Assembly: GCF_004360225.1 (NCBI RefSeq)
Contig: NZ_SNUA01000001.1
Span: 496,001-560,000, forward strand
DNA from: Alcanivorax sp. 24
Lineage (GTDB): Bacteria; Pseudomonadota; Gammaproteobacteria; Pseudomonadales; Alcanivoracaceae
Length of the DNA: 64,000 bases
Direction: 5' to 3'
Shown here: positions 1 through 64,000 of the stretch, in pieces
Layout of the letters: every line of letters starts with the position of its first letter
Position numbering within the stretch: the stretch's first letter is position 1
Translations under genes and position numbers: made by a program
Notes under the pieces: model-generated
Told to the model about the DNA's origin: nothing
Seen by the model: only the letters and a program-made list of their open reading frames with translations
Databases searched by the model: none

Positions 1-718
1 GCGGTGGTAACGTCCGCGCCTGATAGCCGGCCAGATCCTCGCGGGTGAGCGGGCTGCCGGCCCGGGCCAGGTCCTCGGCCATGGCGGTGGCCAGCTCGCC
101 CCGGTAGAAATCCTCGGTGCCGGCCTGCCCGATACGTTCCAGGGTGGCGGCCAGTCCTGGCTGCCGCAGAATGGCACCTTCCACCGGCACCTGGCCCTGG
201 TCCAGGAAGGTGTCGGCGAAGCCGGGCACGGAAGCCAACTCTGACAGCTTCCGCCGGGTCAGTTGTTCCTGGCCGCGGGTCACCGCCACGCCGTCCCGGG
301 CATGCCGCTGGCCGTCTTCCAGCAGGCGAGCGAGTGGCAGTTCGCCTCCCCATTGACGTGCCACGTTCATGGCCTGACCCCAGCCGCCAACGGTGCCCGC
401 CACGGTGAGCGCCGCCAGCGGGCCACGGGTGGGGATGCTGTCGTGGCCATGTTGCCGGTAGTAGTCGACATCCGCGGCGGCAGCGGCGGTGCCACAGGCT
501 TCGATCGCCACCGGCGCCTCGCCGGGAGCACCCAGGATCCAGAAACCGTCGCCGCCGATGGCGTTCATGTGCGGGTACACCACGGCGATGGCCGCCGCCG
601 CCGCCACCATGGCCTCGGCGGCGTTACCGCCTTCGCGAAGCACATCCCGGCCGGCTTGGGCGGCCAGATGATGGGGGGCTACCATGACGCCACCGAGAGC
701 GCGTTTGGTCGTCAACAT
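1..718 (-). CDS. ggt: gamma-glutamyltransferase family protein, 3' part beyond the window
   Basis: The first 239 codons of a gamma-glutamyltransferase (N-terminal nucleophile hydrolase fold), which would hydrolyse or transfer gamma-glutamyl groups from glutathione-like substrates. The N-terminal hallmarks are visible: GGNAAEA at about residues 32-38 and a GGDG motif near residue 60. The autoprocessing threonine and small subunit lie outside the window, so activity cannot be judged. No signal peptide is seen (the protein starts MLTTKRALGG), unlike classical periplasmic GGT, which suggests a cytoplasmic member. A GGAGA Shine-Dalgarno sits 7 nt before the ATG. It starts 24 nt after the permease stop on the same strand, so the two probably form an operon. 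Confidence 0.85.
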   Translation of the reverse strand, partial: MLTTKRALGGVMVAPHHLAAQAGRDVLREGGNAAEAMVAAAAAIAVVYPHMNAIGGDGFWILGAPGEAPVAIEACGTAAAAADVDYYRQHGHDSIPTRGPLAALTVAGTVGGWGQAMNVARQWGGELPLARLLEDGQRHARDGVAVTRGQEQLTRRKLSELASVPGFADTFLDQGQVPVEGAILRQPGLAATLERIGQAGTEDFYRGELATAMAEDLARAGSPLTREDLAGYQARTLPP

Positions 719-742
719 GTCGTGTTCTCCGGGCCGTGGCGG

Positions 743-1582
743 TTACAGCAAACCGTACAGCATGCGTAGTGAAGTCAGGAAAAGGAAAAAGGCAAAAACC
801 TGCCGTAACCGGTCGGCGTTCACCGCGTGGGCGATGCGCGCGCCGATGGGTGCCATCATCATGGTCATCGGCACGATCAGCGCCAGACCGGCCAGATTGA
901 TGTAGCCGAGGCTCATCGGCGGGCGATTGGGCACGCCCAGACCATTGATCAGAAAGCCAATGGCACCGGGCAGGCTGATCACCATGCCGATGGCGGCGGC
1001 GGTGCCCACCGCGCGGTGGATCGGGTAGCCGAAAGCGGTTAGCAAGGGGACGCTCAGCGTGCCGCCGCCGATTCCCATGAGCGTGGAGAAACCGCCCACC
1101 AGAGTGCCGATGATCTGTTTGAACGGGGTCGGCGGCAGATCGTCGGTCAGTGCCAGGCCCTTGCTGCGGAACGCCATGTTGGCGGCCACCAGCAGAGCGA
1201 CCACGGCGAAGATCGCGGTCAGGGTGGTACCGCGCAGATAGCCACTGATGGCGATGCCGATCAGTACGCCCACCAGCAAGGCGGGCCCCCAGGTTCGCAG
1301 CAGGGAGACGTCCAGATTGCCCTTCCTGGCGTGGGCCCGGGACGACATGATCGAGGCGGGAATAATAGTAGCCAGGGAGGTCCCCACCGCCACGTGCATT
1401 TTCACTGACTCGTCCACACCGAGCAGGGTGAACAGGTGATACAGCACCGGCACCACCACGATGCCGCCGCCCACCCCCAACAGACCGGCCAGCAGGCCGG
1501 CGATGATGCCGGTGGCCAGCAGCGCCACTACCAGCCCGGCCAGCCATCCGACACTGTGACCACTCAGAAGCTCCACGATCAT
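743..1582 (-). CDS. TauE/SafE (TSUP) family membrane permease
   Basis: A 279-residue polytopic membrane protein of the sulfite exporter TauE/SafE family (former DUF81), with about eight hydrophobic segments. The first carries the glycine-rich GLLAGLLGVGGG signature at about residues 28-39, and the family's internal duplication repeats it as GGFSTLMGIGGG near residue 165. Members move small organic or sulfur-containing anions, but the substrate here is unknown. It lies 24 nt upstream of the gamma-glutamyltransferase gene, so a link to glutathione or sulfur metabolism is possible but only inferred. The start is uncertain: the GGGG just before the ATG is too close, and a GTG at 1576 would be better spaced. 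Confidence 0.85.
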   Translation of the reverse strand: MIVELLSGHSVGWLAGLVVALLATGIIAGLLAGLLGVGGGIVVVPVLYHLFTLLGVDESVKMHVAVGTSLATIIPASIMSSRAHARKGNLDVSLLRTWGPALLVGVLIGIAISGYLRGTTLTAIFAVVALLVAANMAFRSKGLALTDDLPPTPFKQIIGTLVGGFSTLMGIGGGTLSVPLLTAFGYPIHRAVGTAAAIGMVISLPGAIGFLINGLGVPNRPPMSLGYINLAGLALIVPMTMMMAPIGARIAHAVNADRLRQVFAFFLFLTSLRMLYGLL

Positions 1583-1972
1583 CCCCAGACGATTTGATCT
1601 TCGCCGGCCGGGCTATTTCCCGGGCGCGACTCCAGGTTCCCCTAAAGGAAATTTTGGCTAGGATGCCATTTTTGTATACAAGAATAAAGTGCTGATTTAT
1701 AGGTGTTTTTAGGAATTACATGGGCTATTTGGGGGCGACCTCATGTTATTGCACCAATATTGTGCATTGCTGTTCAGGGTTTGGCACGGCGTGGTGGTTG
1801 CGATGTGTTTTGTTGTGGCAAGAGAAGCGGGGGTAGATTTCAGATCGAGGTTTGTGACTTGTTGACTTTTATGGTTTTGTTTTGTCTTCCGAAGCCGGTG
1901 GGTTGATTGGATGCTCGGTCCGGCATTCCAATAGTGGTTATTGAGTATCCACTCTTCTGAACGGGGGCATCC
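1583..1972. other. AT-rich intergenic region, no gene seen
   Basis: 390 bases between the divergent permease and VOC genes, clearly richer in A+T than the surroundings, especially 1660-1910. I find no convincing ORF: the open frames here continue as antisense shadows of the VOC gene. It contains a TTGTATACAA palindrome and presumably both promoters. Confidence 0.5.
1672..1681. promoter_or_regulatory. TTGTATACAA palindrome, possible GntR-type operator
   Basis: A perfect 10-bp palindrome about 90 bp upstream of the permease start, in an AT-rich stretch. GTATAC-centred palindromes are typical operators of GntR-family (FadR/VanR subgroup) regulators. No GntR gene is present in the window, so the assignment is weak. 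Confidence 0.25.
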
Positions 1973-2353
1973 GTGTTTGCAGTAAAAGCCACCCAGCATG
2001 TTTTGGCGGTCAAGGATCTTGAGAAGACTGAAAGCTACTTTCTCGACAAACTGGGGTTTTCCGCCCGCTTCCGTGTGGACGGTTGGTCGTTCTTGAGTCT
2101 TGGTGGTTTTCACGTGATGTTGGGGCACTGCCCGGACGAGCTTCCAGCCAGTGATACGCATGAGCACTCGTACTTTGCCTATGTAAACTGTGAGGACATA
2201 GACGAGATTTACCGAGACTACCAGCAACGTGGTGCCGAAATTTTCCAGGTAATATCCGACAAGCCCTGGGGACTACGTGAGTTCGGCGTGGCGACGCCCG
2301 AGGGGCATCGAATCATGTTCGGTGAAGAGATTGAACCATCAGGGAACTCATAA
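1973..2353 (+). CDS. VOC-family protein (glyoxalase/bleomycin-resistance fold)
   Basis: A 126-residue single-domain protein of the vicinal oxygen chelate superfamily. It has the usual opening (KATQHVLAVKDLEKTESYF), a central HVMLGHC strand, and the C-terminal LREFGVATPEGHRIMFGE segment whose Glu/His are metal-ligand positions in many members. This short form is often annotated as bleomycin-resistance protein or glyoxalase-like, but the substrate cannot be told. The start is GTG: an in-frame TGA lies 12 nt upstream and no ATG is available, and GGGGG precedes it. The gene and its upstream region have lower GC than their neighbours, a possible sign of acquisition. It is convergent with the oxygenase gene. 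Confidence 0.8.
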   Translation: MFAVKATQHVLAVKDLEKTESYFLDKLGFSARFRVDGWSFLSLGGFHVMLGHCPDELPASDTHEHSYFAYVNCEDIDEIYRDYQQRGAEIFQVISDKPWGLREFGVATPEGHRIMFGEEIEPSGNS

Positions 2354-2502
2354 CCTGTTGCTCAAGTACGTTCCCTGCCTTGCGGCCGTCCAGCGGAACG
2401 CCGTGGTTGGAGGTAAACCTGGCCCTGACCCATCGCAGCAAATCACGCTTTCGGCGCCCGGACACTCGCCTTTGTGTGTATCAACAATTTGTTGTGGCTT
2501 AG

Positions 2503-3465
2503 TTAACGATCAGCCAGGCGCGGTTGGGCGCGGAAGTCGTAGGTGGCGTTGAGGCGTTGCGCCAGATAGTCGCTGCAGCTGACCGGCGGGTAGCGGGGCT
2601 CCTGGCCGGGGAACAGATCGCGAGGGTCGACCATGGCGTCCGGGTCCGCTTCCATGAAAAACGCCACGGAGTAGCGTTCCGCTTCCGGAGTGCGTACCCG
2701 ATGAGGCGTGGACTGGTAAAGGTCGTTGCTCCAGCGCATCAGGCAGTCGCCGATGTTGCAGACAAAGGCGCCGGGAAAACTGGGGGCGTCGATCCACTGG
2801 CCATTCTTGGTGCGGACTTCCAGGCCGGGAACATCATCGGTTTTCAATAGCGTGACATTGCCGTAATCGGTATGGGTGCCGGCGGCGCCGTCCTCCCGGT
2901 ACGGATCGCCCTGGGCGGCCGGGTAGCGCAGCATGCGCAGGGTGGCGATGGGCTCGATCAGGCGGGACTCGAAGAAATCCTCCGCGGCGCCCATATCCAG
3001 GGCGAAGCCCCGGTGCAGGGTGCGGGCCACGTTCAGGCAGCGGTGGTAATAGTCCAGGGTCCGCTCACGCCAGCCGGGTAGATCCGGCCAGTAATTCACT
3101 CCGCGGAAGGGCTTGTTATTGAGCACGTCGGGGTGGTCCGCCGGCAGGTCGTGGCCGATGTTGAACGCCTCCTTGCTGTCGGCGCCGGAAACCGGGTTGA
3201 GTTTTTCGTCCTGGATCGCCACGTAACCGCGATTATGCGGGGAGCGTTTGATGGAGAGCGCTTCCTTGCGGTCGGAGGGCAATGAGAAGAAAGCCGAGGC
3301 GTCCTCGAACAACGCCTCGAACACGGAGTCCGGAATCCCATGATCCACCAGGTAGAAAAAGCCGATATCCCGGCAGGCGCGCCCCAATTCGCTGGCCGTG
3401 GCCTGACGCTCCGCCGGTTGCTCGCTCAACAACCCCGCCATGGAAATGATCGGTAAGGATTCCAT
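2503..3465 (-). CDS. isopenicillin N synthase-like 2OG-Fe(II) oxygenase
   Basis: A 320-residue non-haem iron oxygenase of the IPNS/DIOX family. The N-terminal DIOX_N domain (PIISMAGLL to about residue 110) carries the typical RDIGFFYLVDHGI motif. The C-terminal 2OG-FeII domain holds the iron triad H198-x-D200 (THTDYG) and H255 (TPHRV), followed by R264-x-S266 for 2-oxoglutarate binding. It should couple 2-oxoglutarate decarboxylation to oxidation of an unknown small molecule in the cytoplasm. I chose the ATG at 3465, with AAGGG 7 nt upstream, over an upstream start at 3513. It is transcribed alone and converges on the VOC gene. Confidence 0.85.
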   Translation of the reverse strand: MESLPIISMAGLLSEQPAERQATASELGRACRDIGFFYLVDHGIPDSVFEALFEDASAFFSLPSDRKEALSIKRSPHNRGYVAIQDEKLNPVSGADSKEAFNIGHDLPADHPDVLNNKPFRGVNYWPDLPGWRERTLDYYHRCLNVARTLHRGFALDMGAAEDFFESRLIEPIATLRMLRYPAAQGDPYREDGAAGTHTDYGNVTLLKTDDVPGLEVRTKNGQWIDAPSFPGAFVCNIGDCLMRWSNDLYQSTPHRVRTPEAERYSVAFFMEADPDAMVDPRDLFPGQEPRYPPVSCSDYLAQRLNATYDFRAQPRLADR

Positions 3466-3590
3466 CGTTGTGCCCTTGATTACCCGTTGGTCCGAAATCC
3501 GAATTTCGATCATGGTGACCTGGCTTGCATGGGGTCAACAGTTTAACCGGCAATTGGCGATGCCGATTTTCGTTCGGGGTGAGCGCCAAT

Positions 3591-4496
3591 TCAGCGCGGG
3601 CGTTCGGGAAGACGGGCCTGCAAATACTGTTTGAGGAAATCCAGAAACAGGGTAACCCGTGGAGCCAGATGACGGCCATGCAGGTAGAGAGCGTTCAAGG
3701 GCGCGGCGGCGGGAGCGTGGCGGGGCAGTAGCTGGACCAGACGGCCGCATTGTAGATCCTCGCCCACATCCCAGATGGACTTCAGTACGATGCCGGCGCC
3801 TTGCAGGGCCAGGGCATGGGCGGCCTCGCCGTCGTTGCAGCAAAAGGCGCCGGTGATGCGCACGGTGCTTTCACGTTGCCCGCGTCCGAAATGCCAGTCT
3901 GCTTGCGGTTGCTGTCCAATCAGAATGCAATCGTGGCCGGCCAGGTCCGCCAGTTTGCGCGGGGCGCCCTTGCGTTGCAGGTAATCCGGGCTGGCGCACA
4001 GCACCCGGCGGTTGGGGGCCAGCCGGCGCGCCACCATACGGGAATCCAGGGGTTCGCCGTAGCGGATGGCGAGATCGAATCCGCCTTTGGCCAGGTCCTC
4101 CACCGTGTCGGTCAGGGCCAGTTGAACACGCAGCTCCGGGTATTGGCGGGCGAAACGTGATAGTGCCGGCACCAGATGACGGCGTCCGAAACCGGTGGGG
4201 GCGGTCAGGTGCAGGGTGCCAGTGACCCGGTCGTGGTGACGCAGCAGAGCCGCCTCGGCCTCGTCCACCTGGGATAAAAGGCGCAGGCAATGCTGATGAA
4301 GGATGTCGCCTTCCTCGGTGAGTGACAGACGGCGGGTGGTCCGGTGTAGCAGGCGGGTATCCAATTGCCTTTCCAGTTCGCCCAGACGCTTGCTCACCAC
4401 CGCCAGGGACAGGCCCAGTTCGCGTGCGGCGGCGGAGAGGCTGCCTCGTGCCACGATGCGTTCGAAAATGCGCAGGTCGTTGATGTCCTTGAGCAT
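3591..4496 (-). CDS. LysR-family transcriptional regulator
   Basis: A 301-residue LysR-type regulator. The winged helix-turn-helix occupies about residues 1-60 (LRIFERIVARGSLSAAARELGLSLAVVSKRLGELE), followed by a substrate-binding domain to the C-terminus. The LHLTAPTGFGRRHLVPAL segment near residue 93 is typical of the CrgA/AaeR-like subgroup, whose members often regulate a divergently encoded oxidoreductase. The gene is divergent from the SDR-AKR-transporter cluster, with 125 bp between starts, so it probably controls that cluster and itself. The ATG at 4496 gives a standard N-terminus; an ORF extension to 4568 would run into the promoter region. Confidence 0.9.
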   Translation of the reverse strand: MLKDINDLRIFERIVARGSLSAAARELGLSLAVVSKRLGELERQLDTRLLHRTTRRLSLTEEGDILHQHCLRLLSQVDEAEAALLRHHDRVTGTLHLTAPTGFGRRHLVPALSRFARQYPELRVQLALTDTVEDLAKGGFDLAIRYGEPLDSRMVARRLAPNRRVLCASPDYLQRKGAPRKLADLAGHDCILIGQQPQADWHFGRGQRESTVRITGAFCCNDGEAAHALALQGAGIVLKSIWDVGEDLQCGRLVQLLPRHAPAAAPLNALYLHGRHLAPRVTLFLDFLKQYLQARLPERPR

Positions 4497-4543
4497 GATT
4501 ATTCTCAACGATTTGGAAACAATCCTTATCCTATTACGGTGAT

Positions 4544-4569
4544 TGTGCAACGTCTTTTGAATGCGCACA
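4544..4569. promoter_or_regulatory. possible LysR operator between divergent genes
   Basis: Inverted half-sites TGTGC (4544-4548) and GCACA (4565-4569) lie in the 125-bp gap between the LysR gene and the SDR gene, the usual place for a LysR operator. The dyad is short and is offered only as a candidate. Confidence 0.25.
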
Positions 4570-4621
4570 TTATCTGTTCACGACGGTTTGCAGGTTTGAA
4601 CCCGAAATCGGAAGGTTGAGT

Positions 4622-5416
4622 ATGAATATTGATTTATCCGGGAAGACCGCGCTGGTCACCGCTTCCACGGGCGGTATTGGTTATGCCATTGCCGTGGGGT
4701 TGGCGGCTTCCGGCGCGGAGGTGATTCTCAATGGCCGTAGTGATGACTCGGTGGCTGCTGCCAGGGACGGACTGGCCGCCGATGTGCCGGGCGTGAATTC
4801 GCGCGGAGTCGTGGCGGATCTCGCCGACCTTTCCGGGTGTAAGGCGTTGCTGGCGAAAATCCCGGCGGTGGATATTCTGGTCAATAATGTGGGCATTTAT
4901 GGCCCGAAGGATTTCTACGAAACCGACGATGACACCTGGGACGATTATTGGGAAACCAACGTCATGTCCGGCGTGCGGCTTTCCCGGGCTTATCTGCCGG
5001 GCATGGTGGAAAAAGGCTGGGGCCGGGTGGTGTTCATCTCCTCGGAGTCGGCCCGCAATATTCCCGCCGACATGATCCATTATGGCGTCTCCAAAACCGC
5101 GCAGCTGGCTTTGTCGCGCGGCCTTGCCAAACATGTGGCCGGCAGCGGCGTTACCGTTAATTCAGTTTTGCCCGGGCCCACGCTTTCGGACGGCTTCCGC
5201 GCCATGATGCAGGGCGAAGTGGAACGCACTGGCAAATCCGTTGAAACGCTGGGCCAGGAATTTGTCATGGCGGAGCGTCCGAGCTCGGTGATCCAGCGTC
5301 CCGCCACCGTAGAGGAAGTGGCGAACATGGTGGTCTATGTCTGCTCCACCCAGGCTTCCGCCACCAGCGGTGCGGCGCTGCGCGTGGATGGCGGTGTGGT
5401 GGACGACATTTGCTGA
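4622..5416 (+). CDS. short-chain dehydrogenase/reductase (SDR family)
   Basis: A 264-residue classical SDR. The Rossmann cofactor motif TASTGGIG is at residues 13-20, the structural NNVG at 88-91, the serine segment ISSES near 139-143, and the catalytic Y154-x-x-x-K158 (YGVSK). The substrate is unknown; the family includes 3-oxoacyl and secondary-alcohol reductases. I chose the ATG at 4622, preceded by GAAGG at a 6-nt gap, over an in-frame TTG at 4616. It is first in a probable three-gene operon with an exported aldo-keto reductase and a transporter, divergent from the LysR gene. Confidence 0.9.
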   Translation: MNIDLSGKTALVTASTGGIGYAIAVGLAASGAEVILNGRSDDSVAAARDGLAADVPGVNSRGVVADLADLSGCKALLAKIPAVDILVNNVGIYGPKDFYETDDDTWDDYWETNVMSGVRLSRAYLPGMVEKGWGRVVFISSESARNIPADMIHYGVSKTAQLALSRGLAKHVAGSGVTVNSVLPGPTLSDGFRAMMQGEVERTGKSVETLGQEFVMAERPSSVIQRPATVEEVANMVVYVCSTQASATSGAALRVDGGVVDDIC

Positions 5417-5466
5417 CCCGGCTTGCCGATACGAGCAGGCCGATACCAGGATAAGGAGGTGTTCTC

Positions 5467-6381
5467 ATGCTGTCCCGACGCACGCTGTTGCAAGCCGGCG
5501 CGGCTTCCGCCGCCGGACTGATGTTATCGCCGCTTTGGGCGGCCGGTGAAAAGGACGCCGCCATGGCGGCGCGGACCATTCCGTCCAGTGGCGAAGCGAT
5601 TCCGGTTATCGGCATGGGCTCGTCCGGCAGTTTCGAGGTGGGCACCTCCGATCAGGAACGGGATCCCCTGCGCGAAGTACTTCGGCGTTTTTTCGCCGGT
5701 GGTGGCCGCCTGATCGATACCGCGCCCAGCTATGGTTCGGCGGAAACGGTGATCGGTGACTTGTTGAGTGAACTGGGGCTGCGGCAAAAGACGTTTCTGG
5801 CCACGAAAATTTCCAGTACTGGCAGGGAGGCAGGAAAGGCCCAGTTTGAAAACTCTCTGCGCCGCCTGAAAACCGACAAGGTGGAACTGCTGCAGGTGCA
5901 CAACATGCAGGACTGGCAAACCCAGATGGCGCTGATCAACGACCTCAAGAAAGAAGGCAAGGTCCGTTACAGCGGCGTGACGCACTGGCTGGATGGCGGT
6001 CAGGATCAACTGGCCGAGGTGGTGGAGGCCAGTAAACCGGATTTCCTACAGATCAATTATTCGGTGATTTCCGCCAAGGCGGAAGAACGGTTGTTTCCGC
6101 TGGCCCGGGATCTGGGCGTGGCGGTGTTGATCAACCGGGCCTTTGATGATGGCCGCCTGTTCCGTCAGGTGGCGGATCGGCCATTGCCGGAGTGGGCACC
6201 GGAAGCCGGTATCGATTCCTGGGCCCAGGCGTTCCTGAAGTTCTCCATCAGTCACCCGGCGGTCACGGCGGTCATTCCCGCCACCGGAAAGCCCCACCGG
6301 CAGAGTGATAATCTGAAAGCCGGCTACGGGCCGATGTTGACCGAACAACAGCGTCGCGATCTGCGCGCCATATTCTCCTGA
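5467..6381 (+). CDS. Tat-exported aldo/keto reductase
   Basis: A 304-residue protein whose N-terminus (SRRTLLQAG, then a hydrophobic AASAAGLMLSPLWAA stretch) looks like a twin-arginine signal peptide, suggesting folded export to the periplasm. The mature part is an aldo/keto reductase barrel with the complete catalytic tetrad: D84 and Y89 in DTAPSYG, K114 in ATKIS and H145 in QVHNM. An AKR with a Tat signal would have to fold and bind NAD(P)H before export, which is odd for an NADPH enzyme though not unique. AAGGAGG precedes the ATG at a 7-nt gap. It lies 50 nt downstream of the SDR gene. Confidence 0.85.
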   Translation: MLSRRTLLQAGAASAAGLMLSPLWAAGEKDAAMAARTIPSSGEAIPVIGMGSSGSFEVGTSDQERDPLREVLRRFFAGGGRLIDTAPSYGSAETVIGDLLSELGLRQKTFLATKISSTGREAGKAQFENSLRRLKTDKVELLQVHNMQDWQTQMALINDLKKEGKVRYSGVTHWLDGGQDQLAEVVEASKPDFLQINYSVISAKAEERLFPLARDLGVAVLINRAFDDGRLFRQVADRPLPEWAPEAGIDSWAQAFLKFSISHPAVTAVIPATGKPHRQSDNLKAGYGPMLTEQQRRDLRAIFS

Positions 6382-6383
6382 CC

Positions 6384-7691
6384 ATGGCGTCCACTCACCC
6401 GGTGTCACGGCTGGCGGTCCGGTTGTTCAATGTCCGGGCCGTCGAGGCGCCGGCTGTGGTGGCCGGGCTGCTGATGTTTTTCTGCCTGTTCACCGGTTAT
6501 TTCATGTTGCGTCCGGTGCGTGAAACCATGGGCGTGGCCGGTGGCGTCGATAATCTGCAATGGCTGTTCACCGCTACCTTCGTGGCCACCCTGGTGGCGC
6601 TGCCGGCGTTCGGCTGGATCGCCTCAAGGGTGTCCCGGCGCCATATTCTGCCCTGGGTTTACGGCTTCTTCGTTATCAATCTGCTCGGTTTCGCCGCCGT
6701 CATGATCGGGTTGCCCGGAGATGTCTGGGCCGGGCGGGTGTTCTATGTCTGGTTATCGGTGTTCAATCTGCTGGCGATTTCCCTGGCCTGGAGTGTGTTG
6801 GCGGATGTGTTCGTCAGCGTTGAGGCCAGGCGGCTGTTCGCCTTGATTGCCGGTGGTGCCAGTCTGGGTGGCCTCGCCGGGCCGGCGTTGGGCGCCCTAT
6901 TAGTGGCACCCATCGGCCATGCCGGATTACTGGTCCTGGCGGCCGGGCTGCTTGCCGCCAGCGCGATCGCGGCGGCGTGGTTGCATCGCTGGCGGGACCG
7001 CCATCGCGAGTCGGGCGGAGAGCGGGCCGGTGACGGGCATCGTGAACGCGCTTTGGGGGGCAATCCCCTGGCCGGTATCAGCGAGGTGCTCGGCTCTCCC
7101 TATCTGATGAGCATCGCGATTTTTGTGTTGTTGTTGGCCAGCGTCAGCACCTTTCTCTATTTCGAGCAGGCCAGGCTGGTGGCCGAGACGTTCCCCGATC
7201 GCACCCGGCAAACCCAGGTGTTTGGATTAATTGATACCGTGGTGCAGGCGCTGGCGATTCTGACGCAGGTGTTTTTGACCGGCCGTATCGCCCAGCGTCT
7301 TGGTGTGGGGGTTCTGCTCACGGCGGTGCCCTTGGTGATCACCGCGGGGTTTCTCTGGCTTGCTCTGGCGCCCACGTTCGCGGTCTTCGTTGTCGTTATG
7401 ATCGCCCGGCGCGCGGGTGAGTACGCGCTGGTCCGCCCTGGCCGCGAAATGCTTTACACGGTGGTCCCCGCCGAACAGAAATACAAAGCCAAGAACGCCA
7501 TCGACACCGTGGTTTATCGAGGTGGTGACGCGCTCAGCGGTTGGGTGAAAAGCGGGCTGGATCTGCTTGCCTCCGTCCCCGCGCTGCCGATGGTGATTGG
7601 CGCGGGAATTGCTCTGGCCTGGGCCGGCGTGGGTGTCGGCCTGGGCTGGGCGCAGAAGCGAAAGGAAACCGGGGCGGACCGTGGGCGTTAA
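6384..7691 (+). CDS. MFS / nucleotide-translocase-like membrane transporter
   Basis: A 435-residue integral membrane protein with about 12 predicted transmembrane segments in two halves, linked by a charged, arginine-rich cytoplasmic loop near residues 200-225. The FTGYFMLRPVRETMGV motif at residues 37-52 is characteristic of a group annotated as MFS transporters related to ADP/ATP (NTP/NDP) translocases; I would not assign a substrate. The ATG follows the AKR stop by 2 nt, implying translational coupling. The 3' end overlaps the convergent lipoprotein gene within a shared TTAA. Confidence 0.75.
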   Translation: MASTHPVSRLAVRLFNVRAVEAPAVVAGLLMFFCLFTGYFMLRPVRETMGVAGGVDNLQWLFTATFVATLVALPAFGWIASRVSRRHILPWVYGFFVINLLGFAAVMIGLPGDVWAGRVFYVWLSVFNLLAISLAWSVLADVFVSVEARRLFALIAGGASLGGLAGPALGALLVAPIGHAGLLVLAAGLLAASAIAAAWLHRWRDRHRESGGERAGDGHRERALGGNPLAGISEVLGSPYLMSIAIFVLLLASVSTFLYFEQARLVAETFPDRTRQTQVFGLIDTVVQALAILTQVFLTGRIAQRLGVGVLLTAVPLVITAGFLWLALAPTFAVFVVVMIARRAGEYALVRPGREMLYTVVPAEQKYKAKNAIDTVVYRGGDALSGWVKSGLDLLASVPALPMVIGAGIALAWAGVGVGLGWAQKRKETGADRGR

Positions 7692-8794
7692 TCCAGATTC
7701 AAATAATAGGTTTGTCCCCAGGCCTCATCGACCTCACCCGGCTTAGCGGAAAAACGCACCTGCCGATACGTGGCGGAAGACAATAACTTGGCCAGTGTCT
7801 CGCTGGGAACGTTGTAGTTCCGGGAAGTCAGGTTCAATTGGCGTGCGCGCCGGTTGGGGCTCAATGCCGGTTCGGACAGACCCTGGCGGAAGGCGTCCAT
7901 GGAAGGCCGGAGTCGTTGCATGGTGAAGCCCCGCAGTTCGCATTGGAGTACGCCGGCGACCGAGCTTTCGACACAGGCATCGTTCACGAACCAGTTGTTG
8001 GGCGGTTTGGCGAAGACGCCGTCGATCATTACTATCTCGCCCGCGCTCAAGTCAAAGGTGGCGAAGTCGCGATCCATTACCGTGGCCACGTCGACGGCCT
8101 GCCTGGCCACCTCCTTCACGGTGGTGTGATAGCCGGCTTCCCGCATCACCCGCTTGCGGGATTCCATTACATTATGGGGGATGCAATGGCCGCCCATCGT
8201 CGGGGTGCAATAGGTCTTGAGGCGGGGACGATCATTCCAGGAAATCTCATCTTGCCATTCCTGGGTCCATTCGTGGTCTTTGTAGGCGCCGCTGCTCAGG
8301 TAGGTGACTCCCAGGCCTCGTGAAGCGACCGGTTTGTCGGCCAACTTCATGTTGTCGAGGTTGGCGTCCCGGGCCTGATAATTGACCACCTTGAGGCTGT
8401 AGCGGCCCGGCTCTTCCACGGAGATCAGATAATCCCGGCCGTCGACCCGAATCTGGGGGGCTTGCAGCCAGGTAAGGGAGTAGCTGCCGCCGGCCTGATT
8501 GGGGTTTTCCCAAAGCACGTCCAGGCCGTCCTCGCCACGGAAGCCCTGATGGTAGGCGTCCTTGGTGAAAATGGGGGAGATGATCACGGACTTGCCGTCG
8601 GCAAGCGCGGTTTCCAACTGCCGCGCCAGATCGTCCATCCGTGTCTTTTCTTTTTCCGGATCGACCCCGGCCAGTTCGGGAGGAATGGGGAGCAGCTCTG
8701 GGGTGTTGTGGGATTTATAGGCGTTGTAGACGCCGCAGCCAGAGCTCAATGCCATGCTCGTCAGCAGCATCAATGACAAACCGATTCTGACCAT
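7688..8794 (-). CDS. predicted lipoprotein of unknown function
   Basis: A 368-residue protein with a lipoprotein signal: a hydrophobic stretch ending in LSSGC, lipidated Cys20, then glycine. I recognise no family. The mature part begins with a helical, charged region (about 35-65, around KEKTRMDDLARQLETALAD), followed by mixed beta-rich sequence; it has a paired-cysteine segment (TYCTPTMGGHC) and two further cysteines near DACVESSVAGVLQCEL, suggesting disulfides in the periplasm. I placed the start at the ATG directly before the signal peptide; the frame stays open upstream to 9058 but that part reads as non-coding and enters the tmRNA. Monocistronic and convergent with the transporter. Confidence 0.75.
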   Translation of the reverse strand: MVRIGLSLMLLTSMALSSGCGVYNAYKSHNTPELLPIPPELAGVDPEKEKTRMDDLARQLETALADGKSVIISPIFTKDAYHQGFRGEDGLDVLWENPNQAGGSYSLTWLQAPQIRVDGRDYLISVEEPGRYSLKVVNYQARDANLDNMKLADKPVASRGLGVTYLSSGAYKDHEWTQEWQDEISWNDRPRLKTYCTPTMGGHCIPHNVMESRKRVMREAGYHTTVKEVARQAVDVATVMDRDFATFDLSAGEIVMIDGVFAKPPNNWFVNDACVESSVAGVLQCELRGFTMQRLRPSMDAFRQGLSEPALSPNRRARQLNLTSRNYNVPSETLAKLLSSATYRQVRFSAKPGEVDEAWGQTYYLNLD

Positions 8795-8967
8795 GATGTT
8801 ATTCCTGTCCCTTTCGCGAGTGTCTCCGAGGATGCTGGTCCGCTGGAGGCCACGGATCCGGCGGTAGGCGTCTGATGGCTCAAGAGCATATCGCGGCCCG
8901 CGGACCGCTCCTACCCTACGGTGGTTGGGTCTGTCGGGGGGGCTCACTGAATCAGCGGACGGGAACG

Positions 8968-9001
8968 AAAAAGGGGCGCCCCGAATGGAGCGCCCCTTTT
9001 T
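8968..9001. terminator. bidirectional intrinsic terminator after tmRNA
   Basis: GGGGCGC (8973-8979) pairs with GCGCCCC (8990-8996) around a 10-base loop, flanked by A5 on the left and T5 on the right, so it can end transcription on either strand. It lies just beyond the 3' end of tmRNA. Confidence 0.85.
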
Positions 9002-9018
9002 GACTGGTGAGTCTTGAT

Positions 9019-9376
9019 TGGTGGAGCCGGCGGGAATCGAACCCGCGTCCGTCAGCAATCCGCCTGCAGATCTACATGCTTAGCCGTGTCTATTGATTTA
9101 AGCCCTTTCAGCCCGACGGGCAGGACGAAAGAGCCGAGCCCCTTTAAGTTTTAACAGCGCGGCCCGGGGCGGACTTTGCTGCGAGCCTGTGTAGCGATGC
9201 CGGTCGCGCTTCCCCACAGGCTGGGTCGCTTGACCGTAGGCGGGCCTTAGGCCGCCAGTGCGTAAGTATCGTCGTTTGCGATTACTTTAAAGATGCCACA
9301 AATGTTTTACGAGACTCGTGACCTTCTCGGCATGCACCACAGAGTTCAATACCGGCGTCGAAACCTTGTCGGCCCC
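9019..9376 (-). ncRNA. ssrA: transfer-messenger RNA (tmRNA)
   Basis: A one-piece tmRNA of 358 nt. The 5' end GGGGCCG pairs with CGGCTCC, directly before the encoded ACCA end, to form the tRNA-like acceptor stem (one G-U). The TPsiC arm GGGTTCGATTCCC is present near the 3' end. The tag frame reads ANDDTYALAA and then TAA, just after the usual A-rich resume region. It rescues stalled ribosomes with SmpB, encoded about 0.65 kb away and also on the minus strand. The intrinsic terminator at 8968-9001 follows. In proteobacteria the 3' end is matured from a longer precursor. Confidence 0.97.
9247..9279 (-). other. tmRNA proteolysis-tag reading frame
   Basis: The resume codon GCA begins the ten-residue tag ANDDTYALAA, followed by TAA. 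It is close to the common gammaproteobacterial tag ANDDNYALAA and keeps the ALAA end read by ClpXP and ClpAP. Confidence 0.95.
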
Positions 9377-9698
9377 TGGGGTGGCGTAGTTTACGAGATG
9401 GGGGCGAAGAAGTCGAAAACAAGTGGGGGGAGAGGAGATGGTGGTAAAGATGTTGCGTTAACAGGAGTTTACATAAATTGTCCGACAATCATACATGTTG
9501 CCAGGGGAATGCTTGATTCCAGGCGCATTATGGGCTCGTCGCACGGGGTGCGGCTGGGTGTGCCGACGGGCCTGGCGCCAAAAGCGAAGGGCAGCGGGGG
9601 ATACCCATGTGATCCACACGATGACTTACAGCGAGCCCCCAATCAGACTGAGAAAGTGGCCGTTGATCAAGGCATCGTCGTTCATTGAGGAGAAAACG
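9377..9698. other. intergenic region between tmRNA and a small membrane-protein gene
   Basis: 322 bases holding the promoters of the divergent tmRNA and small membrane-protein genes. On the minus strand TAAACT, 11 nt before the tmRNA 5' end, with TTCGAC 18 nt further upstream could serve as -10/-35, though the match is modest. No ORF of its own is convincing. Confidence 0.4.
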
Positions 9699-9983
9699 AT
9701 GAAGACGATCTTTCGGTCAGCCAAAGAGGGTGCCACCTATTTGCTGGCTCCAATAACCGCGCGGCCGTTGCTGGCCCGCGGCCTGCAGTTACTGCTGGTG
9801 CTCTGTGCCTATGGCGCGGGTGTACTGCTGGTGGAGCGGGTTTCCGGAGACGCCCGGGTGCCGGTGATTCTGTTCGCGGTGTACTTCCTGCCGGCGGTGC
9901 TGCGCTCCTGGTTGCTGTTCTACTGGTGTGTCCGTGACGAGGTAAAGGCGCTGATGGCTAACCATCGCCACACGGCCTCCTGA
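9699..9983 (+). CDS. small membrane protein of unknown function
   Basis: A 94-residue protein with two hydrophobic helices, about residues 28-46 (LQLLLVLCAYGAGVLLVERV) and 53-75 (VPVILFAVYFLPAVLRSWLLFYW), and a short basic tail. I do not recognise a family. The start is well fixed by TGAGGAGAAAACG directly before the ATG; the frame is open upstream but has no comparable ribosome site. It sits between tmRNA and the convergent smpB, where close relatives may carry other small proteins, so its location alone does not suggest a function. Confidence 0.65.
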   Translation: MKTIFRSAKEGATYLLAPITARPLLARGLQLLLVLCAYGAGVLLVERVSGDARVPVILFAVYFLPAVLRSWLLFYWCVRDEVKALMANHRHTAS

Positions 9984-10021
9984 CCGTCCCGCACTGCCTG
10001 TCAACGCGCCTCGGCGCCGCG

Positions 10022-10498
10022 CTAGTTGCGGCGCAGGAGGCGTTGTTTCTGGCGGTTCCAGTCGCGTTCCCGCTCGGTGGCGCGCTTGTCGAACTTCTGC
10101 TTCCCTTTGGCCAGGGCGATGTCCAGCTTGGCCAGCCCCCGCTTCCAGTACAGGCTCACCGGCACGCAGGTGTAGCCGTCCTTTTGCACGCCACTGAAAA
10201 TGCGGGCCAGCTCGCGCCGGTGCAACAGCAACTTGCGGTTGCGCAGCGGGTCCGGGGTGATGTGGGTGCTGGCGGTGGGGAGCGGCTCGATGCGGGCGCC
10301 GAACAGGTAGGCCTCCCCGTCGCGGAGCAGGATGTAGGCCTCCGACAGGTTGGCTTTCCCTTCACGCAGGGATTTCACTTCCCATCCTTCCAGCGCCAGT
10401 CCGGCCTCGAAGTGCTCTTCCAGGTGGTAGTCGAAGCGCGCCTTGCGGTTCTGCGCCACGGTGCTGGATGGTGTTTTCGCTTTTTTCGCTTTGCCCAT
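10022..10498 (-). CDS. smpB: SsrA-binding protein SmpB
   Basis: A 158-residue SmpB that binds the tRNA-like domain of tmRNA and delivers it with EF-Tu to stalled ribosomes. The OB-fold core shows [21 protein letters not shown] and the conserved [14 protein letters not shown] stretch, followed by the basic C-terminal tail ([15 protein letters not shown]) that enters the mRNA channel. The ATG at 10498 begins the conserved MGKAKK opening; the upstream open frame is dropped. It is divergent from the symporter gene and near its RNA partner. Confidence 0.97.
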
Positions 10499-10638
10499 GG
10501 GGGCGCGATTATAGAGACAGCCCGGTGCTTTAGCGAGCGTCATTGGCATGCCGGCATGGACGTCCGGCGGTTTTGCGGCTTGAGCGCCTGTCGCAAAATC
10601 AACACAATGATCGCATTTCACCAAGGGGTAAGGTTTGC

Positions 10639-12042
10639 ATGAAGCAAGGTGACAAGCCGGTCCATGGCATGTGGACCAGCCGGTGGGCGTTTATTCTCGC
10701 CGCCACCGGATCCGCCGTCGGGCTCGGTAACATCTGGAAATTCCCGTATTTTGCCGGGGAATATGGCGGTGGCGCCTTCGTGCTGGTCTACCTGCTTTGT
10801 ATTGCGCTGGTCGGTGTGCCGATCATGGTGGCGGAGGTGATGCTCGGTCGCAAAGGCGGCATGAGCCCGGTGCATACGATGAAAAAACTGGCGGCGGAGA
10901 GCAAGGTGAGCCGCCGCTGGGCCGGGATCGGTTACATGGGCGCTCTGGCCGGGTTTCTGATTCTGTCATTCTATTCGGTAATCGCTGGCTGGACGCTCTA
11001 TTACATCTGGGACATGGCTCAGGGTGGCTTCCAGGGCATCTCCGCCGCCGGCTCTCTGGCCCATTTCGAGGGGATGCAGGCGAACGCCTGGTTGATGCTG
11101 GGCTGCCATACCGCCTTTATGATCCTGACCATGTGGGTGGTGGCCCGTGGCGTCAGCAGGGGACTGGAAAAAGCGGTGCAGGTGCTGATGCCGCTGCTGT
11201 TCGTGCTGCTGATCGGCCTGGTGGTCTACGCCAGTACCACGCCGGGGTTCGCCCAGGGCGTGAATTTCATGTTCCACTTTGATTTCTCCAAGCTCTCCGG
11301 CAAGGCGGTAATGGCCGCTCTGGGGCAGGCGTTTTTCACCCTGAGCCTGGGGATGGGCGCGATCATGGTGTACGGCGCCTATATGCCCCGTGAGGTCAAG
11401 GATCGCCGTAGCGGCCAGGCCCGGCGGGTGTCCATCGTCTCCACCGTGGGGATCATCGCGTTGCTGGATACGCTGGTGGCGCTGGGTGCCGGCCTGGTGA
11501 TTTTTCCGGTGGTGTTTTCCAACGGCCTGGAGCCCTCCCAGGGCCCGGGGCTGCTGTTCGTGACCCTGCCGCTGGCTTTCGGACAGATGCCCGCCGGCGT
11601 CATCGTCGGGACGGTGTTCTTCGTGCTGGTGATGTGCTCGGCGTTGAGTTCCTCGATTTCCCTGGGGGAACCGATGGTGGCCTGGCTGGTGGAGCGAGGG
11701 CTGGGGCGGCCGCTGGCGGCGGTCGCTGTGGGCCTCACGGCCTGGGTGATTGGTATCGGCACGGTGCTGTCCTTCAATTACTGGAAGGACGTGACTTTCC
11801 TGGTGGGCACCTTCTTCCAGAATGTGGACTTCCTTGCTTCCAGTCTGATGTTGCCCCTGGGCGGCATGCTGATCGCTATTTTCGCCGGTTGGGTGATGAA
11901 GGAAACCCAGGCACGCAAGGAACTGGCGATGAAGAGCTTCGGGCTGTACATGGTATGGCGCGCGGTGGTGCGCATCGTGGCGCCACTGGCGGTGGCGGCG
12001 GTGTTGCTCAATGCCTTGATCGGCGTGCTGGGGGGAAGCTGA
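10639..12042 (+). CDS. sodium-dependent neurotransmitter-symporter (NSS/SNF) family transporter
   Basis: A 467-residue transporter of the NSS family (LeuT fold), with 11-12 transmembrane helices. The TM1 signature [14 protein letters not shown] at about residues 24-37 supplies sodium and substrate contacts, and GGGAF follows. Bacterial members usually import amino acids; the substrate is unknown. The ATG at 10639 has AAGG upstream. It is followed 3 nt later by rnfH and is probably co-transcribed with it. In several relatives this slot near smpB and rnfH holds ratA, which is not present here. Confidence 0.88.
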
Positions 12043-12045
12043 GGC

Positions 12046-12342
12046 ATGGCCGGGACGATTCGTGTCGAGGTGGTTTACGCCCTGCCGGAGAAGCAGGAAC
12101 TGATTTCCGTGGAAGTGCCGGAAGGCGCTTCCATGATGGAAGCGGTGACCGCTTCGGGGATCGCCGAGCATTTTAACGGGCTGGATCCGGCCGGGCTCAG
12201 TATGGGGGTGTTCGGCAAGGTTGAGCCAAATCCGGCGGGACGGACGCTGGCGGAGGGGGAGCGGGTGGAACTCTACCGGCCGCTCAAAGCGGATCCGAAA
12301 TCAGCGCGCCGGGCCAGAGCCCGGCGTGCCAGCCAAGGCTGA
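12046..12342 (+). CDS. rnfH: RnfH family protein (UPF0125)
   Basis: A 98-residue ubiquitin-like beta-grasp protein of the RnfH/UPF0125 family: IRVEVVYALPEKQELISVEVPEG opening, IAEHFNGLDPAGLSMGVFG middle, and GERVELYRPLKADPKSARR end. The molecular role is unclear; family members are often encoded next to ratA, smpB or bamE. Here it follows the symporter stop by 3 nt and converges on bamE with 7 nt between stops. Confidence 0.92.
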   Translation: MAGTIRVEVVYALPEKQELISVEVPEGASMMEAVTASGIAEHFNGLDPAGLSMGVFGKVEPNPAGRTLAEGERVELYRPLKADPKSARRARARRASQG

Positions 12343-12349
12343 GATTGGA

Positions 12350-12757
12350 TTACTTGGCGGCTTCCTGACGCCGGTCCTCGGCGCGCCGCAGCAATTCCTG
12401 ATCCTGGTGACCGGAGGTGCGCTCACGCAGGTCGCTGGTGGCCTGACCGTCGTAGTGGCTGTACTGCCCCTGGTCGAAGTGCACCACGATCTGCTGTTCC
12501 ACCATTTCACCGTTACCGGGCTGATACTGCAGCAAGTAGTACCAGGTGTTGGGGGTGAACGGATCGGTCAGTGTGGGCGGGCCGAGCACGAAGCGAACCT
12601 GTTCGGGAGTCATGCCTGGTTGCAGGCCGGACAGCATATCCTCGGTGACCACATTCCCCTGGGGAATGTCGATACGGTACACCCCGGGAAAGCGCAGGGA
12701 GCTGCAACCGGCCAGCAGGGTGGTCAATATGGCAAAAAGGGCGATGATCCTTGGCAT
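12350..12757 (-). CDS. bamE: outer-membrane assembly lipoprotein BamE (OmlA/SmpA)
   Basis: A BamE lipoprotein of the BAM complex, which inserts beta-barrel proteins in the outer membrane. The short signal ends in the lipobox LLAGC, and the core reads FPGVYRIDIPQGNVV then LQPGMTPEQVRFVLGPP, the conserved SmpA/OmlA fold. With this start the protein has 135 residues and Cys18 is lipidated. An alternative ATG at 12775 adds six residues but would leave almost no leader after the predicted -10. It is divergent from fur, the arrangement known from Pseudomonas (omlA-fur). Confidence 0.92.
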   Translation of the reverse strand: MPRIIALFAILTTLLAGCSSLRFPGVYRIDIPQGNVVTEDMLSGLQPGMTPEQVRFVLGPPTLTDPFTPNTWYYLLQYQPGNGEMVEQQIVVHFDQGQYSHYDGQATSDLRERTSGHQDQELLRRAEDRRQEAAK

Positions 12758-12787
12758 GGGTTTTCGACTTGGCATAATGTTCGGGCG

Positions 12788-12815
12788 ATAATACAGACTT
12801 GAACGGGGGGAACAA
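12788..12815 (-). promoter_or_regulatory. predicted sigma-70 promoter of bamE
   Basis: On the minus strand, TTGTTC (12810-12815) and TATTAT (12788-12793) are separated by 16 bp, a good vegetative promoter match just upstream of bamE. The expected transcription start supports the internal ATG as the bamE start. Confidence 0.5.
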
Positions 12816-12866
12816 GGTTCCCTGAAAGTCAGGCGATTCCCATAAGGCGGCTACGGAGCGAGTACA

Positions 12867-13271
12867 TTGGATAATCAGGATCTTAGAAAGGCAGGACTCA
12901 AGGTGACCTTGCCGAGGGTGAAAATCCTTCAGCAGCTGGAATCCTCGGAATCCCGGCATCTCAGCGCGGAAGATATCTACAAGGCCTTGATGGAGGCCGG
13001 CGAGGACGTGGGGCTGGCCACCGTCTACCGGGTGCTCACTCAATTCGAGCAGGCGGGCATCGTATTGCGCCACAATTTCGAGGGCGGCTCCGCGGTGTTC
13101 GAACTGGCTGATGAAGGCCACCATGACCATATGGTCTGCACCGAGACCGGTGAGGTGATCGAGTTCGTCGATGAGGAAATCGAGAAGCGCCAGAAGATGA
13201 TCGCCGACAAGCACGGCTACGACATCGTCGATCATGCCCTGGTGCTGTACGTCAAACCGAAGCGCAAATAA
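12867..13271 (+). CDS. fur: ferric uptake regulator Fur
   Basis: A 134-residue Fur repressor using Fe(II) as corepressor. The DNA-binding half has GLKVTLPRVKILQQLE and the recognition helix around DVGLATVYRVLTQFEQAG; the metal-binding HHDHM is at about residues 87-91, followed by C93. Pseudomonas-type Fur also lacks the E. coli C-terminal zinc cysteines. The start is a TTG: an in-frame TAA lies 24 nt upstream and no ATG or GTG is available before the conserved LRKAGLKVT. GGAG precedes it. Divergent from bamE. Confidence 0.96.
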   Translation: MDNQDLRKAGLKVTLPRVKILQQLESSESRHLSAEDIYKALMEAGEDVGLATVYRVLTQFEQAGIVLRHNFEGGSAVFELADEGHHDHMVCTETGEVIEFVDEEIEKRQKMIADKHGYDIVDHALVLYVKPKRK

Positions 13272-13359
13272 CCGATCAGCCCAGGCCCGGTTCCACCGCC
13301 AGCCAGCCCAACGCCGCCTAGCGGCGCCACGCCCGCAAGCCCTGCTCCCCGACCCAATC

Positions 13360-13391
13360 CCCGTGCTTCAGGGCACGGGCGGTGGGGTTTT
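13360..13391 (+). terminator. probable intrinsic terminator after fur
   Basis: CCCGTGC (13360-13366) pairs with GCACGGG (13373-13379) around TTCAGG; a TTTT tract follows about 8 nt downstream of the stem. The delayed T run makes it a weaker example. Confidence 0.4.
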
Positions 13392-13392
13392 G

Positions 13393-15063
13393 TCAGGCCA
13401 CTTCCTGGCCCTTCTCGAGCATTTCCCGGGCGTGGGCCAGGGTGGAGTCGGTGATCTCCACGCCGCCCAGCATGCGCGCCAGTTCCTCTACCCGGGCGTC
13501 CGGGGCCAGGGGCTGGATGCGGGTGCGGGTGGTGTTCTTGCTCTGAATCTTGTGCACTTGCCAATGTTGGTGCCCCTGGCTGGCCACCTGCGCCTGGTGG
13601 GTGATGCACAGCACCTGGGCGTGTTCTCCCAGTTCCCGCAGCAAGCGGCCGACGATTTCGGCCACGCCACCGCCAACGCCCACATCCACTTCATCGAACA
13701 CCAGGCTGGGTACGGTCAGGTTGCGGGCACAGATCACCTGGATCGCCAGGCTGACCCGGGACAATTCGCCGCCGGAGGCGACTTTGGCCAGTGGCCGCAA
13801 TGGCTGGCCGGGATTGGCGGAAAAGCGGAATTCCACCAGGTCCAGGCCCTCGGCGCCGGGGCTGTCGTCTTCCACCACGGTTTCCAGTCTGGCGGCTTTC
13901 ATGCCCAGGGCCTTGAGCTGGGTGGCGATCTGGCGAGTGAGGGTGGTGGCGGCGGTCTTGCGGGCCTTGCTGAGTTTGCGGGCCTGACCCATGTAGTGCT
14001 CCCGGGCCTCTTCCTCCGCCTTCGCCAGGGCCTCAAGATGCTCGTCGAAGTGCTCCAGGGTGTCCACTTCCCGGGCCAGTTGCTGGTGGTGCTCCGCCAG
14101 TTCTTCCGGGCGCACCCGGTGTTTGCGGGCCAGGCTGTAGGCCTGCCCCAGGCGCTCTTCCACCTGTGCCAGCCGCTCCGGGTCCAGGTCCAGGCGATCC
14201 AGGTAGTGGCGCAGGGCTTCAGCGGCTGCTTCCACCTGCAGGCGCGCGGATTCCACCGTGTCCAGGGCTTCCGACAAGGCGTTGTCGTGGTCGCGGGCTT
14301 CTTCCAGCCAATGGCGGATCTGGCCCAGTTGATCGTTACAGGTGCCTTCCTCGCCATCGTACAGGGCCGCCACGGACTGCTGGCACAGCCGGATCAGCGC
14401 ATCGGCATGGCCCAGGCGTTGTTGTTCCTGATCCAGTTCCATCAGCTCGCCCTCGCCCAGAGCCAGGGCGTCCAGTTCATCCAGTTGAAAGCGCAATAAC
14501 TCCTGGCGTTCGCTTTGTTCGCGGGCGCCGGTGAGGGCCTGGTCGTGCCCCTGGCGGGCCTGCTGCCACCGCCGCCAGGCGTTGCGCACGGAAGCCGCCA
14601 GGTCGCCGGCGTTGGCGAAGTTGTCGAGCAGTTGGCGGTGAGTGTCCCGATGCAGCAAGGCCTGGTGTTCATGCTGGCTGTGAATGCTGATCAGCAACTC
14701 GCCGAGCTGGCGGACGTCGGCGAGCGGGGCCGGCGTGCCGTTGATATAGGCCCGGGAGCGGCCGTCGGCGCGGACCGTGCGGCGCAGCAGGCAGTCATCG
14801 CCATTGTCCAACTCCCGCTCTTCCAGCCAGGCCTTGGCCTGGGCGTGGTTGGCCACGGTGAAACTGGCCAGCACTTCCGCCCGTTCGCAGCCCGGCCGAA
14901 CCACGGCGGAATCCGCCCGTTCGCCCAGGGTCAGGGAAAGGGCATCGATCAGTACGGATTTGCCGGCGCCGGTCTCGCCGCTGATGACGGTGAGGCCGGA
15001 TTCCGGTTCCAGTTCGAGTTGATCGACGGTGGCGAAATGGCGAACGCTCAAGTGAGTGAGCAT
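13393..15063 (-). CDS. recN: DNA repair protein RecN
   Basis: A 556-residue SMC-like ATPase acting in double-strand-break repair. Walker A GETGAGKS is at residues 29-36 in the conserved LTVISGETGAGKSVL opening; a long alanine/glutamate/glutamine-rich coiled-coil region follows (about 150-360); the ABC signature VASGGELSR and Walker B SLVFDEVDVGVGG are near the C-terminal third. The ATG at 15063 begins the canonical MLTHLSVRHF; the longer open frame is discarded. A LexA-like box lies upstream, consistent with SOS induction as in E. coli. Divergent from hrcA. Confidence 0.96.
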   Translation of the reverse strand: MLTHLSVRHFATVDQLELEPESGLTVISGETGAGKSVLIDALSLTLGERADSAVVRPGCERAEVLASFTVANHAQAKAWLEERELDNGDDCLLRRTVRADGRSRAYINGTPAPLADVRQLGELLISIHSQHEHQALLHRDTHRQLLDNFANAGDLAASVRNAWRRWQQARQGHDQALTGAREQSERQELLRFQLDELDALALGEGELMELDQEQQRLGHADALIRLCQQSVAALYDGEEGTCNDQLGQIRHWLEEARDHDNALSEALDTVESARLQVEAAAEALRHYLDRLDLDPERLAQVEERLGQAYSLARKHRVRPEELAEHHQQLAREVDTLEHFDEHLEALAKAEEEAREHYMGQARKLSKARKTAATTLTRQIATQLKALGMKAARLETVVEDDSPGAEGLDLVEFRFSANPGQPLRPLAKVASGGELSRVSLAIQVICARNLTVPSLVFDEVDVGVGGGVAEIVGRLLRELGEHAQVLCITHQAQVASQGHQHWQVHKIQSKNTTRTRIQPLAPDARVEELARMLGGVEITDSTLAHAREMLEKGQEVA

Positions 15064-15140
15064 GTACGGAACCCCCGTGTTTCCTGGTTTGGGCATTTGC
15101 ATTGGGGCGTGTGGCGGAGCCCGCCACACAGCCTGGACAA

Positions 15141-15156
15141 CTGTTATTCTGGCCAG
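15141..15156. promoter_or_regulatory. LexA-box-like sequence upstream of recN
   Basis: CTGTTATTCTGGCCAG fits the SOS operator pattern CTG-N10-CAG, and the symmetry extends to ACTG-N10-CAGT. It is 78 bp before the recN start, a plausible operator position, and recN is an SOS gene in E. coli. The middle is less AT-rich than the ideal box. Confidence 0.5.
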
Positions 15157-15308
15157 TGCCTTGTCGATGTTAGGCGATTCCGGCCGCGAGCGTAAGAGCG
15201 AGGTGAATAGGAGTAACACTGGACGGCGACCGTTTCGCTGGCAACAATCGGCAGTGGGTGGGCGCTCCGCCCATCCCGATTGGCAGTAATGGGTGACGAA
15301 AGGCAGCT

Positions 15309-16352
15309 GTGGAACTCAACGAACGCAAGCAACGGTTACTCATGGCCCTGGTGGAACGTCACATCCGTGACGGTCAGCCGGTGGGCTCGAAAACTCTGGC
15401 CCAGGGAGGCGGCCTGGCGGTCAGCCCGGCGACTATTCGCAATATCATGGCGGAACTGGAGGATCTGGGGTTGCTGATCAGCCCTCACACTTCGGCGGGC
15501 CGGGTGCCCACCGAGAGGGGCTATCGCCTGTATGTGGATACGCTGCTGGCGTCCAGCGCCATGCGCAGCCCGGATCACCAGCAGTTGCGTGATGAATTGC
15601 GCCAGTTGCTGGCACCGGATCAATCGCCGCAGGAGTTGGTGTCCCAAGCGTCCAGGACGCTGGCGGAACTGACTCGCATGGCCGGTCTGGTGGCGGCGCC
15701 GAGGCGTCAGGTCAGCACGCTGCGGCAGGTGGAGTTCCTGCCACTGTCCGGTCAGCGCGTGCTGGTGATTCTGGTGGTGAACCGCTCCGAAGTGCAGAAC
15801 CGTATCATCCATACCGCCCGCCAGTACGACGAAGCGGAATTGCGCCAGGCCGCCAACTACATCAATCACACCTACGGCGGTTGTGATCTGGACGCCATCT
15901 GTGACGGTCTGTTGAGCACCATGGCGGCGGACCGGGCGCAGATGGACGCTCTGATGCGGACCACCCTCGACGTGGCCGGTCAGGCCTTGAGGCAGTCCGG
16001 GGATGAAGAGTCCGATTACGTGGTGTCCGGGGAGTCCAATCTGCTGGATACCGCCCAGGCCGACAGCATCGACAAGTTGCGCGACCTGTTCAATGCCTTC
16101 AACCACAAGCGGGATATCCTGCATTTGCTGGAACGCAGCATGAAAGCCGATGGCGTGCAGATCTTCATCGGCCGGGAGTCCGGCTATCAGCCGTTCGAGG
16201 AGTATTCGCTGGTATCAGCGCCGTATCGGCTGGAAAACGGCCCGGTGGGCGTGCTCGCCGTGGTCGGCCCTACCCGCATGGATTATGAGAAAGTCATCCC
16301 CACCGTGGACATCACCGCCCGCATCCTTTCCGCCGCCCTCAATCAACTGTAG
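15309..16352 (+). CDS. hrcA: heat-inducible transcription repressor HrcA
   Basis: A 347-residue HrcA, which represses chaperone genes by binding CIRCE operators and is kept folded by GroE. The N-terminal winged helix covers about 1-75 (ERHIRDGQPVGSKTL, then VSPATIRNIMAELEDLGLL and HTSAGRVPTERGYR), followed by the GAF-like and inserted dimerization domains to DITARILSAAL. The start is GTG at 15309 with AAAGG upstream; a nearby ATG is out of frame. No CIRCE element is visible in this window, so its targets, such as groESL, must lie elsewhere. It precedes grpE-dnaK-dnaJ. Confidence 0.94.
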   Translation: MELNERKQRLLMALVERHIRDGQPVGSKTLAQGGGLAVSPATIRNIMAELEDLGLLISPHTSAGRVPTERGYRLYVDTLLASSAMRSPDHQQLRDELRQLLAPDQSPQELVSQASRTLAELTRMAGLVAAPRRQVSTLRQVEFLPLSGQRVLVILVVNRSEVQNRIIHTARQYDEAELRQAANYINHTYGGCDLDAICDGLLSTMAADRAQMDALMRTTLDVAGQALRQSGDEESDYVVSGESNLLDTAQADSIDKLRDLFNAFNHKRDILHLLERSMKADGVQIFIGRESGYQPFEEYSLVSAPYRLENGPVGVLAVVGPTRMDYEKVIPTVDITARILSAALNQL

Positions 16353-16356
16353 AAGG

Positions 16357-16556
16357 CAGTTGATAGTTGATAGTGGACAGTTGACAGCGAAAAACAAAGA
16401 TATTGCAGGGTTGCAAAGAGCATTTGCGCATCCGCAGACCGTTCTTTTGCATTTGCATAAGGGGCTGACATAACCTACGGGCGCGGCCTCCTGGCTATAA
16501 AGATAGGCCAACGTGTCTCGCGCCGCTGTCAACTGTCCACTATCAACTGTCAACTG
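16357..16556. repeat. 33-bp inverted repeat of GTTGACAG/GTTGATAG words, 134-bp loop
   Basis: The left arm (16357-16389) and right arm (16524-16556) are reverse complements with a single mismatch in 33 positions. Each arm is built from near-repeats of the 7-8-nt words AGTTGATAG, AGTGGACAG and AGTTGACAG. The element fills the hrcA-grpE gap. A related array with GTTAATAG/GTTAACAG words lies after dksA. Confidence 0.75.
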
Positions 16557-16569
16557 ACTCTTTTTTGCC

Positions 16570-16597
16570 CTTGAATCCGCTCAACCTGTTCCCATAT
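16570..16597 (+). promoter_or_regulatory. predicted sigma-32 heat-shock promoter of grpE
   Basis: CTTGAA (16570-16575) and TCCCATAT (16590-16597) with a 14-bp spacer match the sigma-32 consensus (CTTGAAA / CCCCATNT). The site lies 53 bp before the grpE ATG. Confidence 0.7.
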
Positions 16598-16649
16598 CTT
16601 TGCCCGCTTTCCCGAGATGGAGCCCGCATTCGGGTATTTTGGAGTGGAT

Positions 16650-17243
16650 ATGAACGATCAGGACAAACAGAACCCCCAAGATGAGGCGGTGTCCCAGGAT
16701 TCCGAACTGGAGACCCCCCAACCTGCCGCCGAGGTGACTGACGAAGACGCCGCCGCGGAGCCGGATGCGGCCCGGCAACTGGCCGAGGCGCAGGAGCAGA
16801 TGCAGCGTCTGGAGAAAGCGCTGGCCGAAGCGGACCTGCGCGCCCAGGCGGAAATCCAGAATGTACGCCGCCGTGCCGAACGTGAGGTGGAGAACGCCCA
16901 CAAGTTCGCTTTGGAGAAATTCGCCGGTGATCTGCTGTCCGTGGCGGACAGTCTGGAGCGAGGGCTGTCGACCCTGGATGCCGGGGATGAGGCGCTCAAA
17001 CCCGCCCGCGAGGGGCTGGAGCTGACGCTGAAGGTGCTGATGGATGCCTTCGGCCGGCACAACCTGGAGCAGGTGGACCCCCACGGCGAGCCCTTCAATC
17101 CCGAGCGCCACGAGGCGATGACGATGATCCCGGCCCCCGGGGCGGAGCCCAACACCGTGATCGATGTACTGGAGAAAGGCTACCTGCTCAACGGCCGCCT
17201 GATCCGCCCGGCACGGGTGGTGGTCAGCAAGGCGGAAGGTTGA
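16650..17243 (+). CDS. grpE: nucleotide exchange factor GrpE
   Basis: A 197-residue GrpE, the ADP-release factor for DnaK. An acidic, disordered N-terminus (1-45) precedes the long coiled-coil helix (about 46-105, with [26 protein letters not shown]) and the C-terminal beta domain ([11 protein letters not shown], then [27 protein letters not shown]). The ATG at 16650 has GGAG 5 nt upstream, so the longer open frame beginning at 16617 is not used. It is preceded by a sigma-32-type promoter and followed by dnaK, which has its own. Confidence 0.96.
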
Positions 17244-17252
17244 TCCGGCTCC

Positions 17253-17280
17253 CTTGAAAAGAATCGGGGCGCCGCCATAT
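17253..17280 (+). promoter_or_regulatory. predicted sigma-32 heat-shock promoter of dnaK
   Basis: CTTGAA (17253-17258; CTTGAAAA overall) and CGCCATAT (17273-17280) with a 14-bp spacer, the same layout as before grpE. It lies in the grpE-dnaK gap, 77 bp before the dnaK ATG. Confidence 0.72.
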
Positions 17281-17356
17281 AGCTGGCAAGTTCATTGAGG
17301 TTCAACTGTCCGGGTGGCCTTTGGCATTCGGATCGTGTGAAGGAGAAACAGACGTT

Positions 17357-19279
17357 ATGGGTAAGATTATTGGTATCGACCTTGGCACCACCAACAGCTG
17401 TGTGGCTGTTATGGAAGGTGACAAGACCAAGGTGATCGAAAACGCGGAAGGCGCGCGCACCACGCCGTCCATCATTGCCTACACCGAGGACAACGAGGTG
17501 CTGGTCGGGCAGGCCGCCAAACGTCAGGCGGTGACCAACCCGCAGAACACCGTGTACGCGGTGAAGCGCCTGATTGGCCGTCGGTTTGAAGACGAGGTGG
17601 TGCAAAAGGACATCAAGATGGTGCCCTACAAAATCACCAAGGCCGACAATGGCGATGCCTGGGTCGATGTGAAGGGCGAGAAAATGGCGCCCCCGCAGAT
17701 TTCCGCCCAGGTGCTGAAGAAAATGAAGAAGACCGCGGAGGACTATCTGGGTGAGCCGGTGACCGAAGCCGTCATCACCGTGCCCGCGTACTTCAATGAT
17801 TCTCAGCGTCAGGCCACCAAGGATGCCGGCCGTATCGCCGGTCTGGACGTGAAGCGGATCATCAACGAGCCCACCGCCGCGGCCCTGGCCTATGGCCTGG
17901 ACAAGAAAGGCGGTGATCGCACCATCGCGGTGTACGACCTGGGCGGGGGTACTTTCGACCTGTCCATCATCGAAATCGCCGAAGTGGACGGTGAGCACCA
18001 GTTCGAGGTGCTGGCCACCAATGGTGACACCTTCCTGGGTGGTGAGGATTTCGACCTGGCGCTGATCAACTTCCTGGCGGATCAGTTCAAGGCCGATTCC
18101 GGCATCGATCTGGGCGGCGATCCGCTGGCCATGCAGCGCCTCAAGGAAGCCGCTGAGAAAGCCAAGATCGAACTGTCCTCCGCCGAGCAGACGGAAGTGA
18201 ATCTGCCCTACATCACCGCGGATTCCACCGGTCCCAAGCACCTGGTGGTGAAAGTGACCCGGGCCAAACTGGAGTCCCTGGTGGAAGGGCTGGTGAGCCG
18301 CTCCCTGGAACCCTGCAAGATCGCGCTCAACGATGCCGGCGTGAAAGCGTCCGACATCACCGACGTGATCCTGGTGGGTGGTCAGACCCGGATGCCGCTG
18401 GTGCAGAAGAAAGTGGCCGAGTTCTTTGGTAAGGAAGCGCGCAAGGACGTCAATCCGGATGAAGCCGTGGCCATTGGCGCCGCGATTCAGGGCGCCGTGC
18501 TCAGCGGTGACGTGAAGGATGTGTTGTTGCTGGACGTGACCCCGCTGACCCTGGGTATCGAGACCATGGGCGGTGTGATGACGCCGATCATCGAGAAGAA
18601 CACCACCATCCCGACCAATGCGTCGCAGGTGTTCTCCACGGCGGACGACAACCAGACCGCGGTGACCGTGCATGTGCTGCAAGGCGAGCGCAAGCAGGCG
18701 GCGCAGAACAAGTCTCTGGGGCAGTTCAACCTGGAAGACATCCCGCCGGCGCCGCGCGGCGTGCCGCAGATCGAGGTGACCTTCGATATCGACGCCAACG
18801 GTATTCTGCACGTGGGCGCCAAGGACAAGGCCACCGGCAAGGAGCAGACGATCCAGATCAAGGCGTCTTCCGGCCTGTCCGATGATGAGGTCGACAAGAT
18901 GGTGCGCGACGCCGAGGCCCATGCCGACGAGGATCGCAAGTTCGAGGAACTGGTGCAGACCCGTAATCAGGCGGATCACCTGGTTCACGCGACTCGCAAG
19001 ACCCTGGAGGAAGCGGGCGACAAGGCCACCGAGGAAGAGAAAGAGGCGATCAACAAAGCCATCTCCGATCTGGAAGCCGCGCTCAAGGGCAACGACAAGG
19101 ACGATATCGAAGCCAAGACCAAGGCGCTTACCGAAGCGTCCGGTTCCCTGGCGCAGAAACTGTATGCGGAGGCGCAACAGGCCCAGGGCGGCCCCGCTGG
19201 TGATGAGCAAGGCAAGCAGGCCGGAGACGATGTTGTCGATGCCGAGTTCGAAGAAGTGGATGACGACAAGAAGAAATAA
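17357..19279 (+). CDS. dnaK: Hsp70 chaperone DnaK
   Basis: A 640-residue Hsp70. The ATPase domain (1-385) starts [14 protein letters not shown] and carries [24 protein letters not shown] and VGGQTRMP; the linker [15 protein letters not shown] is at about 390; the substrate-binding domain and helical lid follow; the protein ends with the acidic DAEFEEV signature. It refolds proteins with DnaJ and GrpE and in this group also modulates the heat-shock sigma factor. The ATG at 17357 gives the canonical N-terminus; the extra upstream codons overlap the leader. A sigma-32-type promoter lies just upstream. Confidence 0.98.
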
Positions 19280-19283
19280 AACC

Positions 19284-19395
19284 GGCACGCTGGCACGCAC
19301 CACGCTTGCACGCTGACGTGGTGCGTGCCGGAACGTCAACCGCGCTTCTCGCGGGCATGGCCTATGTTTTGCGTGTGGGCGTGCAAGCGTGAAGC
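19284..19395. repeat. array of GCACGC/GCGTGC words with a 13-bp perfect hairpin
   Basis: In the 144-bp dnaK-dnaJ gap, GGCACGCACCACG (19292-19304) and CGTGGTGCGTGCC (19317-19329) form a perfect 13-bp stem. CGCTTGCACGC (19303-19313) is also inverted as GCGTGCAAGCG (19379-19389). No T run follows, so it is not an ordinary terminator, though it could attenuate or stabilise the dnaK message. Confidence 0.65.
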
Positions 19396-19423
19396 GTGTT
19401 TGCGTTTATAAGCAGGAACCTTT

Positions 19424-20560
19424 ATGTCCAAACGCGATTATTACGAAGTGCTGGGGGTGTCCAAGGACGCTGATCAGCAGGAACTGAAAAAGGCCTATCG
19501 GCGCCTGGCGATGAAATACCATCCGGACCGTAATCCGGATGACGCCGAGGCGGTGGCCAAGTTCAAGGAGGCCAAAGAGGCCTACGAAGTCCTGTCCGAT
19601 GAGGATAAGCGTGCCGCCTACGATCGCTTCGGCCATGCCGGGGTGGAAGGCCAAGGCGGCTTCGGCGGCGCCGGTGCCGGTGGTTTTGGCGGCGGCGGTG
19701 GCTTCGGCGATATCTTCGGCGATATTTTTGGCGACATCTTCGGTGGTGGCGGCCGTGGTGGTCGCGGGCCGGCCCGTGGCGCGGACCTGCGCTATACCCT
19801 GGAACTCAGCCTGGAGCAGGCGGTACGGGGCTGCGAGGAGAAGATCCGCATTCCCTCCTGGGACAGCTGTGAAGTGTGCCACGGCACCGGCGCGGAAGCC
19901 GGCGAGGAGCCGGTGACCTGCCCCACCTGTAACGGTGTCGGGCAGGTGCGCATGCAGCAGGGCTTCTTCACCGTGCAGCAGACCTGTCCGGCGTGTCATG
20001 GCGAAGGCCGGATCGTTAAGAACCCATGTCGCAACTGTGGCGGCCAGGGTCGGGTGCAGAACACCAAGACCTTGTCCGTGAAGATTCCGCCCGGAGTGGA
20101 TACCGGGGACCGTATCCGTCTGGCCGGCGAGGGCGAGGCCGGCATGCACGGGGCGCCGGCCGGTGACTTGTACGTGCAGGTGGCGGTGCGTGAGCACGAG
20201 ATCTTCAAGCGTGACGGCAGTGATCTGCACTGCGAAGTGCCGGTGAGCTTCGTCGACGCCGCTCTGGGCGGTGAACAGGATGTGCCTACCTTGAATGGCA
20301 AGGTCAAACTCAAGGTGCCACCGGAGACGCAGACCGGTAAGCTGTTCCGGTTGCGCGGCAAGGGGGTGACCCCGGTGCGGGGTGGCCCGCCAGGCGACCT
20401 GATCTGCAGAGTGGTGGTGGAAACCCCGGTCAAGCTGAATAGCGAACAGAAAGACCTGTTGCGCAAGTTCCAGTCCTCCCTGGACAAGGGTGGCGACCGG
20501 CATAATCCCCGCCGAACCAGCTGGTTCGAGGGCGTGAAGCGCTTTTTCGACGGGCTTTGA
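19424..20560 (+). CDS. dnaJ: Hsp40 co-chaperone DnaJ
   Basis: A 378-residue type I DnaJ. The J domain (1-70) has [21 protein letters not shown] and the HPD triad ([10 protein letters not shown]); a Gly/Phe-rich linker (about 75-120) contains tandem GDIFGDIF repeats; the zinc finger has four CxxCxGxG-type repeats ([32 protein letters not shown]); then come two C-terminal substrate-binding domains. It stimulates DnaK ATPase and loads substrates. AGCAGGAACCTTT precedes the ATG. It lies 144 bp after dnaK, across a hairpin-rich spacer. Confidence 0.98.
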
Positions 20561-20568
20561 CGCTGTGA

Positions 20569-21435
<867 letters not shown>

Positions 21436-21438
21436 GAT

Positions 21439-21459
21439 TGCCGCCGGGTGTTCCGGCGG
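21439..21459 (+). terminator. GC-rich hairpin after dapB
   Basis: GCCGCCGG and CCGGCGGC form an 8-bp stem with the 5-base loop GTGTT directly after the dapB stop. No T run follows, so termination would be partial at best. Confidence 0.35.
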
Positions 21460-21468
21460 CTTCCGCCC

Positions 21469-21497
21469 GTGACACTGGCGGCCGAAAGCACTAGAAT
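21469..21497 (+). promoter_or_regulatory. predicted promoter of the carAB leader
   Basis: GTGACA (21469-21474) and TAGAAT (21492-21497) with a 17-bp spacer form a good vegetative promoter about 190 bp before the carA start, upstream of an intrinsic terminator inside the leader. Confidence 0.6.
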
Positions 21498-21545
21498 AGG
21501 CCAAGCCTGAGGGCGCGTGGGGCGCATGAATCGCTGAATGACATG

Positions 21546-21580
21546 AAAAAGCGAGGTGGAGGAATCCATCTCGCTTTTTT
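21546..21580 (+). terminator. intrinsic terminator in the carA leader, possible attenuator
   Basis: A stem of AAAAAGCGAGGTGG-type sequence pairs with CCATCTCGCTTTTTT (one G-T wobble) around AGGAAT and ends in T6. It lies between the predicted car promoter and carA, the layout of a transcription attenuator. Confidence 0.75.
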
Positions 21581-21689
21581 GCGACCGGCCCCCGTCCCCG
21601 ATCTTCCAAGGGTTTGTCCGCTGTAAACGGTGTCGCCCGCCCTGGCTTCACGCGGACAACCCGGAACCCTATCAGCCTTGGAGGTTGCG

Positions 21690-22820
21690 TTGACGGTACC
21701 CGCCATACTCGCATTAGAAGACGGCAGTCTCTTTCGGGGTGTTGCCATTGGCGCCACGGGTGAGACCGTGGGTGAGGTGGTGTTCAACACCGCGATGACC
21801 GGATATCAGGAAATCCTCACGGACCCGTCCTATGCCAAGCAGATCGTCACGCTGACGTATCCGCATATCGGCAACACCGGCGTCAATGAGGAGGACGAGG
21901 AGTCCTCCCGGGTGTGGGCCGCCGGCCTGATCATTCGTGATCTGACCCTGACGGTGAGCAGCTGGCGTGCGGAGCAGTCTTTGCCGGAGTACCTGGAACA
22001 GCGGAACATCGTTGCCATCGCCGACATTGATACGCGTCGTCTGACCCGTATTCTGCGGGAAAAAGGGGCTCAGAACGGCTGCATCGTCGCCGGTGACGAT
22101 ATCGACGAGGAAAAGGCCCTGGCCGCCGCCCGTGCTTTCCCCGGCCTCAAGGGGATGGATCTGGCCAAGGAGGTCAGTGTCAGCGAGCCTTATGCCTGGA
22201 CTGAAGGCACCTGGGTGCGTGGTGAAGGCCATCGTGCTCAGACGGAAGCTCTGTTTAACGTGGTCGCCTACGACTTCGGCTGCAAGCGTAATATCTTCCG
22301 GATGCTGGCGGACCGTGGCTGCAAACTGACCGTGGTGCCGGCCCAAACCCCGGCATCCGAGGTGCTGGCGATGAATCCGGATGGTGTTTTCCTGGCCAAT
22401 GGTCCGGGTGATCCGGAGCCTTGCGACTACGCGATCCAGGCGATCCGCGAGATTCTGGAGTGCAAGCTGCCGCTGTTCGGTATCTGCCTGGGGCATCAGT
22501 TGCTCGGCCTGGCCAGCGGCGCCCGCACCATGAAGATGAAGAACGGCCATCACGGCGCCAACCACCCGGTGAAAAACGTGGAGGACGGTACGGTGATGAT
22601 CACCAGCCAGAACCACGGTTTCGCGGTGGACGCGGAGACCCTGCCGGATAACCTCAAGGTGACTCATGTGTCACTGTTCGACGGTACGCTGCAGGGCGTG
22701 CATCGCACCGATGTGCCGGCGTTCAGTTTCCAGGGGCACCCGGAGGCCAGTCCTGGTCCCCACGACTGCGCGCCCCTGTTTGATCACTTCATCGAGTTGA
22801 TGGAGGCGCACCGCGCCTGA
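21690..22820 (+). CDS. carA: carbamoyl-phosphate synthase small subunit CarA
   Basis: A 376-residue glutaminase subunit that supplies ammonia to CarB for carbamoyl phosphate (arginine and pyrimidine synthesis). The N-terminal domain is typical ([29 protein letters not shown]), and the class I amidotransferase domain carries C266 in [10 protein letters not shown] with a later [13 protein letters not shown] for His/Glu. The start is TTG at 21690, with GGAGG five nt upstream, giving the family N-terminus; longer in-frame starts lack this. The leader contains a promoter and a terminator, suggesting attenuation. carB follows 87 nt later. Confidence 0.97.
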
Positions 22821-22907
22821 GACGCGCCGGACGCCTCACCCCTGGCGTCCGGCCCGGCAATGAATTAACCCGGTAACGAATTAACCAGAGTCCGACGGTC
22901 AGCAAAA

Positions 22908-26123
<3,216 letters not shown>

Positions 26124-26127
26124 TTGT

Positions 26128-26155
26128 GCGGGGTACCCGGGGCCGGGTGCCCCGC
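26128..26155 (+). repeat. 11-bp hairpin between carB and greA
   Basis: GCGGGGTACCC (26128-26138) pairs with GGGTGCCCCGC (26145-26155) with one T-G wobble and a 6-base loop. There is no T run; it may be a processing or stability element in a carB-greA message. Confidence 0.4.
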
Positions 26156-26188
26156 GCTACCCACGGACGATTATTTGAGGTTGAACCT

Positions 26189-26665
26189 ATGCAACGCATT
26201 CCGATGACGGTCAGTGGTGCCGAAGCATTGCGCAAAGAGCTGGACCATCTGAAAAAGGTGGAACGGCCCCGTATCAGCGCGGCCATCGCCGACGCTCGTG
26301 AACACGGTGATCTGAAGGAAAACGCGGAATACCACGCTGCCCGTGAACAGCAGAGCTTCTGCGAAGGGCGTATCAACGAGATCGAAGGCAAGCTGTCCGC
26401 TGCTCAGATCATTGATATTACCCAACTGGATAACACCGGTAAGGTCATTTTCGGCTCGACCGTGACCATCATCGACGTGGACACCGATGAAGAGAAGGTC
26501 TACCAGATCGTTGGTGACGACGAAGCCGATATCAAGCAGGGCAAGATCAGTGTGAATTCACCCATCGCGCGCGGCCTGATTGGCCGGGAGGAAGGCGATG
26601 TGGTGCAAATCGACACCCCGGGAGGCACCCGGGAGTACGAAGTGGACAAAGTCGAGCACCTGTAG
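26189..26665 (+). CDS. greA: transcription elongation factor GreA
   Basis: A 158-residue Gre factor that enters the RNA polymerase secondary channel and stimulates cleavage of backtracked transcripts. The N-terminal coiled coil ([25 protein letters not shown]) bears the acidic tip [18 protein letters not shown] at about residues 34-51, whose D/E residues position Mg2+. The C-terminal FKBP-like domain ends in [16 protein letters not shown]. The ATG at 26189 follows TTGAGG and matches the family start MQRIPMT. A bidirectional terminator follows. Confidence 0.97.
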
Positions 26666-26678
26666 AGGGCTGGTTTGC

Positions 26679-26714
26679 GCGGGGCTTCGGGCCGGACCCG
26701 GGAGCCCCGCTTTA
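26679..26714. terminator. bidirectional terminator between greA and yhbY
   Basis: GCGGGGCT (26679-26686) pairs with AGCCCCGC (26703-26710), followed by TTTAG on the plus strand. It lies between two convergent genes and touches the yhbY stop. The T run is short. Confidence 0.55.
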
Positions 26715-27023
26715 GTCCTGGGCTCTCAGGATATTGGACAGTTTGGGGTTGGGCTTGGCGGCCGCCCGGTAAAGCAGGGCGATATTGCCGATACGCTGGA
26801 TCAATTCGGCGCCACTGGCGTCGCACAGCGCATTGACCAGTTCGGTACGCTGGTCGCGGGTGGGGGCGTTGACCCGGACCTTGACCAGTTCGTGGTCTTC
26901 CAGGCGCCGGTTCAATTCCTCGGTAAAGGACTCGGTCAGGCCCTTGTCGCCAGTCTGCAGCACCGCTTTCAGGTGGTGGCCGATGGTGCGTAAGCGCTTT
27001 CTGTCCTGTGGGCTCAAAGGCAT
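26712..27023 (-). CDS. yhbY: YhbY-family RNA-binding (CRM domain) protein
   Basis: A 103-residue single CRM-domain protein that associates with pre-50S ribosomal particles in E. coli. The LSPQDRKRLRTIGHHLKAVLQTGDKGL opening and the LVKVRVNA / ELIQRIGNIALLYR strands are typical. GGAGAACACC precedes the ATG at 27023, which begins MPLSPQ; an ORF start four codons upstream (27035) has no ribosome site. It is divergent from rlmE, the arrangement seen in enterobacteria and pseudomonads. Confidence 0.93.
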   Translation of the reverse strand: MPLSPQDRKRLRTIGHHLKAVLQTGDKGLTESFTEELNRRLEDHELVKVRVNAPTRDQRTELVNALCDASGAELIQRIGNIALLYRAAAKPNPKLSNILRAQD

Positions 27024-27144
27024 GGTGTTCTCCAAATCGGGGGCGCTATTCTAGGTACGCGGCTGCTGCCCTGCAATCATCACCGGGCGCCCCGACACTA
27101 TTCCCTCGGGCGGACATCCGGGCCGGGTAACAGGATGAACCTTT

Positions 27145-27762
27145 ATGGCCAGATCAAAAAGCAGCCAGCGCTGGCTGCGGGAACATTTCGACGATCACTG
27201 GGTGGCCCGCGCCCAGGCCGAGGGCTACCGCTCCCGGGCCAGTTTCAAGTTGCTGGAGATCCACGAAAAAGACAAGTTGTTCCGGCCCGGCATGCGTGTG
27301 CTTGATCTGGGGGCCGCCCCCGGCGGCTGGGCCCAGGTGGCCGGCCGGCTGGTCGGTTCGCGGGGGACAGTGGTGGCCAGCGATATTCTGGCCATGGACC
27401 CGATTCCCGATGTGGCCTTCATTCAGGGCGATTTCCGTGAGGAAGAGGTCTACCAGCGAATCCTGGACAGCCTGGGCGGGCACAAAGTGGACCTTGTAAT
27501 GTCCGATATGGCCCCCAATATGAGTGGTAACCGTGCCGTGGATTTGCCGCGGGCCATGTATCTGGCCGAATTGGCCCTGGATATGGCGGAGAGCGTTCTT
27601 GAACCGGACGGCGTTTTCCTGGTCAAGGTGTTTCAGGGGGAGGGCTTCGATGAGTATCGGCGGAGTCTTCAGAGCCGGTTTCGCCGGGTGGTGAGCCGCA
27701 AACCGGCGGCCAGCCGCCCACGCTCCAATGAAGTGTATCAATTGGGGTGGCACCTGAAATAG
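27145..27762 (+). CDS. rlmE: 23S rRNA 2'-O-methyltransferase RlmE (FtsJ/RrmJ)
   Basis: A 205-residue SAM-dependent methyltransferase for U2552 of 23S rRNA in the A-loop. The SAM motif [14 protein letters not shown] is near residues 52-65, and the K-D-K-E catalytic tetrad is visible in [23 protein letters not shown] and SNEVYQL. AACAGGATGAACCTTT precedes the ATG. It lies 55 nt before ftsH in the conserved rlmE-ftsH pair. Confidence 0.97.
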
Positions 27763-27817
27763 TGTAAGGTTTAGATGTCAGTATGCGCACTTGCGCCCGA
27801 ACGAATCGAGGTCTCCC

Positions 27818-29748
<1,931 letters not shown>

Positions 29749-29749
<1 letters not shown>

Positions 29750-30600
29750 TGCGCCAGATTAGCAAACTGACCTGTGGGGCGCGGACACTGGACCTGTCCG
29801 CGCCCGTCGTTATGGGCATTCTTAATGTCACCCCGGATTCGTTTTCGGACGGTGGCCAATTCACTTCCCTGGACTCGGCCCTGCGTCGGGCGGAGCAGAT
29901 GCTCGCCGACGGTGCCGCCATCATCGATGTCGGTGGAGAATCCACCCGCCCCGGCGCTGATCCAGTATCCGAACAGCAAGAGCTGGATCGTGTGGTACCG
30001 GTGGTGGAAGCCCTGACCCGCGAGTTGGATGCCCTGGTGTCGGTGGATACCAGTACTGCCGGTGTGATCCGTGAAACGGCTCGTGCCGGCGCCGGTCTGA
30101 TCAATGATGTGCGTTCATTGCGCCGCCCCGGCGCCTGTCAGGCGGCGGTGGAAACCGGCCTGCCCGTGTGCCTGATGCACATGCGTGGAGAGCCGGGGGA
30201 TATGCAGGACAATCCGCGATATCAGGATGTCACCGCTGAGGTGATCCGGTTCCTGGAAGAGCGGGTGGAGGCGTGCGTCGCCGCTGGAATAGCCCGTGAC
30301 AGGCTGCTGGTGGATCCGGGGTTTGGTTTCGCCAAGACCGTGCGCCACAATCTGAAACTGTTGGCGGAAATGGACCAGCTCAAGCGTTTACAGTTGCCGA
30401 TACTGGTGGGGCTATCGCGTAAATCCATGGTCGGAAAAGTGCTGGACCGGCCGGTGGAGGAGCGCTTGCCTGGTTCACTGGCGGCGGCGGTGATGTGTGT
30501 TGAACGGGGCGCGCTGATCGTGCGTACCCATGATGTCAAAGAGACCGTGGACAGCGTGCGCTTTGCCCGCGCTGTAATGGAGACAGTGGATGAGTCGTAA
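29749..30600 (+). CDS. folP: dihydropteroate synthase FolP
   Basis: A 283-residue TIM-barrel enzyme that condenses p-aminobenzoate with the pterin pyrophosphate in folate synthesis; it is the sulfonamide target. Signature loops are visible: [15 protein letters not shown] (residues 22-36), GGESTRPGA near 64, and LIDPGFG-type [10 protein letters not shown] near 187. The ATG overlaps the ftsH stop by one base (TGATG) and the 3' end overlaps glmM by 11 bp, so ftsH-folP-glmM are translationally coupled. Confidence 0.97.
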
Positions 30601-31924
30601 ATATTTCGGTACGGACGGGATTCGTGGCACCGTGGGTGAGGCGCCGATTACCCCGGATTTCGTGCTCAAACTGGGCTGGGCCGCCGGCCGCGTGCTGGCG
30701 GCACGTGGTGGCAGCAAGATTTTGATCGGCAAGGACACCCGGATTTCCGGATATATGTTTGAATCGGCGCTGGAGGCGGGTATTTCCGCCGCCGGGGTGG
30801 ACGTGCGGCTGCTGGGGCCGATACCGACGCCGGGGATCGCTTATCTGACCCGCACTCTGCATGCCCAGGCCGGGATCGTTATCTCCGCCTCCCACAACCC
30901 TTACACCGACAATGGGATCAAGTTCTTCGGCGCCGATGGCCGTAAGCTGAATGATCAGATTGAGCAGGACATCGAACAAATGCTGGACGAGCCGATCTCC
31001 GTGGTCGGTTCGGACCGGATTGGCAAGGTGCGCCGTATCGACGATGCCCGTGGCCGTTATATCGAGTTCGTCAAAAGCACGGCGCCGGGGCTGAGTCTGG
31101 CCGGGTTGACGATCGTCGTCGATACCGCCAACGGGGCCGCCTACCACATCGCCCCGGATGTGCTGGAAGAGCTGGGCGCCAACGTGCTGCCGATGGCCAA
31201 CACGCCGGACGGCTTCAATATCAACCGGGATTGCGGTTCCACCAGCCCCGAGGCGCTGCGGCGCAAGGTGCTGGAAAGCGGTGCCGATCTCGGCCTTGCC
31301 CTGGATGGGGACGCGGACCGCCTGATCATGGTGGACGATCAGGGTGAGGTGGTGGATGGTGACCAGCTTTTGTACGTGATTGCCCGTGACCGCCAGCGGA
31401 AGGGCGCCTTGCACGGCGGTGTGGTGGGGACCCTGATGTCCAACTATGGCCTTGAACTGGCGCTGGAGCGGCAAGGCATTCCGTTCGCCCGGGCCAAAGT
31501 TGGTGACCGCTATGTCATGGAGCAGTTGGACAGCCGCGGCTGGCTGCTCGGCGGTGAGTCTTCCGGGCACCTGGTGTGCCTGGATCGCACTTCCACTGGT
31601 GATGGCATGGTGGCGGCGTTGCAGGTTTTGGCGGCCCTGCGTCGGGAGGAGCGGAGTCTGCGCGACGCGGTGGCGGATGCGCCGCTGGTGCCGCAGACCT
31701 TGATCAATGTGCGCGGTGATAATCGCGATGGCTTCATGGAGCGCCCCGAACTGCAGCAGGCGGTGAGTGACGTGGAGGCGGAACTGGCCGGCAAGGGGCG
31801 GGTGTTGTTGCGCCCTTCCGGCACCGAGCCACTGGTTCGGGTCATGGTGGAAGGGCTGGATGGCGCGCAGGTGGAACGCCTCTGCCAGCGTCTGGCGGAA
31901 CAGGTGCGGGCAATCATAGCCTGA
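30590..31924 (+). CDS. glmM: phosphoglucosamine mutase GlmM
   Basis: A 444-residue alpha-D-phosphohexomutase making glucosamine-1-phosphate for UDP-GlcNAc, peptidoglycan and LPS. It opens with [10 protein letters not shown]; the phosphoserine is S101 in ISASHNPY; the metal-binding DGDADR loop is near residue 241; the sugar loop GGESSGH is near 322; the C-terminal phosphate loop RPSGTEP is near 404. It is activated by phosphorylation of the serine. The start overlaps folP by 11 bp. Confidence 0.98.
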
Positions 31925-31947
31925 CCTCTGAACACGGGAACAAGTGA

Positions 31948-32697
31948 ATGACAAGAACGCCGCTGGTAGCCGGTAACTGGAAAATGAATGGCCGGTTGGA
32001 CATGGTGGAGGCTCTGGGGGCTTCCCTGAAAGGGTTGCGGAACAGCCGGGCGGAAGTGGCGGTGTGTCCGCCGTTTCCCTATCTGGCGTCCCTGGCCGGT
32101 GCTCTGAGTGGCAGCGGGGTGCAAGTCGGCGCTCAAAATGTGAGCAGTCACGAGGATGGCGCCTTCACCGGTGAGGTCTCCGCCGAGATGCTCGCCGATC
32201 TTGGCTGCCGGTACGTGATCGTGGGTCACTCCGAGCGCCGCGCCCTGTATGGCGAAGATGACGAACTGGTGGGCGAGAAGTTTCTTCGCGCCCAGCAGGG
32301 AGGGCTGATCCCGATCCTGTGCGTCGGCGAAACGCTGCGTGAGAGGGAGGCGGGCGAAACCGAACAGGTGGTGGTGCGTCAGGTCACGTCGGTGCTGGAC
32401 GTGGCCGGCATCGGCGCTTTCGACCAGGCGGTGGTGGCCTACGAGCCGGTCTGGGCGATCGGAACCGGGGAAACCGCCACCCCGGAACAGGCCCAGGAAG
32501 TGCATGCCCGTTTACGCACGGCGCTGGCCGCGGAGGACGCCGGTGTGGCTTCCCGCATCCGGCTGCTTTACGGCGGCAGTGTAAAGTCGGATAATGCCGC
32601 CCTTCTGTTCGCCCAGCCGGATATTGACGGTGGTCTTATCGGCGGGGCCTCACTGAGCGCGGATGAATTCAGCGCGATTTGTCTCGCGGCGGAATAA
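31948..32697 (+). CDS. tpiA: triosephosphate isomerase TpiA
   Basis: A 249-residue TIM-barrel enzyme interconverting dihydroxyacetone phosphate and glyceraldehyde-3-phosphate. The catalytic residues are in place: N10 and K12 (AGNWKMNG), H94 (VGHSERR) and E166 (AYEPVWAIGTG), with the flexible phosphate loop GTGETATPEQ following. It sits between glmM and secG, the conserved pseudomonad order, 23 bp after glmM. Confidence 0.98.
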   Translation: MTRTPLVAGNWKMNGRLDMVEALGASLKGLRNSRAEVAVCPPFPYLASLAGALSGSGVQVGAQNVSSHEDGAFTGEVSAEMLADLGCRYVIVGHSERRALYGEDDELVGEKFLRAQQGGLIPILCVGETLREREAGETEQVVVRQVTSVLDVAGIGAFDQAVVAYEPVWAIGTGETATPEQAQEVHARLRTALAAEDAGVASRIRLLYGGSVKSDNAALLFAQPDIDGGLIGGASLSADEFSAICLAAE

Positions 32698-32707
32698 ACG
32701 GTTACTT

Positions 32708-33208
32708 ATGGATATTGTGCTTCATGTGGTCCACGTGTTGACGGCTCTGGGTCTGATCGGCCTGGTTCTGATTCAGCACGGCAAAGGTGCCGATGCCGGC
32801 GCCTCCTTTGGTGGCGGCGGTTCGCAGACGGTGTTTGGCAGCGCGGGTTCCGCGAACTTCCTGACCCGGTCCACGGCGGTGCTGGCGGCGGTGTTCTTTG
32901 TTACCAGCCTGGCCCTGGCCTGGATGGCTCGTAATGAGGTTGCCCAGAATTCCAGTGTTCTGCCGATGGTGGAGACCGTTGACGAACTGGATGTGCCGGA
33001 GAGTGATGCGCCGGCGGTGCCGCAATCCCCCGATGTGCCTTCCGGTGGACAGGGTGACGTTCCGGCCGCGAGCTCCGATGTGCCCGCCAGCGGTCAGGGC
33101 GAAGTTCCCGCCACGGAAAGTTCTGAAAAAGGCACTTCAGATGTGCCGGCGAGTGATGTAGAATCCCCGGCCCTGGATGAGAGTCAGGCTGGTTCTCAAT
33201 CCGAGTGA
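32708..33208 (+). CDS. secG: preprotein translocase subunit SecG with repetitive acidic tail
   Basis: A 166-residue SecG, longer than the E. coli protein (about 110). The core has two transmembrane helices (about 4-22 and 53-72) around the conserved glycine-rich loop ASFGGGGSQTVFGSAGSANF, and serves the SecYEG channel. From residue 81 on, the tail is acidic and proline-rich, with near-repeats of SDVPASGQGEVPA at about 108-120, 123-135 and 143-155. Extended low-complexity SecG tails are known in pseudomonads. It starts 10 bp after tpiA and is followed by tRNA-Leu. Confidence 0.94.
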   Translation: MDIVLHVVHVLTALGLIGLVLIQHGKGADAGASFGGGGSQTVFGSAGSANFLTRSTAVLAAVFFVTSLALAWMARNEVAQNSSVLPMVETVDELDVPESDAPAVPQSPDVPSGGQGDVPAASSDVPASGQGEVPATESSEKGTSDVPASDVESPALDESQAGSQSE

Positions 33209-33221
33209 TACCAGGTTCTTT

Positions 33222-33308
33222 GCCGAAGTGGTGGAATTGGTAGACACGCTATCTTGAGGGGGTAGTGGGCTTACGCTCGTGCCGGTTCAAGTCCGGCCTT
33301 CGGCACCA
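33222..33308 (+). tRNA. tRNA-Leu(GAG)
   Basis: An 87-nt class II tRNA. Acceptor GCCGAAG pairs with CTTCGGC, followed by ACCA (CCA encoded). The anticodon stem CTATC/GGTAG encloses TTGAGGG, giving anticodon GAG for CUC/CUU; the long variable arm TGGGCTTACGCTCG identifies leucine. It starts 13 nt after secG, as in many gammaproteobacteria. Confidence 0.97.
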
Positions 33309-33350
33309 ATTTGGAATGGGCTTTATTGTAACCGCCCTTCACGGTGGTCA

Positions 33351-33372
33351 CCGTTTTCAAGCTGGAAAACGG
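33351..33372. repeat. 8-bp hairpin downstream of tRNA-Leu
   Basis: CCGTTTTC (33351-33358) and GAAAACGG (33365-33372) form a perfect stem with a 6-base loop, 43 nt after tRNA-Leu. No T run follows; it could be an RNA 3' end or processing element. Confidence 0.35.
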
Positions 33373-33496
33373 GTGTATTGGTAGTAAATTCGAACGTGCT
33401 TCTCGAGGCCTTTCGAATTCCCTGGCCAGGGCTAATGGCTCCGCGATAATGCCGCGGTTAAGACTCGGAAAAATAAATACTTTTTTTGAGTTTGCA

Positions 33497-33525
33497 TTGA
33501 CAACGGCGGCATGAATACATACTAT
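33497..33525 (+). promoter_or_regulatory. strong predicted promoter of tRNA-fMet and the rimP operon
   Basis: A perfect -35 TTGACA (33497-33502), a 17-bp spacer and TACTAT (33520-33525), followed by a GC-rich discriminator. The site is 16 bp before the tRNA 5' end, typical of a stringently controlled tRNA promoter. Confidence 0.85.
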
Positions 33526-33541
33526 GTGCGCCGCGATTTAG

Positions 33542-33618
<77 letters not shown>

Positions 33619-33650
33619 CTTAACGGAACCGCATCCCGGTTCTGTGGTAA

Positions 33651-33677
33651 GAAAGCCCCTCATCGTAGGGGCTTTTT
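33651..33677 (+). terminator. intrinsic terminator between tRNA-fMet and rimP
   Basis: AAAGCCCCT (33652-33660) pairs with AGGGGCTTT (33667-33675) around CATCGT, followed by T's. It resembles the metY terminator of E. coli, where partial read-through feeds the nusA operon. Confidence 0.85.
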
Positions 33678-33752
33678 GTTATTCAAAGCCGGGATGGCAA
33701 GTGGGAATGGGCGTTACGCCCATTTTTTGTTTCTGGCGCCGGAATCAAGGCA

Positions 33753-34208
33753 ATGTCAAAACGCACGGAACAGATCAAGGAGCTGCTGGCTCCGGTAGTC
33801 AACGACATGGGCTACGAGCTCTGGGGTATTGAGTACCTGCAGGGGCGTGGCGCGGTATTGCGTCTTTTCATTGACCATGAAGCCGGCATCACCGTGGACG
33901 ATTGCGTCGCGGTGAGCCATGAAGTCAGTGGCGTGCTTGACGTGGAAGACCCGATTCCCGGCGAGTACAACCTTGAAGTGTCCTCTCCGGGCATGGATCG
34001 GCCGCTGTTCGAACTTTCCCAGTTTGAACGTTACCTTGGCGAGCAGGTGCAACTGAAACTGTTGGCCCCGGTAGCGGGCAAACGCAAGATGATGGCGACT
34101 CTGGTGGCTGTCGATGGCGATACGCTGGTGGTGATGCTCAATGGTGACACCCTGCGTATTCCTTACAGTCAGGTGGACCGCGCTCGTCTGGAGCCGCGCT
34201 TCGACTGA
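33753..34208 (+). CDS. rimP: ribosome maturation factor RimP
   Basis: A 151-residue RimP, needed for 30S subunit maturation. The N-domain shows GYELWGIEYLQGRGAVLRLFIDHE and DDCVAVSHEVSGVLDVEDPI; NLEVSSPGMDRPL is the family's best-conserved segment (about 71-83), followed by an Sm-like C-domain. It is the first protein gene of the rimP-nusA-infB operon, 35 bp before nusA. Confidence 0.96.
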   Translation: MSKRTEQIKELLAPVVNDMGYELWGIEYLQGRGAVLRLFIDHEAGITVDDCVAVSHEVSGVLDVEDPIPGEYNLEVSSPGMDRPLFELSQFERYLGEQVQLKLLAPVAGKRKMMATLVAVDGDTLVVMLNGDTLRIPYSQVDRARLEPRFD

Positions 34209-34243
34209 GCGTGACCTGAAAAAACCTTTGTAAAGGCCTGGCC

Positions 34244-35749
34244 ATGAACAAAGAGATCCTGCTGGTAGCGGAAACCGTTTCCAACGAGAAAGGCGTCAGT
34301 CGTGACGTCATTTTCGAGGCCATCGAACTGGCCCTGGCGGCGGCAACCAAAAAACGTTTCAAGGAAGAAGATGTGGAAATCCGTGTGCAGATCGACCGGG
34401 TTACCGGCGATTCCCGCACCTTCCGCGTCTGGCATGTGGTGCCCGATGAAGACCTCTATGAGTTCGGCAGACAGCTGACTCTGGACGAGGCCCACGAGCA
34501 CGACGAAAACCTGCGGATTGGCGACGTTTACGAGGAAGAAGTGGAATCCGAGGCCTTCGGTCGTATCGGTGCCCAGACCGCCAAGCAGGTGATCGTACAG
34601 AAAGTGCGTGAGGCCGAGCGTCATCAGGTGATCGAGGAATACCGCGACCGTATCGGTGAACTGATCAGCGGCACGGTGAAGAAGGCCACCCGTGACGCCA
34701 TCATTCTCGACCTGGGCGGCAATGCCGAAGCGCTGATTACCCGCGAACATATGATTCAACGGGAAAGCGTGCGCCAGAACGATCGCGTGCGCGCTTATCT
34801 GCTGGGCGTGAATGAAGAAAATCGCGGCCCGCAGTTGTTCGCCAGCCGGGCGTGCCCGGAGATGCTGATCGAATTGTTCAAGATCGAAGTGCCGGAGATC
34901 GGCGAGGAACTGATCGAAATCAAAGGCGCCGCCCGTGATCCGGGTTCCCGCGCCAAGATCGCGGTGAAGACCAACGATCAACGTATCGATCCGGTGGGGG
35001 CTTGCGTGGGCATGCGCGGTGCCCGGGTGCAGGCGGTATCCAACGAGCTGGCCGGCGAGCGTATCGATATCGTGCTGTGGGACGACAACCCGGCTCAGTT
35101 GGTGATCAACGCGATGCAGCCGGCGGAAGTGGCGTCCATTGTGATGGACGAGGAAAGTCATTCCATGGATATCGCCGTGGAAGACGAGTCCGCCCTGGCT
35201 CAGGCGATTGGACGCAGCGGCCAGAATATCCGTCTCGCCTCCGAGCTGACCGGCTGGGAGCTGAACGTGATGACGCTGGACGAAGCGCAGAATAAGCAGC
35301 AGGAAGAAGCCCAGATGGCCATGGAAACCTTCATGAGCCTGCTGGATGTGGATGAAGACGTGGCGGCGATCCTGGTGGAAGAAGGCTTCTCTTCCCTGGA
35401 GGAAGTGGCTTATGTGCCCACCGAGGAAATGCTCGCCATCGAAGGCTTCGACGAAGATGTGGTCGAAGCCTTGCGCCAGCGCGCCAAGGACGCTTTGTTG
35501 ACCCGCGCGCTGGTGTCCGAAGAGAAATTTGAATCGGCCGAGCCCGCCGACGACTTGCTGGGTATGGACGGCATGACTCGTGAATTGGCGGTGGAATTGG
35601 CCTCCCGTGGCATTGTCACCATGGAAGACCTTGCCGAACAAGCGGTGGATGACTTGCTGGATATTGAAGGGATCGACGAAGAGCAAGCGGCTCAGTTGAT
35701 CATGACCGCCCGCGCTCCCTGGTTTGAAGATGAGAACGCCGGTGAGTAA
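34244..35749 (+). CDS. nusA: transcription termination/antitermination factor NusA
   Basis: A 501-residue NusA that binds RNA polymerase and nascent RNA, promoting pausing, termination or antitermination. Domains in order: N-terminal RNAP-binding (1-135), S1 (about 137-200, [15 protein letters not shown]), KH1 and KH2 (about 230-345, including [15 protein letters not shown] and [13 protein letters not shown]), and two acidic AR repeats (about 365-495), as in other gammaproteobacteria. It lies between rimP and infB. Confidence 0.98.
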
Positions 35750-35802
35750 GTAGAGCGGTGGGGCAGGGCGCCACCATAAGCGGACAGGAGAGTGTTGCTG
35801 AC

Positions 35803-38523
35803 ATGGCAGAAACGACCGTAAAAAGTCTGGCAGAGGTTGTGAAGATTCCGGTGGATACGCTGCTTTCGCAGATGAAGGACGCCGGACTTCCTCACACCGA
35901 CGCAGGTGATGTGGTCTCCGATGAACAGAAGCAGCAGCTGCTCGCGCATCTGCGTAAGTCCCATGGCGCCCAGGACGCGGAGCCCAAGAAAATCACCCTC
36001 AAACGTCGCTCCACCAGCACCATCAAGACGACGGGTGCCGCCGGTAAAGCGAAAACCGTGAACGTGGAAGTACGCAAGAAGCGTACCTACGTGAAGCGTG
36101 AGTCCATCGAAGAGCAAGAGCGTTTGGAAGCGGAGCGCCAGGCGGAAGAAGAAGCCCGCCTGAAGGCCGAGGAAGAGGCCCGCCGCGCCGCCGAGGAAGA
36201 AGCCCGCCGTAAGGCCGAGGAAGAGGCTCGTCGCAAGCAGGAAGAAGACGCTCGTCGCGCCGAGGAAGAGGCGCGCCGTAAAGCTCTGGAAGCGGAAAGC
36301 GCGGCTCAGGGTGATGCGGAGAAAGAGGCCGAGGACAAGAGCAAGCGCGTTTCCGTGCCGAAGACCGCCAAGAAAGCCGACAAGGTGGAGACGGCGGAAG
36401 AACGTGCCAAGCGCGAAGAGGAAGAACGTAAGCAGCGCGAGGCCGAGGAAGCACGACGCAAGCAGGAAGCCGAAGCCCGCCGCAAGGCGGAGGAAGAAGC
36501 TGCCCGCCGTACCGCCGAGGAAGCCCAACGTATCGCCGAGGAGCTGGAGAAGCGCGGCGGTGAACAGTCCCAGGAAAAGAAGGAAGAGGAAGACGACAAG
36601 GCCTCCTCCATCGTCCGGGATGCCGTGGAAGCCGGATACCGTACCGAGGAACGGCAATCGCGCCGGCGGCGTCGCAAGCCCAAGAGCGGCGGCGTGGTCC
36701 ACGGCCAGATGAAGAGCTCCATGAACCGGGAGCACGGGTTTAAAAGCCCCACGGAGAAAATGGTGTACGACGTAGAAATTCCGGAAACCATCACCGTGGC
36801 GGAACTGGCTCAGCGCATGAACATCAAGGCCAAGGAACTGATCAAGGCCATGATGAAAATGGGCGAAATGGCCACCGTCAATCAGTTTATCGACCAGGAA
36901 ACCGCTGTCCTTCTCACCGAGGAAATGGGTCACACCCCGAAACTGGTGAAAGGCGAGGAAGAGGCTCTGGAGGACGATCTGGCGTCTCTGGTGGACCGCT
37001 CCGGAGAACAGGAAGTCGCCCGTGCGCCAGTGGTGACCATCATGGGTCACGTCGATCATGGTAAAACCTCCCTGCTGGACTATATCCGCCGCGCCAAAGT
37101 GGCCGCCGGTGAAGCCGGGGGGATTACCCAGCATATCGGTGCCTACCATGTGAACACCGAGCACGGCATGATCACCTTCCTGGACACCCCGGGTCACGCC
37201 GCTTTCACCGCCATGCGCGCCCGTGGCGCCAAGGCCACCGATATCGTGATCATCGTGGTAGCCGCGGATGACGGTGTGATGCCGCAGACCGAAGAGGCGA
37301 TCAACCACGCCAAGGCCGCCGGCGTGCCGATCATCATCGCGGTGAACAAGATCGACAAGGAACAGGCCGACCCTGACCGGGTCAAGAACGAACTGGCCGC
37401 CAAGGACGTGATCCCCGAGGAGTGGGGGGGCGACACTCAGTTCGTCAACGTCTCCGCGCACAGTGGCGAGGGCGTTGACGCCCTGTTGGAATCCGTGTTG
37501 CTGCAGTCCGAACTGCTGGAACTGAAAGCCGCCGCCGTGGGGCCCGCCAGTGGTGTGGTCATTGAGTCCCGGGTAGAAAAAGGCCGAGGCAATGTGGCCT
37601 CCATCCTGGTCCAGGCTGGTGAGCTGGAAGTGGGTGACATGCTGCTGGCCGGTGCCTGCTTCGGCCGCGTTCGTGCCCTGGTGGACGAAAATGGCCAGCA
37701 AGTGAATAAAGTGGGCCCGTCCATTCCGGTGGAGGTGCTTGGTCTGAATGGCGCGCCGGAGGCTGGTGAGCAGGTTCAGGTGGTGCCGGATGAGAAGAAA
37801 GCCCGTGAAGTGGCTGAATTCCGTCAGGACCGTGATCGCGACGTCAAACTCAAGCGTCAACAGGCTTCCAAACTGGAAAACCTGTTCCAGAACATGGGCT
37901 CCGAGGAAACCAAACACGTCAATATCGTGCTCAAGGCTGATGTACGCGGCTCCCTTGAGGCGTTGATCGGCGCACTGACTGACCTGTCCACCGATGAGGT
38001 GAAAGTGGGGCTGGTCTCCACTGGTGTCGGCGCGATCAACGAGTCCGATGTCAACCTGGCGATGACCAGTGAGGCGGTGCTGCTCGGCTTTAACGTACGG
38101 GCGGATGCCAAGGCCAAGCGTTTGTGTGAGGCGGAGGGCATTGATCTGCGCTATTACAGCGTGATCTATGAGCTGATCGACGACGTGAAACAGGCCATGA
38201 GCGGTCTGCTGGCACCGGAGAAGCGCGAGGAGATCCTCGGTGTTGCCCAGGTGCGGGACGTGTTCCGCTCCTCCAAGTTTGGTGCCGTGGCGGGCTGTAT
38301 GGTGGTGGAAGGAACCATTCACCGGAATCGTCCGATCCGCGTGCTGCGTGACGACGTGGTGGTGTTCGAAGGTGAGCTGGAATCCCTGCGCCGCTTCAAG
38401 GACGACGTTCAGGAAGTTCGCAACGGCATGGAGTGTGGTATTGCCGTGAAGAGCTACAACGACGTCAAGGAAGGCGACAAGATCGAAGTCTTCGAAGTGA
38501 AGGAGGTGGCGCGCTCCTTGTAA
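35803..38523 (+). CDS. infB: translation initiation factor IF-2
   Basis: A 906-residue IF-2, a GTPase that places fMet-tRNA on the 30S subunit. An N-terminal IF2_N domain ([22 protein letters not shown]) precedes a long, highly charged E/A/R/K-rich helical linker (about 100-260) and a second IF2_N domain; G1 is GHVDHGKT at 415-422, with DTPGH and NKID following, then domains II-IV. The ATG at 35803 gives the family start [16 protein letters not shown] is somewhat distant (12 nt). The linker's repetitive codons produce long antisense open frames. Confidence 0.97.
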
Positions 38524-38536
38524 GCGCGCCCGCACT

Positions 38537-38947
38537 ATGAGTCGTCATCGCCGTCCCCAAGGTTTCCAGCGCACGGACCGTATTGCTGACCAGATTCAGC
38601 GCGAACTGGCCCGGGTCCTGCGCTTTGAGATGAAGGACCCGCGTGTGGACCTGGTGACGATTCAGGATGTCCGGGTTTCCCGTGACCTGTCCTACGCCGA
38701 TGTGTACTTCACATTGCTGGGGCAGGATGCGGACGCCGGAACCGAGGCCGAAGCCGTATTGGGCGGCGCCGCCGGTTTCCTGCGCAGTGCTCTGGCCCAG
38801 ACCCTGAATACCCGCACCACGCCCCGGTTGCGTTTCCATTACGACCTGACCCCCGAAAAGGCATCACACCTGTCGCGGCTGATCGATGAGGCGCGGGCGG
38901 AGGACCGGGCACAAAGCCCGGATCAGGAAGACCAAGACCACGATTGA
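38537..38947 (+). CDS. rbfA: ribosome-binding factor A
   Basis: A 136-residue KH-fold protein assisting late 30S maturation and cold adaptation. Typical segments: RTDRIADQIQRELARVLRFEMKDPR, DVRVSRDLSYADVYFT, and LRFHYDLTPEKASHLSRLI. The tail is acidic. It starts 13 bp after infB and its stop is followed closely by truB. Confidence 0.96.
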   Translation: MSRHRRPQGFQRTDRIADQIQRELARVLRFEMKDPRVDLVTIQDVRVSRDLSYADVYFTLLGQDADAGTEAEAVLGGAAGFLRSALAQTLNTRTTPRLRFHYDLTPEKASHLSRLIDEARAEDRAQSPDQEDQDHD

Positions 38948-38964
38948 TCTCGGAGCATAAGACG

Positions 38965-39882
38965 GTGGGAAAACGACGCCGCGGAGGCCGCCCTCTGAAT
39001 GGCATTTTGTTGTTGGATAAGACCGATGGCGTGACCAGCAACGGGGCCTTGCAAATGGCCAAGCGTATGTTCGCCGCGGCCAAGGCAGGGCACACCGGCA
39101 GCCTGGATCCGCTCGCTACCGGTATGTTGCCGGTGTGCTTCGGTGAGGCGACCAAATTCAGCCAGTTTCTGCTCGACGCGGACAAGCGCTACCGGGTCAC
39201 CGCTCGCCTTGGTGTGACCACGGAAACCGGTGACGCCGACGGTGAGGTGCTGGAAACCCGTCCGGTATCGGTCACCGAGGCTCAGGTGCTGACCGCGCTG
39301 GACCGCTTCCTTGGCGAGATCGAGCAGGTGCCGAGTATGTATTCGGCGATCAAGCACAATGGCACGCCGCTGTATAAGCTGGCGCGGGAAGGTATCACCG
39401 TTGAGCGTGAGCCGCGCAAGGTGACCATCCACGAAATTCGCGGGGCGCGCCTGGAAGGCGAGGACCTGACGTTCGAGGTGGCCTGTTCCAAGGGCACTTA
39501 TGTGCGTTCCCTGGTGGAGGACCTGGGCGCGGCGCTTGGCTGCGGCGCTCATGTGATTGCACTGCGGCGCCTGTCCGCCGGCCCGTATCCCGAGGAGCGG
39601 ATGATCACCCTCGAGCAGCTGGGGCTGCTCAAGGAGCAGGGAGGATTCGAGGCAATTGACGATTTGCTCTTGCCTTTATCCACCAGCGTGGCAGACTGGC
39701 CGCGCGTCAATCTGGGTGACAATGCGGCGTATTATCTGCGCCAGGGTCAGCCAGTGATGGCCAGTGATCGCCCGGCCGAGGGCTGGGTGAGTCTTTATCA
39801 GGCTTCCACGGAGCAGTTCCTGGGAGTCGGAGAAGTACTGGAGGACGGGCGGATAGCGCCTCGTCGTCTGGTATCGGAGTGA
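38965..39882 (+). CDS. truB: tRNA pseudouridine-55 synthase TruB
   Basis: A 305-residue pseudouridine synthase modifying U55 in the T loop of tRNAs. It has NGILLLDKTDGVTSN near the start, the catalytic aspartate in GHTGSLDPLATG (about residues 37-48), YSAIKHNGTPLYKLAREG, and the SKGTYVRSL motif. I chose the GTG at 38965 (GGAG at a 9-nt gap), which gives MGKRRRGGRPLNG like the family; a TTG at 38944 overlapping the rbfA stop is the alternative. It belongs to the rimP-rpsO operon. Confidence 0.95.
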   Translation: MGKRRRGGRPLNGILLLDKTDGVTSNGALQMAKRMFAAAKAGHTGSLDPLATGMLPVCFGEATKFSQFLLDADKRYRVTARLGVTTETGDADGEVLETRPVSVTEAQVLTALDRFLGEIEQVPSMYSAIKHNGTPLYKLAREGITVEREPRKVTIHEIRGARLEGEDLTFEVACSKGTYVRSLVEDLGAALGCGAHVIALRRLSAGPYPEERMITLEQLGLLKEQGGFEAIDDLLLPLSTSVADWPRVNLGDNAAYYLRQGQPVMASDRPAEGWVSLYQASTEQFLGVGEVLEDGRIAPRRLVSE

Positions 39883-39963
39883 CCCAGAGGGGTCGTGAAA
39901 CGGGACGGCAGCTATAAATATGCGTGGCTGACCGTGACTAATGTTGCATATTGGAGTGTGAAA

Positions 39964-40233
39964 ATGGCTTTGAGCGTCGAAAAGAAAGCGGAAATCCTGA
40001 AGGAATTCGGTCGTAAGGAAGGGGACTCCGGTTCCCCGGAAGTGCAGGTTGCCCTGCTGACCGAGAACATCAACCAGCTGCAGGGTCACTTCAAGGCCCA
40101 TAACAAGGACCACCACAGCCGTCGTGGTCTGATCCGCATGGTTAACCAGCGCCGTAAGCTGCTGGATTACCTGGCTGGCAAGGATCGTAGCCGCTACCTG
40201 CAGTTGATCGAGCGTCTGGGGCTGCGTCGCTAA
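39964..40233 (+). CDS. rpsO: 30S ribosomal protein S15
   Basis: An 89-residue S15, exactly the family length. It has [45 protein letters not shown], whose basic helices bind the 16S rRNA central-domain junction. In E. coli S15 represses its own mRNA. Full identity with the fold from MALSVEKK to LGLRR. It lies 81 bp after truB and is followed by an intrinsic terminator and pnp, the universal gammaproteobacterial order. Confidence 0.98.
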
Positions 40234-40259
40234 GCCCTGGTTATGTTCGATTCACGACG

Positions 40260-40292
40260 GAAGCTCGGCCATGCCGGGCTTCTGTTGTTTTT
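40260..40292 (+). terminator. intrinsic terminator after rpsO
   Basis: GAAGCTCGGC (40260-40269) pairs with GCCGGGCTTC (40273-40282; one T-G wobble) around CAT, followed by a T-rich tract. In E. coli a similar rpsO-pnp terminator is read through and processed by RNase III. Confidence 0.8.
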
Positions 40293-40421
40293 GGCGTACT
40301 GAAAAAGCAGCAACGAATGCCGGGACGATCCATGGTGAACAGAGGCTATGGCGCCCACGGAGCCGGGGTTATGATGCCTTGGCAAAGACTGATGGAAGAG
40401 TGAAGAGAAGAGACGAGAGAT

Positions 40422-42515
40422 ATGTTCAATATTGTGCGCAAAGAGATTCAATACGGCGCGGATACCGTGGTGCTGGAAACCGGGCAAATCGCCCGTCAGG
40501 CCACCGCCGCCGTTATGGTCACCATCGGTGACACCCAGGTCCTGGTGACCGTGGTGGGCAAGAAGGAAGCGGATCCCGGAAAAGGCTTTTTCCCGCTGAC
40601 CGTGAACTACCAGGAAAAAACCTATTCCACCGGCCGTATTCCTGGTGGCTTCCTCAAGCGTGAAGGGCGTCCCAGTGAGAAGGAAACCCTCACCTGCCGA
40701 CTGATCGATCGCCCGATCCGGCCGCTGTTCCCCAACGGTTTCATGAACGAAGTGCAAATCGTTGCCACCGTGATGTCCTCCGACAAGAACCGGGACCCGG
40801 ACATTGCCGCCATGATCGGCACCTCCGCCGCTCTGGCGATTTCCGGTATTCCGTTCAACGGCCCGATCGGTGCCGCCCGGGTAGGCTTCAAGGACGGTAT
40901 GTATCTGCTCAACCCCGGCTATTCCGAGTTGGAGGATTCCCTGCTTAATCTGGTAGTGGCGGGTACCGAGCCGGCCGTGCTGATGGTGGAGTCCGAAGCC
41001 CAGGAGCTGAGCGAGGACCAGATGCTGGGCGCCGTGCTTTACGGCCACCAGGAAATGCAAACCGTTATCCAGGGCATCAAGGCATTTGCCCAGGAAGTGG
41101 GCACCCCTGCTTGGGAATGGCAGGCACCGGCGGAAAATGCCGAGCTGAAAGCCGCGATCAAAGCCAAATACGCAGGCGCTCTCACCGAGGCTTACACCAT
41201 CACCGAGAAGCAGGCGCGCTACACCAAGGTGGGTGAGTTGCGTGATGCCTGTGTGGCCGAGTTCGTCACCGAAGATGAAAACAGCCCGGACGCCGGTGAA
41301 GTTAAAAGCCTGTTTGGCAAGATCGAGAAAAGCGTGGTGCGGGAGGGCGTGTTGTCCGGCAAATCACGCATCGACGGCCGCGCCCTGGACCAGGTTCGTG
41401 CCATCGACTGTAAAGTCGGTGTACTCAAGAAAACCCATGGTTCCGCTCTGTTTACCCGTGGTGAAACCCAGGCCATCGTTACCGCCACCCTGGGCGGCAT
41501 GCGTGATGCCCAGTTGATTGATGCGCTGGAAGGCTCCCGCCAGGATCACTTCATGCTGCAGTACAACTTCCCTCCGTACTGCGTGGGTGAAACCGGCATG
41601 ATCGGCTCCCCCAAGCGCCGTGAAATCGGTCACGGCCGTCTCGCCCGTCGCGGTGTGGAAGCGGTGGTGCCGAATGAAAAGGAATTCCCCTACACCATCC
41701 GTGTGGTCTCCGAGATCACCGAGTCCAACGGCTCCTCTTCCATGGCCAGTGTATGTGGTACTTCCATGGCACTGATGGACGCCGGCGTGCCGTTGCGTGC
41801 TCCGGTGGCGGGTATCGCCATGGGGCTGGTGAAGGAAGAGGACGGCCGCTTCGCGGTGTTGTCCGATATTCTGGGTGACGAGGATCACCTGGGCGATATG
41901 GACTTCAAAGTGGCCGGTACCGAGCGCGGCGTGACCGCCCTGCAGATGGACATCAAGATTGAGGGCATCACCGAAGAGATCATGGAGAAAGCGCTGGAAC
42001 AAGCTCAGCGTGGCCGCCTGCATATCCTTGGCGAAATGGCCAAGGCGATCTCCGTGTCCCGTGATCAGGTTTCCGACAATGCTCCGACCCTGCTGACCAT
42101 GAAGATCAATTCGGAGAAAATCCGCGATGTGATCGGTAAAGGTGGCGCGGTGATTCGGGCTCTGACCGAGGAAACCAGCTGCACCATCGACATCGAGGAC
42201 GATGGCAGCATCAAGATCTACGGCGAGACCCGCGAAGCGGCCCTGGAAGCGCAGCGCCGCATCGAGGAGATCACCGCCGAGGCCGAAGTGGACAAAATCT
42301 ACGAAGGCGAAGTGACCCGCGTGGTGGATTTCGGGGCTTTCGTGCGCATCATGCCGGGTACCGAAGGGTTGTTGCACATTTCCCAGATTGCCGAGGAGCG
42401 TGTGGAGAAAGTCTCCGACTACGTGAAAGAAGGCGATGTGATCCGGGTGAAAGTGCTCGACGTGGACCAGCGTGGCCGCATCAAGCTGTCCATGAAGGAA
42501 GCGAAAGAAGGCTGA
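40422..42515 (+). CDS. pnp: polyribonucleotide nucleotidyltransferase (PNPase)
   Basis: A 697-residue phosphorolytic 3'-5' exoribonuclease, part of the degradosome. Two RNase PH domains are separated by the all-alpha linker (about 240-320); the second holds GEDDHLG-type [18 protein letters not shown] catalytic aspartates. The KH domain ([18 protein letters not shown], about 563-580) and S1 domain ([20 protein letters not shown]) follow at the C-terminus. In E. coli PNPase represses its own mRNA through an RNase III-cut leader; the 129-nt leader here could do the same, which I have not modelled. Confidence 0.98.
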
Positions 42516-42554
42516 TTGCGTTTAATTACACCCTTTCGGGAGTTCAGCCAGAAT

Positions 42555-42582
42555 AAAAAGGCCCGCGGATGCGGGCCTTTTT
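42555..42582 (+). terminator. intrinsic terminator after pnp
   Basis: GGCCCGC (42560-42566) pairs with GCGGGCC (42571-42577) around GGAT, with A5 before and T5 after. It is strong and can work in both directions. Confidence 0.9.
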
Positions 42583-42630
42583 ATTGGTTCCTCGCGGAAT
42601 GACGGGAATGAGAGCCTTCATCGGGGGCAC

Positions 42631-42734
42631 GGGTCCGTACGGAGGCCTTCCGGGGTCGCTGTAAATACATCCCTGTAAGCTCCCGGTTTGACGTCCCTGT
42701 CAAACCGGGTCCCGGAAGGCCTCCGTGCGGACCC
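42631..42734. repeat. 24-bp inverted repeat enclosing an 11-bp hairpin
   Basis: The left arm (42631-42654, GGGTCCGTACGG...) and right arm (42711-42734) are reverse complements with one mismatch in 24. Between them CCCGGTTTGAC (42682-42692) and GTCAAACCGGG (42699-42709) form a perfect inner hairpin. Such palindromic units are typical of dispersed intergenic repeats in this bacterial group. Confidence 0.75.
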
Positions 42735-42799
42735 GCTTCGAGTGAACCGCCGCGTTCCGGACTCCAACGACGACGGACCTTTCTGGAGAGAGGGGAGGG

Positions 42800-42922
42800 T
42801 GCCCTCCATCCCGGTGTGCGGGTTTGCTCGTGGTGGGCAGGACAACCTTTCCCTTTGCGGAACCTGCTTCACGATGTTCCCGCAAAGGTGTAACACAGCT
42901 CCGCTGTCCCTGATGGAGGGCA
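42800..42922. repeat. second nested inverted-repeat element
   Basis: An outer stem TGCCCTCCATC (42800-42810) / GATGGAGGGCA (42912-42922) encloses an inner stem CCTTTGCGG (42852-42860) / CCGCAAAGG (42880-42888), both perfect. It follows directly after the first palindromic element and may be a second repeat unit or a structured RNA. Confidence 0.65.
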
Positions 42923-42993
42923 ATTTCAAATCCCGTCAAACCGCGATGAATTTTTTTAATACCTGACCAAATGGTGCAGGGCTGATCCGTCGG

Positions 42994-44313
42994 TTACAAC
43001 ACCATGGCCGCGGTCCAACCCGCCATCAGTAATGGCAGGTTATAGAACACAAAGGTTGGAATCACGGTGTCCCGGATATGGTCATGCTGGCCGTCGGCGT
43101 TGAGTCCCGCGGTGGGGCCCAGGGTTGAATCCGAGGCCGGTGAGCCGGCGTCTCCGAGTGCCGCCGCGCTGCCCACCAGGGCCGCGGTGGCCAGGGGCGA
43201 AAAGCCCAGTGCCAGACACAGGGGCACATACAAGGTGGCGATAATCGGAATGGTGGAGAATGAGGAGCCGATGCCGAGAGTGATGAACAAGCCCAGTAGC
43301 AACAGCCCGGCCGCCGCCACGCCGGGGCTGCTCAATTGGCCGGTAACCGCTTCCACCAGCAACGGTACCTGCCCACTCCCTTTCACCACCGCCGCGTAGC
43401 CGTTGGCGGCGATCATGATGAAACCGATCAAGGACATCATCTTCACGCCCTGAGTGAAGGCATCCTGGGATTCCCGCCAGGGCACCACGCCCCCGGCGGT
43501 AAACAGCAGAAAGCCGACCAACGCGCCCAGCACAATGGAGTCGGTGAGCAGCTGCAGGCTCACCGCGCTGCCCAGCGCGAGCGCCGCCACCACCAGCGTC
43601 CGTGGGGATAGCCGTACTTGATGGTCTTCGCCGGGCAGGGTCACCGGCTGATAATCCCGGGGGTTGCGAAATCGCCAAAGTGCCAGCAACAGACCCGCCA
43701 CCATGCCGCCGGCTGGCAACAGCATGGCCTGGGGGATTTGATCCTTCGCCAGATCGAGGCCCGCCTGGGCCAGGCTGGGTTCCAGTTGTTTGTAGAGAAA
43801 CAGGCTGCCAAAACCCACCGGCAGCACCATGTAAGGCGTGATCAGTCCGAACGTCAGCACGCAGGCGGCCAGCCGCCGGTCAAGTCGGAGCCGGGCCATG
43901 ACCCCAAGCAGGGGCGGAACCAGGATGGGGATGAAGGCGATGTGCACGGGGATCAGATTCTGACTGATTACCGCGGCAACCAGCAGGACCAGGATGATCA
44001 GGTTGCGCAGCCGCCGCAGCTGTCCGGGGTCGGGTGTGCCGCCGAGGCGCCGGATCAGCCGTGCCGCCAGCCATTCGGTGACGCCGGATCGGGCGATGCC
44101 CGCGGCGAAGGCGCCCAGTAAAGCGTAGCTGAGAGCAATCGGGGCGCCGCCGCCCAGCCCTTCGGTGAACAGGGCCAGGGTGTCATCCAGGGACAGGCCA
44201 CTGAACAGGCCGGCGGTGAGGGCGGCGCACACCAGCGCCAGAACCACGTTCAGGCGCGCCAGGCTCAGACCCATCAGAACCAGAACCGATATCACGACCG
44301 CATTGGTCAACAT
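42994..44313 (-). CDS. Na+/H+ antiporter family protein (NhaC-like)
   Basis: A 439-residue membrane protein with about 11-12 transmembrane segments, of the group with an antiporter N-terminal domain followed by an NhaC-like domain. Recognisable parts are SYALLGAFAAGIARSG near residue 62, the polar helix QNLIPVHIAFIPILVPPLL, and LGDAGSPASDSTLGPTAGLN with the following DHIRDTVIPTFVFYN near the C-terminus. Substrates in this family range from Na+/H+ to amino acids, so the annotation is at family level. It is divergent from the MarR-EmrAB operon, which may share its regulatory gap. Confidence 0.8.
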   Translation of the reverse strand: MLTNAVVISVLVLMGLSLARLNVVLALVCAALTAGLFSGLSLDDTLALFTEGLGGGAPIALSYALLGAFAAGIARSGVTEWLAARLIRRLGGTPDPGQLRRLRNLIILVLLVAAVISQNLIPVHIAFIPILVPPLLGVMARLRLDRRLAACVLTFGLITPYMVLPVGFGSLFLYKQLEPSLAQAGLDLAKDQIPQAMLLPAGGMVAGLLLALWRFRNPRDYQPVTLPGEDHQVRLSPRTLVVAALALGSAVSLQLLTDSIVLGALVGFLLFTAGGVVPWRESQDAFTQGVKMMSLIGFIMIAANGYAAVVKGSGQVPLLVEAVTGQLSSPGVAAAGLLLLGLFITLGIGSSFSTIPIIATLYVPLCLALGFSPLATAALVGSAAALGDAGSPASDSTLGPTAGLNADGQHDHIRDTVIPTFVFYNLPLLMAGWTAAMVL

Positions 44314-44396
44314 TGCATTGTCCTCGACGCCGGGGCTCGCGAGGTGCGCAGTCTACCGGGGTTGGTTTTGGCTGTCTCCGGTGAGGGCGCGGATAT

Positions 44397-44415
44397 GGGT
44401 CAAATCATTTGACCC
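44397..44415. promoter_or_regulatory. 19-bp perfect palindrome, candidate operator
   Basis: GGGTCAAATCATTTGACCC is perfectly symmetrical (9+1+9). It lies in the gap between the antiporter gene and the MarR operon, upstream of the predicted -35, and could bind the MarR protein or another dimeric regulator. Confidence 0.55.
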
Positions 44416-44417
44416 TA

Positions 44418-44445
44418 TTGCCAGAATTATAAGCATCCTTATAAT
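44418..44445 (+). promoter_or_regulatory. predicted promoter of the marR-emrAB operon
   Basis: TTGCCA (44418-44423) and a perfect TATAAT (44440-44445) with a 16-bp spacer. The -10 lies inside the palindrome at 44434-44452, so a repressor bound there would block the polymerase. Confidence 0.75.
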
Positions 44446-44452
44446 AAGGATG
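44434..44452. promoter_or_regulatory. MarR-type operator overlapping the -10
   Basis: CATCCTTATAATAAGGATG is a perfect 9+1+9 palindrome covering the -10 box and ending 17 bp before the MarR ATG, the typical size and position of a MarR-family autorepressor operator. Confidence 0.7.
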
Positions 44453-44469
44453 TTATCCGAGGAGTGAGC

Positions 44470-44913
44470 ATGGGCGGAACGGACACCACGGTTGGGATGA
44501 GCCTGAACGACGTCGCGCGCATGATGCGGCGGGACTTCGATCGCCGGGCCCGGGAGCAGGGCTTGAGCCGCGCGCGTTGGCAGGTGCTCTGGCAACTGTC
44601 GCGGCGGCAGGGGGTGCATCAGGCCGCACTGGCCGAGGTGATGGATTTGGCCCCTATCTCGCTGACCCGTCAATTGGACCAACTGGAAGCGGAAGGGCTG
44701 GTGGAGCGACGTCCGGATCCATCCGATCGACGGCGCCGGCTGTTGTTTCTGACGGAGCAGGCCCGGCCGGCTCTGGAACGATTGAAGACATTGGCCGAAC
44801 AGACCCGTGCACGGGCTTTTGCCGGATTGGAGTCCTCGGACATCGACATGCTCATTCGGATTCTGGCCGCCATGCGTGCCAACTTGTGTGATCGCCCGGA
44901 CCAGGGAGACTAG
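44470..44913 (+). CDS. MarR-family transcriptional regulator
   Basis: A 147-residue winged-helix repressor. The DNA-binding core runs from about 30 to 100: LSRARWQVLWQLSRRQGVHQAALAEVMDLAPISLTRQLDQLE (recognition helix) and the wing VERRPDPSDRRRRLLFLTE with the family's DxRxxR. It is first in an operon with an EmrA/EmrB-type pump and is probably an EmrR/MarR-like repressor released by a toxic ligand. The ATG at 44470 has GAGGAG at a 5-nt gap, better than a GTG at 44464. Two perfect palindromes lie upstream. Confidence 0.93.
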   Translation: MGGTDTTVGMSLNDVARMMRRDFDRRAREQGLSRARWQVLWQLSRRQGVHQAALAEVMDLAPISLTRQLDQLEAEGLVERRPDPSDRRRRLLFLTEQARPALERLKTLAEQTRARAFAGLESSDIDMLIRILAAMRANLCDRPDQGD

Positions 44914-44914
44914 A

Positions 44915-45946
44915 GTGACCTCAATGCAACGAACCCGCCGTCTTGGTATGGGCTTTGGCCTGCTGGTGGCGATAGTGGTGATCCTGTGGCTGATTTTTGG
45001 CGGCCAGCGCTACGTCAGTACGGATAATGCCTATATCAAGATCGATATGTTATCCCTGGCCGCCAATGTTAGCGGGCAACTGGTGGCGGTGAACGTGGAA
45101 CGCAATCAGGTGGTGGAGAAAGGGCAGGTGCTGGCGGAAGTGGATCCACGCCCCTTTCGCATCGCCGTTGCCGAGGCACGGGCGGATCAGCAGGCGGTGC
45201 GCAATCGTATCCTGTCTTTGCGCGGAGACTACGCTCAGGCCATGGCGGAACGGGACCAGGCCAACCGCGATGTGTCTTATTACCGGCGTGAGTTGCAACG
45301 TCTGCAGCGGATGAGGCGCAGTTCGGTATCCGAGGCGCAACTGGACGGGGCCCGCCAGAAACTGGACCAGGCTCGCGCCACCGGTTCCGTGGCGGAACAG
45401 CGCCTGGTCAGCTTGCGGGCGCAACTGGCGGGTGGGCCGGATGTGGCGGTGGAAGATCACCCGGATTATCAGGCCGCCACCGCCAAGCTGGAGCAGGCGG
45501 AATACGATCTGTCCCAGTGTCAGGTTATCGCCCCCGCTTCCGGCATTGTTGGCGGTGAGGTGCCGATGATTGGGGAACGGGTTAACGCCGCGGTGCCGAT
45601 CATTTCCTTGTCGAAGACCGATACCTTGTGGGTGGAAGCGAACCTCAAGGAAACCCAGCTGACGCGGATCGTGCCCGGTCAGACGGCGGAGGTGGAGGTG
45701 GATACCTTCCCGGGGGTCAAGTGGGAGGCGCAAGTCATCAGTCTGAGTCCGGCCACCGGCTCTGAGTTCGCGCTGATTCCCCCGCAGAATGCCAGCGGCA
45801 ACTGGGTAAAGGTGGTTCAGCGGCTACCAGTGCGGCTGCGTCTGCAGCCCAAGGACGGTCAACCGATCCTGCGTGCCGGAATGAGCGCCGAGGTCACTAT
45901 CGATACCGGTAATGAGCCGGAGCAACAAACCGCGCAGGCTCGATAA
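44915..45946 (+). CDS. EmrA-type membrane fusion protein (HlyD family)
   Basis: A 343-residue periplasmic adaptor of a tripartite efflux pump. One N-terminal membrane anchor (LGMGFGLLVAIVVILWLIFGG), then YVSTDNAYIKIDMLSLAANVSGQL (biotinyl-lipoyl half), a coiled-coil hairpin (about 95-175), the second lipoyl half (IAPASGIVGG) and a beta-barrel domain. It links the EmrB-like pump to an outer-membrane channel not encoded here. The GTG at 44915 has GGGAG at a 6-nt gap and follows the MarR stop by 1 nt; an ATG at 44924 is possible. Confidence 0.9.
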   Translation: MTSMQRTRRLGMGFGLLVAIVVILWLIFGGQRYVSTDNAYIKIDMLSLAANVSGQLVAVNVERNQVVEKGQVLAEVDPRPFRIAVAEARADQQAVRNRILSLRGDYAQAMAERDQANRDVSYYRRELQRLQRMRRSSVSEAQLDGARQKLDQARATGSVAEQRLVSLRAQLAGGPDVAVEDHPDYQAATAKLEQAEYDLSQCQVIAPASGIVGGEVPMIGERVNAAVPIISLSKTDTLWVEANLKETQLTRIVPGQTAEVEVDTFPGVKWEAQVISLSPATGSEFALIPPQNASGNWVKVVQRLPVRLRLQPKDGQPILRAGMSAEVTIDTGNEPEQQTAQAR

Positions 45947-45947
45947 T

Positions 45948-47432
45948 ATGACGCGTATCGAGGACCAGCGTCTCGTCACCGTCAGTATTATGCTGGCGAC
46001 GGTGATGCAGGTGCTCGATACCACTATCGCCAATGTGGCCCTGCCGCACATGCAGGGCAGTCTCTCCGCCAGTACCGATCAGATCACCTGGGTCCTGACC
46101 TCTTATATCGTGGCCTGCGCCATCATGACGCCGACGGTGGGGTTCGTGACGTCACGCATCGGCCGCCGTCAGGTGTTTTTGTGGTCGGTGGCCGGGTTTA
46201 CCGTGGCTTCCGGCTTGTGTGGCCTGTCCACCTCGTTGGAACAGATGGTGGCGTTCCGCATTCTGCAGGGCATCTTCGGCGCGGCCTTGGTGCCTTTGTC
46301 ACAGGCTGTTCTGCTGGATTCCTACCCGGTGGAAAAGCACGGTCAGGCGATGGCGATTTGGGGTGTGGGAGTGATGGTTGGGCCGATCCTCGGGCCAACG
46401 CTGGGTGGGTGGCTCACCGAGTGGTACAGCTGGCGCTGGGTGTTCTATATCAATCTGCCATTCGGGCTGCTGGCTTACCTTGGCATCTGGCTCAGCGTCC
46501 CCGACACGGAAACCCGGAAGAGCCGGTTCGATCTGACCGGTTTTGCCCTGCTGGCTCTGGCGATTGGTTCCTTCCAGTTGATGCTGGACCGCGGTGAGCA
46601 CTTGAAATGGTTCGATAGTATCGAGATTCAGATCGAAGCGGTGCTGGCTCTGGCCGGCCTGTATTTGTTTGTCGTGCACTCATTGACCCGTAAGCAGCCG
46701 TTCATCGACATGGCCTTGTTTCGGGACCGTAACTTTGTCACCGGAGTGATCTTTATTTTCGTGGTTGGCATCATCCTGCTGGCCACCATGGCACTGTTGC
46801 CGCCCTTCCTGCAGCAGTGGAAAGATTATCCCGCCGCGACGACGGGAATCGTGCTGGCGCCGCGGGGGTTGGGGTCGATGGTGTCGATGATGCTGGTGGG
46901 ACGGTTGATGCGTACCCGCCTGGATCCACGGGTTTTGGTGATTACCGGTTTATGTCTCACCAGTCTGTCGTTGCACCAGATGGCGGGGTTTACCCTGGAG
47001 GTTTCACAGAGTGATCTGATCTGGACCGGCGTCTTACAGGGGCTCGGACTGGGGCTGGTGTTCGTGCCAGCATCGGCGATGACCTATGCGACGTTGGCTC
47101 CGGCATTGAGAACGGAGGCTACCTCTCTGTTCTCCTTGTCCCGTAACCTGGGCTCCAGCGTGGGTATCTCGATCATGACCGCCATGTTGACCCGCAATCT
47201 GTGGATCAACGAGCAGCAGTTGGGTGAGCAACTGCAACTGAAGGCCTGGATCGCCCAGGGATTGCCGATGAAGGACCTGGTGTCCGGGGTGCCCGCCCAG
47301 GTATACCACACTCTGCTGAGCCAAGCGGCGGAGATCAGCTACATGAACGATTTCCGCTTGCTCATGTGGATCAATATGGCGGCCATCCCGCTGGTGCTGC
47401 TGCTGCGTCGTCAGCACTCGACGGCGGTTTAA
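45948..47432 (+). CDS. EmrB-type multidrug efflux transporter (MFS DHA2 family)
   Basis: A 494-residue, 14-transmembrane-helix drug:proton antiporter. The DHA2 motifs are present: VMQVLDTTIANVALPHMQG in TM1, GRRQVFLW in the A loop, RILQGIFGAALVPLSQAVLLDSYP in motif B/TM4, and GPILGPTLGGWLTEWYSWRWVFYINLP (antiporter motif C). It should export hydrophobic toxic compounds together with the upstream fusion protein. It begins 2 bp after the adaptor stop. The substrate cannot be inferred. Confidence 0.93.
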   Translation: MTRIEDQRLVTVSIMLATVMQVLDTTIANVALPHMQGSLSASTDQITWVLTSYIVACAIMTPTVGFVTSRIGRRQVFLWSVAGFTVASGLCGLSTSLEQMVAFRILQGIFGAALVPLSQAVLLDSYPVEKHGQAMAIWGVGVMVGPILGPTLGGWLTEWYSWRWVFYINLPFGLLAYLGIWLSVPDTETRKSRFDLTGFALLALAIGSFQLMLDRGEHLKWFDSIEIQIEAVLALAGLYLFVVHSLTRKQPFIDMALFRDRNFVTGVIFIFVVGIILLATMALLPPFLQQWKDYPAATTGIVLAPRGLGSMVSMMLVGRLMRTRLDPRVLVITGLCLTSLSLHQMAGFTLEVSQSDLIWTGVLQGLGLGLVFVPASAMTYATLAPALRTEATSLFSLSRNLGSSVGISIMTAMLTRNLWINEQQLGEQLQLKAWIAQGLPMKDLVSGVPAQVYHTLLSQAAEISYMNDFRLLMWINMAAIPLVLLLRRQHSTAV

Positions 47433-47870
47433 TCGCCTCTCTTCTCAAGAAAGAAAAACCTTCCCTTCCTGTTTGTGGAAAATGTCGAGCTATTCTTTCC
47501 GATTTTAAGGTCGGATTTTTATTATTATTAATAAAATAAGTTATCGGCAGATTCTGATAAAACTTTAGTTGTTTTTTATTGGTATAAAAGGTTTATTCCT
47601 TAATGCCAATTTGATTTAAGAGATGGTTGTATATTGGTTTTTTATTTCTTTGTTTTTCTATTACAGTCATGAATGTGAACAAATGAAAACGGCAAGAATT
47701 CCGGAATAAGAAGGCGGAGTCGTGTCGGAGGAAGGGGCTTCGGTTACCCGGTACGGCTGGTAACGTACTGATTATTGCGGTGATTGGCCTGCCAGGCGCT
47801 GGCGAGGCCGGCGCTTATAAAAATGTGAAATCAGTAACGGGATAATAATCAACGGAGCGAGGGGAAAGAC
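47433..47870. other. AT-rich intergenic region
   Basis: 438 bases with a strongly AT-rich core (about 47500-47700), unlike the rest of the window. A weak hairpin, TCCGA/TCGGA followed by a T-rich tract near 47505-47530, may end the emr transcript. An inverted pair GTTACC (47743-47748) / GGTAAC (47759-47764) lies upstream of the next gene. No convincing ORF. Confidence 0.5.
47743..47764. promoter_or_regulatory. GTTACC-N10-GGTAAC inverted repeat
   Basis: Perfect 6-bp inverted half-sites about 110 bp before the fimbrial-like gene. The half-sites resemble those upstream of the candidate Cbr-controlled RNA at 55959-55999, but the spacing differs. Confidence 0.3.
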
Positions 47871-48311
47871 ATGGACGCAACGCTGGGGAATCAGGGAAAT
47901 GAAAAGGGTGAACCGCGAGTCAAGCGGGTTTTAAGGGGGAATGCGGGTGACGCCGGGCGATCGCCACGACGGTGTTCCCCGCGATGGCATTTGTTGACGG
48001 GGGGGGTTGGCCTGTTGTGTGCATTGCTGATGCCGCTGAGCTATGCCGGCGATGGCAAGATACGTTTCCATGGCAGAATCGCGGTGGCGACCTGCGAGGT
48101 TGGCGTCAGTGTCGCTACCAGGGATAACGCGGTGGTTTCCAGCTGCGAGCGGGTGAGACAGGAAGTGGCGGATCCAATGGTGTTGATGAATACACCCAGC
48201 CCCTACATGAGCTGGCATCGTCTTGATGGCAGCGTGATCACGGGGGATGCGCAAACCATTGTCAGTCAGGCCGCCAAGACGCCGACCATTCTGTACCTGA
48301 ACTATCCGTGA
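47871..48311 (+). CDS. exported fimbrial-subunit-like protein
   Basis: A 146-residue protein with a long, arginine-rich N-terminus (1-40), a hydrophobic segment (41-57, LLTGGVGLLCALLMPLS) and a likely signal-peptidase site after SYA59. The mature start GKIRFHGRIAVATCEVGV looks like the first strand of type 1 pilin subunits, with C75 and C92 placed for the usual disulfide. It is short, and no chaperone or usher gene is adjacent, so a role in pili is uncertain. GAGGGG precedes the ATG. AT-rich DNA lies upstream. Confidence 0.6.
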   Translation: MDATLGNQGNEKGEPRVKRVLRGNAGDAGRSPRRCSPRWHLLTGGVGLLCALLMPLSYAGDGKIRFHGRIAVATCEVGVSVATRDNAVVSSCERVRQEVADPMVLMNTPSPYMSWHRLDGSVITGDAQTIVSQAAKTPTILYLNYP

Positions 48312-48353
48312 AGGTATCCGTGAAGGTCTTGGCGACGGGCATGCCCGGCCGTT

Positions 48354-48387
48354 AAAAAGCCCGGCCCCTTATTGTACCGGGGCCGGG
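48354..48387 (-). terminator. intrinsic terminator of acs
   Basis: CCCGGCCCC (48360-48368) pairs with GGGGCCGGG (48379-48387); read on the minus strand the stem is followed by CTTTTT. It lies just beyond the acs stop. Confidence 0.8.
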
Positions 48388-48416
48388 AGACAGGCTAACG
48401 GTGTTATCGATTCGCC

Positions 48417-50354
48417 CTAGCGGTTGCGGCGGGTCTCGATCAGCTGGTCGACCACGCTGGGATCCGCCAGGGTGGAGGTGTCACCCAGGCTGTCCAGCTC
48501 ATCGGCGGCGATTTTACGCAGGATACGGCGCATGATCTTGCCGGATCGGGTCTTGGGCAGCCCCGGCGCGAAGTGGATCAGATCCGGTTTGGCGATCGGG
48601 CCGATTTCCTCGGTGACCAGCTTGCGCAGCTCATCGATCAACGCTTCACTGCCGGTGGCGCCGGCCATCAGGGACACATAGGCGTAGATGCCCTGGCCTT
48701 TGACGTCGTGCTGATACCCCACCACGGCGGCTTCGGCGATGCTCTTGTGCAGCACCAGAGCGGACTCGATCTCGGCGGTGCCGAGGCGGTGGCCTGACAC
48801 GTTCAGGACGTCGTCGACGCGGCCGGTGATCCAGTAATAGCCGTCTTCGTCGCGGCGGGCGCCGTCACCGGTGAAATAGTAACCCGGGTAGGCACTGAAA
48901 TAAGTGTCGATCATGCGTTGATGATCGCCGTAAACCGTGCGGATCTGGCTCGGCCAGCTTGCTTTGATCACCAGGTTGCCGGAGGTGGCGCCGTCCAGTT
49001 CCTTGCCGTCCGGGTCCATCAGCGCCGGTTGTACACCAAACATCGGCAGGGTGGCGGAACCCGGCTTGAGGTCCACGGCTCCGGGCAGGGGCGCGATCAT
49101 GATGGCGCCGGTCTCGGTTTGCCACCAGGTGTCGACAATCGGGCAGCGCTCCTCTCCCACCACCTTGTAGTACCACTCCCAGGCTTCCGGGTTGATCGGC
49201 TCGCCCACCGTTCCCAGCAGCTTCAGGCTCTGTCGCGATGTCTTGGTGACGGGCTCATCGCCGAGCCCCATCAGCGCACGGATGGCGGTGGGCGCGGTGT
49301 AGAAGATGTTCACCTTGTGCTTGTCCACTACTTGCCAGCAACGGGAAGCGTCCGGATAGGTGGGTACGCCCTCGAACATCAGAGTGGTGGCGCCATTGGC
49401 CAGTGGGCCATAAACGATATAGCTGTGGCCGGTGACCCAGCCCACGTCGGCGGTACACCAGTAGATGTCGCCGTCGTGATAATCGAATACGTATTTGTGG
49501 GTCAGGGCGCTTTGCAGCAAATAGCCGGCGGTGCTGTGCACCACGCCTTTCGGTTTGCCGGTGGAGCCGGAGGTATAGAGGGTGAACAGTGGATCCTCGG
49601 AGTCCATCCACTCTGGTTCGCACTGCGGGTCGGCCTGCGCCATGGCCTCGTGGTACCAGAGGTCGCGGCTGTCATTCCAGTCCACGTTGCCGCCAGTACG
49701 TTGCACCACCACGCAGCTGTGGACGCTGGACTGGCCATTCATCGCCTTGTCGGCGTTTTGTTTCAGCGGCACGGTGCGGCCGCCACGCACGCCTTCATCG
49801 GCGGTGATGACGGCACAGGCGTCGGCATCGTTGATGCGGTCCTTGAGCGCTTCCGGAGAGAAGCCGCCGAAAACCACTGAGTGGATGGCACCGATGCGGG
49901 CACAGGCGAGCATGGCATAGGCGGCTTCCGGGATCATGGGCATGTAAATCACGACCCGGTCCCCTTTTTTAATGCCGCGGGCGCGCAGCACATTGCCCAG
50001 CTTGCTGACCTGCTCGAACAGCTCCTGGTAACTGATATGTTTGTCCTGGTCCGGTTCGTCGCCTTCCCAGATGATGGCGGTTTGCCCGGCGCGTTGAGGC
50101 AGATGACGATCGACACAGTTGTAGCAGGCGTTCAGCTTGCCACCGACGAACCAGGCCGCGCGACCTTCCTTGAAATCCCAGTCGCTGACCGTATCCCAGC
50201 GGGTATGCCAATGCAGCAGCTCCCCGGCGCGGTCCGCCCAGAAGGTTTCCGGATCATTGACGGATTGTGCGTACCAGCGCTCATAGGTGTCACGGTCCAT
50301 GAGGGTTTGACGCTTGAATGACTCCGGAACCGGGTGGATTTTATGCTCGGACAT
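48417..50354 (-). CDS. acs: acetyl-CoA synthetase (AMP-forming)
   Basis: A 645-residue ANL-superfamily enzyme converting acetate, ATP and CoA to acetyl-CoA via acetyl-AMP. It has the P-loop [11 protein letters not shown] near residue 263, WWQTETG (about 412), the hinge [22 protein letters not shown] and the C-terminal [11 protein letters not shown] whose lysine is acetylated in homologues. AAGGAGG precedes the ATG at 50354. In pseudomonads acetate use is linked to CbrAB and related regulators, encoded about 6 kb away. Monocistronic, with its own terminator. Confidence 0.97.
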
Positions 50355-50694
50355 CGCGGCCTCCTTCCATACTGCTCGCCGGTGGCTTGTTGTTAGACAT
50401 TGTCCGCACCCGCACCGGGTCGGGACACGCCCTTGGGCGCTGGTGATGACACGGGGCGGGTGAGGTGAAAGTGCGGCCGCATTATGGCGCGGCAAAGGAA
50501 CGCACAGGAATTAAACTATGGTCTAACTCCTTTTGGCGCAAGGGTGGGAGATACTTTGGAGCCAGGCCGATGAGGGAATGGCGGTTCGCCGGCCGTTCTC
50601 GCACGATGATCGCGAGCGGGACAAACAAAAACGCCGGCCTCGGGGGCCGGCGTAGGCGAATCAGGGTACGGGCGCGAGCATGGCGCGCAAAAAA
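50355..50694. other. intergenic region between panD and acs
   Basis: 340 bases holding the acs promoter region (not resolved) and, near 50623-50652, the panD terminator. I see no ORF worth calling. Confidence 0.5.
50623..50652 (-). terminator. intrinsic terminator of panD
   Basis: CGCCGGCC (50632-50639) pairs with GGCCGGCG (50645-50652); on the minus strand the stem is followed by a T run (TTTTTGTTTG). It lies 43 bp after the panD stop. Confidence 0.85.
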
Positions 50695-51075
50695 TCAGGC
50701 GACTTGTACCGGGATCGCGTTGCTGGAGCCTTTGACTTCGTTGCCTTCGCCGACGTAAATCAGCCGCGGCTTGAAGTTAATCAACTCTGAGCTGCCGTAG
50801 CTGGCGTAAGCGCAAATGATCACGCGGTGGCCAGGTTGGGCTTTATGGGCGGCGGCACCATTGACGGAGATGATCTTGGATCCTTCTTCCGCGCGAATGG
50901 CGTAAGTTTCAAAACGCTCGCCGTTATCCAGGTTATAGATCTGGATTTGCTCATACTCGAGAATGCCGGCCATATCCAGCAGATTGCCATCGATGGCGCA
51001 GGAGCCTTCATACTCCAGTTCCGCGTGGGTAATGCGGGCCTGGTGCAGCTTGGCTTTCAGCATGGTGCACTGCAT
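50695..51075 (-). CDS. panD: aspartate 1-decarboxylase PanD
   Basis: A 126-residue pyruvoyl enzyme making beta-alanine for pantothenate. The self-cleavage site G24-S25 lies in YEGSCAID; K9 and the GERFETYAI and [15 protein letters not shown] segments are typical. The ATG at 51075 begins [12 protein letters not shown], with AGAGG upstream; the longer open frame is not used. It lies 107 bp after panC on the same strand and ends in a strong terminator. Confidence 0.97.
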
Positions 51076-51182
51076 ATCGGGTACCTCTCTGAACAAGCCA
51101 CGGACGGCCTGGCAGGCTGTCTGCGGGCCGGCAGTATGCATGAATCACCGGTCACATACAAGGCGCCGCCGGGCCGCTGAAT

Positions 51183-52037
51183 CTAGGGTTTAAGTAATGA
51201 AATCGTCACGTTGTCGATCAGTCGCGGCTGCCCCAGTCGGGCGGCGGCGGCGACCACCAGATCATGATGTCGTGGGCCCGCCGGGACCAGAGTATGGGCA
51301 TCGGCCACGGTGAAATAATCCACCTGGAACCCCTGTTCTCCGAGAGTTCGGGCCAGGCGTGCCTCCAGGGCCCGGTAATCCCTTTCTCCGGCGGCGATGG
51401 CATGGCGCGCCTGTTCCAGATGCTGGTGCAGCAACGCCGCCCTGGGCCGTTCCGCGGCGGTCAGGAAGCCATTGCGGGAACTGCGGGCCAGGCCATCCTC
51501 CTCGCGGTCGGTGGGGGCACCGACAATGCGGATCGGCATCATCAACTCCGTGGTCATGCGGCGGATCACCGCCAACTGCTGGAAGTCCTTTTCACCAAAG
51601 ACGGCGATATCCGGTTGTACTATATTAAATAATTTGCTTACAACGGTGGTGACACCGCGGAAGTGCCCCGGTCGGTTGGCACCGCACAAATGGTCCCCCA
51701 GGTCGTCCACGGACACCCAGGTCTTGTTGCCCCCCAGGGGATACATTTCGTCCACGCCAGGTACGAACAGCAGATCCGCCTTTTCCTCCCGCAGCAGTGC
51801 GCTGTCCTGGTCCAGGGTGCGCGGGTAGGCGTCATAGTCCTCGCCGGGGCCGAACTGGGTCGGATTGACGAAGACCGAAACCACCACGCGGTCAGCCTGC
51901 CGGCGCGCCTCGCGCACCAGACTGAGATGACCGTTATGCAAGTTCCCCATGGTGGGGACCAGGGCCACGGTTTCGCCTGCCCGTTTCCAGGCGGCGATGG
52001 CGTCGCGAGTGGCGCTCACGGTTTCCGCGATATGCAT
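51183..52037 (-). CDS. panC: pantothenate synthetase PanC
   Basis: A 284-residue ligase joining pantoate and beta-alanine via pantoyl-AMP. The nucleotidyl-binding GNLHNGHLSL (HIGH-like, residues 31-40), VNPTQFGPGEDYDAYPR, GHFRGVTTVVSKLFN, and FGEKDFQQL motifs are present, with the KMSKS-like RSSRNGFL near 185. GGAGG precedes the ATG at 52037. It follows panB by 52 bp; panB-panC-panD are probably co-transcribed. Confidence 0.97.
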   Translation of the reverse strand: MHIAETVSATRDAIAAWKRAGETVALVPTMGNLHNGHLSLVREARRQADRVVVSVFVNPTQFGPGEDYDAYPRTLDQDSALLREEKADLLFVPGVDEMYPLGGNKTWVSVDDLGDHLCGANRPGHFRGVTTVVSKLFNIVQPDIAVFGEKDFQQLAVIRRMTTELMMPIRIVGAPTDREEDGLARSSRNGFLTAAERPRAALLHQHLEQARHAIAAGERDYRALEARLARTLGEQGFQVDYFTVADAHTLVPAGPRHHDLVVAAAARLGQPRLIDNVTISLLKP

Positions 52038-52089
52038 TGGGATGCCTCCACGATGACAGGATGCCCCGGCACGATCGTGCCGGGAACTC

Positions 52090-52875
52090 TCAAAAACAGT
52101 GTTCCTCGGCGGGGAAGCTGCCGTCCTTGACGGCTTGATCATAGGCTCGAACCGCGGCGGCGATGTCGCCGGCGCCGGCCATGAAATCCTTGACGAAGCG
52201 CGCCGGCCGGGGGTTCAGGCCGAGCATGTCGTGCAAGACCAGCACCTGGCCATCGCACTCCGGCGCGGCACCGATGCCGATGACCGGCGCCTGCACGTTG
52301 GCGGTGATCTCAGCGCTTAGGCCGCGTGGCACGCACTCCAGCACGAACAAGGCGGTTCCGGCCCGGTCCAGGGTGATGGCGGCTTCCAGCAGTTCCCTGG
52401 CGCCGGCTTCATCCTTGCCCTGTACCCGGTAACCGCCGAAGGCGTTCACCGATTGCGGGGTCAGCCCCATATGGACGCAGACCGGGATGCCGTTGCGTTT
52501 GAGCACGGTAACCGCTTCTTCAAGCCAGGCGCCGCCTTCCAGTTTGATCACGTTGGCGCCGGCGCGCATCAATTGGGTAGCGGCATCCAGGGTGCGTTCC
52601 AGGGTGGCGGCCCCCATGAACGGTACATCAGCGATGATCAGACTGTTCTGATTGCCGCGAGCCACGCATTCCGTGTGATACACCATCTGTTCCAGCGTGA
52701 CCGGCACGGTGCTTTGCTGTCCCTGGATCACATTGCCAAGAGAATCGCCGATCAGCATGGCTTCCACGCCGGCATCGCTGATCAGCCGGGAAAAGGTCGC
52801 GTCATAGGCGGTCAATACCGAGAACTTGCGTTGCTCCTGTTTATACTTCTGCAGGGTGCGGATGGTTACGGGCAT
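52090..52875 (-). CDS. panB: ketopantoate hydroxymethyltransferase PanB
   Basis: A 261-residue TIM-barrel enzyme that transfers a hydroxymethyl group from methylene-THF to 2-oxoisovalerate. The metal and substrate motifs LTAYDATFSRLISDAG, MLIGDSLGNVIQG, VIKLEGG, VHMGLTPQSV and GIGAAPECDGQVLVLHDMLG are all visible. GGGGAGAGCCCC precedes the ATG. It follows the deoxynucleoside kinase gene by 88 bp on the same strand. Confidence 0.97.
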   Translation of the reverse strand: MPVTIRTLQKYKQEQRKFSVLTAYDATFSRLISDAGVEAMLIGDSLGNVIQGQQSTVPVTLEQMVYHTECVARGNQNSLIIADVPFMGAATLERTLDAATQLMRAGANVIKLEGGAWLEEAVTVLKRNGIPVCVHMGLTPQSVNAFGGYRVQGKDEAGARELLEAAITLDRAGTALFVLECVPRGLSAEITANVQAPVIGIGAAPECDGQVLVLHDMLGLNPRPARFVKDFMAGAGDIAAAVRAYDQAVKDGSFPAEEHCF

Positions 52876-52963
52876 GGGGCTCTCCCCTGACGAATAGACG
52901 GAGGCGCCTGGAAGGTAAGGGCAGGCACCCGGGGCGGGCTTGGGGACTCGGAAGCAAGGCGGC

Positions 52964-53647
52964 TCAGAGGTTCCCCAGCGGCCGGGGGTTAAAATAGTGG
53001 CGCCCCGAGCGGATGTCCAGCAACTCGGCCACCAGTTGTTGGTAGTCCCGGTCCCCCTCCACCAGATCGATATCGGCGGTGTTGACGATCAGCAGCGGCG
53101 CGTCGTCATAGAAATGGAAGAAACGGGTGTAGGCGTCGTTGAGCCGTTCCAGATAGTCCGGATCCATGCGTTGCTCGAAATCGGTGCCGCGTTTGAGCAC
53201 CCGTTGTCGCAGGGTGGCGGTGGGCGCTTGCAGGTAGATCACCAGATCCGGTGTCGGGGCGTCGATCAGCATGTGTTTGTAGACGTTGTCGTAGAGCGGG
53301 AACTCTTCGTCGCTCAACGTCACCTCGGCGAACAGGCGGGTCTTGTCCACCAGGAAATCCGCCACCCAGGGACCACTGAACAGTTCCTGTTGGCGCAGGT
53401 TGCGCAATTGTTCCGCCCGTTGGAACAGGAAAAACAGCTCGGTTTGCAGGGCGTAGCGGGCCGGGTCCTGATAGAAGCGGGACAGGAAGGGGTTGGCTTC
53501 CGCTTGCTCCAACAGGGTGTCGAAACCAAATGTATCCGCCAGGCGCCGGGTCAGAGTGGTCTTGCCGACACCGATGGGGCCTTCCACGGCAATCAGACGA
53601 GGCAGATTGCCGGCTTCACGACGCTGTTGAATACGCTGGCTCAACAA
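52964..53647 (-). CDS. deoxynucleoside kinase
   Basis: A 227-residue P-loop kinase of the deoxynucleoside kinase family, phosphorylating deoxynucleosides for salvage. The P-loop GPIGVGKT is at residues 23-30; QTELFFLFQRAEQL and the LIDAPTPDLVIYLQAP segment with the RVLKRGTDFEQ lid-type arginines follow. The start is TTG at 53647, with GGAGGAG at a 7-nt gap; it overlaps the folK 3' end by 32 bp, implying coupling. A kinase at this position between folK and panB also occurs in other pseudomonad-like genomes. Confidence 0.88.
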   Translation of the reverse strand: MLSQRIQQRREAGNLPRLIAVEGPIGVGKTTLTRRLADTFGFDTLLEQAEANPFLSRFYQDPARYALQTELFFLFQRAEQLRNLRQQELFSGPWVADFLVDKTRLFAEVTLSDEEFPLYDNVYKHMLIDAPTPDLVIYLQAPTATLRQRVLKRGTDFEQRMDPDYLERLNDAYTRFFHFYDDAPLLIVNTADIDLVEGDRDYQQLVAELLDIRSGRHYFNPRPLGNL

Positions 53648-54137
53648 AATGGTTCTCCTCCAGGCTGGGCAGACGGCGCAGTGGCTGATCCGCCACTCCA
53701 GGCCAATAGTCGGACAGCGGGCGGCCGTCGGGCAAGCGCGCGTCCGGGGCGATGTCCAACAGGGGGCGCAGAACAAAGGCGCGTTTGTGCATTTCCGGGT
53801 GCGGGACGGTGAGGCGGGGCAGGTGGATGGTCTGGTCCCGCCACAGAAGGATGTCCAGATCCAGGGTGCGTTCGCCCCAGCGCCGGTGCCGCACCCGGCC
53901 GGCCGCCTTCTCCAGGTCCTGCAAGGCGCTGAGCAGGGACAGGGGGGGCAGACGGGTTTCCAACAAGGCCACGGCATTGATGAAATCGGGCTGATCCTGT
54001 GGCCCCACCGGCGCGGTATCGTACAGAGCGGAGTGCGCCAGAAGGCGGGTCATCGGTAATACCGCGATGGCTTCCAGAGCATGGCAGACGCGTTCGGCGG
54101 GGCCGTCGAGATTGCTGCCGAGACCGACGGCGATCAT
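53616..54137 (-). CDS. folK: 6-hydroxymethyl-7,8-dihydropterin pyrophosphokinase FolK
   Basis: A 173-residue HPPK that makes the pterin pyrophosphate used by FolP. GLGSNLDGPAERV opens the protein; PQDQPDFINAV and the catalytic RRWGERTLDLDILLW (two Mg2+-binding aspartates) are present, then VPHPEMHKRAFVLRPLLDIAPDA. The start overlaps the pcnB stop (ATGA), and the 3' end overlaps the deoxynucleoside kinase start. Confidence 0.96.
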   Translation of the reverse strand: MIAVGLGSNLDGPAERVCHALEAIAVLPMTRLLAHSALYDTAPVGPQDQPDFINAVALLETRLPPLSLLSALQDLEKAAGRVRHRRWGERTLDLDILLWRDQTIHLPRLTVPHPEMHKRAFVLRPLLDIAPDARLPDGRPLSDYWPGVADQPLRRLPSLEENHFVEPAYSTAS

Positions 54138-55516
54138 GCTTCGCCGCCGCCGTTCCCACCACGTCGACGTCTACGCCGCCGCCGACCGCCTTGGCCGCCG
54201 GCCTGGCCCAGATCCTGGACCATGGCGCGTTGCCGGGATTCATCGGCGGCTTGATAGCGGGTCCACCATTCGCCCAGGCCGGGTTTGATCTCACCGGCCT
54301 GCTCGCGCAGCAGCAGAAAGTCGTAAGCGGCGCGGAAACGGGGGTGCTCCATCAGCGTGTCCGCCCGCTTGCCATTACGTTTGTCCAGGCGCGGTTGCAG
54401 GTCCCACATCTCGCGCATCACCGAGGAGAAGCGGCGTGGCACCGAGGTGTGATGGCTCTGCTCATTGAGGGCCCAGGTGGCGGCTTTGTGCAGGGCCGGC
54501 GCCGGCGGAATGCCATCCTCGCGATAGCGCTTCAGCTGCGTGACCAGCACCGGCCACAGAAACACCGCATAAAGGAAGGCGGGGGTGACCGGTTTATCCT
54601 CGGACAGGCGCCGGTCGGTGTTGTCCATGGCGGCGAGAATCAGCCGTTCCCAGACTTCTCCGCCCTCGCTTTCCAGAGCCTCGTGGGTATTGGGAAACAG
54701 GAAGGCAAACAGGCCCAGCTTGCGCAGCTGTTCAAAGGAAGCCCGGGCGTGGCCGCTGAGAAACAGCTTGAGCACTTCGTCGAACAGGCGGGCCGGCGGG
54801 ACCTGCAGAAGCAAGGGCGCCATTTCCGGGATCGGTGCCCGGGTGGCGCGATCCAGCTGGAAGCCCAGTTTGGCGGCGAAGCGGGCGGCGCGCAGCATGC
54901 GTACCGGATCTTCCCGGTAACGCTGCTGGGCGTCTCCGATCAAACGGATAATGCCGCGTTCGATGTCCTGCCGGCTGTTGACGAAATCGTGCAGGGAGAA
55001 ATCGGCGATGTTGTAGTACAGGGCGTTGATGGTGAAGTCCCGGCGCAGGGCATCTTCCTCGATGCTGCCCCAGGTATTGTCGCGCAGGACCAGGCCGGTC
55101 TCCTCATGGGCCCGGTGCTGGTCGTCATCCAGATCATCGTCCCGCTGGAAGGCGCGGAAGGTGGATACCTCGATGATTTCGCCGCCGAAACGCACATGCA
55201 CGATCTGGAAGCGGCGGCCAATAATGCGGCTGCGTTTGAACAGCCGGTAGACCTGCTCCGGGGTGGCGTCAGTGACCACGTCGAAATCCTTTGGCTGACG
55301 CCCGCACAACAGATCCCGCAGGCAGCCACCGACCAAATAGGCTTCGAACCCGGCCTTATGCAATCCGTAGAGTACATTGAGCGCGGCCCGGGACACCTGT
55401 TTACGGGAAATAGGGTGGGCGTCGCGGGGGATCACCTTGGCCTTGGGAAGGCGGGGCGTACGTGGGGAACCAAACTGAATAAGGCGGGTCAGTTTCTCCA
55501 GAAGCTTTGACGCCAT
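54134..55516 (-). CDS. pcnB: poly(A) polymerase I
   Basis: A 460-residue nucleotidyltransferase that adds 3' poly(A) tails and promotes RNA decay. The head domain has EAYLVGGCLRDLLCGRQPKDFDVVTDATP, with the active-site GG and DxD, then GSIEEDALRRDFTINALYYN and EDPVRMLRAARFAAKLGF; the body and an arginine/glycine-rich C-terminal tail (RRRRRRRRGGNGGG-type) follow. The ATG at 55516 gives the family start; GTG at 55561 is less likely. It is followed by folK with a 4-bp overlap. Next to cbrAB as in Pseudomonas. Confidence 0.96.
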   Translation of the reverse strand: MASKLLEKLTRLIQFGSPRTPRLPKAKVIPRDAHPISRKQVSRAALNVLYGLHKAGFEAYLVGGCLRDLLCGRQPKDFDVVTDATPEQVYRLFKRSRIIGRRFQIVHVRFGGEIIEVSTFRAFQRDDDLDDDQHRAHEETGLVLRDNTWGSIEEDALRRDFTINALYYNIADFSLHDFVNSRQDIERGIIRLIGDAQQRYREDPVRMLRAARFAAKLGFQLDRATRAPIPEMAPLLLQVPPARLFDEVLKLFLSGHARASFEQLRKLGLFAFLFPNTHEALESEGGEVWERLILAAMDNTDRRLSEDKPVTPAFLYAVFLWPVLVTQLKRYREDGIPPAPALHKAATWALNEQSHHTSVPRRFSSVMREMWDLQPRLDKRNGKRADTLMEHPRFRAAYDFLLLREQAGEIKPGLGEWWTRYQAADESRQRAMVQDLGQAGGQGGRRRRRRRRGGNGGGEA

Positions 55517-55654
55517 TGAGCGATTATCGTCCTGACTGAATGAAAGGCGGCATGGTAGCACCTTTTTTACGCCACAGGTTATTGATCAGCGTCTTGCAAC
55601 GGAAAGAGATCGGGAGCAAGCTGGGCGTTTCAACATGACCGGGCGTTGAAAAGT

Positions 55655-55685
55655 AAAAAGGGATCACAACCTTGGTTGTGATCCC
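55655..55685 (-). terminator. intrinsic terminator, minus strand
   Basis: GGGATCACAACC (55660-55671) and GGTTGTGATCCC (55674-55685) form a perfect 12-bp stem; on the minus strand it is followed by TTTTTACTTTT. It terminates a transcript entering from the right, where no protein gene ends, hence the small-RNA call. Confidence 0.85.
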
Positions 55686-55894
55686 CTATGCGCTGATTCT
55701 GTTGTTATTATTGTTTGTGTTGTTTTCTGCCTTGCGCCGTACGCACATGGTGTTACGGCATTTCTCTCGTTTGGCTCATCACCTTTTTGTTCTTCTTTTC
55801 TTGTTCTTATTTTGAGCCTCGTCGCCTTGGTTGTTTTGTTTATCTGGCGTGGGATTCATAGTGCATGGATGGTTTTTCCTTTGCAATAGCATGT
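55655..55894 (-). ncRNA. candidate CrcZ-like Hfq/Crc-sequestering small RNA
   Basis: Position and strand (cbrB - RNA - pcnB) match crcZ of Pseudomonas, whose RNA sequesters Hfq/Crc with CA motifs. The minus-strand transcript would carry three A-rich clusters rich in AANAANAA: near 55702-55730 (AACAATAATAAC and AACAACACAAAC), near 55790-55815 (AATAAGAACAAG and GAAGAACAAAAAGG) and near 55829-55845 (AAACAAAACAACC). A strong intrinsic terminator closes it. The 5' end is a guess from a TATAAG box at 55901-55906; CbrB-type half-sites lie 65-105 bp further upstream. No sigma-54 -24/-12 element is seen. Sequence similarity to CrcZ outside the motifs is not claimed. Confidence 0.5.
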
Positions 55895-55958
55895 TAAATG
55901 CTTATAAATCAGTAACTTACGAAAATTCCGAAAAAGCGATTCAAAAGGTGGGGGTGTG

Positions 55959-55999
55959 GGGTAACGTTCTTGTTACCCGGCCTGTGTAGTAAGGTAACA
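55959..55999. promoter_or_regulatory. TGTTAC/GTAACA half-sites, candidate CbrB-binding region
   Basis: GGGTAAC-N6-GTTACCC (55959-55978) is a perfect inverted repeat, and TGTTAC (55971-55976) with GTAACA (55994-55999) forms a second one spaced 17 bp. TGTTAC/GTAACA-type half-sites are reported for CbrB in Pseudomonas; I cannot verify the published spacing here. They lie upstream of the candidate RNA. Confidence 0.5.
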
Positions 56000-56111
56000 C
56001 TTGATCGTTGAATGCGATCGAGAGAGTAACAAGAAGGTCATCCACAAGCTGTTCCTGGCAAAAAAACGCTGGGAATCATCTTCGACGCTGCTTCAGCGGG
56101 GCTATGACAAA

Positions 56112-56211
56112 GGCCACGAAACCGCTGTGGGAAGCTTGCTTGCAAGCGAATATGCCCCCTGGCCGTTGGCCATTCGCTTGCAAGCAAGCTTCCCACAGCG
56201 GCTTCGCGGCC
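56112..56211. repeat. REP-like inverted pair (REPIN-type), 40-bp arms
   Basis: The arms 56112-56151 and 56172-56211 are reverse complements at 38 of 40 positions, the inner 30 being perfect, with a 20-bp spacer. The CTGTGGGAAGCTTGCTTGC core resembles the GTGGGAGC...-type REP sequences of Pseudomonas. It lies 54 bp beyond the cbrB stop. Confidence 0.8.
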
Positions 56212-56264
56212 CGGGTTCTTCACAGCACTAAGCCGCTCTGTTGGAGTCTGGCCGGGCCCCGGGC

Positions 56265-57599
56265 TCAGCGCCGGCCGCCCTTGCGACGGGGAATACCCAG
56301 GCGCTGGCGGCGCTCCCACAGGCTTTTGCGGCTGATACCGAGCTTATTGGCCAGCTCGGTCTCGGTCATGCTGTCCTGGTTTTCCAGAACAAAACGGGTG
56401 AAGTAGTCTTCCAGTGACAGATCCTCGGAAGGGTCCAGGCTGGCGCGGCTGGCACGGGTGGTGCGTTGTGGCGCGCGATCCGGGTTCAGACCCAATTGGC
56501 CAGGGCCTATGGCTTCCTCCTCGGAGAGAATCACCGCCCGCTCGATGACATTCTCCAGTTCCCGCACATTGCCTGGCCAGCTGTAACCGCGCATCGCTTC
56601 CAGTGCTTCCTGAGTGAAAAACAGGTTTTGCCGCCGCAGTTTCTCGCTGCCGCGAGCGAGAAGCGCACTGGCAAGATCCTCGATATCCTGTTCGCGGGCT
56701 CGCAGGGGCGGCACTTCCAGCTCCATCACGTTAAGCCGGTAGTAGAGGTCGCGGCGGAATCCGCCTTCGGTGACCCGGGTGGGCAGATCGGTCTGGCTGC
56801 TGGCCAGAATGCGTACGTCCACTCGTCGTGTGGCCAGGGAGTCCTGCCGGTGGATCTCGCCCTGTTCCAGCAATGTCAGCAATCGGCTTTGCGCTTCCCC
56901 TGACAGTTCGCCCACTTCGTCCAGAAACAGGGTGCCGCCTTCCGCCTCTTCAATGCGGCCGGGCTGCTCATCGTTGCCGAACAGATCATCCAACTGCAGG
57001 GTTTTCGGCAGCGAGGCGCAGTGCACGGTTATCAGCGGGCCGCTCGCCCGATCACTGTGTTCATGGATGGAGCGGGCGGTCAGTTCCTTGCCGGTGCCGG
57101 CTTCCCCGAGAATCAGCACAGGAGTATCGGTGGGCGCCACCCGGGCAATGCGGTGCTTGAGGTCACGCATCGCCTGGCAATCGCCCACCATGGCGTTGAC
57201 CGGATAGCTGCGTTCCATGTCACGGCGCAGTGCCTGGTTGCCGCGATTAAGCCGGCCTTCCTTCAGCACTCGTTCCACGGCCAGCAGCATTTCCTCGTGG
57301 TCGAAGGGTTTGGGGATGTAATCCACCGCGCCCTGGCGCATGGCGTCCACCGCCGAGCGCAGACTGGCGTAGCTGGTCATGATCAGCACCGGGGTCGGGT
57401 TGGCCTGTTCGATCAGGGCGGTGCCCGGTTCTCCCGGCAGGCGCAGATCGCTGATGATCAGGTCGTACTGGTGCAGGCTTTTCTCCAGCGCCTGCTCCAC
57501 CGATTCCGCCTCCATCACGGAGTGATCATGCCGCTCCAGCAATTTGCGCAGCGCGCCGCGAATAACGGGCTCGTCTTCCACGATCAGTATGTGACTCAT
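56265..57599 (-). CDS. cbrB: CbrB-type response regulator, lacking the GAFTGA loop
   Basis: A 444-residue NtrC-like regulator. The receiver domain (1-120) has the acidic pocket VEDE, phosphoacceptor D51 (DLRLPGEPG) and K97; the AAA+ domain has Walker A GEAGTGKE (165-172), Walker B GGTLFLDEVG (221-230) and RRDLYYRLN; a Fis-type helix-turn-helix ends the protein (ELANKLGISRKSLWERRQRLG). Where sigma-54 activators have FGHxxGAFTGA, this protein reads FGNDEQPGRIEEA (from 207), so the loop that contacts sigma-54 is gone. Identity rests on the adjacent cbrA, cbrX and pcnB. Confidence 0.88.
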   Translation of the reverse strand: MSHILIVEDEPVIRGALRKLLERHDHSVMEAESVEQALEKSLHQYDLIISDLRLPGEPGTALIEQANPTPVLIMTSYASLRSAVDAMRQGAVDYIPKPFDHEEMLLAVERVLKEGRLNRGNQALRRDMERSYPVNAMVGDCQAMRDLKHRIARVAPTDTPVLILGEAGTGKELTARSIHEHSDRASGPLITVHCASLPKTLQLDDLFGNDEQPGRIEEAEGGTLFLDEVGELSGEAQSRLLTLLEQGEIHRQDSLATRRVDVRILASSQTDLPTRVTEGGFRRDLYYRLNVMELEVPPLRAREQDIEDLASALLARGSEKLRRQNLFFTQEALEAMRGYSWPGNVRELENVIERAVILSEEEAIGPGQLGLNPDRAPQRTTRASRASLDPSEDLSLEDYFTRFVLENQDSMTETELANKLGISRKSLWERRQRLGIPRRKGGRR

Positions 57600-57620
57600 A
57601 CTGCCTTCCTTCTAATTCTA

Positions 57621-57786
57621 AGAGCCTGTTTAAGGTCTATTCACCGCCGCGCCGGAGTTCCCTCTTCACCTGGTAGAAAGTGTCGCCAGGTCGTGATTCC
57701 GATTGTGCAGTGTAGTCATTCTACATAAACAAGCGTAATCGCGGGCTGGCGGCAACGCGGTGGCGTATAGACCTTGAACAGGCTCT
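57621..57786. repeat. AGAGCCTGTTTA inverted-repeat element between cbrA and cbrB
   Basis: The arms 57621-57640 (AGAGCCTGTTTAAGGTCTAT) and 57767-57786 are reverse complements at 19 of 20 positions, spanning 166 bp and overlapping the cbrA stop. A related repeat with the same termini lies at 60963-61039. Confidence 0.7.
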
Positions 57787-60706
57787 AATAAGCGGGCAGG
57801 TCGATGATAAACCGGGTGCCATGGTCGCCTTCCACCGGGCTCTCCACGCGCACCGTCCCCTGATGGTCTTCGATGATACTGTAAACCAACGCCAGTCCCA
57901 GACCCGTACCGCGGCCCGGCGACTTGCTGGTGACGAAGGGTTCAAACAGGGCATCGCGCAGTTCAGCCGGTATGCCATGGCCGCGATCCTCGACTTCGAT
58001 ACGCACATTCTCACCCTCCGGGCGGCTGCGGACCGTGATCGGGGCGTCGTCCTCGCTGGCGTCCGAGGCGTTGCTGAGCAAGTTGACGAACACCTGCAGC
58101 AAACGTTGCGGGTCACCCATCACTTCGTGGGTCGGGTCGCAGAGATTGCGGAAGTGTTGCTGGCGGCGATCCGGATCCAGTTGCAACAGGGCGATGGCTT
58201 CGGCGGCGGTGTCATGGACCCGCACCGGGCCATGGATGACGTCGCGCATGCCGCCGGAGTGGCTGAAGGTCACCAGGGATTCAACGATGCGGGTGATACG
58301 GCGGGTCTGCTCCATGATCTGCTGTCCACTGAGGCGCTGCTCCTCATCAAGACTATCGCCTTCCAGATTCTGTGCCAGGCAGGCGATCGCGGTGACCGGA
58401 TTGCCGATTTCATGGGCGACGCCCGCGGCCAGACGGCCGATGGAGGCCAGCCGCTCGTTGTGTGCCAGGTGCGCTTCCATATGGCGTAGATCAGTGATGT
58501 CCTCAAGCACCAGTACCAGGCCGCCGGCCTGCTCGGACGGGCCAGCGCCGCGGATCAGTGATTTGTGCAAACTCAACCAGCGGGCCTGGCCGTTGACCTC
58601 GATGCTGCGTTTGGGATCGTGGGCGTCCTCGCCACGGCTGAATTCGGTGAGCAGTTCCCCCCAGGGGGAGGGCAGATGGTCCAGGCGTGAGCCTATGGTG
58701 TCTTCCGCGTCGATGCCGGTCAGGGCTTCCACCGCGCGGTTCCAACCGATGATCTCGCCGTCGGCGCCCAGAGAAATAACCCCCATCGGCAACTCCAGCA
58801 GGGTTTGCCGGTGAAAACGGCGCAGGCTGTCCAGTTCCGCCGCCAGACCAGAGAGGCGATCCCGGTACTTCTCCAACCGCGTTTCGATAAAGCGGATGTC
58901 CTCGCTGGATTCCTCCCCTTCGCGCGGCCGATAGGGCACATTCTCATCCATCAACTGATGGGCAACGGAGGGGCCGAGCAAACCGGACAGGTTGGTTTCC
59001 AATTGATCGCGCAGCCGTCGCAGGGCATAGGGCCGGGTCTCGGTATACTTCAGGCGCAGATCCCGCAGTGCCATTTCCACTTCCCGGGCGGCGGTCACCG
59101 GCCCCAGTGGACCGCTCAGTGACGCGATAAAATCGTCCACGGACTGGGCGCTCAATTCCCAGCGGTACGGGCGGCGCAGGCTGTCCACCGCGCAGGCCTC
59201 GGCGGCGGAGCGCTCCGCCCGGGACATCGGGGTGACGATCGACACCACCGCATAGATCAGGCCATTAAGACTCACTGACGCCAGAGCCACCCGATGCCAC
59301 TGGGTGGCGCCTTCCGGGTACCGCCAGCCGAGCCACTGCAGGATTTCCTGCGCGTGCCAGTGCGGGGTGATCAAGGGAAATAGCAGGGCCACCGCCCAGA
59401 TCACGAACCCGGCCAGCATACCGGCGAACAGGCCGCTGCGATTACCCGAGGGCCAGAACAGGGCTCCGATCAGCCCGGGCACGAATTGCAGCGTCGCGAC
59501 GAACGACAGCACCCCCAGTTCCACCAGTGAATGGTTGGGGCCAGTGAGCCGGTAGAACAGAAAGGCCAGCGCAAGAATGGCCGCGATCAGTACCCGGCGG
59601 GTCCACAGCAGATTGCGGTACAGATCCTGGGCGGAGCTGAGAGGGCTGGCCGGCAACACCAGGTGATTCAAACACATGCCGGACAGTGCCAGGGTGGCGA
59701 CGATCAGCATGCCACTGGCGCCGGCGAGCCCGGCCAGATAGGCCAGCACCGCGCCGTGGCCGGTCTCCCGGCCGACACCGAGGGCGAAATAATCGGGAAT
59801 GGTCGGGGCGTCGATGGCGAGCGCGGACCACAGGATCAGCGGTACGCACAGTGCCATGATCAGAAACAGCAGCGGCAGCCCCCAACTGGCGGTGACCAGG
59901 GCGCGTGGATTGAGGTTCTCGGTGAAGGCCATGTAGAACATGTGCGGCATCACCACCGCGGAGACAAAGAACGCCATGATCAGGCTGTGCCAGGTTCCGT
60001 CCTGCAACGGCTGGTAAAGACGGGTGAGCATCTCCGGATTGGTGTCCAGCCACTGGTTCAAGCCGCCGAGACCACCAAAGACGCCGAACAGCCCGAGCAG
60101 GGCCACCGCCACGAACGCCACCAGCTTGATCAGCGATTCGGTGGCGATGGCCACCACCAGGCCCTCATGCCGTTCCCGGGCAGTGGCATGGCGGGCGCCA
60201 AACAAAATGGCGAACAGGGTGATCAGCAGACAGAACCAGAACGCCAGCCAGGCGGGATCGGGATCTCCGGTGAGAATCTGGATGGACTCCGCCACCGCCT
60301 TTAACTGCAGTGACAGCAACGGCAGCATGCCGACCACCATCATCACCGTGGTGAGTGCCCCGGCCAGGCGGCTGCGATAGCGGAAAGCGAACAAATCCGC
60401 CAGGGAGCCCAATTGATACGTCGTGGTCAGGCGGAGGATCGGCGCCAGCAGGATCGGCGCCAGCAAAAACACCCCGGAGATACCGAGAAAATAGGCGAGA
60501 AAGTTGTAGCCATAACGATAGGCGTAACCCACCGAGCCATAGATCGCCCAGGCGCTGGCGTAGACTCCGAGTGACAGTACATAGACTACCGGATGACGCA
60601 CCCAGCGTGAGGGGATCCAGCCCCGCTCGGTGATCCAGGCCACCAGGAACAGAAACAGCAGGTAGCCGCAGGCGATCAGAATCAGTTCGCTGACACTATA
60701 CGTCAT
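57785..60706 (-). CDS. cbrA: CbrA-type sensor histidine kinase with transporter domain
   Basis: A 973-residue protein combining an N-terminal SLC5/sodium:solute symporter-like domain with about 13 transmembrane helices (1-500), a linker, a PAS domain (about 625-735, LLELPMGVISLGADGEIIGWNRAVEALTG), the dimerization helix with H765 (GVAHEIGNPVTAI) and a HATPase domain (NLLSNASDASEDD, DRGHGI, GRGTGLGLAL). This layout is that of CbrA, which controls carbon/nitrogen use and, through CbrB and CrcZ, catabolite repression. It overlaps the upstream small gene cbrX by 11 bp and precedes cbrB. Confidence 0.93.
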   Translation of the reverse strand: MTYSVSELILIACGYLLFLFLVAWITERGWIPSRWVRHPVVYVLSLGVYASAWAIYGSVGYAYRYGYNFLAYFLGISGVFLLAPILLAPILRLTTTYQLGSLADLFAFRYRSRLAGALTTVMMVVGMLPLLSLQLKAVAESIQILTGDPDPAWLAFWFCLLITLFAILFGARHATARERHEGLVVAIATESLIKLVAFVAVALLGLFGVFGGLGGLNQWLDTNPEMLTRLYQPLQDGTWHSLIMAFFVSAVVMPHMFYMAFTENLNPRALVTASWGLPLLFLIMALCVPLILWSALAIDAPTIPDYFALGVGRETGHGAVLAYLAGLAGASGMLIVATLALSGMCLNHLVLPASPLSSAQDLYRNLLWTRRVLIAAILALAFLFYRLTGPNHSLVELGVLSFVATLQFVPGLIGALFWPSGNRSGLFAGMLAGFVIWAVALLFPLITPHWHAQEILQWLGWRYPEGATQWHRVALASVSLNGLIYAVVSIVTPMSRAERSAAEACAVDSLRRPYRWELSAQSVDDFIASLSGPLGPVTAAREVEMALRDLRLKYTETRPYALRRLRDQLETNLSGLLGPSVAHQLMDENVPYRPREGEESSEDIRFIETRLEKYRDRLSGLAAELDSLRRFHRQTLLELPMGVISLGADGEIIGWNRAVEALTGIDAEDTIGSRLDHLPSPWGELLTEFSRGEDAHDPKRSIEVNGQARWLSLHKSLIRGAGPSEQAGGLVLVLEDITDLRHMEAHLAHNERLASIGRLAAGVAHEIGNPVTAIACLAQNLEGDSLDEEQRLSGQQIMEQTRRITRIVESLVTFSHSGGMRDVIHGPVRVHDTAAEAIALLQLDPDRRQQHFRNLCDPTHEVMGDPQRLLQVFVNLLSNASDASEDDAPITVRSRPEGENVRIEVEDRGHGIPAELRDALFEPFVTSKSPGRGTGLGLALVYSIIEDHQGTVRVESPVEGDHGTRFIIDLPAY

Positions 60707-60872
60707 TCGCGTCCCGGCTCTTGGCGATCCAGTAGCTGAGAGCGATCAGGGCAAGCCAGATCAGGTAGGGGCGATACCAGCCGCGTCCGCCTTCGCTCCA
60801 CCAGCCAATGATGGCCGGGGAAAGCAGATAGGTGCCTAGAATGAAAATGATCAGTAGTCGGTCGGTATACAT
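60696..60872 (-). CDS. cbrX: CbrX-like small membrane protein
   Basis: A 58-residue protein with two hydrophobic helices (about 5-23, LLIIFILGTYLLSPAIIGW, and 35-50, LIWLALIALSYWIAK). It sits immediately upstream of cbrA and overlaps its start by 11 bp, so cbrA translation is probably coupled to it. A short ORF called cbrX at this position is known in Pseudomonas, where it influences cbrA expression. I translated it from the sequence; the ATG at 60872 is the natural start, though no strong ribosome site is evident. Confidence 0.75.
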   Translation of the reverse strand: MYTDRLLIIFILGTYLLSPAIIGWWSEGGRGWYRPYLIWLALIALSYWIAKSRDANDV

Positions 60873-60962
60873 GCACTCTAGTCCGGCGGCGAGGGCGCCT
60901 CGACCGATTCAGGCTCGGTTCGGCCCAGTATGATTGAGCAAACGGCTGAGATTGAGCATACC

Positions 60963-61039
60963 AGAGCCTGTTTATGATCTGTACATCACTGGAGAAGGCC
61001 TCAGCCGGCGCGGCGATGTACAGATCATAAACCGGCCCT
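60963..61039. repeat. 25-bp inverted repeat with AGAGCCTGTTTA end
   Basis: The arms 60963-60987 and 61015-61039 match at 23 of 25 positions as reverse complements around a 27-base loop. The arm plus inner CGCCGCGCCGG align with the element at 57621-57655. It begins at the gluQ stop, so it may also act as a terminator-like structure for gluQ. Confidence 0.7.
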
Positions 61040-61932
61040 CAGGCCTGCCCGCCTTGTAAAAGCGCCGGCGCTGGCCGCTCGGCGCCGCGCGGCAGTTGTT
61101 CCGGCGTCCAGTTTTCCCGGGCCCATTGCAACAGATCGGCAACCGTCGACTGTTGCAATCCGGCGGGCGGGGAAAGCCCGAGGCAGGTCAGGGCCGCATG
61201 GGTGAGCGGCCCCTTGCGATCCGGATCCAACGCGGCGCCATTCGCGGACTTGCTGATCTTCTGGCGCCCATCCGGTTGCAGGATCACTGGCAGATGGGCA
61301 TAGCGGGGTCGGGGCGCGCCGAGACAATCCAGAACATGGATTTGCCGCAATGTGGAGGTCAGCAGATCCGCGCCGCGCACCACATCGGTGATGTCCTGAT
61401 CACGGTCGTCCAGAGCGCAGGCCAGCTGATAACTGAACAAGCTGTCGCGGCGGCGAATCACGAAAGGGCCTTCCTCCTCCGCGAGCGCCGCGCATACCCG
61501 CCCCTGCAGGCGGTCATCGAAACACAGCGGCGCCGCGGGCACGGTCAGACGCACGGCGCGGTCCGGCCCGGGCGGTTGCGCCACCGAAGGGCCAGGGTGC
61601 ACATTGCCCAGCGCTTTCAATTGTTGCCGTGACAGCGTGCAGTAAAACGCCTGCCCCTGTTCCAGCAGTGAGTCGACTGCCGCCTGATAGGCATCACCGC
61701 GTTTGCTCTGATAGAGAAGGGGGCCATCCCAATGCAGGCCGAATGCTTCCAGTTGCCGAAGAATGGTATCCGCCGCTCCCGGTTGTTCCCGGGGTGGATC
61801 CAGATCGTCCATGCGTACCCACCACTCGCCCCGGTGATAGCGGGCATCCAGCCAACTGGCCAGCGCGGTGACCAGAGAACCGAAGTGCAGGGGGCCGGAG
61901 GGGGTGGGAGCGAAACGACCGCGGTAGGACAT
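61039..61932 (-). CDS. gluQ: glutamyl-Q tRNA(Asp) synthetase
   Basis: A 297-residue shortened GluRS-like enzyme that attaches glutamate to queuosine-34 of tRNA-Asp rather than to a tRNA 3' end. The HIGH-equivalent is FAPTPSGPLHFGSL (residues 7-20), VRMDDLDPPRE follows, and the KMSKS-equivalent is QKISKSANG. Compared with the E. coli enzyme, the zinc-site region YCTCTR reads YCTLSR here (C98 kept, the second cysteine absent) and the later Cys is not evident, so the zinc site seems lost. It follows dksA on the same strand, the common order dksA-gluQ. Confidence 0.93.
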   Translation of the reverse strand: MSYRGRFAPTPSGPLHFGSLVTALASWLDARYHRGEWWVRMDDLDPPREQPGAADTILRQLEAFGLHWDGPLLYQSKRGDAYQAAVDSLLEQGQAFYCTLSRQQLKALGNVHPGPSVAQPPGPDRAVRLTVPAAPLCFDDRLQGRVCAALAEEEGPFVIRRRDSLFSYQLACALDDRDQDITDVVRGADLLTSTLRQIHVLDCLGAPRPRYAHLPVILQPDGRQKISKSANGAALDPDRKGPLTHAALTCLGLSPPAGLQQSTVADLLQWARENWTPEQLPRGAERPAPALLQGGQA

Positions 61933-62044
61933 AAAGCAGCTAACAGTGAAAAGTTAATAGTTAACAGCGCAAAGAGAAGAAGCAGGACTAGGTCCTGCTT
62001 CCCGGGTTTTTAACTGTTCATTGTTCACTATTCACTTGGTGGGC
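61933..62044. repeat. array of GTTAACAG/GTTAATAG/GTGAA words with central hairpin
   Basis: In the dksA-gluQ gap, words such as AGTTAATAG, AGTTAACAG and AGTGAAAAG (61943-61970) face inverted ones (62008-62036, TTAACTGTTCATTGTTCACTATTCACTT-like, described by words only). In the middle GAAGCAGGAC (61979-61988) and GTCCTGCTTC (61992-62001) form a perfect 10-bp hairpin, then a T run on the plus strand. Similar words occur at 16357-16556. Confidence 0.6.
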
Positions 62045-63085
62045 CTAGCCCGCCAGTTGTTTTTCCTTGATCTCGGCGAGCTCCTTGCAGTCGATGCACA
62101 GCTCCGCGGTGGGGCGGGCTTCCAGTCGGCGAATGCCGATCTCGATGCCGCAGGCCTCACAGTAGCCGTAGTCGTCCTTATCGATCTGATCGAGGGCTTT
62201 CTCGATCTTTTTCAGCAGTTTGCGCTCGCGGTCGCGGGTGCGCAGTTCCAGCGCGAATTCTTCCTCCTGGGTGGCCCGGTCGGCGGGATCGGGCAGATTG
62301 GCCACCTCGTCCTGAAGGTGGTGCATGGTGCGATCCGCTTCTTCCATCAACTCCTGGCGCCAGGCCAGAAGAACCTGACGGAAATGAGCGCGCTGAGCTT
62401 CGTTCATGTACTCCTCGCCTGCTTTGGCGACATAGGGAGCGACTCCATGAATAAGATTGTCCGCTTTGTCGGCGGCTGTTGCGGGTTTTTTCACCGTCGA
62501 TTTCACCTGAACTGAAGAAGAGGAACGGGACGGCCTGCGCTCCTGGCTGCCGGGAGCCTTCCTGGCGGTTCCCGATGACGTCGTCGTATTCCGGGTCGGC
62601 GCTTTGGCCGGAGCCGGTGTGGCCTTGGCACCGCGTTTGGCGGTGCCGGAAGCCTTGGATTGGGGTGCGGTCGTGGCGCTCGGTTTGCTTTTGGCTGTGC
62701 TTTTCACCTGTTTGCTGCGAGTGGGGGATGCCGGGCCCGGAGAGGCTTTCCGGGTCGCCTGAGCTTTCGGTTTGGCTTTGCTGGCGGTCGCCTTGGCGGC
62801 GGACCGGGTGGTTTTGCTGACAGCGGCCTTTTTGCTGGCGGCCTTGGCCGTGGCTTTCTTCGCGGCGGGGCGCTTGCTGGCGGCTTTCTTCGTGGTCGTG
62901 ACTTTTTTCGCCGTCGTCTTGGCCGCCGCTTTCTTGGGCGCGGCTTTTGGGGCTACGGCTTTCTTCTTGGCGGCGGCCGTCTTTTTCACCGCGGCTTTTT
63001 TGCTGGCGGTAGTGGAAGAAGTCCGGGCTGCACCGGCCTTGGGTTTGGCGATGGCTTTCTTTTTTGCTTTTTTCCCGGTGGCCAT
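62045..63085 (-). CDS. dksA: DksA with a long histone H1-like N-terminal extension
   Basis: A 346-residue protein, against about 150 for E. coli DksA. The C-terminal 135 residues are a normal DksA: GEEYMNEAQRAHFRQVLLAWR, coiled-coil tip D-x-x-D-x-A (LPDPADRATQ), RDRERKLLKKIEKAL, and the four-cysteine zinc site CEACG...CIDCK, so ppGpp-dependent control of RNA polymerase is expected. About 205 preceding residues are almost only K, A, T, S, P and R with KKAA/AKKTT-type repeats, like eukaryotic H1 tails or Pseudomonas AlgP. AGGGAG lies upstream of the ATG at 63085. Confidence 0.93.
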   Translation of the reverse strand: MATGKKAKKKAIAKPKAGAARTSSTTASKKAAVKKTAAAKKKAVAPKAAPKKAAAKTTAKKVTTTKKAASKRPAAKKATAKAASKKAAVSKTTRSAAKATASKAKPKAQATRKASPGPASPTRSKQVKSTAKSKPSATTAPQSKASGTAKRGAKATPAPAKAPTRNTTTSSGTARKAPGSQERRPSRSSSSVQVKSTVKKPATAADKADNLIHGVAPYVAKAGEEYMNEAQRAHFRQVLLAWRQELMEEADRTMHHLQDEVANLPDPADRATQEEEFALELRTRDRERKLLKKIEKALDQIDKDDYGYCEACGIEIGIRRLEARPTAELCIDCKELAEIKEKQLAG

Positions 63086-63337
63086 TTTGATCAACTCCCT
63101 TAACATAGTCACGACTCGCTATTCGGAGCCCAGTTCCCTGAGCATTCCCTGAGCAAGGCTCCGCCCAACCGGAGCCCGTCAATAGTGTAATCTTCGACCT
63201 TACCGCGTTAGTGCCCGCCATGCCACTGTTGGCGATGGCAGTCAACCCGGTGGGCTTTCCTTCGCCCGGTGGCGTTTCTAGACGCCACGAAACCACGGGA
63301 TTATAGCCACAACATAGCGACAGAAAAGGGGTTTTTC

Positions 63338-64000
63338 TTGACCGATTCACAAAGAATTTCCCGCCTTGCCAACACCGTTCCGCCTTTTCACGTGATGGCA
63401 TTGCTGGAGCGGGCCCAACAACTGGCCGCCCAGGGCCGGGATATTATCCACCTGGAGGTGGGGGAACCCGACTTCCCCTGCCCGTCGCCAGTGATGGCGG
63501 CCGCCCGCCATGCCCTGGATCTGGGGCGGACCCGATATACTCCGGCGGCGGGTTTGCCGGCATTGCGTGAAACCATCGCCGAAGACTACCGCGACCGCTT
63601 CGGCGCGCGGGTGGATCCGGCCAGGATCGTGGTCACACCGGGAGCCTCCGGGGCCTTGCAACTGGCTCTGGGGGCATTGCTCGACCCCGGTGACGGCGTG
63701 TTGCTGTGTGATCCGGGCTACCCCTGTAACCGTCAGTTCGTCCGTATGTTTGGCGGCGTCCCGCAGCCCATGCCGCTACAGGCATCGACGGGGTTTCGTG
63801 CCAGCGGCGATATACTGCGCTCCGCCTGGGGGGAAACGACCCGGGCCGCCCTGGTGGCCAGCCCGGACAACCCCACCGGTAATCGTATCCCGGCCGGGGA
63901 ATTGAATGACTGGGCGCGGTGGTGTTGGGAGCGCCAGGGCACTCTGATCGTCGATGAAATCTACCAGGGGCTCTGCTACGGCGCCGAAGCGGAAACGGTA
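63338..64000 (+). CDS. class I/II PLP-dependent aminotransferase, truncated by window end
   Basis: The first 221 residues of a fold-type I aminotransferase. Visible family features are HVMALLERAQQLAAQGRDIIHLEVGEPDF (substrate-binding N-terminus), YTPAAGLPALRETIAEDY, TPGASGALQLALGALLDPGD, and SPDNPTGNRIPAGEL with the following DEIYQGL. The PLP lysine lies beyond the window. The start is TTG at 63338 with AAGGGG at a 6-nt gap, opening MTDSQRISRL; no better ATG exists. Divergent from dksA. Substrate unknown. Confidence 0.88.
   Translation, partial: MTDSQRISRLANTVPPFHVMALLERAQQLAAQGRDIIHLEVGEPDFPCPSPVMAAARHALDLGRTRYTPAAGLPALRETIAEDYRDRFGARVDPARIVVTPGASGALQLALGALLDPGDGVLLCDPGYPCNRQFVRMFGGVPQPMPLQASTGFRASGDILRSAWGETTRAALVASPDNPTGNRIPAGELNDWARWCWERQGTLIVDEIYQGLCYGAEAETV

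Follow-up and report, generated by a model that had tools for sequence, protein, structure and literature searches.

Does the spacer between cbrB and pcnB in Alcanivorax sp. 24, a marine bacterium that feeds on oil, encode a counterpart of CrcZ, the small RNA that lies between these genes, on their strand, in Pseudomonas? And if so, how might it work next to a CbrB that has lost its GAFTGA loop, in a genome where we found no Crc orthologue? We analyzed a window of 64,000 nucleotides (the whole stretch of DNA under study, to which all coordinates refer). On its minus strand, the list of open reading frames includes a sensor kinase of 973 amino acids (57785..60706), which we take to be cbrA, going by its position and its presumed product. 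Downstream is cbrB (56265..57599), which encodes an NtrC-type response regulator of 444 amino acids with the GAFTGA loop deleted (LFGNDEQPGRIEEAEGG). Next on this strand is the gene for poly(A) polymerase, presumably pcnB (54134..55516, with the start chosen at MASKLLEKL). According to the open reading frames and the sequence, the spacer between cbrB and pcnB is about 750 nt.

Reading from cbrB towards pcnB, one meets first a long inverted repeat and then TGTTAC/GTAACA half-sites; these are followed by a stretch rich in AT, by one rich in A, and finally by a terminator of 13 pairs. The half-sites, which the initial annotation had noticed, are four putative CbrB-type sites on the minus strand (55960..56031): TGTTAC at 56031-56026, TGTTACC at 55999-55993, GTAACA at 55976-55971, and GTTACC at 55965-55960. 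Further down the same strand are an IHF-like site (55907..55919; TAAGTTACTGATT, one mismatch to YAANNNNTTGATW, which we take to be the IHF consensus), a -35-like TTGCAA (55881..55886) that lies 33 nt past this site, and, exactly 17 nt past the -35, a -10-like CACTAT (55858..55863). Setting the 5' end 7 nt past the -10 gives a predicted CrcZ-like RNA of 197 nt (55655..55851, minus strand). One more GTAACA (55756-55751), located within the predicted RNA, probably has no regulatory role. The inverted repeat (56118..56214, not assigned to a strand) is a REP-like element in the spacer between cbrB and the RNA, outside the RNA itself. Its arms are GAAGCTTGCTTGCAAGCGAAT and the complement; it is present in the spacers of two relatives (L001 and L002) and not in those of two others (L003 and L004), and similar units, with at most 4 changes, lie near other genes of the same genome (L163, L164, and L189).

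The predicted RNA has nine exact copies of AANAANAA, versus a mean of 1.66 in dinucleotide shuffles (0 of 2,000 shuffles reached nine), and it is the densest 197-nt stretch for this motif on either strand of the window (in steps of 10). The exact copies form two clusters, at about 55811-55784 and 55715-55702. The initial annotation had described three clusters of motifs; the third, at about 55842-55830, is A-rich but contains no exact AANAANAA, so that description was slightly loose. In the predicted fold, three hairpins, of which two have large A-rich loops, precede an unpaired A-rich block on the 3' side and the terminator; the AANAANAA motifs sit in the loops and single strands. The fold has a z score of -4.3, and 1 of 200 shuffles folded equally well. 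Hairpin 1 (55823..55849) is closed by CGCC...GGCG around an A-rich loop; hairpin 2 (55773..55818) is closed by GGCTC...GAGCC and carries the first AANAANAA cluster in its A-rich loop; hairpin 3 (55736..55759) varies strongly in sequence among relatives. The single-stranded block (55689..55727) includes the family's most conserved 3' box (AACAATAATAACAACAGAATCAGCGCA). All of these are on the minus strand, as is the intrinsic terminator (55655..55687), which consists of a stem of 13 pairs at 55687-55658 and a T-run. A scan of the sequence found two terminator-like sites, versus a mean of 3.2 in shuffles, so the count by itself is no proof; the second site has a stem of 6 pairs, versus 13 in the RNA's terminator, and the latter is conserved. 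As the initial annotation had stated, no protein gene goes with this terminator: no minus-strand open reading frame of at least 80 amino acids in the list covers the predicted RNA, and the longest ATG frame inside it has 20 amino acids.

To see how this arrangement is distributed, we turned to relatives. CbrB was matched in 94 of them, and we used 89: 45 of 46 from the family Alcanivoracaceae and 44 of 48 others. We left out one genome with a weak match that is 64% complete (G026) and four with distant matches only (G063, G069, G081, and G086). Spacers were readable at 87 loci, 45 in the family and 42 elsewhere (L072 runs off the contig end, and at L088 the genes overlap). Where pcnB was not found, the spacer was taken as up to 1,200 nt of downstream sequence, whatever its content. 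pcnB was found downstream of cbrB in 77 of the 89 loci; 43 of the 45 family loci have it on cbrB's strand, and the remaining two run off their contigs. An RNA of the same plan could be excised from 44 of the 45 family loci; one of these 44 (L015) stops at a contig end. The family genomes are related to one another, so these 45 loci are not 45 independent events.

The RNA's structure is conserved as well. In 25 aligned family RNAs (chosen from the 44), the three helices that we tested were paired in 94% of cells, versus 33-52% for controls that were slid by 1-3 columns, and 9 of 22 pairs had changed on both sides. Hairpin 2 and the terminator carry the covariation signal: the terminator has both-side changes in relatives at 8 of 12 counted pairs. 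Hairpin 1 was paired in only 80% of cells. The most conserved part of the family RNA is a 3' box that adjoins the terminator (GAATCAGCGCA).

Is this RNA related to CrcZ? Rfam's CrcZ model (RF01675, gathering threshold 95 bits), which the initial annotation had proposed as a check, did not match the RNA or any other part of the window or of the genome. Because control genomes were equally silent in that genome search, we repeated it over the order. The model matched 59 of 293 genomes, Pseudomonadaceae among them, with 14 over the cutoff; across these 293 genomes, and with filters that lose some weak matches, there were no matches within Alcanivoracaceae. Eleven genomes have both CbrB and CrcZ matches: the CrcZ match is directly downstream of cbrB in eight, and in the remaining three it is on contigs other than cbrB's. 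A permissive scan of our spacer with Rfam models yielded seven matches, none over the gathering score and none to CrcZ; we rejected the best of them, to a microRNA family (E = 0.0002), as caused by the inverted repeat.

We also built a covariance model from the family RNAs (R1). It detects the window RNA, and in the window's own genome it has one strong match and one weak match (E = 0.24). Outside the family, R1 matched L053 (E = 4e-6), L046 (5e-6), L048 (4e-4), and L060 and L050 (about 4e-3 to 8e-3), though these E-values are approximate, and the matches may owe something to A-rich composition. Of the 54 matches listed, we located 22, taken from outside both Alcanivoracaceae and Pseudomonadaceae, and all 22 are on the cbrB strand and downstream of cbrB. 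At L060 (genome G064), Rfam's CrcZ model and R1 match the same place. In the Pseudomonadaceae loci that we searched, R1 had no significant match (best E = 0.065). The RNA of the sister family (L046), which lies behind a sigma54 promoter, has AGCCAATGCAGTGC, an identity of 14 nt, in common with family members. Elsewhere in our window, the second densest stretch of AANAANAA (7 per 197 nt) is at 47465-47770 on the minus strand, an AT-rich spacer downstream of an acetyl-CoA synthetase-like open reading frame with GTTACC-N10-GGTAAC just upstream; R1 does not match this stretch.

Given its place, its anatomy, and its intermediate relatives, we take the RNA to be a diverged counterpart of CrcZ in Alcanivoracaceae; common descent with CrcZ is suggested by the place and the intermediates. 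The initial annotation's proposal that the spacer encodes an RNA of the CrcZ type is supported by conservation across the family and by links to Pseudomonas CrcZ through intermediate families. Like CrcZ, CrcY, and CrcX of Pseudomonas and Azotobacter (RF01675), the RNA has CbrB-type half-sites, A-rich motifs in loops or single strands, and its own terminator. Unlike them, it is about 200 nt rather than about 400 nt and falls below detection by Rfam; and they have sigma54 promoters, whereas here the promoter is sigma70-like, the genome has no Crc, and CbrB lacks GAFTGA. The RNA probably works like CrcZ, yet we did not file it under RF01675, because two defining features were looked for and not found. 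RsmY/RsmZ and CsrB/CsrC are also decoy RNAs, which titrate a global RNA-binding protein by repeated motifs. The display of repeated motifs is similar, but their motif is GGA (for CsrA), while here it is A-rich (for Hfq).

According to a 2022 review, the cbrAB-crcZ arrangement is unique to the Pseudomonadaceae and has been described only in Pseudomonas and Azotobacter (PMC8871633). In 31 of 40 other families (1-2 genomes each), we found downstream of cbrB a sigma54 promoter with four or more AANAANAA in the next 250 nt. In open-license full text (subscription journals were outside the scope), no paper was found on CrcZ with Alcanivorax or on CrcZ with Marinobacter, and in the same kind of text Alcanivorax and CbrB came up together only in a seawater metatranscriptome, and CbrB and GAFTGA in three papers.

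The regulator, too, has changed in the family. If an intact loop is defined as G[AS]F[TS]GA, then none of the 45 family CbrB proteins has one, versus 43 of 44 others (the exception is L147). The loop is deleted in our genus and in a large genus, g8 (30 loci); the other 15 family proteins have altered loops, such as DALPGA, GAFAGA, or GAFEGA, and two of the family's CbrB proteins (L092 and L096) are a single residue away from GAFTGA. The window's CbrB keeps Walker A, Walker B, the arginine finger, sensor II, and the helix-turn-helix DNA-binding motif. The same split is seen among genomes with names, of which we took the best 80 of 98 relatives: the loop is intact in 0 of 21 Alcanivorax or Alloalcanivorax and in 57 of 59 others. 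The closest named CbrB among the matches listed is from A. xenomutans JC109 (99%), which puts our genome within or close to Alloalcanivorax. We considered loss of rpoN as the cause and rejected it: our genome has rpoN, as do 43 of the 46 in the family. Also, our genome has seven strong sigma54-activator domains (six weaker matches are outside this count), and five besides CbrB keep a GAFTGA-like loop. The seventh, an enhancer-binding-protein-like AAA+ domain (L195, C12:88011-88514), has neither GAFTGA nor the Walker A lysine.

There is a precedent for such a regulator. As described in PMC10274813, NtrC without GAFTGA acts at sigma70 promoters. The NtrC of Rhodobacter capsulatus and Caulobacter described there resembles our CbrB in having lost the sigma54-contacting loop and kept the AAA+ core, and its sites likewise lie at a distance upstream of a sigma70-type promoter. 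In our case, the protein is a CbrB, from another bacterial class, and its apparent target is the gene for a small RNA.

The promoter differs in the same genomes. A sigma54 promoter score of at least 9 of 12 was reached in 34 of 42 spacers from outside the family, usually shortly ahead of the A-rich region, and the score was 10-11 of 12 in all 10 Pseudomonadaceae loci that we fetched; the other 8 of the 42 are likewise without a good sigma54 site. None of the 45 family loci has a sigma54 promoter adjoining the RNA: one family spacer (L002) reaches a score of 9, within the inverted repeat and 270 nt ahead of the -35. All 45 family spacers contain the pattern TTGC(A/C)(A/T)-N17-CANNAT, whose 17-mers come in 35 different versions, and 0 of 42 others do. 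We wrote this pattern after seeing the alignment, so the count of 45 is partly by construction; the count of 0 elsewhere is unaffected. In the named genomes (again the best 80 of 98 relatives), the sigma70-like pattern is present at 20 of 20 Alcanivorax or Alloalcanivorax loci of at least 400 nt versus 0 of 58 others, a sigma54 promoter at 1 of 20 versus 51 of 58, and a dense A-rich region at 20 of 20 versus 44 of 58.

The initial annotation had concluded that the genome uses Crc/Hfq catabolite control, and it had named the lack of a crc/hfq pair as something that would refute its reading. This conclusion is not supported, as only half of that pair was found. All but one of the 46 family genomes have hfq, our own included, but we found no Crc orthologue in our genome or in the 46 family genomes that we searched. 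As the query, we used a P. aeruginosa Crc sequence, which had matches of 86-89% in five Pseudomonadaceae. Strong matches (E < 1e-28) were found in 47 of 52 genomes outside Alcanivoracaceae (all except G047, G063, G069, G078, and G086) and in 0 of 20 inside. With Crc from the sister family as the query, no best hit in the family exceeded 93 bits: 44 of 46 genomes had such a hit, and the other two had none. We rejected the idea that a diverged Crc is among these 44 hits, given their low scores and a tree in which all seven that we placed grouped with exonuclease III and separately from Crc. Also, in each of four genomes examined from other families, crc adjoins pyrE; at this location, all seven family genomes examined lack it. 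The place is occupied by an open reading frame that we take to be RNase PH-like. That Alcanivorax has no Crc homologue is not a new finding, because it is already stated in PMC9788540. That paper reports dRNA-seq of Alcanivorax, and its main text does not mention the cbr genes, a point against our main reading (given below). In open-license full text, we did not find a report that a CrcZ-like RNA persists in Crc-less Alcanivorax. The sequences support the existence and conservation of the RNA gene and its kinship with CrcZ; they also support that crc and GAFTGA were lost and that the promoter differs.

How could the RNA work without Crc? As presented in PMC4063720, Hfq is the repressor in P. 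aeruginosa, CrcZ is its high-affinity decoy, and Crc is auxiliary. In a gel shift reported in PMC5815094, a 2-fold excess of Hfq sufficed with Crc and an 8-fold excess was needed without it. Together with what PMC10274813 and PMC3162934 describe for NtrC and for the GAFTGA loop, these precedents make an Hfq-only decoy, made from a sigma70-type promoter that CbrB activates, the simplest reading of the locus, and we are fairly confident in it. Phosphorylated CbrB would bind the TGTTAC/GTAACA sites as an enhancer, some 150 bp ahead of the point where the RNA is predicted to start, and a bend at the IHF-like site between enhancer and promoter would bring it to RNA polymerase. Because the GAFTGA loop has been lost and TTGCAA-N17-CACTAT replaces the sigma54 promoter, CbrB would activate the housekeeping (sigma70-type) polymerase. 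The A-rich triplet runs in the hairpin loops and in the single-stranded 3' block would be offered to the distal face of Hfq. Like CrcZ in Pseudomonas, the RNA would then free Hfq-repressed mRNAs, although here the complexes of Hfq and RNA would lack the strengthening effect of Crc. We infer transcription, the use of sigma70, activation by CbrB, binding by Hfq, and a role in catabolite control from the features of the locus. More broadly, it seems likely that the Alcanivoracaceae rewired the whole circuit: Crc was lost, CbrB went from a sigma54 activator to a sigma70 activator while the enhancer and the IHF-like site stayed in place, and the decoy was kept as an Hfq-only one. The unit of cbrB and a CrcZ-like RNA would itself be old and widespread in the Pseudomonadales (as defined by GTDB), reaching beyond the Pseudomonadaceae.

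The alternative that survives best, though we consider it unlikely, is that the sigma70-like promoter is constitutive or is under another factor's control, with CbrB acting elsewhere or as a repressor, in which case the RNA would no longer report carbon status. A changed regulator at a changed promoter would fit this idea, and NtrC without GAFTGA is able to repress as well (PMC10274813). But the TGTTAC-type sites have been kept at a steady distance from the promoter: from TGTTACC to the -35 is 112-114 nt in 40 of 45 family loci and 101-102 nt in the other 5, a difference of about one helical turn. (Ten of the 45 loci have two TGTTACC, and we picked the one that fits the alignment by hand for this distance.) The exact double site, TGTTACC-N10-17-GTAACA, occurs at a single place in our genome; in another member of the family (G034), it occurs at two places, and a reversed control matched there too. 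Furthermore, the core promoter is weak, as would be expected of one that depends on an activator. The weakness of the -10 and the -35, and a general promoter scan that found none, also count against our main reading.

The IHF-like site appears to have been retained as well, in most of the family. With at most one mismatch, it is found ahead of the promoter in 36 of 45 family loci and in 20 of 34 other loci, versus 6-8% in shuffles. In the family, TTGCAA follows the IHF-like site at 32-33 nt; elsewhere, the distance to TGGCAC is 32 nt at 12 of the 20 loci whose site is good. For this reason we considered a possible in-place mutation from TGGCAC to TTGCAA, but in the sister family the spacing from the IHF-like site to TGGCAC is 42. 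Given the steady distance of TGTTACC, the IHF-like site, and the sigma70-like pattern, the enhancer and the bend appear to have been kept and the core promoter exchanged.

Slightly less probable still is a role in trans through base pairing, or as a sponge for a protein other than Hfq. The most conserved part of the RNA is the 3' box and not only the A-rich runs, and with Crc lost the original role may have changed over time. Against this, each of the 44 family RNAs has 7 to 13 copies of AANAANAA, which are unpaired in the folded window RNA, and Hfq binds A-rich sequences and, in P. aeruginosa, CrcZ, as described in PMC4063720 and PMC5815094. One observation counts against the Hfq decoy itself: at position 25, on Hfq's distal face, the four family members that we read and the sister family (L212-L215 and L217) have Phe, where a member of the Pseudomonadaceae (L216) has Tyr.

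We think it improbable that sigma54 is still used, with TTGCA as the -12 element, a degenerate -24, and CbrB contacting sigma54 through another loop. rpoN is present, TTGCA does resemble a -12 box, and in some genera the loop has the same length and is merely altered (GAFEGA or GAFAGA). However, there is no conserved GG 10 nt upstream of the GC of TTGCA, the element conserved alongside TTGCA is CANNAT, at a spacing of exactly 17 nt, and changes in GAFTGA, including single ones, mostly abolish activity (as described in PMC3162934). Finally, a classical CrcZ, which would titrate the Hfq/Crc pair and be made from a CbrB-driven sigma54 promoter, would suit the place, the A-rich motifs, the CbrB-type sites, and the presence of hfq, but is hardly credible given that our search of 46 family genomes turned up no Crc orthologue, that none stands beside pyrE in the seven examined, that PMC9788540 also states its absence, and that all 45 family loci lack both an intact GAFTGA and a sigma54 promoter adjoining the RNA.

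A family with the RNA, the regulator, and Hfq but without Crc amounts to a natural deletion experiment on what Crc contributes; a section heading in PMC4063720 terms the function of Crc in Pseudomonas "elusive." The family also offers a conversion from sigma54 to sigma70 that can be traced, as the loop and the promoter differ together and some genera have loops that are altered and not deleted.

Outside the family, three relatives of CbrB lack an intact GAFTGA: L147, L272, and L303, with AAYENR, GAFQNA, and GAVVGS in the loop region. These are possible independent losses; downstream of L272 and L303 there is no dense A-rich region, and the genome of L147 has no spacer for an RNA. One genome (G073; L049 and L218) has a single sigma54 promoter and then 56 AANAANAA in about 1 kb, downstream of cbrB; pcnB was not found at L049. 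At six other loci outside the family (L048, L052, L058, L074, L076, and L077), there are two sigma54 promoters downstream of cbrB with A-rich motifs after each, which are apparent tandem duplicates of the CrcZ-like gene.
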